Below are positions 1 through 39,182 of a stretch of DNA of 39,182 nucleotides, piece after piece. The stretch covers positions 1 through 39,182 of the forward strand of contig JAKLFY010000062.1 of assembly GCA_022710935.1 (NCBI GenBank). Direction: 5' to 3'. A program made the translations under genes and the position numbers. The notes under the pieces were generated by a model that was given only the letters and a program-made list of their open reading frames with translations, was not told where the DNA came from and did not search any database. Position 1 is the first letter of the stretch. The number at the start of each line of letters is the position of its first letter. This stretch comes from Verrucomicrobiota bacterium. Lineage in GTDB: Bacteria; Verrucomicrobiota; Verrucomicrobiia; Limisphaerales; J093.

Positions 1-308
1 ACGTTGACGGGCCACTTGAACGGCGCGGCCCCCTTGACGATGGGGTTGCCGGGCGCCCGCCGGAACGAATCGAAGGAAGGGTCGCCCAGGATCGGGTGTC
101 GCAGCCAGGCGTCGGCGTTCGCGGCCTGCGCGAAGTCGATGCTGGTCGGCCGCGTCGGCGGCTGCTTCCACCGCGTCGGCCACCGCGGCACAACAACGCC
201 CGTCTTGCTCTCCGCACCCGTCGCTGGCAACGCTGCCGCCGCGCAGACCGCGGCAGCCAGGATGCCGATCCAGACGCGCCTCAGAACACACAATCGCATC
301 ATCGTCAT
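1..308 (-). CDS. Secreted protein, N-terminal part only (possible glycosidase)
   Basis: Only the first 102 codons lie in the window; the frame leaves the left edge with no stop. Translation starts at the ATG on 306-308. The first 30 or so residues form a signal peptide: a basic start (MRLCVLRR), a hydrophobic core (ILAAAVCAAAALP), then a small-residue region, so the product is exported. The mature part contains HPILGDPSFDSF and a PGNPI...PFKWPVN stretch. From memory these resemble the beginning of secreted glycosidases with five-bladed propellers in planctomycetes and verrucomicrobia, but the catalytic part is not visible, so the function is tentative. The gene is divergent from the next one, with about 145 bp between the two starts. 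Confidence 0.75.
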   Translation of the reverse strand, partial: MTMMRLCVLRRVWIGILAAAVCAAAALPATGAESKTGVVVPRWPTRWKQPPTRPTSIDFAQAANADAWLRHPILGDPSFDSFRRAPGNPIVKGAAPFKWPVN

Positions 309-453
309 GAAGAATCCCTGTGCTTCCCCGCTCATTTCTCCCGTGCAGCCCGACTGGGCCTCGCCGAAGCCCTCGCTCTGTCGCCGCGAGCGTAGCGCTC
401 GTGCCGATCTGTATCAAGCTTGACTCACGGGCTTCGAGTGATACGCAGATGCC

Positions 454-3249
454 ATGCCTGACCGCCGCCGTCCCTCTCCTTCGGATGTTGTGACGATCCC
501 TAATACACCAGGGCCAATGAATTCGAATTCATCATGCGACCTTTCCCCTCGCGAGATTCCCCGGCTGGCCGCGTTTTTCTCGGCGAGGTTTTCCTGCCCT
601 CGTCTCATTGCCGCAGGCGGACTCGCGTGCGTGTTGTTGGCGTCCGCACCGTCGGGAAGGGCGGCTGACCCCGTCATCGAGAGTCCCCGGATCGACCTGT
701 CCAGTCCTGACGGCCAAACGGACCTGGTATCGTGGCCGGCCACGACAGTCCCCTTCTATCTCGAGGAACTGAACGGGCTCGAACCGCCGATGGCATGGCT
801 GCCAGTCGAGGCGCCGGAAGAGACGGTCGGCGACAGACTCGAGGTGCGCCTGCCGAAGACGGAGGGAATGCGCTTCTTTCAACTCCGCCATGATCCGGAT
901 CTGGGCGAACTGCTGCTCGATCACGCCCGGCAGCTCGCCGCGGACATGGCGATGGAGAGCGAGCCGGGCTTCGAGTTTCCGGAAATCCCTTTCCTCGATT
1001 CTTTCAACCCGCGGCGCCGGGCCTTCCTGACCAGCATTCCTCGGACGCCGGAGGCGGGGTTCGTCCTGGTTCCGGGCGTTTGGGAAGGCGAGTTTCTGAG
1101 TTTCTGCCTCAAGACCGGCACGCCTGGCCCGGATGGCGGGTCGGGGTACCTGCCGGCGGTGCTGAGGGGACCGCGCGCGGACATTCTGACGGAGGTCATG
1201 CGGGCTGTGTCACTCGACGAGTCCATCGACCAGGAAACCGCTCAGGTCTTGCTCTGGGCCATTCTCTTGCGAACCCAACCCAATTCGATGCCGGCCCCGA
1301 CGAAGGCTCTGGCGGAGCAGATTCTCTCCGCGGACGATCGGGCTCGCCTGCAAGAGGCGGCCAATCTCAAGGATCGCCTGCACTTGGCCTACACGCGCCG
1401 TTTCATGCGCTTGCTCGGATCGGTGTTCGAGGAACTTCCCGAAGCCATTCGCAAGACGATTGACTGGGATGCCCAGGTCCAGGAGGCCTTCGCTCGGGGC
1501 GAACTCTCCTACGAGACCATCCAGGAACTCGCCTTTGCCGCCCAAATGCCGTCGATGCCGTCCGGCACGGCGCGCGATGTGCCCTATGGGCGCTGGTCCT
1601 GGCTGCCCGCAACCCACGATCCAAACGGGGGCTTTCTCATCCGTTACCTGGCTGGCGTCTACACGGAAACCACCATCCAGGTGTGTGTGCCGGAACTTGT
1701 GACTGTCGACACGGACGCGCTTGGACGAATCACGCGCGTCGCGGACTTGGCGGGCAATGAGGTCAGTGTGACATACGACGGGGCGGTGGCGCCTCTGTCG
1801 GTGACCGGTGACGCCGGCGTCACGGGTTACGCGTTCGACACCATCCGCATCCAGGGACCGCCCGACCCCGAGGATCCGCGGCAGTTGCTCGAAGTCGTTC
1901 ATCAAGGCGTCGGCTGGGTGTTCGTCGGCACTCCCGCGGGCGGCGGAACACCCGCGAGCGCTGATCGCTTTCCGGGGGCAGCCGAACGATACGCGTTCGG
2001 GCTCGAACAAAAGGCGGACATTGCGCGGCTGGACGCCGACCTGAGCCGGGTGCACCCGGGGCGCCCGCCCGGGGCGCCCGCCGTCGCCGCGCGGCTGCAC
2101 ACCATGGCCCATTTCTGCGAAGGGCTGCGGCAGGCGTTGCTCGCGGCCGAGAGCGAGGAGGATCCGGACTTCGAGCATCTCGAGGACCGGGCGGGCCTGG
2201 CATACCGTGCATGGGTCAGCGAATTCGCCGCATTCTGCTGCGGATCGGATCCAGGGGTTTCACGGGGCGGCGCGGGGCTCGCCAATCCAGCGCCACGCGA
2301 GCCTGACATTTTGGATCGGACGGTTTTTCGTTTTCTGAATTGGCTGTTCAAGACGCGGACCTACACCGCCAAACCGGCCAACCCGGACCGCCAGACGTTC
2401 GGGACATCGAGCCAGCCTACGGCCAAATCGAAGGACGAGGGGGGCGTTCTCCAGCAGGAGTTCAAGCCGGTGAACAAGAAGGTATCGAGGATCTTCAGCT
2501 ATTCCAAGATGCCCTCGTTCCTCGCGATTCCGCAGAAGATCATCGAGACCCTGATCGACGTGAACCTGCAACTGTACCAGCATTACGGCGAGACCATGGA
2601 GAATCTGGACAAGCCACCGCCTCGCCGCGGTCGACTCGCCGATCCCTCCGAGTTGATTCGGGTGCGTCACGACTACACCGTTCCCACGTTGGAGAAGGTC
2701 TGGGACATGCCGCCGCTCGAAGCCGGCGCCGGCATCAGTGCCCAACGTCTGGCTGTGAGCCGCGAACTCCAGAACGCCTTGCTCAGGCTGGCCGCGCATC
2801 TGCATGCCGCGGTGATCGCCGTTGAACGGCAGCGCGGGGCCTACCAGGCCGGCGACGATCTCTGGTACGACCGGCAGGCCGCCTATGCGCTGCACCATCA
2901 ACGCCTGGCGGGAGGCCTCATGATCGATCTGGCCGATGCGATCGAAGACTGGGTGCAGGTCCTGTTCGACGAGGGATTCGAGGATCCCTGGATCACGCGG
3001 GACGAGGTCGAGCAGATCGTGGAGGAATTGCGCACCCAAGGTTATTCAGACGGGCAACGCGACATCCTTCGGCAAATCGGTTTGGACGATGCCGAGATCG
3101 AGCGATGTCGGCGCCTCGCTGTCGAGGGGGAGGTTGAAGGCGATGGCCAGGCCCCGCTCGGCGGTCTGCTCGAATTCGCGCCGCAACTGCGCGAGGCCGG
3201 ACGGAGGCTGATGGCCCTGCCGGTCTCATTCCGGATCAAGAACGAGTAG
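454..3249 (+). CDS. Large secreted protein of unknown function
   Basis: This encodes 931 residues if the first ATG is used, or 910 from the ATG at 517. The second start places a usual signal peptide (hydrophobic run LIAAGGLACVLLASAPSG ending in RAADP) closer to the N-terminus. The middle (residues about 205-290) has an FCLKTGTPGP...SGYLPAVLRGPRADI stretch followed by QVLLWAILLRT. I have seen this arrangement in exported proteins of unknown function from several phyla. Residues about 405-445 (DTDALGRITRVADLAGNEVSVTYDG) resemble a single YD/RHS-like beta strand unit. The C-terminal third is helical and rich in charged residues. No catalytic motif is recognised. The gene stands alone and is convergent with ppiC. 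Confidence 0.85.
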   Translation: MPDRRRPSPSDVVTIPNTPGPMNSNSSCDLSPREIPRLAAFFSARFSCPRLIAAGGLACVLLASAPSGRAADPVIESPRIDLSSPDGQTDLVSWPATTVPFYLEELNGLEPPMAWLPVEAPEETVGDRLEVRLPKTEGMRFFQLRHDPDLGELLLDHARQLAADMAMESEPGFEFPEIPFLDSFNPRRRAFLTSIPRTPEAGFVLVPGVWEGEFLSFCLKTGTPGPDGGSGYLPAVLRGPRADILTEVMRAVSLDESIDQETAQVLLWAILLRTQPNSMPAPTKALAEQILSADDRARLQEAANLKDRLHLAYTRRFMRLLGSVFEELPEAIRKTIDWDAQVQEAFARGELSYETIQELAFAAQMPSMPSGTARDVPYGRWSWLPATHDPNGGFLIRYLAGVYTETTIQVCVPELVTVDTDALGRITRVADLAGNEVSVTYDGAVAPLSVTGDAGVTGYAFDTIRIQGPPDPEDPRQLLEVVHQGVGWVFVGTPAGGGTPASADRFPGAAERYAFGLEQKADIARLDADLSRVHPGRPPGAPAVAARLHTMAHFCEGLRQALLAAESEEDPDFEHLEDRAGLAYRAWVSEFAAFCCGSDPGVSRGGAGLANPAPREPDILDRTVFRFLNWLFKTRTYTAKPANPDRQTFGTSSQPTAKSKDEGGVLQQEFKPVNKKVSRIFSYSKMPSFLAIPQKIIETLIDVNLQLYQHYGETMENLDKPPPRRGRLADPSELIRVRHDYTVPTLEKVWDMPPLEAGAGISAQRLAVSRELQNALLRLAAHLHAAVIAVERQRGAYQAGDDLWYDRQAAYALHHQRLAGGLMIDLADAIEDWVQVLFDEGFEDPWITRDEVEQIVEELRTQGYSDGQRDILRQIGLDDAEIERCRRLAVEGEVEGDGQAPLGGLLEFAPQLREAGRRLMALPVSFRIKNE
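517..532. repeat. Perfect 16-bp palindrome over an alternative start codon
   Basis: ATGAATTCGAATTCAT reads the same on both strands. Its first three bases are the alternative ATG of the secreted-protein gene. It could be an operator or could occlude the start in mRNA, but a single copy gives no proof of function. Confidence 0.4.
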
Positions 3250-3333
3250 TGGAATGTTGGGGAGAATCGACCGCCCCTCTCGGAGGACCGATCTCCGCGA
3301 GGCCCTGATCGGTGACGGTGATTGTCTCGAACT

Positions 3334-3421
3334 GCGGACTCTCCCGCGGCCGCGGGATCAGTCCGCGCCATCCCGCTCCGCAATGGCGGAAATCAGCGCC
3401 GACTCACGTCGGCGGCTACAA
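3334..3421. repeat. Composite palindromic repeat, copy 1
   Basis: This lies in the 252-bp convergent gap between the large secreted-protein gene and ppiC. It has outer arms gcggact/agtccgc, a perfect inner palindrome at 3342-3357 (tcccgcgg/ccgcggga), and a second hairpin gccgac-tcac-gtcggc at 3398-3413 followed by ggctacaaa. The last hairpin and the gcggac/gtccgc arms recur at 25880-25952. I see no gene here. It may also act as a bidirectional terminator. Confidence 0.7.
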
Positions 3422-3501
3422 ACCGGTTCATGGTCCTCGTGCGCATTCAACCGCTGGATGTCAACGCTCTGCCGCGAGCGATTTCAGCCCCGTCATCGAG
3501 G

Positions 3502-4683
3502 TCATCTCACCGCAGAAACGCTATTGGTGCTGTAAGCGACCTCGAACTCCTTCTTGAGGCGGTCGAAGAAATCCGGCAGGCGCTTCTGAACCTCCTGACC
3601 GATCAGGGCGTTGCGGATTTCGGCTTGAGCGTGCTCGAAGGGCACCTTGCCGGCGGGCGTACGTTCGAGCACTTTAGCGACGTAATAGCCCGCGCGGGTG
3701 GTGATGATGTCGCTGAGCTGTCCGATCGGGAGGGAAAAGAGGGCGATCCGGAGTTCGGGGTAGGCGATCGCTTCCCGCACGGTGGTGTATTCGCCGCCGT
3801 TCTTTTCGATGTCCGGATCCTCCGAAACCTCCCGGGCCACTTTGGTGAACTCCTCGCCCGCTTGCAGCCGCTGAATGGCTTTCACGACCCGCTCGCGCCG
3901 TGCCGCCTTTTCCTCATCGGACAGTTCTTCACGGGTGAAGCGATCGATGGTGTAGACGAGCAAGGCCTGGACGCGGACGGTATCCGGGCGCTCGAGGCGG
4001 GCGAAGTTGGTCTTCTTGAGTTGGGCGAGGCGCTTGAGCCCCTCGGCATAACCCACGGCGTTGGTGCCTTCCTCCTTTTCCATTCGCGCCAGGAGTGCGG
4101 TCAGATCGCGCACCTGGAGGTCGACGCCCTGCTCGTAGAAGTCGCGCACATGTTCATCAGGCACAACCACCGAGGTTTTGACCTCGCGGTCGATGATCGT
4201 CTCGACCAGCGCCTGCTGGTAGGCCCGCGTCTCGAAGAGCTCGGGCTTGATTCCCGTGGCAATCAACTGGCGGCGGTAGGCGTCTTCAGACCGGGCCTTG
4301 GACTTGGTCTCGGCGATGAACTTGTCGGCCACCTCTCTGGCCCGGGTCTTATCGGCGTCGGTGGCGCGCTTTTCCGCAATGCGGATCATCACAAGGCGCT
4401 CGAGCATCTGGGCCGCAAGCGATCCGCGCTGGTCTTCGGGGATGGGCTGGCCACGCGTCGAGGCCAGAGTCGCTCGCAAGCCCGTCACCATTTCGTCCAC
4501 CTCGCTCTGGCGAACCTCGAAGCCCTTGCCGCGAGCCAGCACGGGATCTCCGAACAGGTCGGCCAGGCGTGAGTCGGACGCCCGGATGTCGGCGGCGATC
4601 AGCGCGAGCCCGACCAGCCCGAGACGGACGGTTCGGACGACGAGCCGCGCGTTGGGCGGTGAACAGTGGCGGTTGCGATTCAT
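3502..4683 (-). CDS. Exported PpiC/SurA-type peptidyl-prolyl isomerase
   Basis: This is a 393-residue periplasmic folding helper. An N-terminal signal segment (VRTVRLGLVGLALIAADIRAS) precedes a SurA-like helical chaperone region (about residues 45-235, with EVDEMVTGLRATL and MLERLVMIRIAEKRA). A parvulin domain follows at about 240-355: RVQALLVYTI, then LQAGEEFTKVAREVSEDPDIEKNGGEY, LFSLPIGQLSDIITTRAGYYVAKVLER. This is the standard order for SurA/PpiC proteins, which isomerise X-Pro bonds and chaperone exported or outer-membrane proteins. The ATG at 4681-4683 is preferred over the TTG one codon earlier. It lies 8 bp after serA on the same strand, so the two are probably co-transcribed, although their functions are unrelated. 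The family call is firm; the substrate is unknown. Confidence 0.92.
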   Translation of the reverse strand: MNRNRHCSPPNARLVVRTVRLGLVGLALIAADIRASDSRLADLFGDPVLARGKGFEVRQSEVDEMVTGLRATLASTRGQPIPEDQRGSLAAQMLERLVMIRIAEKRATDADKTRAREVADKFIAETKSKARSEDAYRRQLIATGIKPELFETRAYQQALVETIIDREVKTSVVVPDEHVRDFYEQGVDLQVRDLTALLARMEKEEGTNAVGYAEGLKRLAQLKKTNFARLERPDTVRVQALLVYTIDRFTREELSDEEKAARRERVVKAIQRLQAGEEFTKVAREVSEDPDIEKNGGEYTTVREAIAYPELRIALFSLPIGQLSDIITTRAGYYVAKVLERTPAGKVPFEHAQAEIRNALIGQEVQKRLPDFFDRLKKEFEVAYSTNSVSAVR

Positions 4684-4691
4684 CAAGAAGG

Positions 4692-6284
4692 CTAGAGCTT
4701 GATGACCCGGATGTTCGAGATGTCCGGATCGAGCCGGAACTCGTCCAGCACGGCGGCGGGCGGAACGCTGTCGAGGTTCAGAACGGTCAGGGCCTGGCCG
4801 CCGACCTCCTCACGGTGGAGGCTCATGCTGGCGATGTTGATGTTGTGGCGCCCGAGGATGGTCCCGACGTAGCCGACCATGCCGGGACGGTCGGTGTTAT
4901 TCATCAGGACCAGCACGCCTTCAGGGATAATTTCGACCGTCTGGCTGTCCAGGCGGACGATGCGCGGCAGATGGAGCGCGCTGAAGAGGGTCCCGCCGGC
5001 GGAGACCTTACCGCCTTCCGAGAAGGCCGCCACATGCAGCCATTCGAGGTAATCGGTCTGTTCGGTCGACTTGACCTCTTCGACCTGCAGCCCCAGGCCG
5101 GCGGCGAGGGTGCGCACGTTGACCTGGTTGACGTCCTTGCCCCCGGCGAAGGAGAGAAAGCCCTTGAGCACGGCGCGCGTGATCGGATCGGTCGGCACCT
5201 CGTTCGCCTGACCGCCGTAGGTAATGACGAGGCGATGGTTGCGTTTGACACCCAGTTGAGCAACCAGCCGCCCCAGTTTCTCGCCGAGCATGAGATACGG
5301 TTTCACCTGGTTGTAGGTGGCTGCGTCCAGACTGGGCAGATTCACCGCGTTGCGCACAGTGCCGTGCAGGAGATACTCCGTCACGGCCTCCGCAACCTCG
5401 ATGCCGACATTGTCCTGGGCCTCGTCGGTGCTCGCGCCCAGGTGGGGCGTCATGATCACTTGCGGCAGGGTCCGCAGCGGAGAGTCCTTGGGCAGAGGCT
5501 CGGTCTCGTACACGTCCAGGGCCGCGCCGGCCACCTGGCCGCTTTCGAGCGCAACCCGCAGATCGGCCTCGTTGATGATGCCGCCGCGGGCGCAATTGAG
5601 GACGCGCACGCCGTGTTTCATGCGGGCGAAGGCCTCGGCATCGACCATCCCGCGGGTCTCGTCACTCATCGGCATGTGCACGGTGAGAAAATCGACCTGC
5701 GGATAGAGATCGAGAACGTTCTCGACCACCTCGACCTGGAGCGCCTTGGCGCGGGAGAGCGTGAGGTAGGGGTCATAGGCGATGACGCGCATGCCGAACG
5801 CGATGGCGCGGCGGGCGACTTCGCTGCCGATGCGGCCCAGGCCGAGGATGCCGAGCGTTTTCGTGTACAGCTCGGTTCCCTGAAAGCTCTTGCGGTTCCA
5901 TTGGCCGGCGGCCATCGACATGTGCGCCTGCGGAATGCGCCGTGCCAGGGCCATCAGCATGGAAAAGGTCAGTTCCGCGGTCGAGATGGTGTTTCCGCCG
6001 GGTGTGTTCATCACAACCACGCCCCGTTGGGTGGCCGCCTCGACATCCACATTGTCCACGCCGACTCCGGCGCGGCCCACAACCCTGAGCCGGGGCGCCG
6101 CCTCGAGGACGGCCCGCGTCACCTTGGTTTCCGAGCGGACCACCAGGGCGACGGCGTCCGCCACGACGGGGATCAACTCGGCTTCGGGAAGCCGTTTCTC
6201 GAGCACCTGGACCTTGAACTCGGCACGCTGTTGGAGCAAGGCCACCCCTTTCGGTGACACCGGATCACAAATAATAACCTTCAT
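4692..6284 (-). CDS. serA: D-3-phosphoglycerate dehydrogenase
   Basis: This enzyme oxidises 3-phosphoglycerate to 3-phosphohydroxypyruvate with NAD, the first step of serine synthesis in the cytosol. At 530 residues it is the long form with an intervening domain and a C-terminal ACT domain. Visible landmarks are VGRAGVGVDNVD near residue 73, the NAD-binding loop LGILGLGRIGSEVA near 145, LNCARGGIINEADL near 230 and the catalytic histidine in MTPHLGASTDEA near 280. The ACT domain is at about 455-530 (LVLMNNTDRPGMVGYVG...NIASMSLHR), the usual serine-feedback module. No clear ribosome binding site precedes the ATG. A sigma-70-like promoter can be drawn just upstream, and ppiC follows after 8 bp. 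Confidence 0.97.
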   Translation of the reverse strand: MKVIICDPVSPKGVALLQQRAEFKVQVLEKRLPEAELIPVVADAVALVVRSETKVTRAVLEAAPRLRVVGRAGVGVDNVDVEAATQRGVVVMNTPGGNTISTAELTFSMLMALARRIPQAHMSMAAGQWNRKSFQGTELYTKTLGILGLGRIGSEVARRAIAFGMRVIAYDPYLTLSRAKALQVEVVENVLDLYPQVDFLTVHMPMSDETRGMVDAEAFARMKHGVRVLNCARGGIINEADLRVALESGQVAGAALDVYETEPLPKDSPLRTLPQVIMTPHLGASTDEAQDNVGIEVAEAVTEYLLHGTVRNAVNLPSLDAATYNQVKPYLMLGEKLGRLVAQLGVKRNHRLVITYGGQANEVPTDPITRAVLKGFLSFAGGKDVNQVNVRTLAAGLGLQVEEVKSTEQTDYLEWLHVAAFSEGGKVSAGGTLFSALHLPRIVRLDSQTVEIIPEGVLVLMNNTDRPGMVGYVGTILGRHNINIASMSLHREEVGGQALTVLNLDSVPPAAVLDEFRLDPDISNIRVIKL

Positions 6285-6323
6285 TTTGACTCAGTCTTTT
6301 ATGCCGCACGCAACAAAGCGCGC

Positions 6324-6351
6324 ACTCTACCAAACGACCTTCATTGGTCAA
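6324..6351 (-). promoter_or_regulatory. Candidate sigma-70-type promoter for serA
   Basis: On the minus strand, TTGACC (6346-6351) is followed after 16 bp by TAGAGT (6324-6329). This would start transcription roughly 33 nt before the serA ATG. It is a pattern match only. Confidence 0.4.
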
Positions 6352-6400
6352 ATCCTCTGTCCAATCCGGGCTTTCTCCTCATCCGAAACCGGTGCTCTTT

Positions 6401-6515
6401 TCTGCTTGACAGAGCTATGAATCGGCGTGAGGAGAGACACAGAGGAACAAGCCACATCGAAAGGAACAATCATGAAGAGAACTCTCTTCGCGTTGGCGAT
6501 GGTGATTGCGGCTGG
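6401..6515 (+). repeat. Duplicate of a PEP-CTERM gene's promoter and start region
   Basis: These 115 bp match 18329-18443 with only four mismatches by my alignment. They carry the upstream region, the AAAGGA ribosome binding site, the ATG (6472) and the signal-peptide codons of the PEP-CTERM gene at 18400. The match stops abruptly at an insertion-element end. In the longer gene-free stretch 6285-6697 the other content is the serA promoter and element ends. Confidence 0.9.
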
Positions 6516-6528
6516 GGAAAGGCAATAG
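6472..6528 (+). pseudogene. Truncated PEP-CTERM gene, signal peptide only
   Basis: The duplicated start gives MKRTLFALAMVIAAG, identical to the signal peptide of the protein at 18400. It then runs into element sequence (ERQ) and stops at a TAG supplied by the doubled element end. Eighteen codons remain of a gene whose intact relative has 186. The start signals are intact, so a short peptide might still be made. Confidence 0.8.
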
Positions 6529-6580
6529 GGTCAGATCCGTGAAAAGGCAATAGGGTCAGATCCGTATTATTGACACATAG
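6517..6580. mobile_element. Insertion-element end with doubled 24-25-bp unit
   Basis: The unit gaaaggcaatagggtcagat + ccgt occurs twice in tandem (6517-6540 and 6541-6565, the second with one extra A), followed by attattgacacatag. The reverse complement of 6541-6580 matches 19096-19135 at about 30 of 40 positions, so both are probably ends of one element family. It abuts the truncated PEP-CTERM copy on its left and a DUF4338 relic on its right. Confidence 0.6.
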
Positions 6581-6697
6581 AATCCGACTGGAGACGCTCT
6601 TGGGCATGACGCGACTGTTGAGGATCCTGGTGGTGAGCCGGAGAGTGGTTAGTTTCGGAGAGAGGCAACGCGGACTGGACGATGGCGTCGTCGCGGC

Positions 6698-7171
6698 GTG
6701 GGGGTCTCACCTCAAAGGGCTGGTTTCATGAATTCCGGGACCGACCCGTTCCCTGTGGTCAGCAGCTTGTTGGTCGGTGAGACGCTGCGGTATGTGGCCG
6801 AACTGGACGGGCAGTGGATGGCGTTGGTCGCCTTCAGCGCACCGGCGCTCCATGTCAAAGGTTGCGAAGGATGGATCGGGTGGAGTGCGCGGCAACGCGC
6901 TCGGCGCCTTGGGTTGGTGGTCAACAACAGCCGGTATCTGGTGCTGCCGGAGCGCAAGCGCTATCCCAACCTGGCTTCGCGCGTGCTGGGCCTGTGCTTG
7001 CAGCGGTTGTCGGTCGACTGGCAGGCCCGCTGGGGTCATCCGGTGTTGGTGGTCGAGAGTTTCGTCGAGGGTGTCGAGGTCCATGAGAATTGGCGTGTCT
7101 TGATCAGCATGGACTTGCTACCATGCGGGCGAAGAGCATGCCTTGCTTGCGTCGCTCAACTCTGGGTCTGA
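6698..7171 (+). pseudogene. DUF4338 (DruA-like) relic
   Basis: The frame from the GTG at 6698 (or the ATG at 6728) contains the central block of the DUF4338 family: VGETLRYVAELDGQW, WIGWSARQRARRLGL, VVNNSRYLVLP, NLASRVLGLCLQRLSVDW and HPVLVVESFVEG. These are typical of DUF4338 proteins, which are common near insertion elements and include DruA of the Druantia defence system. The usual N-terminal region is missing. The C-terminus breaks off after ENWRVL into unrelated residues that overlap the kinase start. At under 160 residues it is about half the usual length. Together with the element ends just upstream it looks like a decayed mobile gene rather than a working defence gene. Confidence 0.7.
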
Positions 7172-9366
7172 TCGCCGGGATGGTGCTGTGCGCGCTGGGA
7201 GCGTGCGCTGGGGAGACCTCCGCCTCAGGCCCTAGGCAGGCGCGGGTGTTGGTCCTCTATTCCAACGAACGGCTTCTGCCGGCCAACATTGTGGTCGATG
7301 AGGCGATTCGCTCGACTTTCCGTTCGGAATTGGAAAGGCCGGTGGAATTCTACACGGAGTTCCTTGACGTGGACCGGTTCCCCAGCGTGATCCAGCAGGA
7401 GCGCGCGCGGGAGTTTCTGGGCGGGAAGTACCGTGAGCGTCCGCCTGATGTGATTATTGCGGGTGGGGGAGCGGCGTTAGGCTTTCTGACAACGCATCGC
7501 ACGACTCTGTTTCCTCGCGTGCCGATGGTGCATTGTGGCGTCGAGCCCAATGAAATGCCGGAGTCGATGCCCGACGATCTGATTGTCGGGATTCCGCAGG
7601 CGGTGAACGTGGCGGAAACGCTGCAGATTGCGTTGCGCCTCCAGCCGGAAACGCGTCAGGTGGCGATTGTGGGCGACGGTAGCGGCGGTCTCAGCCCGGC
7701 AGATGTTGCGCCATTGGCCTCGCAGGTCGAGTTTCTGTGGCTGACCAACCGGTCCATCGCACAATTGAGGGACGAACTGTCGCGTCTGCCCGATCATTCG
7801 ATTGTTTTTTACGGAGCGATGTTCCGAGACAATGCCGGCAACGCCTTCACTCCACAAGTGGCGCTGGACCAGTTCGCCCCGGCCAGCCGGGCGCCGATTT
7901 ACGGCTATTACGACACCTACCTGGGCCACGGCATTGTGGGCGGTTCGATCATAACTTTCAGTACCATCGGGCGTACCGCGGCACAAATCGCAGGTCGAAT
8001 TCTCGAGGGTCAGACACCGCAGGATGCGGCTCGAGGGGCGATTCACACCGCGACACCGATGTTCGACTGGACGCAACTTCGGCGCTGGAATCTCAGCGAG
8101 AGCCGGCTGCCGCCCGGTGCTGAGATTCTGTTTCGAGAGCCCACCCTGTGGGAGCAATACAAGTGGCAGATGATCGGCGTTCTCCTCGTTACCCTGATCG
8201 AGACTGCACTCATCATCCTGCTGGTCATCAACCTCCTGCGCCGACGGCAAGCCCAGCGCCTCCTGCGCGAGAGCGAGTATCGCCTTCGGCTGGCCGCCGA
8301 AGCCGCCGGGGCCGGACTCTGGAGCCTCGATCTTGCGACCAACGTGTTCTGGGTTACTGACCAGGCCCGCAGACTCTTCGCTTTCTCCGAGAACGAAACC
8401 GTCACCCTGGAGCGATTCCTCGCTGGGGTTCACCGGGAAGACAGGGAACTCATTCGCCAGAGACTCAAAGAGATCACCGAGTCGGGCGGTTCCTCCAGCG
8501 TCCAGTTCCGCATTGTGCGACCCGACGGCACGACAGCCTGGATCGCCTCCCGCAGATCGCTGCAATGCGATTCCTCGGGCAAGCCGCGGCTTCTCACCGG
8601 CGTGTCCACAGATATCACCGAGCAACAGCGCAACGCCGAGGAGCTGCAGCGCCTCCGAGCCGAGGCCTGGCACGCCGACCGCGTCGCCCGCACGGGCGCG
8701 ATCACATCCTCACTGGCCCACGAGCTGAACCAGCCCCTGGCCGCCACGCTGAGTGCCGCCCAGGCCGGCCTCCGCTTCATGGCCGCCGGGACCTTTGACA
8801 CGAACGAGATCCGCGAGATCCTCGAAAGCATCGTGCAGGACACAAAGCGGGCGGGCTCGGTGGTGAGCGGGCTCCGCGCCATGCTTCGCCGCCAGCCCTC
8901 TCAGCGCGAGCGCCTCGATCTTGCCAGCGTTGCGCGCGGCATGGCCGATTTGCTCCATAGCGAGCTTCTCACCCACCACGTCCATCTGGCCGTCCAATGC
9001 ACGCGGGACTGCCATGTCGTGGCCGACAAGACGCAGATCCAGCAGGTGATCCTCAACCTTGTCATGAATGCCATCGAGGCCATGCAGCAACTCCCCCACA
9101 ATGCCCGGCGGATCGAGATTGCTGCAACGCGCGACCACCATCAGACGGTGCGAGTGAGCGTCTCCGACACCGGCCCCGGCATTCCCCAGGAGCAGACCTC
9201 GAAACTCTTCGATGCGTTTTGGACCACCAAGCCTCAGGGCCTGGGCATCGGTCTGGCCATCTGCCGATCCATCATCGAGTCCCACGGCGGCCGCATCTGG
9301 CTTGCCCGCGGCCAGCCCGGCGCAACCACGTTCTGTTTCTCGCTGCCCCTCGACCCCGCACCGTGA
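7123..9366 (+). CDS. Membrane PAS histidine kinase with periplasmic binding-protein-like sensor
   Basis: This is a 747-residue sensor kinase starting at MRAKSMPCLRR; a TTG further upstream would extend into the DUF4338 relic. A signal or lipoprotein-like N-terminus (LIAGMVLCALGACAG) leads to a periplasmic domain at about residues 40-320. That domain resembles the ABC substrate-binding-like family (VLVLYSNERLLPANIVVDEAI, PDVIIAGGGAALGFL, VGGSIITFSTIGRTAAQIAGRILEG). A transmembrane helix lies near 348-372, then a PAS domain (about 393-505). The FixL-like phosphoacceptor region ITSSLAHELNQPLAATL has its His at about 533, and the ATPase domain (NLVMNAIEAM, SDTGPGIP, GLGIGLAICRSIIESHGG) follows. 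The stop overlaps the GTG of the response regulator (GTGA), indicating translational coupling. The ligand is unknown. Confidence 0.93.
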   Translation: MRAKSMPCLRRSTLGLIAGMVLCALGACAGETSASGPRQARVLVLYSNERLLPANIVVDEAIRSTFRSELERPVEFYTEFLDVDRFPSVIQQERAREFLGGKYRERPPDVIIAGGGAALGFLTTHRTTLFPRVPMVHCGVEPNEMPESMPDDLIVGIPQAVNVAETLQIALRLQPETRQVAIVGDGSGGLSPADVAPLASQVEFLWLTNRSIAQLRDELSRLPDHSIVFYGAMFRDNAGNAFTPQVALDQFAPASRAPIYGYYDTYLGHGIVGGSIITFSTIGRTAAQIAGRILEGQTPQDAARGAIHTATPMFDWTQLRRWNLSESRLPPGAEILFREPTLWEQYKWQMIGVLLVTLIETALIILLVINLLRRRQAQRLLRESEYRLRLAAEAAGAGLWSLDLATNVFWVTDQARRLFAFSENETVTLERFLAGVHREDRELIRQRLKEITESGGSSSVQFRIVRPDGTTAWIASRRSLQCDSSGKPRLLTGVSTDITEQQRNAEELQRLRAEAWHADRVARTGAITSSLAHELNQPLAATLSAAQAGLRFMAAGTFDTNEIREILESIVQDTKRAGSVVSGLRAMLRRQPSQRERLDLASVARGMADLLHSELLTHHVHLAVQCTRDCHVVADKTQIQQVILNLVMNAIEAMQQLPHNARRIEIAATRDHHQTVRVSVSDTGPGIPQEQTSKLFDAFWTTKPQGLGIGLAICRSIIESHGGRIWLARGQPGATTFCFSLPLDPAP

Positions 9367-9998
9367 AGACTGACGCCACCATCTTTGTCGTCGACGACGA
9401 CGCCTCGATGCGCAAGTCGCTGCTTTGGCTCCTGCGTTCCGCCGGATGGCACGCGGAAGCCTATGCCTCCGCAGAGGAGTTTCTGGCCCGGCCGCCTTTC
9501 ATCGGCACCGGCTGCCTCGTCCTGGATGTGCGCATGCCGCACCTGACGGGCCCCGATCTCCGGGACCGCCTGGCAGCCTGCCAGAGCTCCCTCCCGATCA
9601 TCTTCCTCACCGGCCACGGAGATGTCCCCACCGGCGTGGACGCCATGAAGAAGGGCGCGGTGGATTTTCTCCTCAAGCCGGTCGATGACCAGGTCCTGCT
9701 CCAGGCTGTCCAGCGTGCCGTGGAACAGCATCAAAGAGCCCAGGGGCACGCTCGCGAGATGGGCATCATCCGCGAGCGCCTCGCCCGGCTTTCCGCCCGG
9801 GAACGCGAGGTGCTCGAGTATGTTATCGCCGGCTGCCTCAACAAGCAGATCGCCGACGCACTCGGCATCGCCCAAAAGACCATCAAGATCCACCGCGGCC
9901 GTGTCATGGAGAAGATGGAGGTCAGTTCCGTCGCCGGCCTCGTGCACCTCTGCGAAACCGCCGGCATCGCCCCGCGGCGCCAGGACTTGACCCATTGA
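9363..9998 (+). CDS. FixJ/NarL-type response regulator
   Basis: This 211-residue regulator probably takes its phosphate from the adjacent kinase. The start is the GTG overlapping the kinase stop (GTGA). The receiver domain (1-125) has the acidic DDD cluster near residue 12, the phosphoacceptor Asp at residue 55 in LVLDVRMPHLTG, the Thr in FLTGHGD and the Lys in LLKPVDD. The LuxR-type helix-turn-helix (about 145-205) reads LSAREREVLEYVIAGCLNKQIADALGIAQKTIKIHRGRV, the FixJ/NarL signature. A palindrome 86 bp downstream is a candidate target site. Confidence 0.95.
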   Translation: MKTDATIFVVDDDASMRKSLLWLLRSAGWHAEAYASAEEFLARPPFIGTGCLVLDVRMPHLTGPDLRDRLAACQSSLPIIFLTGHGDVPTGVDAMKKGAVDFLLKPVDDQVLLQAVQRAVEQHQRAQGHAREMGIIRERLARLSAREREVLEYVIAGCLNKQIADALGIAQKTIKIHRGRVMEKMEVSSVAGLVHLCETAGIAPRRQDLTH

Positions 9999-10083
9999 GC
10001 ACAGATTCTGAAAAGGAAGTCACTCGAGCGTAGGAAGCCCCCGGCAGATCGGACCGGCGAGTCTGCGGCATGCGAACCCAACG

Positions 10084-10101
10084 ATAGGACTAAGGTCCTA
10101 T
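10084..10101. promoter_or_regulatory. Candidate operator palindrome upstream of the receiver gene
   Basis: ATAGGAC-TAAG-GTCCTAT is a perfect 7-bp inverted repeat with a 4-bp centre in the 168-bp gap between the two regulator genes. A dyad of this size suits a dimeric LuxR-type regulator such as the one encoded just upstream. It would control the receiver-sulfatase-FadL genes. The assignment is inference from position and symmetry. Confidence 0.5.
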
Positions 10102-10166
10102 TGAACCCCCGTCCGCCTGGCCGGTAGAACTAACTTTCAGCCGGAAAGAGACGCTCTGCTCAGGTT

Positions 10167-10559
10167 ATGATTTACATCGTCGACGACGACCAGTCTGTGC
10201 GCACGAACCTCGCGCGCCTGATGCGGTCGGCTGGGTTCACCGCCCGGGTCTTTGCGTCGGCAGAGGACTTCCTGGCAGCCATTGACACCCTCGAGCCCGG
10301 ATGTCTCCTTCTGGACATTACTCTCTCCGGGCAGTCCGGCCTTCAGCTCCAGGCCGAACTCAACCGTCGACAGGTCAACCTGCCGGTCATTGCTGTCTCG
10401 GCCCGCGACGATGTTTTCACCCGCGAACTGGCCCGGCAACTCGGCGCGCGCTCTTTCTTTCGCAAGCCTGTGGACGCCCAGGCCCTCATTGACGCAATTC
10501 AATGGGTGATGACTCCCGGAACGGAGAAACCCCCGCAGGCGGGGAATGCAGCAAGGTGA
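10167..10559 (+). CDS. Stand-alone receiver-domain protein
   Basis: This 130-residue protein consists of a single receiver domain with no output domain. It has the acidic pocket (VDDD near residue 6), the phosphoacceptor Asp at residue 50 in CLLLDITLSG, Ser in AVSARDD replacing the usual Thr, and the conserved Lys in FFRKPVDA. It is close in sequence style to the FixJ-type receiver encoded upstream (SAGFTARVFASAEDFL against SAGWHAEAYASAEEFL), which suggests duplication followed by loss of the DNA-binding half. It may compete for phosphate with the full regulator or act on a partner protein. The sulfatase gene follows 42 bp downstream. Confidence 0.9.
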   Translation: MIYIVDDDQSVRTNLARLMRSAGFTARVFASAEDFLAAIDTLEPGCLLLDITLSGQSGLQLQAELNRRQVNLPVIAVSARDDVFTRELARQLGARSFFRKPVDAQALIDAIQWVMTPGTEKPPQAGNAAR

Positions 10560-10601
10560 CATGCCGGCCATCCTGCGCCGTATCCGCAAGGAAAATGTTC
10601 G

Positions 10602-12224
10602 GTGAAGACAACGAAAACAGCCGATCCAAGCAAAGCAACTATGAGAACAAGACGACAAGCATGGCCGCATGTGCGAGCCATGGCGGTCATCGGGTGCCTC
10701 GCAGTGATGGCCGCCGGCCAAGGGCACGCGGCAGACAAGAAACCCAACATCGTCGTCATCTGGGGCGACGACATCGGCGTTCACAACATCAGCGCCTACA
10801 ACCTGGGCGTCATGGGCTACAAGACGCCAAACATCGATCGCATCGCCCGGGAAGGCGTCATGTTCACCCACGCGTACGCTCAGCAGAGTTGCACGGCCGG
10901 ACGCGCGTCATTCATTCTGGGGCAACATCCGTTCCGGACCGGATTGCTGACCATCGGCATGCCCGGCAGCGAACACGGCATCCCCGACTGGTCGCCGACC
11001 ATCGCCGACCTGCTCAAGGAACAAGGCTACGCCACGGGCCAGTTTGGCAAGAACCACCTGGGCGACCGCGACAAGCACCTCCCCACCAAGCACGGCTTTG
11101 ATGAGTTCTTCGGCAACCTGTACCACCTGAATGCAGAAGAAGAGCCCGAGGGATATTACTACCCCAAGAACCCGGAGTTCCGGAAAAAATACGGCCCCCG
11201 CGGCGTGATACACGCTTTTGCGGATGGGCGGATCGAGGACACAGGCCCACTGAATCGGGCCCGGATGCCTACGATCGACGAGGAGGTCCATGCCCACGCC
11301 ATGGACTTCCTGGACCGTCAAGCGAAAGCCAACAAGCCGTTGTTCATGTGGTACAACACGACTCGCATGCACATCTGGACGCACCTCAAGAAGGAGTCCG
11401 TTGGGAAGACCGGCATCGGCCTCTATCCTGATGGGATGGTTGAACACGACGGATTCGTCGGCCGGGTGCTGGATAAGCTCGACCAACTGGGCATCGCCGA
11501 CAACACGATCGTTGTCTACAGCACCGACAACGGCGCCGAGACTGTTTCGTGGCCGGATGGCGGCATTACCCCATTCCACGGCGAAAAAGGAACGACCTGG
11601 GAGGGCGGCTTTCGCATTCCCATGATTGTCCGCTGGCCCGGCATGATCAAACCGGGGCAGATCTCGGACGCGATCATCTCCCAGGAAGACTGGATGCCCA
11701 CGCTGCTCGCTGCCGCAGGCGAGCCCGCGGTCAAGGAGAAGCTCATGAAGGGCTACAGGGCCAACGGCCGGGACTTCAAGATCCACCCCGACGGCTACAA
11801 CTTCGTGCCGTTCCTGACAGGACAGGCTGACAAAGGACCGCGCCAGGAGATCTACTACTTCGGTCAGGGTGGCGAGTTGAATGCCATTCGGGTCCAGGAT
11901 TGGAAGATCCACTTCGCCACCATTGACGGCAATATTGCCACGGGCGCGCGCAAGGTCACCGGCTGGCCGCTGCTCATCAACCTCAAGGCCGACCCCTATG
12001 AGAAGATGTGGCAGGAAGCGGCCCTGGGTTATCTGCGCTGGTACGCCGACCTTCTGTGGACCTTCGTTCCGGCACAGCAATACCTGGGACAGTTTCTGGC
12101 GACAATACCGGACTACCCGTTCCAGGCCGGTGCAAGCCTCAACGCCGCCGGCATCAACTACCAGACCTTGAAGGCCCAGGAGGTTCTCAAGAAACTGGAG
12201 ACGCTCAGTTCGCCGCGAAACTGA
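10602..12224 (+). CDS. Exported arylsulfatase (formylglycine type)
   Basis: This sulfatase hydrolyses sulfate esters. The GTG start has AAGGA 9 bp upstream; an alternative ATG is at 10641. A signal peptide (AVIGCLAVMAAGQGHAAD) directs export. The alkaline-phosphatase-like core begins KPNIVVIWGDDIG with the metal-binding Asp pair. The modification motif is C97-T-A-G-R101: the Cys would be converted to formylglycine, with Ala in place of the more common Pro. Other active-site pieces are GKNHLGDRD and STDNGAE. Its length of 540 residues is normal for the family. It lies between signalling genes and a FadL-type channel, which suggests that the sulfated or lipophilic substrate is handled at the cell surface. 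The substrate cannot be read from the sequence. Confidence 0.93.
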   Translation: MKTTKTADPSKATMRTRRQAWPHVRAMAVIGCLAVMAAGQGHAADKKPNIVVIWGDDIGVHNISAYNLGVMGYKTPNIDRIAREGVMFTHAYAQQSCTAGRASFILGQHPFRTGLLTIGMPGSEHGIPDWSPTIADLLKEQGYATGQFGKNHLGDRDKHLPTKHGFDEFFGNLYHLNAEEEPEGYYYPKNPEFRKKYGPRGVIHAFADGRIEDTGPLNRARMPTIDEEVHAHAMDFLDRQAKANKPLFMWYNTTRMHIWTHLKKESVGKTGIGLYPDGMVEHDGFVGRVLDKLDQLGIADNTIVVYSTDNGAETVSWPDGGITPFHGEKGTTWEGGFRIPMIVRWPGMIKPGQISDAIISQEDWMPTLLAAAGEPAVKEKLMKGYRANGRDFKIHPDGYNFVPFLTGQADKGPRQEIYYFGQGGELNAIRVQDWKIHFATIDGNIATGARKVTGWPLLINLKADPYEKMWQEAALGYLRWYADLLWTFVPAQQYLGQFLATIPDYPFQAGASLNAAGINYQTLKAQEVLKKLETLSSPRN

Positions 12225-12276
12225 GACCCAACCCCGAAACAACCGAGGGCGGTCCGTTCGCATTCGGTGTTGGAGG

Positions 12277-12301
12277 CAGGGCGTCCTGCACGGACGCCCT
12301 G
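12277..12301 (+). terminator. Hairpin after the sulfatase gene
   Basis: A perfect 10-bp stem (cagggcgtcc/ggacgccctg) with a 5-nt loop lies 53 bp after the sulfatase stop. It is followed by ttcct, a weak T-tract, so it may attenuate rather than fully end transcription into the downstream genes. Confidence 0.5.
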
Positions 12302-12427
12302 TTCCTAAGCTCTCGCTCTTCGGATGATGCCGTGTGGAATGCGCCAAATGGCCGCTGGCTGGAGATCTGATTGAAGCCTGGAATCGCGAACATTCGAACC
12401 TGAACCCAACCCGCAAACCTGGCCCGC

Positions 12428-12655
12428 ATGAAAGGACACCTCGAAGTCACAAAGCTCGCTGCGATTGCAGCGGCATTCAGCCTTCACGCTCACGCGTTCG
12501 ACCTCTCTCCGACACAGCATCAGCCAGGCTATGGTGCCAAGTCGCACATCGGCACGTTCAGCGACTCGCTCATGGAGGAAGCGAACAAGAGCGGTTGGAC
12601 GGTCATCAGCATGAAGGAGGACTGGAGGACCGTCTTTGCCTTTGGGAACGAATGA
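12428..12655 (+). CDS. Small exported protein, unknown
   Basis: This is a 75-residue frame with a possible signal peptide (VTKLAAIAAAFSLHAHA, then FDLSP). The short mature part contains QPGYGAKSHIGTF, ANKSGWTVISMKEDW and FAFGNE. I do not recognise the family. It ends one base before the FadL gene start, which suggests translational coupling and is the main reason to accept it. It could also be the surviving tail of a larger gene. Confidence 0.5.
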   Translation: MKGHLEVTKLAAIAAAFSLHAHAFDLSPTQHQPGYGAKSHIGTFSDSLMEEANKSGWTVISMKEDWRTVFAFGNE

Positions 12656-12656
12656 T

Positions 12657-13937
12657 ATGAAACCAACCTGCACATCCACAACTCTCGGCGTCGGGCTGAT
12701 TGCAGTCGCGTTCGCCGCCCCGCCCGTTTGGGCCGGAGGCATCGCTCTCTACGAAATTGGGACCGCGGACGTTGGCTTGGCATCCGCCGGCTACGCGGCG
12801 CGTGCGCAGGATGCGTCAACTCTCTTCAAGAACCCCGCCGGGATGAGTCAGTTGGGCACGCCTCAACTGCAAGCCGGTCTGCAACTGCTCTACGGAGACG
12901 TGGAGTTCAACAAGGATTCCGATGGCACCGGGCCTCTGCTGCGGGATGATTCGAGTGGCGGCAATGCGATTGGCGCACTCCCGGGCCTGAGCCTGTTCTA
13001 CGTCCATCCTCTCTCGGAGAAGGCCGCGGTGGGCTTTGGCTCGTTATCCTATTTTGGCCTGGCCGAGGATTTCGGCGATGACTGGGTGGGGCGCTACTAC
13101 GTCCAGAAGGGGTCTTTGCTCGGGATGAGCCTGATGCCCGCCGCAAGCTACAAGGTTACGGACTGGCTGTCGATCGGCGCGGGGTTCAACGCGATGTTCG
13201 GGTATCTGGACACCGAGGTGGCCGTGAGACAACTGACTTCTTCTGACGGCCAGATGAAAGTCAAGGATAACACCTGGGGCTTCGGCGCCAATGCCGGCGT
13301 TTTGATCGAGCCGGTCAAAGGCACGCGGATCGGCCTGACATATCTTTCCCCGGTGGACCTGAACTTCAAAGACAAACCCGGTTTCAAGGGGCTTAACCCC
13401 GCAGGCCTGGGGGCTTTGCCTCTGTTGCGGAATCCGCCCAAGTTGAACTTGGGCGTGACAGTGCCGCAAATGGTGATGGCAGGAGTCTACCACGAACTCA
13501 ACGAGAAGTGGGCGATCATGGCGGATGTCGGCTGGCAGAATTGGAAGGCGCTCGGCAAGGTGGATGTGCAGGTCGATTCGGCAGATGCGGCCGGTCTTAC
13601 GACCAAGCTCGATTACAAGGATACCTGGCACGGCGCAGCAGGCGTCCAATTCAAGCCGAACGGGAGGTGGCAGTTCAGCGGCGGCCTCGCCTACGACAGC
13701 TCGGCGGTCAGCGACTCCAACCGAACCCTCTCGCTGCCGATGGGCGAAGCGTATCGCTTCGGCCTTGGCGCGATCTACCGGTGGAAGGAGAACGTGGACC
13801 TTGGTTTCGGCTACGAGTTCATGTGGCTGGGGGACATGCCAGTCGTCCAGGAATCAGTCTATCGCGGCCGGGTTTCCGGGTCTTTCGACAACTCGTGGTT
13901 CTCCTTCCTGTCGGGGAACGTCACGTGGCGTTTCTGA
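12657..13937 (+). CDS. FadL/OMPP1-type outer-membrane transport protein
   Basis: This 426-residue outer-membrane barrel belongs to the FadL/TodX family, whose members let hydrophobic molecules such as long-chain fatty acids and aromatic hydrocarbons cross the outer membrane. The ATG at 12657 opens a signal peptide ending PPVWAGG. The mature N-terminus GIALYEIGTADVGLASAGYAARAQDASTLFKNPAGM is the family hallmark: an N-terminal hatch followed by the NPAG motif. Alternating amphipathic strands follow to a terminal aromatic residue (FLSGNVTWRF), as expected for barrel insertion. Its place directly after the sulfatase and the small exported gene suggests that a lipophilic product is imported by the same pathway. 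The substrate is unknown. Confidence 0.93.
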   Translation: MKPTCTSTTLGVGLIAVAFAAPPVWAGGIALYEIGTADVGLASAGYAARAQDASTLFKNPAGMSQLGTPQLQAGLQLLYGDVEFNKDSDGTGPLLRDDSSGGNAIGALPGLSLFYVHPLSEKAAVGFGSLSYFGLAEDFGDDWVGRYYVQKGSLLGMSLMPAASYKVTDWLSIGAGFNAMFGYLDTEVAVRQLTSSDGQMKVKDNTWGFGANAGVLIEPVKGTRIGLTYLSPVDLNFKDKPGFKGLNPAGLGALPLLRNPPKLNLGVTVPQMVMAGVYHELNEKWAIMADVGWQNWKALGKVDVQVDSADAAGLTTKLDYKDTWHGAAGVQFKPNGRWQFSGGLAYDSSAVSDSNRTLSLPMGEAYRFGLGAIYRWKENVDLGFGYEFMWLGDMPVVQESVYRGRVSGSFDNSWFSFLSGNVTWRF

Positions 13938-13947
13938 TCTCACCGAA

Positions 13948-13982
13948 CCGGCCGCGAGGCCGGCCAATTTCGCTGGCGAAAT
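13948..13982 (+). terminator. Double hairpin after the FadL gene
   Basis: Two adjacent stems, ccggcc-gcga-ggccgg (13948-13963) and atttcgc-tg-gcgaaat (13967-13982), begin 11 bp after the stop. They lack a T-run, so termination is plausible but not proven. The following gene-free stretch to 14334 holds a split repeat and a gene fragment. Confidence 0.5.
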
Positions 13983-14111
13983 CGACCACCGAATCGTGAA
14001 ACCGGCAGGTGCCTCAAGTGCACGGTCCTTTTCACACTCTCCCGGGACCGGCCCTGACCCGAGGAAGGGGCCGCGTCGTCTCGGCAGGGCATAGCCATCG
14101 CGCTGGGGGGA

Positions 14112-14324
14112 GTTTTCTCACCCCCTGCCTGCGGCCCTCGACCTGCAGCCTCAGGCCTCGAGCCGGAGAGAGCGGCGTACTACGGGGACCTTCACGCGCG
14201 TCCCTGGCCGGGCGTGAACCGGATGATCAAGGGCTGTCACGTCCAGCACTTCTCAATCCACGAGTGCGAGATCGAGGGGAAGCTCTACCCCTTTGCGTGC
14301 CTCGCGGTTTCAGACCTGAACAGT
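14112..14324. repeat. Dispersed repeat split by a 160-bp segment
   Basis: A 29-bp block (14112-14140) and a 24-bp block (14301-14324) match 19046-19074 and 19071-19094 exactly. At 19 kb the blocks are fused and share the bases CTCG. Here they are separated by 160 bp with CTCG at both junctions. Confidence 0.85.
14163..14300 (+). pseudogene. Fragment of an L-rhamnose mutarotase-like gene
   Basis: The frame reads AAYYGDLHARPWPGVN, then MIKGCHVQHFSIHECEIEG and KLYPFA. This matches the pattern I know from L-rhamnose mutarotase (RhaM/YiiL): YY..LHA..WP.V..MIK.C.I..YSI......LF.YFEY. Neither the start of the protein nor its usual C-terminus (with the paired Trp) is present; after about 45 codons the frame runs into repeat sequence. 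It is a stranded gene piece lying exactly between the two halves of a dispersed repeat. Identification is from memory of the family. Confidence 0.6.
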
Positions 14325-14334
14325 GACCTTGGTT

Positions 14335-16509
14335 TCAGGGATGCGGGCCGGCCGGCTCGGGAGTCTTTTCCCCTTGGGTGTGTTGCGGCACGGTCATCTC
14401 GTACTCGACGCCTTCGGGTATAGGCACGGCGACCGGGACGGTCACGGGATCGCCCGCGGACGTTTGGCGGGAGGCGTCCACCGCCACGAAGGCCGTATAG
14501 GGTGAGAGGAGATTGAATTCGAGCGCCAGGGCTTTGATCTCGTCCGCGAGCGCTTCGGCCCCCGTGCCCAGGACTGCTGCATCCATCAGGTCGGCCATTT
14601 TCAAGCGGGCCCAGACACTGGGCAGGCTCCGGTTCCCCGGTGCCAGGACGGTCCGGCCAGGGACGTGGAATTCGAGAGTGCGGGCGCCGATCCGGCCACG
14701 CACCTGGGCGCGGTGGGGAGGAGGGCCGGTGAACCGCCCCGTCAGGATCACGGGGCGCCCCACGAACAGATCCGGGATGCGACGGGGGAAGACGTCTGTC
14801 ACCTTTGCCCCGGCCCAATCCACGACCAGATCGGTCATGACCGGGTGGCTGAGGCGGGTGTGGAAGCGGTCGATCACGTCGGTCACGCTGTCATGCGGAC
14901 CGAGGTAGGCGACGGCGCCATTGCCGAGTTTGGCAAGGTGTTCGATCAGGTAACGGTTCACCGACGACCCGATGCCGACGCTGAAGACGCGGGACTGACC
15001 CAGGCGGCGTTGGAGTTCGCCCAGAATCTCGGCTTCGTTGCCGATGTACCCGTCGGTCAGAAAGCAGACGAAGCGCAAGCGCGCCGGATCGTGCGGGAAA
15101 TCAAGAGCGGCGCGGAGGCCTTCGATCATCCTCGTTCCTCCCTCGCCCTCGAGGCCGTGCAGGTAATCGAGACCACGCCGCACATTGTCGGGGTTGGCTG
15201 GCAGTGGGGTGGGACCCAGGGCCGAAGCGGTGGCGGAGAACTGGATGAGCTGGAACGTGTCGTCCGGTTGGAGTTGCGTGAGCCAGCGTCGGACGGCGCC
15301 TTTGGCTTGGGTGATGGGCCAACCGCGCATGCTGCCGGAGCAGTCCAGGACGAACACCACTTCGAGGGGTTGCCGCGTGAGGCGCTCGAGTTCCTTGGGT
15401 GGGTAAACCATCAACGTGAGGAACCCGCCTTGATCCTCCTGGAAGGCGATCAGGTTTGCCTTGATGCGCTCGCCCGCCACGCGGTAACGCAGAACAAAGT
15501 CCCGATTGGGCAGCGTATCCGCGGGTTTCAGCTTGACCGTCCAATGCCCGGGGTCGGGCCGTTCGACCTCGACGGCATGGCTGCGGCAGACGGTTTCTTC
15601 CAGGGAGACGCCGGGGACCAGGTCGATCTCGAGGTCGAGGTTGTGTCCACTGCGCTCCCCCGGGCGGAGGTACGGGACTTCGGTCCGCTGCCCGGAAGCG
15701 CCCGGCTGGCCTTGCGCCACGGCGCCGACGCCATCGGTTGAGCTGGGCGGATTGAAGCGCGGACCCACGACGAGCGGGAACACCCATTCATACCAGCCGT
15801 CGTCATAGGCGAGGGTGTGATAGTAAGTCAGGATCACGTCGATGGGCTGGCCGGGTTCGAGGTTGGCCACGGACTGGGTGAAAACATTCGGTCGTTCCTG
15901 GGTGAGCAGGGCGGCCACGTAACCCTGTTGGCGGGCTTCCTTGTAGATGCGCTCCGCCTCCGCCCGCTCGCGAATCAGACCCCGAATGCGACGGTCGCCA
16001 ATTGTCAGAACGAAGTCGCTCACGGCGGCGTTGTGCGGCAGGGGGAACACATAGACCGCTTCGATCTTGTGGCCGAAAGGATTTTCGAACTGCTGGGTGA
16101 CCGCGACCGTGGCGAGGTTGCCGTTCACCGCCGCTTTCACGGCGGTGCGCTTCAAGGGCAGGGGGATTTCCTTGCCCTCAGCTTCTTTGCCCAGCAACGC
16201 GCCCGAGCCGGGGGATTCGGGCTCCCTGACGGCCTCGATGCCTTCGCTGCGGGCGATGACCCACAGTTCCTCGTCGAGACTGGGCAGGGCGCCCGGTTCC
16301 GCGGCGCGTTGCGATCCGAGCCTGGCGGAAATGGTCGAAACGCCCTTGGCCGAGCGATAAGACACGCAGCCAGCCAGGAATCCAAGCGCCAGGAGTGTCA
16401 GCAGCATGACACTCGGCGCTGCCGAAAAGCGGAGCAGGGTGCCGACGCGGCATCTCAGCCGTGCCAGGCTGGATGTTTTACACGTCGCTTGAATTGTCGA
16501 CTGGTTCAT
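14335..16509 (-). CDS. VIT and von Willebrand factor A domain lipoprotein
   Basis: This 724-residue surface protein begins with a hydrophobic N-terminus ending in a lipobox (LALGFLAGC, Cys about 48), so it should be lipid-anchored. A VIT domain spans about residues 100-235 (AAVNGNLATVAVTQQFENPFGHKIEAVYVFPLPHNAA with the RERAEAERIYKEA loop). A VWA domain spans about 385-560: VVFVLDCSGSMRG carries the metal-adhesion site DxSxS (Asp about 389), with FLTDG later. A further VIT-VWA-associated region follows. This is the layout of the so-called marine proteobacterial sortase-target and inter-alpha-trypsin-inhibitor-like proteins, which mediate protein or matrix binding. GGAAG precedes the ATG, and the start overlaps the stop of the cohesin-like gene (ATGA). 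It is last in a four-gene operon. Confidence 0.93.
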   Translation of the reverse strand: MNQSTIQATCKTSSLARLRCRVGTLLRFSAAPSVMLLTLLALGFLAGCVSYRSAKGVSTISARLGSQRAAEPGALPSLDEELWVIARSEGIEAVREPESPGSGALLGKEAEGKEIPLPLKRTAVKAAVNGNLATVAVTQQFENPFGHKIEAVYVFPLPHNAAVSDFVLTIGDRRIRGLIRERAEAERIYKEARQQGYVAALLTQERPNVFTQSVANLEPGQPIDVILTYYHTLAYDDGWYEWVFPLVVGPRFNPPSSTDGVGAVAQGQPGASGQRTEVPYLRPGERSGHNLDLEIDLVPGVSLEETVCRSHAVEVERPDPGHWTVKLKPADTLPNRDFVLRYRVAGERIKANLIAFQEDQGGFLTLMVYPPKELERLTRQPLEVVFVLDCSGSMRGWPITQAKGAVRRWLTQLQPDDTFQLIQFSATASALGPTPLPANPDNVRRGLDYLHGLEGEGGTRMIEGLRAALDFPHDPARLRFVCFLTDGYIGNEAEILGELQRRLGQSRVFSVGIGSSVNRYLIEHLAKLGNGAVAYLGPHDSVTDVIDRFHTRLSHPVMTDLVVDWAGAKVTDVFPRRIPDLFVGRPVILTGRFTGPPPHRAQVRGRIGARTLEFHVPGRTVLAPGNRSLPSVWARLKMADLMDAAVLGTGAEALADEIKALALEFNLLSPYTAFVAVDASRQTSAGDPVTVPVAVPIPEGVEYEMTVPQHTQGEKTPEPAGPHP

Positions 16510-17078
16510 GGTGTCTTCCTTTCTTCGGCGTGAACGGTGGCCTGGATTTTGCGGGCTTTGACAGTGGCCGCCGTGACCAGGCGAACTTCATAGTCCGGCT
16601 CGGTGGCGCCCTGAACCTGCACATGGATCGTGGCGACGCGTGTCCGCCCCTTGGGCAAAGCCAGGGATGCGCCCGTGTGAAACGCGGCCAGGATGACCCG
16701 CTCCTTCTGAATGGCGCGCGGATCGTGGTGGGGCGGTTCGCGAAAGGCGTCGGATTCGCCACCTTCGACGCCCACGATCTTCACGTCACTGCCGTGCGCT
16801 TCGAAGACGAGTTGGTAAGCCGCCAGCGGACGGTTGACCGAGTCAACGAACACATCGACAACCCGGAACCGAACTTGCGGTTCAGCCGGCGATGGGGATT
16901 GCCCGCGGGCGCCCGGGCCAAGGGCAAGATCAAGGAGCAGCGGGGCAAGCCAGCGCGGCGCGGCCAGGCCGCAAGCAAAGCCCTGGGTTCCCGGTCCCAT
17001 TCGGCTCCGGCGCACGCCCTGCCCGCCGCGTTGCGCGGTACAGCCATGCGGGCGCACTGACTTGGGTTGTCCGGTCAC
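16506..17078 (-). CDS. Exported cohesin-like beta-sandwich protein
   Basis: This is a 190-residue protein. The GTG start is well supported by a perfect AAGGAGG 6 bp upstream, inside the end of the dockerin frame, and the GTG overlaps the dockerin stop (GTGA). A long basic N-terminus leads to a hydrophobic export segment (LAAPRWLAPLLLDLALGPGARG). The mature part (about 68-185) has the strand pattern of a cohesin-type domain: VRFRVVDVFVDSVNRPLAAYQLVFEA, then VKIVGVEGGE, ILAAFHTGASLPKG-like and VATIHVQVQG. Cohesins bind dockerins, and a dockerin is encoded immediately upstream, which supports the call. Whether these two partners bind each other is inference. Confidence 0.75.
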   Translation of the reverse strand: MTGQPKSVRPHGCTAQRGGQGVRRSRMGPGTQGFACGLAAPRWLAPLLLDLALGPGARGQSPSPAEPQVRFRVVDVFVDSVNRPLAAYQLVFEAHGSDVKIVGVEGGESDAFREPPHHDPRAIQKERVILAAFHTGASLALPKGRTRVATIHVQVQGATEPDYEVRLVTAATVKARKIQATVHAEERKTP

Positions 17079-17383
17079 AGGCGACCTCCTTCTTCGAGCG
17101 CCACGGCGCGGGCGGCGAGCGCGGCCACGTCCCGGTGATCGACCCGCCCGTCCTGGTTCACGTCCGAGGCGGTGTCGGACGGCTGCTCCGCCTCGGTGGC
17201 CAGGGCCAGAGCGAAGGCATCGAGGATGTTCACTTCGCCATCCCGATTGATGTCCCCGGCGAGGGCGGGAGTCGGACCGCGGTGGGCTTTGGCTCGCTCC
17301 AGCAGGAGAGGGGGGGAGTTGTCGAGACTAACGTTTGTTGTTGACCCGGCGAACGCCCGCGAAGCCCAAGGCGGAGAGCGCAA
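17075..17383 (-). CDS. Dockerin type I mini-protein
   Basis: The frame encodes up to 102 residues. The second half is a complete type I dockerin with two calcium-binding loops, GDINRDGEVNILD and SDVNQDGRVDHRD, each followed by the expected helix (AFALALA, VAALAARAVAL). No ATG or GTG precedes the domain. The only candidate starts are a TTG at 17383, inside the end of the PEP-CTERM gene, or CTG codons near 17297. No signal peptide is visible. It may be translated by reinitiation after the PEP-CTERM stop, or it may be the surviving tail of a larger exported protein whose front was replaced. Its stop overlaps the GTG of the cohesin-like gene. Confidence 0.75.
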   Translation of the reverse strand: MRSPPWASRAFAGSTTNVSLDNSPPLLLERAKAHRGPTPALAGDINRDGEVNILDAFALALATEAEQPSDTASDVNQDGRVDHRDVAALAARAVALEEGGRL

Positions 17384-18092
17384 GGGCCAGGCCCGCTGCG
17401 GCGGGTTCGGGGATCACTTCGAAGCTCGTCGCCCACAGGGTCCCCATCGGGCTTCCGGGAGGCAGCGCGAGGTCGTCGTTCATGATCGCGAAGGCGTACT
17501 GCTGCGGATTCGCCCAAAGCGCCGATAACGGCGTGAGCTTGCCCTTCTGGCAGAACATCTCCCAGTCGGATTCATACCCAACCTGGAAGCTGTAAGGATG
17601 CCAGAGGCCGTCGCTGCTCCACTTCATCGGGTACTCTCGCCGGTAGAAGGTTTGATCCGGAACCCCGGGGCCTTCGCCGTCTTCGTCTTCGTACACGCCG
17701 ATGACAAAGTACACGCTGTTGCCCGAGCCCAGCCAGTCGTCTTGCGAGGTTCCCAGCCCAAGCTCCACGCTGATGCTGGTCTGCGGCCACAGGGAGATGT
17801 CCTGGCTCCGCTCACGGGAACTTACATGCGTGAAGAATGGGGCGTAGCAATTCTGGACAACCGTCAGACTGTCCATCTGTGCCCAGATCACTCCATCGGT
17901 CCCATCCTGATACCAATTGACATTCCGGCTGGGGTCTCCGCCTCCGGTCGTCATGTGGAATTTCCAATTGTGGCCTCCGAGAACGGGATCATCCCACGTC
18001 TCGGCGTACGGGACGCCCGCGAACGTTGTGGAAACAAGAAGCAGACCGCTGGCGACGGCCAGGGTCGAGGCAAAACATCTGCTGGTTTTCAT
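17328..18092 (-). CDS. PEP-CTERM sorting-signal protein
   Basis: This 254-residue exported protein has a signal peptide (LAVASGLLLVSTTFAG) and a beta-rich body with features of a jelly-roll (WKFHMTTGGGD, SVYFVIGVYEDEDGEG, WHPYSFQVGYESDW). The C-terminus is a standard PEP-CTERM tail: VIPEPAAAGLALALSALGFAGVRR, meaning PEP, transmembrane helix and basic end. Such tails are recognised by exosortase, which is not encoded in this window. It is first in the operon with the dockerin, cohesin-like and VIT-VWA genes, and divergent from a second PEP-CTERM gene with 307 bp between starts. I found no convincing promoter in that gap. Confidence 0.92.
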   Translation of the reverse strand: MKTSRCFASTLAVASGLLLVSTTFAGVPYAETWDDPVLGGHNWKFHMTTGGGDPSRNVNWYQDGTDGVIWAQMDSLTVVQNCYAPFFTHVSSRERSQDISLWPQTSISVELGLGTSQDDWLGSGNSVYFVIGVYEDEDGEGPGVPDQTFYRREYPMKWSSDGLWHPYSFQVGYESDWEMFCQKGKLTPLSALWANPQQYAFAIMNDDLALPPGSPMGTLWATSFEVIPEPAAAGLALALSALGFAGVRRVNNKR

Positions 18093-18328
18093 GGTGCGAG
18101 TGATGTTGCTATTTGTATTGGTTTAGCTCGCGCGATCAGACTGGCGCGGCACCAACCTCACCCTGGGCGCGTGGGGTTCCTTTCCCTCACGCACCGCCCC
18201 CCTCGTTGTTTATTCGGCTACACTCGGCGCGCCAGTTTCCTGGTCCCCGAGTCAATGCGCAGCTCCTACTCTTACTCGACCAGGTGTCAAGCGCTATTTG
18301 TGTAATCGGCCATAGTAAGTGCTGGTAT

Positions 18329-18443
18329 TCTGCTTGACGGAGCTATGAGTCGGCGCGAGAAGAGACACAGAGGAACAAGCCACATCGAAAGGAACAATCA
18401 TGAAGAGAACTCTCTTCGCGTTGGCGATGGTGATTGCGGCTGG
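18329..18443 (+). repeat. Source copy of the region duplicated at 6401
   Basis: This segment covers the proximal upstream region, ribosome binding site and signal-peptide codons of the intact PEP-CTERM gene. It is 111/115 identical to 6401-6515. The duplicate contains no body of the gene. Confidence 0.9.
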
Positions 18444-18960
18444 CACGGCTATGGCCGCGGATGGCGGATTGCTCACGTTCAACACGTACTACTCGGCCTC
18501 CAACAACCTGAAAGTCGTGTCCCCCGACGGTCAGGAAATCTCGACGGCGAACGGCTGGTATCTGACGCTGCTGAATTCCAGCGGCACTCAGGTGATGGGC
18601 ACCAAGGGTGGAGCGCTTGGGGCACTCGTTCCGATCGTGATTAACTTCACGGGCACCACTGGATTTGCAGCCGCTGGCGGTGACTGGTCGCTCGCGGGTT
18701 TTGACCAGGGCTCGAAGTACAACTTTTACGTGGCTGCGTACAAGGGCGCCGACTACGCGACCGCAATATGGCCCAAGGGCAACATTGGACCGTTTGAAGC
18801 GACGCTGGGCGGCAATCAGTTGTCGCCGCCCGTGCCTGCGGGCAGGCTCGACTATGGAGGGACGCCGGTCTTAATCTTCGTGCCCGAACCCTCCGTGCTT
18901 TCTCTGAGCGTGTTCGGAATGGCGGTGCTCGCTATCCGTCGCCGCAGGCAGGGGATGTGA
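18400..18960 (+). CDS. PEP-CTERM sorting-signal protein
   Basis: This 186-residue exported protein starts at an ATG with AAAGGA 6 bp upstream. The signal peptide is MKRTLFALAMVIAAGTAMA. The body is beta-rich and Gly/Ser/Thr-rich (LLTFNTYYSASNNLKVVSPD, WSLAGFDQGSKYNFYVAAYKG) with no enzymatic motif. The C-terminal sorting signal is FVPEPSVLSLSVFGMAVLAIRRRR: PEP, hydrophobic helix, Arg cluster. It is probably anchored or shed at the cell surface after exosortase processing; the exosortase must lie elsewhere. The first 15 residues and upstream DNA are duplicated at 6.4 kb. Confidence 0.92.
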   Translation: MKRTLFALAMVIAAGTAMAADGGLLTFNTYYSASNNLKVVSPDGQEISTANGWYLTLLNSSGTQVMGTKGGALGALVPIVINFTGTTGFAAAGGDWSLAGFDQGSKYNFYVAAYKGADYATAIWPKGNIGPFEATLGGNQLSPPVPAGRLDYGGTPVLIFVPEPSVLSLSVFGMAVLAIRRRRQGM

Positions 18961-19045
18961 CGGGCCTCGCCGCCGAGCACGGGGTTGCCTCGGTCTGGTG
19001 CCGCGCATGAACGGGCTGCAGGTTGGAGGCTCCGAACGATGAGCC

Positions 19046-19094
19046 GTTTTCTCACCCCCTGCCTGCGGCCCTCGCGGTTTCAGACCTGAACAGT
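19046..19094. repeat. Dispersed repeat, uninterrupted copy
   Basis: This contains both blocks found apart at 14112-14140 and 14301-14324, joined at CTCG. It follows the PEP-CTERM gene by 85 bp and abuts an insertion-element end. Confidence 0.85.
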
Positions 19095-19095
19095 T

Positions 19096-19135
19096 CTATA
19101 TGTCAACTATTTAGATGCGACCCCATTGTCTTTTC
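19096..19135. mobile_element. Insertion-element end overlapping the activator gene
   Basis: This matches the reverse complement of 6541-6580 at about 30 of 40 positions, including tgtcaa, gaccc and cttttc. It supplies the last nine codons and the TAG stop of the sigma-54 activator gene. Confidence 0.55.
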
Positions 19136-20741
19136 TCTCCGGCAGCCGATACCGGGCCCAGCGGCGATCGTGTTCTTGATTGAGCTGGCCGGCTTCGTGA
19201 AGTTTGTGGAGCAAATACCACGCGCGGTGCATATCCACGCCCAGCAGCCGCCGACATTCGGTGTTGTTGATACTGCCCACCTGTCGGACGTGCTCGATGA
19301 TCGCGGTCTCTTCGGGGGCAGCAGCCGAACTGGCGGGGATCGGACAGTCAGGGCCTCGCGGCGCTCGGCCCTCCGAACAAGGAATGCCCTCCGGTGACAG
19401 GCGACCCTGGGGGGACCCCGACGCCGCCCGCCGGACGAAATGGAGGTGCTCCTCACGGATGTCCTCGCCGCCGCTTTCGATGAGGGCGCGTTCGACGATG
19501 TTTTTCAACTCGCGCACGTTGCCGGGGAAATCGTAACCCTCGAGCAGCTTGAGGGCCGGAGCACTCAGGGCCGGATGCGGCAGGTTCATCTCGCGCGCAT
19601 AGAGTCGGAGGAAGTGTTCGGCCAGGAGAGGGATGTCTTCCCGCCGCGCGCGCAAGGGCGGCACTTCGACCGTAAACCGGGCAAGTCGGAAATAGACATC
19701 CTCGCGGAACCGGCCCGTGGCGACGAGGCGCTGGAAGTCAGCGTTCGACGCGGCCAGGATGCGCACGTCGACGTGCCGGCCTTGGGCCGCGCCCAGGGGC
19801 ACGATGACCCCGTCGTCGAGCACGCGCAGGAGCTTGGGCTGCTGGGCCAAGGGCATCTCGCTGATCTCATCCAGAAACAAGGTCCCCCCATCCGCCAGAT
19901 CGAAACACCCCTTGCGCTCGGCATGCGCTCCGGTGAACGCGCCGCGCGCATGCCCAAAGAGGGTCGCCTCGGCCAGATCGGCCGGGATTGCCGAGCAGTT
20001 CACCGGGATGAACGGTCCCTCGGCCCGTTTGCCGCCGTAGTGGATGGCGCGGGCGATGAGTTCCTTGCCGGTGCCGCTTTCGCCGGTGATCAAGACGCTG
20101 GGCGCGCCGCGCGACTGGAGTTTTTGCACGTCGTCCAAGATGCGCTTCAACGTCGCGCTCTGGCCGATGATGCCCGCGATGCCCCAGCGCTCGGCTTCCC
20201 GGTTGGCATACACGGAAAGCTGGTCACCGGCGGCGTCACGCGCATGTTCGGCATCCCGCCGGCGGTTGATTTCTTGCTGCAACCGTTCATTGGCGGCCGA
20301 CAAGGCGCCATTCTTGTCCGCCAGGGCCTGGGTGAGTCGGCTGACCCGGAGATGCGTCTTGACCCGCGCCAGCACCTCTTCGCTCTGAAACGGTTTGGTG
20401 ATGTAATCCACCCCCCCAACCTCGAATCCACGCACCAGGCTCTCGGTTTCGTCCTTGGCCGTGATGAAGACCACGGGAACCGACTGCGTCGTTTCGTCCG
20501 CTTTGAGTCGGCGACACACCTCGAAGCCGTCCACGCCCGGCAGCAAGATGTCCAGCAGCACAAGGTCCGGACGGTCGATGCGCGCAAGGTCGAGCGCGAC
20601 CTCGCCGGTGGGGGCGGCGGAGATGCTGTAGCCGGCCGATTCGAGCGTCTGGCAGAGCAGATCACGGTTCGCCGCCACGTCATCCACGACGAGAATCCTG
20701 GCGCCCGCCAAACTGATTTCAGGTTCCGTTTGCATTGCCAT
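19107..20741 (-). CDS. Sigma-54-dependent response regulator
   Basis: This 544-residue activator partners the upstream hybrid kinase. The receiver (about 13-130) has its phosphoacceptor Asp at residue 64 in VLLDILLPG. A coiled-coil linker (about 135-180) precedes the AAA+ domain, with Walker A GESGTGKE at about 220-227 and an intact GAFTGA loop at about 267-272, so it can remodel sigma-54 RNA polymerase. The C-terminus lacks a Fis-type helix-turn-helix. It ends in SINNTECRRLLGVDMHRAWYLLHKLHEAGQL...WARYRL, which looks like a winged helix. The last residues (KDNGVASK) come from an insertion-element end. Starts at 20741 or 20735 follow a GGGAG; the ATG at 20798 would translate a tandem heptamer repeat (NSQLSTLN), which I consider untranslated. 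Confidence 0.93.
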   Translation of the reverse strand: MAMQTEPEISLAGARILVVDDVAANRDLLCQTLESAGYSISAAPTGEVALDLARIDRPDLVLLDILLPGVDGFEVCRRLKADETTQSVPVVFITAKDETESLVRGFEVGGVDYITKPFQSEEVLARVKTHLRVSRLTQALADKNGALSAANERLQQEINRRRDAEHARDAAGDQLSVYANREAERWGIAGIIGQSATLKRILDDVQKLQSRGAPSVLITGESGTGKELIARAIHYGGKRAEGPFIPVNCSAIPADLAEATLFGHARGAFTGAHAERKGCFDLADGGTLFLDEISEMPLAQQPKLLRVLDDGVIVPLGAAQGRHVDVRILAASNADFQRLVATGRFREDVYFRLARFTVEVPPLRARREDIPLLAEHFLRLYAREMNLPHPALSAPALKLLEGYDFPGNVRELKNIVERALIESGGEDIREEHLHFVRRAASGSPQGRLSPEGIPCSEGRAPRGPDCPIPASSAAAPEETAIIEHVRQVGSINNTECRRLLGVDMHRAWYLLHKLHEAGQLNQEHDRRWARYRLPERKDNGVASK

Positions 20742-20750
20742 CGTCTCCCA

Positions 20751-20775
20751 GTTGAGAGTTGAGAGTTGAGAGTTG
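20751..20775. repeat. Tandem heptamer (ttgagag)
   Basis: Just over three copies of the 7-bp unit lie between the hybrid kinase stop and the preferred start of the activator gene. It is a likely slippage-prone spacer. Confidence 0.8.
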
Positions 20776-20802
20776 GACGTTGAATGTTCCTGATCCATGC
20801 TT

Positions 20803-23800
20803 TCAGCCCCGGTCCGATGGTGCCGCCGGCTCTTCACCCCGCGGCTCGAGTGGCGCAAGCAATTCGAGGATGGCCTGCATCTTGCCTGCCCGATTCAACA
20901 CCACCAACCGCGCTGCCAAAGGCGCCGCCACCTGACCCAACGCCTCGACCTCGGCAATCCGCTGCTTCAACTCGGTGGTCCGATACAATCTCGCCGCCTG
21001 CTGCAACCGCGAGCAAAGCGCCCGCGGCAGCCGGAAATCCGCCGGCACCAGTCCTTCCGGCGCGGCGGATTCGCGAGACGGCGCGCTCTCGTATTCGAAG
21101 CGAACGCCGGGCAGTCGAGCCAAACTGTCACAGAGTCGGTCAAGGCGAAACGGCTTCGGCACGAAATCGTCAAATCCCGCTTCGAGATACCGTTTCTGCT
21201 CGTGCGCCAGGGCCGACGCCGAAAGCGCCACCAACCGAGGCGCCGCACTACCCGCGGGCGACTTTCCCGCCCCGAGCCGCCGCCGCATCTCCTGGGCCGC
21301 TTGCAGCCCATCCATTCCCGGCATCCGGATGTCCAGGAACACGATGTCCGGAGCGTCAGTGCGGGCCAGTTCGACCGCCGAGAGTCCGTCTTCCGCCGTG
21401 CGCACCTCGCAACCCAGACCGGTGAGCATCCGTTCGAGGACGTCGCGATTCTCGCGGATGTCGTCGACCACCAGTGCCTTCACCCGCACGCCGTCCGCCA
21501 GGCGGCGGACGCGTGTCTCGGACGGCAGGGTCGCCCGTCCCGCGTCCTGCAGCACCGGGACGAGCGGGACCACGCAGCGAAAGCGCGAGCCCTGTCCCGG
21601 CGTCGATTCGACCTCGATCGTGCCTCCCATCAACTGAGCGTAGCGTTTGGAAATGGCCAAGCCCAGCCCGGTGCCTTCCGTGCGTTGACCCTGCTGCACC
21701 TGCTGGAACGGCTCGAAGAGCTGCGTCTGCGCCTCGACCGCAATCCCCGGTCCCGTATCCCTCACCTCGAAGACAAACGCACGGCGCTGCGGTTCACCTC
21801 CAGACTCCCGCCCTGCCTCCGGCCCCCCGTCTCCTGCCTCCTGCTCACTCTGCACTCCGCACTCTGCACTCTCCACTCTGAGCACGACCTCTCCCGTCAC
21901 GGTAAACTTGACCGCGTTGTTCAGCAGGTTGATGAGGATCTGACGCAGCTTGCCTTGGTCGCCACGCACCCACCGCATGTCGCCGTCCATCGCCTCGACG
22001 CGCCAGGCCAGTCCTTTCTGCTGACAGCGGAACTTGAACATTGCCGCCAGGTCCGCGAGCAGCGCGTTGAGGTCGAACTCGTCCACGTGCAACTCGACGC
22101 GGCCGGCCTCGATCTTCGACAGGTCGAGCACGTCGTTGATCATCGCCAGCAGATGGTCACCGCTGCGGGCAATGGTCTCGACGGCCGCCCGCTGGTGGGG
22201 CGGCAAGTCGGGAGTCCGTTCCAGGATTTGCGAATAGCCCAGGATCGCGTTCATCGGGGTGCGAATCTCGTGGCTCATGTTGGCGAGAAACAGGCTCTTG
22301 GCCTGGCTGGCGGATTCCGCGGCCCGTCGGGCGGCTTCGGCGGATTCGCGGGCCTGTTCGAGCGAGCGATTCCGTTCGACCAACGCGCGATTGCGTTCGC
22401 GCCGATGTTTGACGGCGAAGCCCGCCGCCACCAAGCCGCCGGCGACGGCGCATCCGAAACCACCGACCATCGCCATCTGCGCGTAGTCGCGGTCGACGAT
22501 GAGCTTGATCGAGGCAGGGGCGGAGACGTTCAGGTCCCGATCCACCGCGCGCACCCGAAACTCGAACTCGCCATAGGACAGGTTGGTGTACTCGATTTGA
22601 CGCGTGTAGACAGTTTGTGCGCGTGCCGAGTACGCCCGTGTTGCCGGAGTGGGGACGGCCTCGTCCCCAACCCAAACCCGTGGCCTGTCTTGTTCGACGG
22701 ACGAGTTCGTTGTCCGCACCGGCTGGGGACGGGGACGTCCCCGCTCCGACCCTTGGCGGTCGCCCGCCGCCGGAGTGGGGACGGCCTCGTCCCGCGCCAC
22801 CAGCTCGCACACATACACCATGTCATCCGGGTGCGTGCCGAGGCTCACCCCCTCGAACGCGACGGCCACGCGACGAGGTCGGCCGGCCAACTCGACGCGC
22901 TCACGGTTGTCGCTCTGGCCGTCAGCCGTCATTCCAGTAATCCGAATCGCCGGCGCATTTGTGCGGGGGTGATACCGGCTGAGCCCTCCTTCGGTTCCGA
23001 TCCAGATGTTGCCTTGCGCATCCTCCAGGAACGCGTCGACCGTGTCGTGGCAGAGCCCGTCGCGCCAGGACAGGGTCTGGAACACGTTCAACCTCGGGTC
23101 GTAGATGGCCACCCCGCCGCCGGCCGTGCCGATCCAGACCCGTCCGGCGCGGTCCACCATCACCGTTCTGATTTCGTCCGTCGGCAGCCCTTCCGAACCT
23201 TCCGAGCGTTTCCAAGACTGCCACCGCTGGCCGTCGAAGTGCGAGAGACCGCCAGCGGTGGCGAACCAGAGCCCGCCCGCCTGATCCAGGGCGATGTCGT
23301 GTACCCTATCGTTCGCCAGACCTTTGGTCGTGCCGTAGGAGTCGAACCGTTGGCCGTCGTACCGGATCGCCCCGTGGTCCGCACTGCCAATCCAGAGCTG
23401 GCCCTCGGCGTCGAGCGCCAAGCAGGTGAGCCGGTTCGAGGGCAGTCCATTCACCGTCGTCCAAAGCGTCACAATCCCGTTGGTCATGAAGCTGGCCAAG
23501 ACAGCCAGGTCAAGGGAGGGATTCCGCGCCATCTCTTCGAGGAAGCGCTGTGGGTTGACCCGAGCCAATCCGTATCCGTTCCCTGCGATCCACACCTCGC
23601 CCTGTGGGGCCTGCAAGGTGTCTTGGATGGCCCTGACGTTGTAAGTGTTGTCGAGCGCCCGGGTCAGATGGGTGAGCACCTCGACGCCATCGGTGGTCAG
23701 CACCGAGACCGTCCAGCCATTGCCGACCCAATACCGACCCTGGGTATCCACTCGCAACGAGTCGATCAACCCGGCGGAGAACGGGTCAAAGGCAGGGGAT

Positions 23801-26037
23801 GGCCCGGGACGAAGCCGGGTCAGACCCTGCTTCGTGCCGACGAAGAGGGAACCGTCCGCTTCGGCCAGTGCGGTGACGGCGTCGTTCAGCAAGCCCTCGG
23901 ACGTCGTGTAGCTCGTCCAGGCGGGATCCCAGCACCGGAGTCCGCCGTCTTGGACACCGATCCAGAGACGGCCCTCGATGTCCTCACAGAGGGCACAGAC
24001 GGCTTCGGCACCGAGGCCTGTTGCAGTGGCCATGTCTTCGAAGCGTTGCCCGTCGAACCGCATGAGCCCCCGCGCCGTTCCCAACCAGACGCGGCCCTGG
24101 CGGTCTTCGAGGATGACCCGCACATCCTCGCCACGATAGCCCCGACTTTCGCCGAAGGCCTCACACAACCGGGTCGAGGCGTCGCAGCGCACGAGCGTCG
24201 AGGTGCTGGCCACCCAGACGCCGCCATGACTGTCTTCGAGCACATGCTGAGCCTGACTCAGAGGAGGCACAAGCACCTGGGCCACACATCGGTCACCCTC
24301 CCAGGCAAAGATGCGCGTACTCGCGATCGGACCTACCCAGACCCGACCGCTCGGCCCCCCATGCAGCGCCTGCGCAATCAGTCCGGGCGCCCCCTCCGGC
24401 CCGAGGGGATGTGCGAACTGCCGGCGGACTGGGTCCCAGCGGGTGGGAAGACCGTGCGTCGCCAGCCAGACACGGCCATTCCGGTCGAGCGTCGCCGCCT
24501 CGACCAAGTCCAGCGCCAGCGCGTCTTCCGAGTCGTACGTAATGAACATGTTCTGGTCACGGTCGAAGCGGGTGATCCCCTTCCAGGCGGCTTGCGAGCC
24601 GCCGATCCAGAGACCACCCTCCCGATCTTCGAGTAGGTGCGTGATGTTGTCACCGCCCAGTCCGTCTTCCTGGGTGTAAGTGGTGAAGTTGGCCCCGTCG
24701 AATCGAACCAGGCCGCCCCCCGCTGTTCCCAGCCACAGTTCACTCTGGCGGTCCTCGAGGATCGCCTGAACCGTAGCCCGCGGTAGACCCTCCGCCACTC
24801 CGTAAGTCAGCCATGCGCCCCGCCGCGCGCCCCGTCCCGCGGACCGTACCTGGCCGGCGCCGGCAGCCACTGCCCGGCCCGTGACTGGCGGCGCCGCGAG
24901 TTCCACGCGCGCCACTTGCCCAGGGGCTACGACGGCGACGGCGTTCGTTCGTGTTTCCCAGCCGCGTTGGGCCACCCCCACGCGATAGCGTCCGACGGGC
25001 AACTCGAGACCGAAGCCTCCCTCCCGGTCGGTCAGGGCGTGCAGCACGGTCTGAGGCGTCGTCTCCGACTCAATGCGCACTTTTTTCGGGGTCCCCGGCG
25101 GTTGCCCGTCCCACAACCGGACTTGGCCAGCCAACCGCCCCAGTGAGGGTTGCGGAGGCAACAACAGGACCTCGCCGCGCCCGTCGCGTTGGTGCGGTGC
25201 CGCGGAACTCACCCAGGCCAGACCCTCGTTCTGTGGAGCGAGTTCAGGCGCTTGGCCTCCCCGGAGGTAGTCGGTGCCCCAGAGTGAGATGTTGAACTCG
25301 ATGGTCTGGCCCGGTGAGAGCCGGTGCTTGCCGTCGGTCAGGCTGCCGATGTCGATCCGGTACTCGGCCTGCCAGGCGTTTCCTTGGCGGATGACCGCGG
25401 CCTCGAAGTGCGCCGGCAGGGCGGTCGATGTTTCCCAAGACCCGCGCGGGATCATGATCGGTGTAGCCCCGTGGTTCGCGACCACTGTGAAGCCCAGCAG
25501 GGGCGACGCGCGCTGGTCCAGTCCGGGAATCCGTAGCCAGACGACGCCGAAATCGTACTCGTAGACTCTGATCCAATCGGTCGCGAGGTCACCTTGGTCG
25601 GCGTCCTTGACTTCGAGCGCGACGTACAGGGCGTTCTCCACCTCGTCGTAACCGACTCGGAACTCGCCCGAGAAATCCTCGGCGTCCACCGGTTGCGCGG
25701 CGACCAGATGCCTGAAGATGGCATACTTGGGCAAATGCGCCGGCCAGTCGGATAGGTTGGCATCCACCTGGATGCCCGTGCCCTCGATCGGATACGCCAG
25801 CGCAATGCCGTGATCGGTTGCTTGGGCGGCCGAGGGCAGGAGTAGCAACAGGCAGGCGAGCGCCAGTCCTCCCGTAGTCGCGGACGTGAGTCCGCGCCAT
25901 CTCGCCCCGCCCGAGAGAGACAACAGCGCCGACTGACGTCGGCGGCTACAAAGTCGCGTGCGAGCGAGCGTCGCGGCGGGCCCGGGGCGGCCTCCCGCCC
26001 ACGGTGCCTTCAAGTCGGCTGGCCCTCCGCCCTTCAT
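20803..26037 (-). CDS. Giant two-component propeller hybrid histidine kinase
   Basis: This 1744-residue membrane sensor has these parts in order: a signal peptide ending AAQA near 73; a carbohydrate-binding-like sandwich (about 75-265, [11 protein letters not shown]...[14 protein letters not shown]); a carboxypeptidase-regulatory-like fold (about 305-385, [21 protein letters not shown]); and many Reg_prop blades (about 405-1045, recurring [15 protein letters not shown] patterns). A Y_Y_Y strand domain (about 1065-1175, [19 protein letters not shown]) and a transmembrane helix near 1185-1203 follow. The HisKA domain has His 1256 in [12 protein letters not shown], then the ATPase ([18 protein letters not shown]) and a receiver with Asp 1569 in [10 protein letters not shown]. 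Such proteins usually sense polysaccharide fragments. In-frame repeats interrupt the N-region, the Y_Y_Y domain and the ATPase domain. Confidence 0.95.
21786..21885. repeat. In-frame low-complexity insert in the ATPase domain
   Basis: Purine-rich short repeats (units such as gagtgcgg and gcaggag on the coding strand) add about 32 residues, [11 protein letters not shown]...GGEPQRR. They lie between the strand GEVVLRV and the next strand [12 protein letters not shown]. Most kinases have a short loop here. The frame is kept. Confidence 0.75.
22640..22800. repeat. In-frame palindromic repeat cassette in the Y_Y_Y domain
   Basis: Two identical 25-bp copies (22643-22667 and 22769-22793), each with the inverted repeat ggggacg/cgtccc, flank a related ggggacgtcccc palindrome near 22730. 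Translation gives GDEAVPTPA-type peptides and a roughly 54-residue loop between CELVARDE and [12 protein letters not shown]. The frame is kept. Confidence 0.8.
25880..25952. repeat. Composite palindromic repeat, copy 2, within coding sequence
   Basis: This holds the hairpins gcggac-gtga-gtccgc (25880-25895) and gccgac-tgac-gtcggc (25928-25943) followed by ggctacaaa, as in the intergenic copy at 3334. It encodes about residues 29-53 of the hybrid kinase, directly before its signal-peptide core. Confidence 0.75.
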
Positions 26038-26228
26038 AACGATGCCGTTCCGGCTGATCGGAGATTCCTGAAACTGGTGTCACCGCCACTCTAACTCAAA
26101 CGCCCTCGGTGGAAAGCCCCTTTCCTCCTAAGTGATGGAGAACCAAGTGCCGCGCAAAGCGGTCCTGAAGCACGCGCACTCCAAACGCTGCGCGACTTCC
26201 CTCGCTGCTGGTTTGAACCACAGGAGGG

Positions 26229-26257
26229 TTGCCGAGACCGGGTCCTGCCCGTATGCT
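26229..26257 (+). promoter_or_regulatory. Candidate promoter for hicBA
   Basis: TTGCCG and TATGCT are separated by 17 bp, with TATGCT ending 6 bp before the hicB ATG. No ribosome binding site is visible, so the transcript may be leaderless or nearly so. The rest of the 226-bp divergent gap with the hybrid kinase shows no gene. Confidence 0.4.
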
Positions 26258-26263
26258 GAGACC

Positions 26264-26533
26264 ATGCAAATCGAGTTCACCGTTCAGACTTGGCGCGAGG
26301 GTAACCAGTACATCGCGCACGCGATGCCATTGGACGTAGCGAGCGCCGGAAACTCGCCCACCGCGGCTCGCGCGGCCCTGGATGAAGCGGTGCGGTTGTT
26401 TCTGAAGACCGCGGCGGACCATGGGTCTCTCGGTGAGGTTCTCGAAGAAGCGGGATACACGCCAGAGGGCTCGGCCTGGCGAAGTCCGGCCTGGGTCAGC
26501 ATCGAACGGGCTTGCGCGACCGTCAGCGCCTGA
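26264..26533 (+). CDS. hicB: HicB-family antitoxin
   Basis: This 89-residue protein has the HicB partial RNase H-like fold: IEFTVQTWREGNQYIAHAMPLDVASAGNSPTAARAALDEAVRLFLKTAA, then LGEVLEEAGY. HicB proteins bind and silence HicA and often repress their own operon. The ATG at 26264 is chosen because the family begins at this MQIEF segment. The gene precedes hicA by 9 bp, the antitoxin-first order common for this HicB subgroup. No separate DNA-binding domain is obvious at the C-terminus. Confidence 0.85.
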   Translation: MQIEFTVQTWREGNQYIAHAMPLDVASAGNSPTAARAALDEAVRLFLKTAADHGSLGEVLEEAGYTPEGSAWRSPAWVSIERACATVSA

Positions 26534-26542
26534 TTTCTGTCC

Positions 26543-26776
26543 ATGCCTCGCTTCACGCCGGTTGATTGGCGGACACTCGAGCGCGTCCTCCTGGCTGCCG
26601 GCTTCAGGTTCGCGCGACACGAAGGCAGCCATCGGTCGTACGTCCGCGAAGGCATCGCGCGTCCCATCGTGATTCCGACCTACGCCGAGGTGCCGGTGTT
26701 CATCATCCGCAACAACCTCAGGACCGCCGGCCTTTCGCGGGATGAGTACTTCCGGTTGCTTCGGCAACTGCGCTGA
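26543..26776 (+). CDS. hicA: HicA-family mRNA interferase toxin
   Basis: This is 77 residues, normal for HicA, a small double-stranded-RNA-binding-like ribonuclease that cleaves mRNA. It has DWRTLERVLLAAGFRFARHEGSHRSYVRE with the catalytic His in GSH, followed by PIVIPTYAEVPVFIIRNNLRTAGLSRDEYFRLL. All usual parts are present, so the toxin looks intact. It is paired with hicB directly upstream. Confidence 0.9.
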   Translation: MPRFTPVDWRTLERVLLAAGFRFARHEGSHRSYVREGIARPIVIPTYAEVPVFIIRNNLRTAGLSRDEYFRLLRQLR

Positions 26777-26779
26777 CTG

Positions 26780-26835
26780 CGGCCTTCCGGCCGTTGGGTG
26801 TCGCCTTCGAGGCCGCGAAGTCCCGCATGGCGGGA
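26780..26835 (+). terminator. Hairpins after hicA
   Basis: cggcc-ttcc-ggccg begins 4 bp after the hicA stop, and tcccgc-atg-gcggga follows at 26821-26835. There is no T-run, so termination is only plausible. Confidence 0.4.
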
Positions 26836-26862
26836 GAGTGCGCGCGGTTCACCGCCGCTCAT

Positions 26863-26936
26863 CTAGCGCGCATGAAGACCTCTTTCGCTGACATCCGCTT
26901 CGCGATGTCCAAAGCCTGGTGAGAAATGCGCGCTAG
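26863..26936. mobile_element. 74-bp inverted-repeat element (MITE-like or REP-like)
   Basis: Perfect 11-bp terminal inverted repeats ctagcgcgcat/atgcgcgctag enclose a second hairpin, gacatc-cgcttcgc-gatgtc. The right arm contains the TAG stop of the next minus-strand gene. It has no coding capacity. Confidence 0.65.
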
Positions 26937-27493
26937 TTGCCTTTGCGGGTGCTCCCTGGCGTTGTTATCTCACCGGTCAACGTATAGGTAAAGCTGACCG
27001 CATCCCCCGCCATCGTACCGTGTCCGGTGGCGCCCGCAAACCGACCCGTGCACTTCTCCGGCACGATTTGCCACGGGCCGCCAAACGAGAGGGTGACCGG
27101 GTCTTCGAGGCCCTCGGCCGTAATGGTGAGGATGTCGCCGTTCGCGGTGACGAGCTTGAAGCAAATCAGGCCCATGGTCATGCCGCTTCCCTGCCAATCG
27201 AAGTAGATGGTTTCCTGCGCCAACGCGTTGCCGTCACCGCCCACGTTGCTGCGGATTGATTGGAGCGAGACTAAGCCAATGAACTCGAGTCCATACTGTT
27301 CTCGCGCGTCGACGAAGAAGTCATCCTGGAATCCTCCGGCGGCAACCACCGAGTACATGGCCGGGTTGGCGACACCGGTCGCTTTGAACGGCTTGGTGTC
27401 ACCGGCCTGCGCGGGCGGGCAGAGGACGGCGCAGACGAGCCCCACCGCCGTCAGGCGGAGGATGTTTCCACTGATAGAACTGATGTGTTTCAT
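26933..27493 (-). CDS. Exported protein, possible allene-oxide-cyclase-like barrel
   Basis: This is a 186-residue protein with a clear signal peptide (LRLTAVGLVCAVLCPPAQAGD). The body is beta-rich and its end, CTGRFAGATGHGTMAGDAVSFTYTLTGEI, carries the GRFAGATG strand-turn seen in small eight-stranded barrels related to allene oxide cyclase and dirigent proteins. No catalytic residue can be assigned. The ATG at 27493 fits the signal peptide; an upstream extension would be Arg-rich and lacks one. The stop codon lies inside the arm of a 74-bp inverted repeat, so the C-terminus may have been trimmed or extended by that insertion. Confidence 0.8.
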   Translation of the reverse strand: MKHISSISGNILRLTAVGLVCAVLCPPAQAGDTKPFKATGVANPAMYSVVAAGGFQDDFFVDAREQYGLEFIGLVSLQSIRSNVGGDGNALAQETIYFDWQGSGMTMGLICFKLVTANGDILTITAEGLEDPVTLSFGGPWQIVPEKCTGRFAGATGHGTMAGDAVSFTYTLTGEITTPGSTRKGN

Positions 27494-27738
27494 AACTACT
27501 GTGTGGTTCTGAGCACGCGTGCGTGGCCGCCGCTCGCCCACCAGGGCGCGTGGCGGCGTGGCCCATGTTGGTGTTTGCATTAGCCGTCACGGCCTCCACG
27601 CGCTGGGGCCGGCCCTGACGGCACAATTGTCGTGAAGTTACGTGCCTTTCCTCCAACACACCCATTCGCGGTTCATGGCTCCGTAGGAGCGAACACGGCG
27701 CCGGACGGGGTTCAACCGGCGCGCAGGCTTTTCGGTGT

Positions 27739-27758
27739 GGCTCCCACGGAGCTGAGCC
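27739..27758 (-). terminator. Possible hairpin between two exported-protein genes
   Basis: Alternative stems gctcc-cac-ggagc (27740-27752) and ggctc/gagcc (27739-27758) lie just after the stop of the next minus-strand gene. They are short and have no clear T-run. Confidence 0.3.
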
Positions 27759-27764
27759 CACCCC

Positions 27765-30098
27765 TCAGTAAACGACCGCCCCGTTGGCTATGTACTGGTC
27801 AATCCAGACTTCGTACGTCCCGCCGGCGGACTTGGTTCCGTACAGCGCGTCCATCCCCACGGGAACGCGTCCATCGGTCACATCCATGGTCTGGATGGGC
27901 GCATTCAGATTGTCCCGGTCGAACAACTCGAGTGTCAGTTGGTCCCCCACCGCCCCAAACCGCAACCGGTATTGCTTGTCCGGCTCCACCGCGGCAAAGC
28001 GCTGTTCGCGCAGCAACTCGCCGCCCGGTCCGGTGATCGACAGCGCGGACTCGGTCGGGTTGTCGGCCTTCTTGAACGTGAGCAGCCCGGCGTAGCGCTG
28101 GTCGGGCAGGCCGTCGGTGCTGCTAAACCACATCTCCCCTCCCTCGGGTTTCACGCGCAGCAGGATCCCGAAGGTGGCGTCTTCCATCGCCGCGCCCCAG
28201 TCACTGATGTCCACCGTGGCGACGCAGTCGCGGTACGAAACGACACTGTAAGTCGGCCATGGCCGAAGCGTGAAGTCCGCATTGCGCGCCCCCACTCCCA
28301 AGATTCGCCCGCGACTCTGGGAATAGAGCGGGTACCAGTTCGGCCGCACAGTGTCGCCAGGTATCACCGACGCGGTCTGCCAGTCTTCATCCGAGTCGAA
28401 GGAATCGAAAACGGGCCAGCCCTCGACCATCCGGAAGTACCGGACCGAATCGCCGAGCGGGACGGTGGAGACGTACTCGCCTGCTCCAGGCGCCAGAGGC
28501 TCGGGACACGGTCTCCAAGGGCCTTCGAGCGAGTCCGACTCGAGCGCGATGTTCAGCCGCGGCAAAGCCAGCTCGGCTTCGCTCGTTCCTCTTCGCCGAA
28601 TGGCGAGGACCTTGGGCATCGGGTCCTGAGAACAAAGCAGGTTGTCAACAACGACTTCTTCGCCCCATCCCGAATTGACTCTCTGAAAGCCAAAGGACAC
28701 ATGTCCAGGGCCCGATGGCGGTGGTCCGGGGTCGTCGCCCCAAGCAAAAGAGTCTGAACCCGGATGGTCAGTCACCTCCTTGGAAAAGAGCACCTGTTGC
28801 GGGTCGTCGCGCAAGACCACCTTGCACCCGATTCTGAGGTTGGCTCCCTCGCGGGTAAGGGTGATCGAGATGGTCTTCGGGTCGGTACCCAATGGCGTGT
28901 TCAGGTCGAAGAAGGCGCCGCTGATATCACCCGAGAACTTTGCCAACCCAACCCGGTTGCGAAGCACAAATAGTTCGTACCCCTGATCTGGTGACTTAGG
29001 AAAGACCTGGCCAGCGAAACTGACGGGCAGATAGACGCAGGCATCGTCGAGGTTGGCGCTGATCCAATCCAAGCTGAACTCGATCGGTTGACCTTCGGAC
29101 AACTCAAAGAGGCAACAATACCCAAGAGTCGTGAATGCCTGAGCTTCGACGTGGCTCAGCTTCAACTGGCCTCCCACGAATTCCCACTCCGGTTCGCAAC
29201 CAGTGCCACTCAACAGGAACTTCCTGCCATGTTCGAAGTCATCAATGACAAAGGTCGCTTTTGGCGGCACGAAAGTGCGGTACTCGAGGGTGTCGAACTG
29301 CACAATGGCCGTTGCCTGCTGTCCGTCGGTGTCGTGCAGCATCCCCAAACCGACGATCTTCACATCCCCTTTATGGGCCGCGCCGGGGTCGGGTCCGAGA
29401 ATCTGCCATCCATGAGGCAACGGATCCGGCACACCCCAATCGCTGGCCGGTGTGTCGCGCACCGCGCGCTGATAGACCGCTTCACCGTCCGATCTCCGGC
29501 TGACTTTGGTTTCGATCAATAGATCATCGCCCTCGGGCGTGAGCGCCAGCGCCAGGACCAGGTCGTGGAATGCGCTCGAGTGCGTCTCCCAGAACGCCAC
29601 GCTGAAGCCGGCGTTCTGCGACCACTTGAGCAGGGCAACCTCGGTTCGGCCCCAGAGCAGCATGTACTTTCCCCCCGCGGCCTCGGTTGCGGCCAGGGAG
29701 GCGAAGATGTTGACCGGTCCGACATTGACCAAATACGCCCTCAGTTCGAGGGTCCGGCCCTGCTGCACGGGGAGGTCGGTCTCGTAGTACACGTCGCAGG
29801 AGTGGTCCATCGGCTCGGCCGGGTCGGTTGGTGTCGTGAACGCGGTTGTGAGGCGCAACCGTTTCGATGCCAACTCGGCCAGGGCCGCCGGGTCGCTGGG
29901 TGCCGTGGGAGGATTCCACCCATCCCATGCGGGCTCGGCGGCGTCAAAATCGTCGATGACCGCGCCGAACAGGGCGGGTGGTAATACGACCAATGCGGCC
30001 AGCGCGAGCCCGGCGAGCCACGCGCAGCACGTGGCGATTCCGATTCCGCCTCCGGCTTTTCTCAGCCGGAAGGGCGTGTTGTCTTTCCTGATCGTCAT
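27765..30098 (-). CDS. Large secreted protein with three beta-sandwich units
   Basis: This encodes 777 residues from the ATG at 30098, preceded by AGGA at suitable spacing. A hydrophobic export segment (LAGLALAALVVLPPALFGA) is followed by three related units. Each opens with an acidic aromatic strand (VIDDFDAAEPAWDGW, FVIDDFEHGRKF, PVFDSFDSDEDWQ) and contains concanavalin-like strands (DDLLIETKVSRRSDGEAVY, NLRIGCKVVLRDD, QLTLELFDRDN). This suggests LamG-type domains that bind sugars or proteins. No enzyme motif or sorting signal is seen at the C-terminus (YIANGAVVY). The upstream neighbour on the same strand is far away, so it is probably monocistronic. Confidence 0.85.
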   Translation of the reverse strand: MTIRKDNTPFRLRKAGGGIGIATCCAWLAGLALAALVVLPPALFGAVIDDFDAAEPAWDGWNPPTAPSDPAALAELASKRLRLTTAFTTPTDPAEPMDHSCDVYYETDLPVQQGRTLELRAYLVNVGPVNIFASLAATEAAGGKYMLLWGRTEVALLKWSQNAGFSVAFWETHSSAFHDLVLALALTPEGDDLLIETKVSRRSDGEAVYQRAVRDTPASDWGVPDPLPHGWQILGPDPGAAHKGDVKIVGLGMLHDTDGQQATAIVQFDTLEYRTFVPPKATFVIDDFEHGRKFLLSGTGCEPEWEFVGGQLKLSHVEAQAFTTLGYCCLFELSEGQPIEFSLDWISANLDDACVYLPVSFAGQVFPKSPDQGYELFVLRNRVGLAKFSGDISGAFFDLNTPLGTDPKTISITLTREGANLRIGCKVVLRDDPQQVLFSKEVTDHPGSDSFAWGDDPGPPPSGPGHVSFGFQRVNSGWGEEVVVDNLLCSQDPMPKVLAIRRRGTSEAELALPRLNIALESDSLEGPWRPCPEPLAPGAGEYVSTVPLGDSVRYFRMVEGWPVFDSFDSDEDWQTASVIPGDTVRPNWYPLYSQSRGRILGVGARNADFTLRPWPTYSVVSYRDCVATVDISDWGAAMEDATFGILLRVKPEGGEMWFSSTDGLPDQRYAGLLTFKKADNPTESALSITGPGGELLREQRFAAVEPDKQYRLRFGAVGDQLTLELFDRDNLNAPIQTMDVTDGRVPVGMDALYGTKSAGGTYEVWIDQYIANGAVVY

Positions 30099-30683
30099 GA
30101 CGGTGTCCTTTCCTTGGTTCTTGGTTCTATCGCTGACGCGCCAGTGCATGGGAAATGCCAGTTTTCGGCTGTCGTTGAGAGGCAGGGCTTCTCTGGGCCT
30201 TCGCGTGCGCTCTTCGGGCGGTCGGCCGAGCAGGGACGCATCGGCGCGGGTCGGAGCCCTAAACGTTTGCGGTGCAACGGTCAGGGCGGGGTGGGATGTG
30301 ATGCTTGGCGACGCGAACCCGCACGGAATTCACGGGTGAGCGGCATCCACTGATCTTCTACATTTGATCGCCGCCATCGAGAGCCGGCGGGTCGGCTGAA
30401 CCGGTTCTATTCAAAGTCTATTCCGAATCTATCCATACTTTTAGGGAGAGATCTTGGATAGATTCATGGTGACTGTTCACGTGGTTCGAATTGAACCGCG
30501 AAATACGCGGACCCGGCGCCGTACTGGGAAAGCATCCTTCCTTCTTTTTTGCGTGTTTGCGGTTACCCTCCTGAACAGTTGTGCGTCGGAAGAGCAACGG
30601 GGCTCGCGAACGACTGTCGGAGCCGGAAATGACTTGTGGAAAGGGCGGTCTGGTCTACTTTCACCGATTCGAAAGAACACGAC
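30099..30683. other. 585-bp region without a convincing gene
   Basis: I see no supported gene. It contains the ribosome binding site of the upstream minus-strand gene, direct-repeat-like ttctattcaaagtctattccg near 30403, and a segment near 30490-30560 (gaaccgcgaaatacgcgg ... gcgtgtttgcggttac). The ends of that segment are roughly complementary and it resembles intergenic repeats of many environmental bacteria. Confidence 0.6.
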
Positions 30684-31091
30684 ATGCATTCAAATCTTGA
30701 TAACGGACCGGTGCTCGACAAGACGCGCGAGCTGTGCGAGACCATCGTCAACCAGCCTGATTTCCTTGCCATGCGGCGGGACGTCGAGACGTTTCTGGCC
30801 GACGATGATGCGCGCTCCCGGTACCACACCCTCGCCAGCAAGGGGCAGGACCTGCAATACAAACAGCAGCAGGGTGCTCAGTTGACACGCCAGGAGATCG
30901 AGGCCTTCGAGCAGGAGCGGGAGACCCTCATGCAGAATGGTGTCGTCCGCGGATTCCTCGAGGCCCAACAGCAGATGCAGCAGGTCCATGAGACCGTCGG
31001 CCGCTATGTCATGAAGGCGATGGAACTCGGTCGCGTGCCTGAGGAGGACGATTTCGCCGGCTGCGGTCAGGGCTGCAGTTGCGGGCACTGA
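30684..31091 (+). CDS. YlbF-family protein with cysteine-rich tail
   Basis: This 135-residue helical cytosolic protein belongs to the YlbF/YmcA group: TRELCETIVNQPDFLAMRRDVETFLADDDARSRYHTLASKGQ near the start, then QEIEAFEQERETLMQNGVVRGFLEAQQQMQQVHETVGRYVMKAME. In Bacillus, members of the group form a complex with YaaT and RNase Y that affects RNA processing and differentiation. The unusual feature is the tail FAGCGQGCSCGH, with three Cys and a terminal His, which could hold a metal or iron-sulfur cluster. The ATG at 30684 fits the family start. It is convergent with the Sel1 gene, 16 bp apart. Confidence 0.85.
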   Translation: MHSNLDNGPVLDKTRELCETIVNQPDFLAMRRDVETFLADDDARSRYHTLASKGQDLQYKQQQGAQLTRQEIEAFEQERETLMQNGVVRGFLEAQQQMQQVHETVGRYVMKAMELGRVPEEDDFAGCGQGCSCGH

Positions 31092-31107
31092 GGTGCGGCG
31101 AGGCGGG

Positions 31108-31656
31108 CTATGGGCTTGGCTCCGCTTTTCTGGCCGCCGCAGCCGCGGCTGCAGCCGCCGCGGCTTCGAGCTTTCCCACTTCCTCGAGCCTGGCCGCGGC
31201 TCCTGTGTGGCCTTGTTTGGCCGCCGCCTCGAACCATTTCCTGGCTTCCTGGAAATTCTTCTCGAGGCCGTCACCTGTCAGATACCGCTTGCCAAGGTCG
31301 AATTGGGCGACGGCTGACCCCTGCTCGGCGCGTTTCTTCTGGAACTCGATGGTTCGTTTGAGAGCTTCGGCCTTCTGAGCGGCCTGTTTCTTGAGGATCT
31401 CCGCGTCGACCGTGTTGGTTTGGGGCCGGGCGGGCGGGGTCGTGCCCGGCAGAGGCGGGGGTGTTGGAGAGAGCGTCGCCGGCGGCGTCGGCTGTTGCGT
31501 TTGAGGGGCGATCGGTTTGACATAGCGCCGCGCACCGTAGAATTGGGCAGACCAGCTACGTCCGGGGAGAATATCGGTCCAACCTGCAGGCAAAGTCTCA
31601 GGACAAAGCCAGCAGCCGACCACGCACACGAGCGCCAGGCGCGGAGTCCATTTCAT
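31108..31656 (-). CDS. Exported Sel1-repeat protein
   Basis: This 182-residue protein has a signal peptide (LALVCVVGCWLCPETLPAGW), a Pro/Thr-rich linker (about 45-85) and a charged helix. One to two Sel1/TPR-like repeats follow: KRAEQGSAVAQFDLGKRYLTGDGLEKNFQEARKWFEAAAKQGHTGAAARL. It ends in a run of ten or more alanines before RKAEPSP. Sel1 repeats mediate protein-protein contacts. The ATG at 31656 is chosen because the signal peptide starts there; the longer frame upstream is repeat DNA. Confidence 0.85.
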   Translation of the reverse strand: MKWTPRLALVCVVGCWLCPETLPAGWTDILPGRSWSAQFYGARRYVKPIAPQTQQPTPPATLSPTPPPLPGTTPPARPQTNTVDAEILKKQAAQKAEALKRTIEFQKKRAEQGSAVAQFDLGKRYLTGDGLEKNFQEARKWFEAAAKQGHTGAAARLEEVGKLEAAAAAAAAAAARKAEPSP

Positions 31657-32011
31657 GACGGTCGAAGAGTCCCACATTTCATCACATGGGTCAACCCATC
31701 CCCGTGCTTTGCCCCTTTTTCCGGTACATCTGATTGTTGTCGGTGTTCTGTCGCCCGGTGAGGGCACCGGGCCTACAACGGATGGAGATTGCCGGTGTAG
31801 GCCGCGTGCCCCCACACGGCGCAAACTCGATTCCCACCGACAATCTCCAGATGCACTGCCCTTTTTCCCGATCAATATCTTCCGGATGCACGACCAGTTG
31901 TCCAGTGGTCTCAGGGCAGGTTGTGTTCTTGCGGCCCAGTGAGCGATGGCCCCGTTCCAGGGGCAGAGAATCGTCCCGGTCCTCTGAAACGAAATCGGAA
32001 CCGGCGCACGC
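31657..32011. other. 355-bp intergenic region with a REP-like hairpin
   Basis: There is no gene. A perfect hairpin gcccggtg-aggg-caccgggc lies at 31753-31772 within a stretch (gtaggc, accgggcctac) of the type dispersed through such genomes. It separates the Sel1 gene from the sigma-factor operon on the same strand. Confidence 0.6.
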
Positions 32012-32596
32012 TCACAACCACTGATCGAGCTGCTCGCGCAGCAGGCGCCGAGCCCGGTACAGCCGCGATTCCACCGCCTTGGGTGTGGTGCCGATGATGC
32101 GCGCCGCCTCGGCTACCGCCAGGTCCTGCCACTCGCACAGAACGATGGCTTCGCGCAGGTCCTCCGGCAACTGCCAGACAGCGTGGCGCACCGCGGCGTT
32201 GCGCTCCTCGGCCTGGAGTTCGCAGTCAGGGGGAGGTGTGTCGGCAGGCAAAACATCGTGGAGACTCGAATTGGCCGATTCATCGGCAGGTTCCAGTGGC
32301 ACTGTGGGGTGCCGTATCCGCCAGCGCATGCGGTTGCGCGCCAGGTTGCCTGCGATGGTCAAGAGCCAGTTGCCGAAAGCGTGCTCGGGGCGGAAGGACT
32401 CCCGCGAGCGATAGACCCGCGCGAAGGTCTCCTGGGCCAGGTCCCGAGCGTCCTCCTCGTCGCCCAGCATGCGGTAGAGAAAACGGAACACCGCCGCGGC
32501 GTGACGCTCCATCAGGCTGGATAAAGCCGCGTCCTGGCCTGCCTTCAGGCGCGCCATGTCGTCCCGGTCCAGCGCCTCGATGTCCTCAGTGGGCAT
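32012..32596 (-). CDS. ECF RNA polymerase sigma factor (CnrH-like position)
   Basis: This 194-residue sigma-70 family factor has region 2 at about residues 20-90 (LMERHAAAVFRFLYRMLGDEEDARDLAQETFARVYRSRESF) and region 4 at about 135-190 (LPEDLREAIVLCEWQDLAVAEAARIIGTTPKAVESRLYRARRLL). There is no region 1 or 3, as in ECF factors. Its start overlaps the end of the metal-sensor-like gene by 11 bp. With the anti-sigma-like gene first and the sensor second, the order is that of cnrYXH, the cobalt-nickel signalling operon of Cupriavidus. I expect it to transcribe this operon and the divergent Cys-rich gene, but I could not identify its promoter motif. Confidence 0.93.
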   Translation of the reverse strand: MPTEDIEALDRDDMARLKAGQDAALSSLMERHAAAVFRFLYRMLGDEEDARDLAQETFARVYRSRESFRPEHAFGNWLLTIAGNLARNRMRWRIRHPTVPLEPADESANSSLHDVLPADTPPPDCELQAEERNAAVRHAVWQLPEDLREAIVLCEWQDLAVAEAARIIGTTPKAVESRLYRARRLLREQLDQWL

Positions 32597-33077
32597 GCGT
32601 GGCGTGGACGGGGCGGGTCATGGCGGACTCGATTTGCTCGTGCGACTCGATGGTCAATCGGCGCATTTCGCTCAGGTAGCGTCGGCCTTCGTCCGGGGGC
32701 ATCGCGCGGCTCACTTCGTCGAAATGGCGAAGCATGGCGCTTTGGCATTGGGCCCGCAGCGAGCCAATTTCCGCCAGGATTCGCTCGACCTCGGCAGTGA
32801 CGCTCGACGCGTTGTCCAAGAGCGAGCGCAGTTCGCGTTTGCGGTCGTCGATCTGCTCGCAGAAGCTGCGACAGGAGGGTTTGTAACCTTCATGCAGCGT
32901 GCGGATGCGCTCGAGTTGCACGCTGTCGAGCTTGAACTCCTGTTGCAGCCATTTCAATTCGTCGTCGTCTTGACAGGCATGCTGGCAGCAGAACAGGTTC
33001 GAAACCCGGGCCGCCGCAACAAAGACCGCGGCGCCACTGACGGCCAGGATGCAGAGCGATAGGAGTGGGCGGCGCAT
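32586..33077 (-). CDS. Periplasmic heavy-metal sensor, CnrX/Spy-like
   Basis: This 163-residue membrane-anchored periplasmic protein has an N-terminal helix (LLSLCILAVSGAAVFVAAARV) and then a helical hairpin typical of the metal-resistance (CnrX/Spy/ZraP) superfamily: LKWLQQEFKLDSVQLERIRTLHEGYKPSCRSFCEQIDDRKRELRSLL, and AEVERILAEIGSLRAQCQSAMLRHFDEVSRAMPPDEGRRYLSEMRRL. Potential ligands are abundant: LFCCQHAC after the helix, SCRSFC, AQCQ, and a C-terminal HATHAH. In CnrX metal binding releases the sigma factor from its membrane anti-sigma. The ATG is one base after the stop of the upstream gene (TGACATG), and the 3' end overlaps the sigma gene. Confidence 0.85.
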   Translation of the reverse strand: MRRPLLSLCILAVSGAAVFVAAARVSNLFCCQHACQDDDELKWLQQEFKLDSVQLERIRTLHEGYKPSCRSFCEQIDDRKRELRSLLDNASSVTAEVERILAEIGSLRAQCQSAMLRHFDEVSRAMPPDEGRRYLSEMRRLTIESHEQIESAMTRPVHATHAH

Positions 33078-33078
33078 G

Positions 33079-33408
33079 TCAATGCAGGGCGTCCGGCGCC
33101 ACGCTCGCCACGTAGGCTGCACGAGCCGAATCGCGGGACTGGGCGGCGGCGGAAATCCCTCCGACCAGCACGCCCGCCACGAGCACGGCGGTGAAGCCCC
33201 CGGCCAGCACCCACGGGCGAAGGACGCTGGCGGCCAGGCGGTCCACCCACGCCCGCCAAAGCGTCGAAGGCGAGGGCTCACCCTCCCACAGTTCCAACCG
33301 GCGCCAGACTCCTTCCTGAAAGCGTGGAGGCAGGTCGGGCCTGGGCCGCGCCTGGCGCAGCAGACTCGACAGTCCATCGTCCCCAGAACGGTCATTCACT
33401 GTCTTCAT
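33079..33408 (-). CDS. Membrane anti-sigma factor, CnrY-like position
   Basis: This 109-residue single-pass protein has a cytosolic N-terminal half with the helix LPPRFQEGVWRRLELWEGE that could clamp a sigma factor. One transmembrane segment follows (VLAGGFTAVLVAGVLVGGISAAA, about 68-90), then a short periplasmic tail (AAYVASVAPDALH). Size, topology and first place in an anti-sigma, sensor, sigma operon match CnrY; sequence similarity to CnrY itself is not obvious. Interaction is inferred from context. The ATG at 33406-33408 is clear. Confidence 0.75.
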   Translation of the reverse strand: MKTVNDRSGDDGLSSLLRQARPRPDLPPRFQEGVWRRLELWEGEPSPSTLWRAWVDRLAASVLRPWVLAGGFTAVLVAGVLVGGISAAAQSRDSARAAYVASVAPDALH

Positions 33409-33595
33409 GTTCGCAACAAGGCGGCCAGCCAGAGGCCACCCTACTCAGACTATACCCCGGCTATTCCCAAAGCACGCGGATATTCTTGTCGCAGCAAATT
33501 GAAGGTCGGTTGAGGGTTTTCAGGCCGTGCGGGGTAAGACGTGCAGTGACCGGTCGTGCTGACCGTCGCAAGACGACAACAAAAACGAACGAACA
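33409..33595. promoter_or_regulatory. Divergent control region of the metal circuit
   Basis: These 187 bp separate the sigma operon (left, minus strand) from the Cys-rich gene (right). An inverted repeat cggtc-gtgct-gaccg lies at 33551-33565, 30 bp before the Cys-rich ATG. I could not find a canonical ECF -35 (GGAAC-like) and -10 pair on either strand. Confidence 0.5.
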
Positions 33596-33997
33596 ATGAA
33601 GCCCATGATGAACAAACGCTGCTGGCTCAAGGCCGCTTGCGCCGCAATAGCCGCGACTCTGCTGGTTGCGCTAACCTCACCCGTCCTCGCGTTGGAGAAT
33701 GGCGCCGAACGGCTGGTGGCCGCGACGCGCGACGCGCAGTCCGTGGCCTCGTGCCAAGCCGCATGCTGCGATTCGAACCCGCTCAGTGCCGGCTCGAGAT
33801 GCGCCGAGTGCAAATGCGCCGAGTGCAAATGCGCCGAGTGTAAATGCGCCGAGTGTAAATGTGCCGAGTGTAAATGTGCCGAGTGTAAATGTGCCGAGTG
33901 CGGAACTCTGGGCTGCAAGTGTGGTGATTGCCAATGCGCAGACTGCAAGTGCCCCAAGACCGGCGATAAGACCTTGGCGAAGCCCTGCTGCAAATAG
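33596..33997 (+). CDS. Exported metallothionein-like CAECK-repeat protein
   Basis: This 133-residue protein has a signal peptide (LKAACAAIAATLLVALTSPVLA) and a mature region dominated by cysteine. Seven tandem units, six CAECK and one CAECG, occupy about residues 69-103. They are followed by LGCKCGDCQCADCKCPKTG and a final PCCK. The mature part has about 25 Cys. CxxC and CxC spacing throughout is what metallothioneins use for Cu(I), Zn, Cd or Hg thiolate clusters, but export to the periplasm is unusual for a metallothionein. The gene is divergent from the CnrYXH-like operon, so metal-induced expression is the natural hypothesis. I know no named family with this repeat. Which metal it binds, if any, is unknown. 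Confidence 0.88.
   Translation: MKPMMNKRCWLKAACAAIAATLLVALTSPVLALENGAERLVAATRDAQSVASCQAACCDSNPLSAGSRCAECKCAECKCAECKCAECKCAECKCAECKCAECGTLGCKCGDCQCADCKCPKTGDKTLAKPCCK
33800..33904 (+). repeat. Seven tandem 15-bp units coding CAECK
   Basis: The unit tgYgccgagtgYaaa is repeated seven times; the last ends cgga. Cys codons drift from TGC in the first units to TGT in the later ones, and the last unit returns to TGC at its second Cys. Differences are confined to synonymous third positions until the terminal unit. Confidence 0.95.
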
Positions 33998-34017
33998 GCC
34001 AGCGAGAAAGACGACCT

Positions 34018-34054
34018 CAAGGCGCGCCTGGGCTGATGAGCAAAGCGCGCCTTG
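34018..34054 (+). terminator. Hairpin after the CAECK-repeat gene
   Basis: A perfect 10-bp stem caaggcgcgc/gcgcgccttg with a 17-nt loop begins 20 bp after the stop and is followed by atttgtgt. It is a likely intrinsic terminator. Confidence 0.6.
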
Positions 34055-34073
34055 ATTTGTGTGGGGGCAACGG

Positions 34074-34227
34074 AAAACGGGTCAGTTCTAAAACGGGTCA
34101 GTTCTTGATTTTGTCATGTCCTTCGCCAGCCCCTCTTGGGCTGGCGATGCTGCACGCGACGGACAGACCGCGCGGCCGCACCTGACTGCGCCTGTCCTGA
34201 GAATATGACAATATCAAGAACTGACCC
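34074..34227. mobile_element. MITE-like element with doubled left end
   Basis: Terminal inverted repeats of 23 bp (34095-34117 and 34205-34227, one mismatch) begin gggtcagttcttgat. They enclose a 9-bp hairpin tcgccagcc/ggctggcga at 34123-34147. The outer left 16 bp aaaacgggtcagttct occur twice in tandem (34074-34089, 34090-34105). There is no coding capacity. Confidence 0.75.
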
Positions 34228-34292
34228 CTCAGGCAGTCGCCGGGCTGAATGCGGAAGTCGACAGTTGGACGGGTTTCGGCTAGGAGTTGGTC

Positions 34293-37200
34293 ATGACAAC
34301 GAACGAGCCTCTGCCAGTGCAAATGCCGACGTCCCACCCACGCAATCGGCGGTCGATTGCCATGCCCTGGCGTGCCCGTTTTCTTCCATTCCTCCTCTCT
34401 GCTGCTGCTGCTGCTGCGGTGGTGGTGTCGGCCCTGATTGAAGCGGGTACGACGTTCGAGGGCTCGATGCCGACTCCAAGCGCCGAACGCGGTCCCGCGG
34501 TCAGGCTGGGCCAGGGCGATCTCGCCCTCAACGAGTCGCCTCCGGAAGGAGTGTGGTTTAGCGCCGGACCCGGTGGTCGTGCGATCAAGGTGGGCCGGGG
34601 CAATCTCCTCCTTGTCGAGTCCCCTCAGGAAGGGTTGTGGTCGGTGGCGACGGACTGGACGAACGGCTGGCCGGCGGGCTGGGTGCATGCTCAACCGGCG
34701 AAGGTCTGGGACGAAGGCGATTGGATCCGTGCGTCCGGGCAACTCGATCTGCCGCAGGGCCGGCTCGAGCTTCTGGATTCCTACCGGAGAGAAGGGGATG
34801 TCGTGCGCGGCGTGCGGCGGTTCACCTGGCGCGGCAAATCCGAGCTGCCGCGCTGCACCTTGTCGGTGCGCTGGGCGGTTCCCGGCGCGACGAACGCGAA
34901 GCCGTTGCTTCCGGGCGTCGTCTATTATGGGAACCCGTCCGGGGCGCGGACGGGAGCGGGCGCGGTTGCGGTGCACGCGGGTGTTCCGGGCGATATGTCG
35001 ATGTTCGAGGAGCATCGGTACGGCGCGCCGTTCGCATGCGTCGAGTGGGCGGCGGCGGATTCGTTCCGCAGCGCGGCCCTGCACACGGTGCCTTCGCGTG
35101 TTGGGGGAGGGCATCATGCCGATCAATGGTGGTCGCTGGGTGTGATTGCCCGGGAGGCATGGACGGAATTGACGTTGCTCTCCGGGCCGTGCGCCGCCAA
35201 CGGCCAGCCGAGCGTGGTCAAGGCGCTTCAGCAGAAGTTCCTGCCCTATCCGGACGCCTGGGTCACGCTGCGTCCGGGCGCGGTGATCGAGAAGACGTTT
35301 TTCATCGAGGTCTGCCCGTCGGTCGCGCGGGGTTCGGGTTTCCGCCAGCCGTTGCGGACCGCCCTGCGGCTGCATCCGCCATTCAGTCTCGAAGGTCTGC
35401 CGACATTCGACCAGATCATCCGGGACAAGTACCGCTTCGCGATCTCGCGATTTCGGGATCGGGCAAGCGACTCGGGATTTGAGATGTACCCGGACAACGT
35501 CGAGGGGACGCATTACGTGATGGGCTGGTGCGGGCAGGCGGGGGCGCTGGGCGGCGCGCTGCTTTGGCTGGCGCCGAGGCTGGGCGATCCGGCTGCCGTG
35601 AATCGGGCTTCCCGCGCCATGGACCTTCTGGCCACCGCGCCCTTCAACGAGAACGGCTTTCTGCTGAAGTACACCGCCGAATCGGGGAGGTGGTCGGAGC
35701 AGGACCACGTCTCCCAAGGCCAGGCGATGGAGAACTTCGCTCGGGCGATTCTTGCCGCCCGCGAGTTGGGCAAGAGCGGCGGGGCCTCCGATGAAGGCCG
35801 GAGGGGCGACGGCTCGTCCCCCGCGCCCTCGTCAGGCGGCAGCCTGAAAGCGGAGGGCGGGGCGCCGCATTCGGGTTCCTGGGAATCGTTCCTGCGCCGG
35901 GCCTGCGCGCTGCATGCCGATCGCATTTTGCGGGACGATTGGCGGCCGGTATCGACGGCGGAGGGGTTTTATGTGTCGCCGCTCTGCAAGGCGTCGGTGC
36001 TGTTTGGCAACGCCGACTTCCAGCGGGCGGCGGTCAAGGCGGCGCGGCACTATGCCGAACGGCATATCGAGATGCGGGAACCGTACTGGGGCGGGACGCT
36101 GGACGCCCGGTGTGAGGACAAGGAAGGCGCGCTGGCGGGGTTCCAGGCCTTCCTGGCTGTTTATGAACTCACGCGCGAACCGTGCTATCTCGAGTGGGCG
36201 GCCCACGCCCTGGACGTGGCTCTGACCTACACAGTGCTCTGGGACATCGACCTGCCGGCCGGGCGCCTGCGCGATCACGCGCTCAAGACCCGCGGCTGGA
36301 CGATCGTGTCGGCGCAGAACCAGCATTTGGATGTCTATGCGGTTTTGTTCACGCCCGAGATCTGGCGGATGGGCGAGCTTCTCGGGCGGGAGGATCTGAA
36401 GCGGTTGGCGGCGGTGATGTTTCGCAGTTGCGGCCAGCTCATTGACGCCCAGGGCAGCCAGGGCGAGCAGATTCAACAGACCAATTTCGGCCAGTCCGGC
36501 GATCTGACGGATGTCTTTCGGATGCGCGGCGGCTACAGCGAAGGATGGACGGTGTTTTGGATCACCGCGCATTTCCTCAATGCCGCCGCACAGTTCGAAG
36601 CCATGGGTGTGGATCTCGACCGGATCGGGGCGTCCATCGCGCAGGCTGAACGGAGCGCCGAGGCGACGCCCGCGCCGTTGTATCGGGATCCCGTGTATGA
36701 CGGGGCGGCGGATCCAGTCCTTGCGTGGAACCCATTTCGGCAAGCCTGGTGGATGCTCTACACGCAGCGTCGGGCCAAGCTCGATCTGCCGGGCGTCGAG
36801 TGGTGCCATGGCACGGAGATCGGTGTGGCGGAGTCACGCGACGCGGGGATGACATGGGCCTACCGCGGAACACTGACGCTCGAGGCCGCGGATGCCGAGT
36901 ATTCGTTCTGGGCGCCGGACGTGATCCGCGACGATGCGGGCCGGTACCACCTGTTTGTGAGCTACGTGCCGGGCGCAGCCAGCACCCACCGGAACTGGGG
37001 CGGGCAACGACACATTCTGCACTACAGTTCGGCCGACCTGTGGCAGTGGGCGTTCGAGCGCCGGGTCCCTGTGGCGTCGGATTACTGCATTGATCCCACC
37101 CTGATTCGGCGTCCGGACGGCGCCTGGCGCATGTGGTACAAGGACGAGGGACACGACTCGAAGACCTACGCCGTGGAAAGCCGCGACCTCGAAGAGTGGG

Positions 37201-37604
37201 TGCAAGTCCAGGATCCGGGCGTTTCGAAGCTCTACGGCGAGGGGCCCAAGGCCTTCCACTTCGGGGGGTGCTACTGGCTGATCAAAGATCCCAACAGCGG
37301 GCTGGACGTGTACCGTTCCGACGACTTGGACGCCTGGGTTTACCAGGGCAAGATCCTGGACCAACCCGGCAGCCGGAACAGCGACGGCACGATCGGCAAA
37401 CACGCGGATGTTGTCGTGTGCGGCGATCGCGCTTACCTCATCTACTTCACACATCCCTACACCGAGAACGCCCCGAATCGAAACGGCGTCTCGCCCCTCT
37501 CGAATCGTCATAGCGCCATCCAGGCGGCCGAACTCGAAGTCCGCGAAGGCAGACTCGTATGCGATCGCGACAAGGCCTTCCGGATCCGGCTGACGCCGCA
37601 CTGA
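34293..37604 (+). CDS. Exported glycosidase-like fusion: alpha-toroid plus five-bladed propeller
   Basis: This is an 1103-residue protein; its ATG has AGGAG 6 bp upstream. A basic N-terminus precedes a hydrophobic segment (FLPFLLSAAAAAAVVVSALI). An internally duplicated beta region follows (about 65-115, VRLGQGDLALNESPPEGVW then KVGRGNLLLVESPQEGLW). An alpha/alpha-toroid region (about 365-770) has GTHYVMGWCGQAGALGGALLWLA, GFYVSPLCKASVLFGNADF and WTIVSAQNQHLDVYAVLF. A propeller resembling GH43/GH117-type glycosidases (about 800-1095) has AADPVLAWNPFRQAWWMLY, EYSFWAPDVIRDDAGRYHLF, CIDPTLIRRPDGAWRMWYKDEG and SDGTIGKHADVVV, with Asp and Glu at expected positions. It probably acts on complex or sulfated polysaccharide. 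A palindromic repeat is inserted in frame near residue 500. Confidence 0.85.
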   Translation: MTTNEPLPVQMPTSHPRNRRSIAMPWRARFLPFLLSAAAAAAVVVSALIEAGTTFEGSMPTPSAERGPAVRLGQGDLALNESPPEGVWFSAGPGGRAIKVGRGNLLLVESPQEGLWSVATDWTNGWPAGWVHAQPAKVWDEGDWIRASGQLDLPQGRLELLDSYRREGDVVRGVRRFTWRGKSELPRCTLSVRWAVPGATNAKPLLPGVVYYGNPSGARTGAGAVAVHAGVPGDMSMFEEHRYGAPFACVEWAAADSFRSAALHTVPSRVGGGHHADQWWSLGVIAREAWTELTLLSGPCAANGQPSVVKALQQKFLPYPDAWVTLRPGAVIEKTFFIEVCPSVARGSGFRQPLRTALRLHPPFSLEGLPTFDQIIRDKYRFAISRFRDRASDSGFEMYPDNVEGTHYVMGWCGQAGALGGALLWLAPRLGDPAAVNRASRAMDLLATAPFNENGFLLKYTAESGRWSEQDHVSQGQAMENFARAILAARELGKSGGASDEGRRGDGSSPAPSSGGSLKAEGGAPHSGSWESFLRRACALHADRILRDDWRPVSTAEGFYVSPLCKASVLFGNADFQRAAVKAARHYAERHIEMREPYWGGTLDARCEDKEGALAGFQAFLAVYELTREPCYLEWAAHALDVALTYTVLWDIDLPAGRLRDHALKTRGWTIVSAQNQHLDVYAVLFTPEIWRMGELLGREDLKRLAAVMFRSCGQLIDAQGSQGEQIQQTNFGQSGDLTDVFRMRGGYSEGWTVFWITAHFLNAAAQFEAMGVDLDRIGASIAQAERSAEATPAPLYRDPVYDGAADPVLAWNPFRQAWWMLYTQRRAKLDLPGVEWCHGTEIGVAESRDAGMTWAYRGTLTLEAADAEYSFWAPDVIRDDAGRYHLFVSYVPGAASTHRNWGGQRHILHYSSADLWQWAFERRVPVASDYCIDPTLIRRPDGAWRMWYKDEGHDSKTYAVESRDLEEWVQVQDPGVSKLYGEGPKAFHFGGCYWLIKDPNSGLDVYRSDDLDAWVYQGKILDQPGSRNSDGTIGKHADVVVCGDRAYLIYFTHPYTENAPNRNGVSPLSNRHSAIQAAELEVREGRLVCDRDKAFRIRLTPH
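35775..35880. repeat. In-frame palindromic insert in the glycosidase gene
   Basis: Nested hairpins gccctc/gagggc (35825-35830, 35853-35858) and caggc-ggca-gcctg (35833-35846) lie within about 105 bp. They encode a Gly/Ser/Pro loop (SGGASDEGRRGDG...EGGAPHSGS) between two helices of the toroid. Confidence 0.75.
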
Positions 37605-37669
37605 TGCGGTTGCTTTGTTGGGTCAGTCGTCCGAATCATGCGAGCGCTGCGGGTTGGTGGCGGCGGGAG

Positions 37670-38401
37670 TCACTTGCCCGTGGCGGCCCAGCGGGCGCCG
37701 CGGCGCAGAAGCGTCTGAAAACCGGGGGTGTCCATGTGCTCCGCGGCATGGCCGAGCAGCAGGGCGAAACCGCGTCCCTGACCCAGAGCGGTCGTTACGG
37801 CGAGCGGTTGGCGATCGCCGGTGGCGAGGACTGTGGCATCGGGATGGATACCGGGCTTGATCCAGAGTTCATCCTTGGTTTTGAAGGGCTCGAGGCCGCG
37901 GGTGATGGGGTGATCGCGGGTGAATTCGACCGTGAACTCGTGCGGCGGGCCGTGGCTGGTCACGTCGAGATTCCAGAACAACCCGCCGATCTGGTGGTAC
38001 TCGGGCCAGTCGTAGAACGAGGAACTGCCGGCGTGGATCGAGACGTAGCCTTTGCCCGAGCGGACGAATTGGAGGAAGGCCTCCCGCATGGCGGGCGGCC
38101 ACTCTTTGACCTTGGCGTCGCCCCAGGCGTTCCAATCGCTCACAACCAGGTCGTATTGGGCCAGGGTCTCCGCGGTGCATTGCTCGGGCCGCTCGGTCAC
38201 GTCCACCGCGAACTGTCCGCCATCGGTGAGGATGGCCTTGAGTTTGGGGGTGGTTGTTTTCCAATCGTGGTTGTTTTGGCCGCTGAGCAGCAGGACGCGG
38301 ATCGGCGGGTCGCCTGCGCGCAGGGACGGGGTCCCGGCGATGAGGGCGGATGCCAACAGAGCGGCTACGGTGCGAGCTGTGGATCGTGTGAATGTCTTCA
38401 T
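37670..38401 (-). CDS. Exported ThuA-domain protein
   Basis: This 243-residue protein runs from the ATG at 38401, which begins the signal peptide (MKTFTRSTARTVAALLASALIAGTPSLRAG); an ATG at 38449 is possible. The ThuA (class I amidotransferase-like) fold covers the rest: IRVLLLSGQNNHDWKTTTPKL, YDLVVSDWNAWGD, FVRSGKGYVSIHAGSSSFYDWPEYHQIGG, and DHPITRGLEPFKTKDELW. ThuA proteins are linked to sugar metabolism, and exported versions are abundant in planctomycetes and verrucomicrobia; the reaction is not established. It is convergent with the glycosidase gene, consistent with shared carbohydrate use. Confidence 0.92.
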   Translation of the reverse strand: MKTFTRSTARTVAALLASALIAGTPSLRAGDPPIRVLLLSGQNNHDWKTTTPKLKAILTDGGQFAVDVTERPEQCTAETLAQYDLVVSDWNAWGDAKVKEWPPAMREAFLQFVRSGKGYVSIHAGSSSFYDWPEYHQIGGLFWNLDVTSHGPPHEFTVEFTRDHPITRGLEPFKTKDELWIKPGIHPDATVLATGDRQPLAVTTALGQGRGFALLLGHAAEHMDTPGFQTLLRRGARWAATGK

Positions 38402-38445
38402 GCCAACAGGGAGAGAGGGGCCAAGGGATTGCCGGGTCGCAACGT

Positions 38446-38850
38446 TCATGGGTCGAGTATAGCGGACTCCCTGCCCGCAAGACAACCTGCTTGGAACATC
38501 GGGGGATTCTGGGGAATCCGCCTCTCTGTGTTCTCCGCCGCCAACCGCGCTTTGCGGTCATCCATCAAGACTGCGACGGCACCCAGCTCCAGGCCCAGGG
38601 CAATCGCCTCCTGTTCGCCTCGTCCGAGATTGAGGCCCAGGTTGGCAGAGACGGGCCTTCGCAGTTCGGACCACGCGGGCAGGGTGGCAATCCAGTTTCG
38701 GACAAACGCTGGCGTGCTGGGGTGTTGCAGTTCAGACGCGACAGCGGTCGGAATGAAGACCCGATCAAAGAGCCGGGGCAGCACATCAACGGCCCCACAG
38801 AGCACCAGGTAGTTCAGCGGACTGGTGTCGGCAACGACGATCGCCTTCAC
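38446..38850 (-). pseudogene. PIN-domain toxin gene with replaced C-terminus
   Basis: This 134-residue frame has a GTG start. The PIN fold (DUF3368-type) is clear: VADTSPLNYLVLCGAVDVLPRLFDRVFIPTAVASELQHPSTP, then LNLGRGEQEAIALGLELGAVAVLMDDRKAR. The acidic residues expected for metal-dependent RNase activity are all present (D in ADTS, E in SEL, E in GRGEQEA, D in MDDR). After ARLAAEN the family normally continues with a G-x-x-V-x-GT strand and two helices. Here it changes to TERRIPQNPP...SAILDP encoded by repeat-like DNA (gagaacacagagaggcgg). The fold is therefore cut short and probably inactive. No antitoxin gene is visible upstream. Confidence 0.7.
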
Positions 38851-39182
38851 CGCCCGGTGACCAGCATGGTGTGGGACTCAACCACAAAGGCACCGAGTGC
38901 ACTGAGAGAAGAATCCCGGCCATGCGGCCAACACGGCGACGACATTCAGCCACTGGCCGTCCGGGGATTCACGCCGCCATGTCCCGATCCCGGCCGCCGC
39001 CGCCGGGTCTGTTTCAATCGACAAACCGACCAGCCAGGAAACTCAATTGTCAATAATTGATTCTGGTGAAGGGCGTAGGGTTTTTCAGCAGGGATTGTGA
39101 AGGGAACGCGGGTTTCATCGCCTCTTGGTTACGGTAACGTCTAACGGGGGCGTTGTCAGGATGACTTCGGTTGGTTTTCGAA
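38851..39182. other. 332-bp right edge without a supported gene
   Basis: I see no gene. It contains an intergenic-repeat-like stretch (caaccacaaaggcaccgag at 38880) and an imperfect dyad ggttacggtaacg at 39127. The residues encoded just upstream of the PIN gene on the minus strand (VVESHTMLVTGR, then stop) do not resemble an antitoxin I know. Confidence 0.5.

Follow-up and report, generated by a model that had tools for sequence, protein, structure and literature searches.

A CnrYXH-type ECF sigma factor module and its predicted regulon, including an exported cysteine-repeat protein, in a Verrucomicrobiota genome

The described system closest to the locus presented here is the Cnr system of Cupriavidus metallidurans (PMC7689651, PMC9045368). 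In CnrYXH the binding of metal to X weakens the grip of Y on H, and the freed H starts transcription; Met123 of CnrX is required for the nickel and cobalt signalling (PMC7689651). A similar circuit was postulated for a stretch of 39,182 nucleotides of Verrucomicrobiota DNA, the whole of which is called the window below. The original prediction rested on three genes on the minus strand, which are the following:

32012-32596, minus strand: ECF sigma factor, 194 amino acids (Pfam Sigma70_r2, E 5.6e-18; r4_2, E 4.8e-13)
32586-33077, minus strand: membrane-anchored periplasmic sensor with the CnrX/NccX fold, 163 amino acids (PF13801 Metal_resist, E 9.2e-8)
33079-33408, minus strand: putative single-pass anti-sigma protein, 109 amino acids, the function being assigned from its position

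Coordinates and order of this trio hold, and the operon runs from the anti-sigma gene over the X-type sensor to the ECF sigma factor, which is the order of CnrYXH. The trio had also been called overlapping, which is correct for the sigma and sensor genes (11 bp) but not for the anti-sigma and sensor genes; these abut, with one base between the anti-sigma stop codon (33081-33079) and the sensor ATG (33077). The genome holds a single trio. The sigma factor matches CnrH (4cxf) with an E of 8e-16, while AlgU, SigE, SigW and RpoE score better; because its region 4 extends to residue 186 of 194 there is no room for a cysteine-rich tail. The anti-sigma protein has one transmembrane stretch and a conserved cytosolic motif, LPPxF...VWRR. 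It gave no match in a Pfam search, and a profile of 30 anti-sigma sequences run against the PDB did not find CnrY, to which the similarity is one of topology only.

The sensor has one membrane anchor, and its PF13801 match exceeds Pfam's cut-off. An AlphaFold model made from single-sequence input (pLDDT 74) was submitted to Foldseek, where CnrX and NccX were the top PDB folds (prob 1.00); the Z values of the fold comparison are 8.4-9.2. Since helical bundles often give middling Z values, the profile match to NccX (residues 1-131, same topology, E 0.006) and the PF13801 match are useful independent support. Together with the gene order, the CnrX fold of the sensor bears out the idea of a CnrYXH-like circuit.

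The metal site of the sensor is another matter. Among 91 sensor homologues the near-invariant residues which could be ligands are H62, C69, C73, C111, M115, H118 and M126, that is three cysteines, two methionines and two histidines; this set is a proposal read from conservation, not from a metal-bound structure. The residues were compared with the CnrX ligands by their numbering. In the NccX alignment H118 alone coincides with a known CnrX ligand, the position of CnrX Met123 is occupied by Val122 (95% conserved), and C69, C73 and C111 are new relative to the CnrX ligands. The sensor probably works like CnrX but is not classifiable as a nickel/cobalt CnrX, because just H118 is shared and Met123 is replaced by Val122. 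Nickel/cobalt sensing was rejected as the preferred reading since the CnrX ligands are absent from the sensor, and on this reading of the residues nickel or cobalt is unlikely to be the inducing metal.

On the other side of the trio lies the gene which gives the locus its unusual appearance:

33596-33997, plus strand: exported cysteine-rich protein, 133 amino acids, with a Sec-type signal ending at about residue 33
33800-33904, plus strand: 15-bp tandem repeat encoding six CAECK units and one CAECG

The gene is divergent from the trio, with 187 bp to the start of the anti-sigma gene. The protein has 27 cysteines, 25 of them in the mature part of 100 residues, and export, divergence, distance and the number of about 25 mature cysteines are thus all as originally described. 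The mature part contains nine CxxC, nine CxC and two CC motifs, and is built of six CAECK units followed by CAECG and CKCGDCQCADCKC, with CCK at the end. At the DNA level the 15-bp unit is present in 6.8 copies which match at 97%; the CAECK copies differ at third codon positions only, and all the differences are synonymous. No Pfam family matches the protein above cut-off. Searches of Pfam and NCBIfam gave no metallothionein match, only a repeat model below cut-off, and no match to the Csp family of four-helix bundles; the sequence is the CAECK repeat. The DNA pattern for CAECK-CAECK was found once in 84,980 species genomes, antisense to another gene. A homology search with the protein within the family returned itself and one low-complexity match, to the strand opposite a gene that carries repeats. 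The CAECK repeat is accordingly found in one species only. The protein is likely to bind metal through thiolates.

Some other features of this part of the window should be mentioned. Just downstream of the cysteine gene, at 34074-34240, there are direct and inverted copies of GGGTCAGTTCT(TGAT), resembling a dispersed repeat element of the REP type, with AAAACGGGTCAGTTCT occurring twice and then ATCAAGAACTGACCCC. A GGGTCAG motif similar to these copies is present in the tandem repeat at 6518-6565. A protein of the YlbF/YmcA type (Com_YlbF, PF06133) is encoded on the plus strand at 30636-31091 and has a Cys/His-rich C-terminal tail, GCGQGCSCGH.

Within the order, a sensor homologue is present in 83 of 196 genomes; none was found in plasmids and viral contigs. 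An anti-sigma gene is present at all of the 61 loci which were fetched, the three families occur together at nearly every one, and the order anti-sigma, sensor, sigma is the same at almost all of them. A rearranged trio is seen at locus L039, where the sigma gene precedes the anti-sigma gene and does not follow the sensor gene.

Around the trios we find four families of small exported cysteine proteins, named here from their motifs KGAERL, SPRA, YHS-like and PLFRHC, and such proteins are the usual partners of the trio. KGAERL proteins have E-K-G-A-E-x-L after the signal followed by four CxxC/CC motifs (CPKC...CPGC...CKxCG...CCxMK), and their genes are often divergent from the trio, which is the slot of the cysteine gene in the window. 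SPRA genes are co-directional with the trio, lie ahead of the anti-sigma gene and usually end in ACCAK. The KGAERL, SPRA and PLFRHC proteins tested belong to no Pfam family; the YHS-like protein has a weak match to PF04945. Counted by genome, KGAERL and trio occur together in 40 cases, KGAERL only in 5, the trio only in 42 and neither in 109 (odds ratio 21, p 1e-13), and 24 of 63 KGAERL genes are within 6 kb of a sensor gene. The CAECK protein carries ENGAERL after its signal; of 859 control ORFs with a signal, 857 score lower than this segment, but every member of the KGAERL family scores higher. A full-length KGAERL profile did not match the protein. Kinship with the family is suggested by ENGAERL; full homology could not be shown. 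The absence of homologues near ECF/CnrX-like genes had been named as a possible refutation of the circuit. It is not directly applicable because the CAECK repeat is seen only here, and the slot itself is occupied in relatives by other exported cysteine proteins.

For control of these genes we looked at the regions upstream of trios and neighbouring genes in related genomes. A count of paired 4-mers gave AGGG-N16-CGTA in 55 of 233 upstream regions, the shuffle maximum for any pair being 9. The de novo bipartite promoter reads TTTGAGGGATTT-N9-CGGCGTA, and its gap hardly varies (94%). With this genome left out of the training, the matrix finds sites of at least 9 bits in 132 of 206 upstream regions, compared with 8 shuffled ones, and in the window it points to two sites in the divergent region:

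33509-33539, plus strand: predicted ECF promoter of the cysteine gene, GTTGAGGGTTTT-N9-CGGGGTAAGA, 30.0 bits
33450-33480, minus strand: predicted ECF promoter of the trio (autoregulation), 16.4 bits

The former is the best site on either strand of the 39-kb window and lies 56 nt before the start of the cysteine gene. The latter ranks second, has a weak -35 and lies 41 nt before the anti-sigma gene; the third-ranked site reaches only 12.2 bits. In 4 Mb of random Markov sequence no site of at least 20 bits was present, and with the same null a stretch of 39 kb should contain about 0.1 site of 16.4 bits by chance. The fetched loci, training sequences included, hold 181 sites of at least 16 bits where 3.1 are expected, and 137 of the 181 precede trio, KGAERL, SPRA, YHS, CusC or PLFRHC genes. 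In a hold-out set of 19 trio loci taken from other parts of the phylum, 14 have a site of at least 14 bits in about 3.4 kb, with an expectation of about 0.04 such site per locus. Only four exact matches to the core TGARGG-N14-GGNGTA are present in 7.5 Mb, two of which are the sites of the cysteine gene and of CusC (see below); the reversed control has two. The other two matches, within or near unrelated genes, were taken as chance. It should be noted that this core was picked after both sites had been seen, and the matrix scan is therefore the fair test.

The common promoter thus strongly supports, at the level of sequence, the claim that the circuit controls the divergent gene, which is very probably under the promoter control of the trio's sigma factor. 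One could argue that the cysteine gene neighbours the trio by chance, or that it is the product of a neutral expansion of repeats outside sigma control, since the repeat occurs in a single species and was born by tandem duplication. A 30-bit promoter 56 nt upstream, a slot and leader length similar to those of other regulon members, a signal peptide and repeat copies differing only synonymously all speak against this, and we find it hardly credible.

The reach of the promoter goes beyond the window. The best-matching heavy-metal-binding CusB-like protein of the genome is encoded on another contig, C184, in an operon CusC-CusB-CopA-CusA, where CusC is an outer-membrane channel, CopA a P1B ATPase of the Cu type and CusA an RND pump. 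Over the 19 kb around this operon the highest-scoring promoter site has 17.1 bits and is situated 88 nt before CusC, the first gene. Going by promoter sequence, the sigma factor is predicted to control its own operon (16.4 bits) and an RND metal pump (17.1 bits). The RND protein has E. coli CusA as its closest relative among solved structures, and retains the segments GDLLYMP, AETATD..M and IDML, which in CusA carry the methionine triad; the CusA structure with this triad was reportedly presented by Long et al. in 2010 (cited in PMC7689651). The ATPase passes the copper cut-off of TIGR01511. A second HMBD/RND locus of the genome (L160) has no strong promoter site. Near related trios CusB, CusC or CusA-like genes are common; many of the RND genes there are cut by the locus ends or are without the CusA signature, and are not assignable to the Cu/Ag type. 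CusB and most PLFRHC genes near trios are not directly preceded by a site, which is what one expects of genes further down an operon.

The cysteine protein had been thought to be induced instead of an efflux pump. This part of the original prediction lacks support, since the same promoter precedes CusC-CusB-CopA-CusA and many related trios adjoin Cus genes; with one type of promoter before both the cysteine gene and CusC, sponge and pump look co-regulated. From the list of metals first proposed (Cu, Hg, Cd, Zn or Ni), copper, now with silver, is favoured by ligands and pump, while nickel has become unlikely. Copper or silver is the most likely inducing metal because the Cys/Met/His set of the sensor is linked to a CusA-type pump with a Cu-type ATPase.

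Two other views of the signal have to be weighed here. The inducer could be a different ion of soft or borderline character (Hg, Cd, Zn or Au), with the Cus-type genes serving as a general metal defence: cysteine ligands suit Hg, Cd and Zn too, and the Metal_resist fold includes both nickel/cobalt (CnrX) and zinc (ZraP) proteins. The operon linked by its promoter here, with its Cu-type ATPase and CusA-type RND protein, and the combination of Met, Cys and His, which favours Cu(I)/Ag(I), make this unlikely. The circuit could also respond to envelope thiol or oxidative stress without any metal sensing, the cysteine protein being a sacrificial thiol target. Some pairs of ECF and anti-sigma factors sense redox through cysteines, which gives this idea a general background. 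The CnrX fold, the conserved Met and His beside the Cys, and the metal efflux genes within the regulon leave it very improbable.

Proteins with an expanded cysteine content are found behind the promoter in two other lineages, one form with CACCDATG and one rich in CCK, and this supports selection for cysteine content, not an accident of one repeat. At L054 the exported protein has 20 cysteines after the signal, with CACCDATG repeats, and a promoter of 29.4 bits 55 nt before its start; at L065 there are 12 cysteines and a promoter of 21.5 bits 48 nt before the start.

Further exported proteins are found behind the same promoter. DUF3347-like proteins, directly behind it at L057, L073, L087, L088, L097 and L116, are candidate members of the regulon. 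Small proteins with repeated ITASP(K/R)xRQ and almost no cysteine occur at L076, L084, L091, L095 and L096; the one at L076 has no Pfam match. Proteins with repeated SPRMxExxPEL, at L056, L057 and L171, have promoters of 25-32 bits, and the one at L057 likewise has no Pfam match.

What the cysteine protein does within the same circuit is less settled than its control. It might deliver metal to the Cus pump, or have a redox or disulfide-bonded structural role, rather than storing metal. Such a role would fit with the promoter type common to the gene and the pump, with the modest CxxC protein (KGAERL), not a sponge, which usually occupies the slot, and with the regulon members YHS and DUF3347, which resemble binding or delivery proteins. 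As 25 cysteines in 100 residues, in alternating CxxC and CxC, are more than a chaperone needs, and as the expansion has also taken place in two other lineages, we regard delivery or a redox role as rather unlikely.

We therefore prefer, as the probable reading, a circuit for soft metals in the periplasm, with Cu(I)/Ag(I) the most likely ones, in which a variant of CnrYXH induces a thiolate sponge alongside a Cus pump. When metal is absent, the single-pass anti-sigma protein and the sensor would keep the ECF sigma factor at the membrane. Periplasmic Cu(I) or Ag(I) bound at the Cys/Met/His site of the sensor would loosen the complex and free the sigma factor, which would then read TGAGGG(A/T)T...GGNGTA promoters and induce its own trio, the exported Cys-repeat protein and the CusC-CusB-CopA-CusA operon on the other contig. 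The Cys-repeat protein would bind the metal as periplasmic thiolate clusters and so act as a buffer until the pump removes it; periplasmic free thiols can serve as a sponge only under reducing conditions or if they are quickly loaded with metal. In this scheme we infer which metal is sensed, how the sigma factor is released and that the repeat protein binds metal.

Judged by its parts, the sensor fold, the sharing of the promoter and the conservation, as read from sequence comparison, the trio forms a real, conserved regulatory module with clear limits. It varies the CnrYXH theme by another sensor site, and has a defined promoter and an unusual output in the exported Cys-repeat protein. A literature search, with most subscription journals outside its scope, found no paper describing it. 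Whether there is a phylum-wide ECF regulon for copper and silver, with its own promoter code, a Cys-based sensor of the CnrX type and undescribed exported cysteine proteins repeatedly expanded into metallothionein-like sponges, is a question on which we are evenly divided. If the model is true, the CnrYXH scheme is extended from nickel/cobalt to copper/silver by changed sensor ligands, the readable promoter makes it possible to list the regulon for every genome of the group, and metallothionein-like chemistry takes place outside the inner membrane beside an efflux pump. The predictions on promoter and ligands are directly testable.

With CnrYXH-CnrCBA of Cupriavidus metallidurans and NccYXH the module shares the Y-X-H order, the X-type fold, a putative membrane anti-sigma protein and the ECF sigma factor, and with the former also autoregulation and an RND pump in the regulon, here predicted from promoter sequence. 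It differs from CnrYXH in its Cys/Met/His set, where one His is kept in the NccX alignment and Met123 has become Val, in a linked pump of the Cu/Ag type, in partners most of which are small exported cysteine proteins, and in an anti-sigma protein without detectable sequence match to CnrY. CorE of Myxococcus xanthus (PMC3107203) is likewise an ECF sigma factor over copper genes, among them P1B ATPases, but it senses copper by its own C-terminal Cys-rich domain, which the sigma factor described here lacks, a membrane sensor being used instead. SigAb of Acinetobacter is a copper-induced ECF sigma factor for metal stress, and two partners in its operon have anti-sigma activity; the direct regulon consists of SigAb itself, relA and a small RNA, with no Cus pump or exported cysteine protein named in the abstract (PMC12153292). 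The exported protein resembles the bacterial metallothioneins SmtA and MymT in being small and Cys-rich with clustered cysteines (CxC and CxxC here), but these are treated as intracellular (PMC7558416), whereas the protein described here has a signal peptide and matches no metallothionein family. Like Csp1, proposed as a copper store, it is an exported thiol-rich protein; Csp1 has a Tat signal and is a preformed four-helix bundle (PMC7558416), while the protein of the window, with its low-complexity Cys repeat, has a signal of the Sec type.
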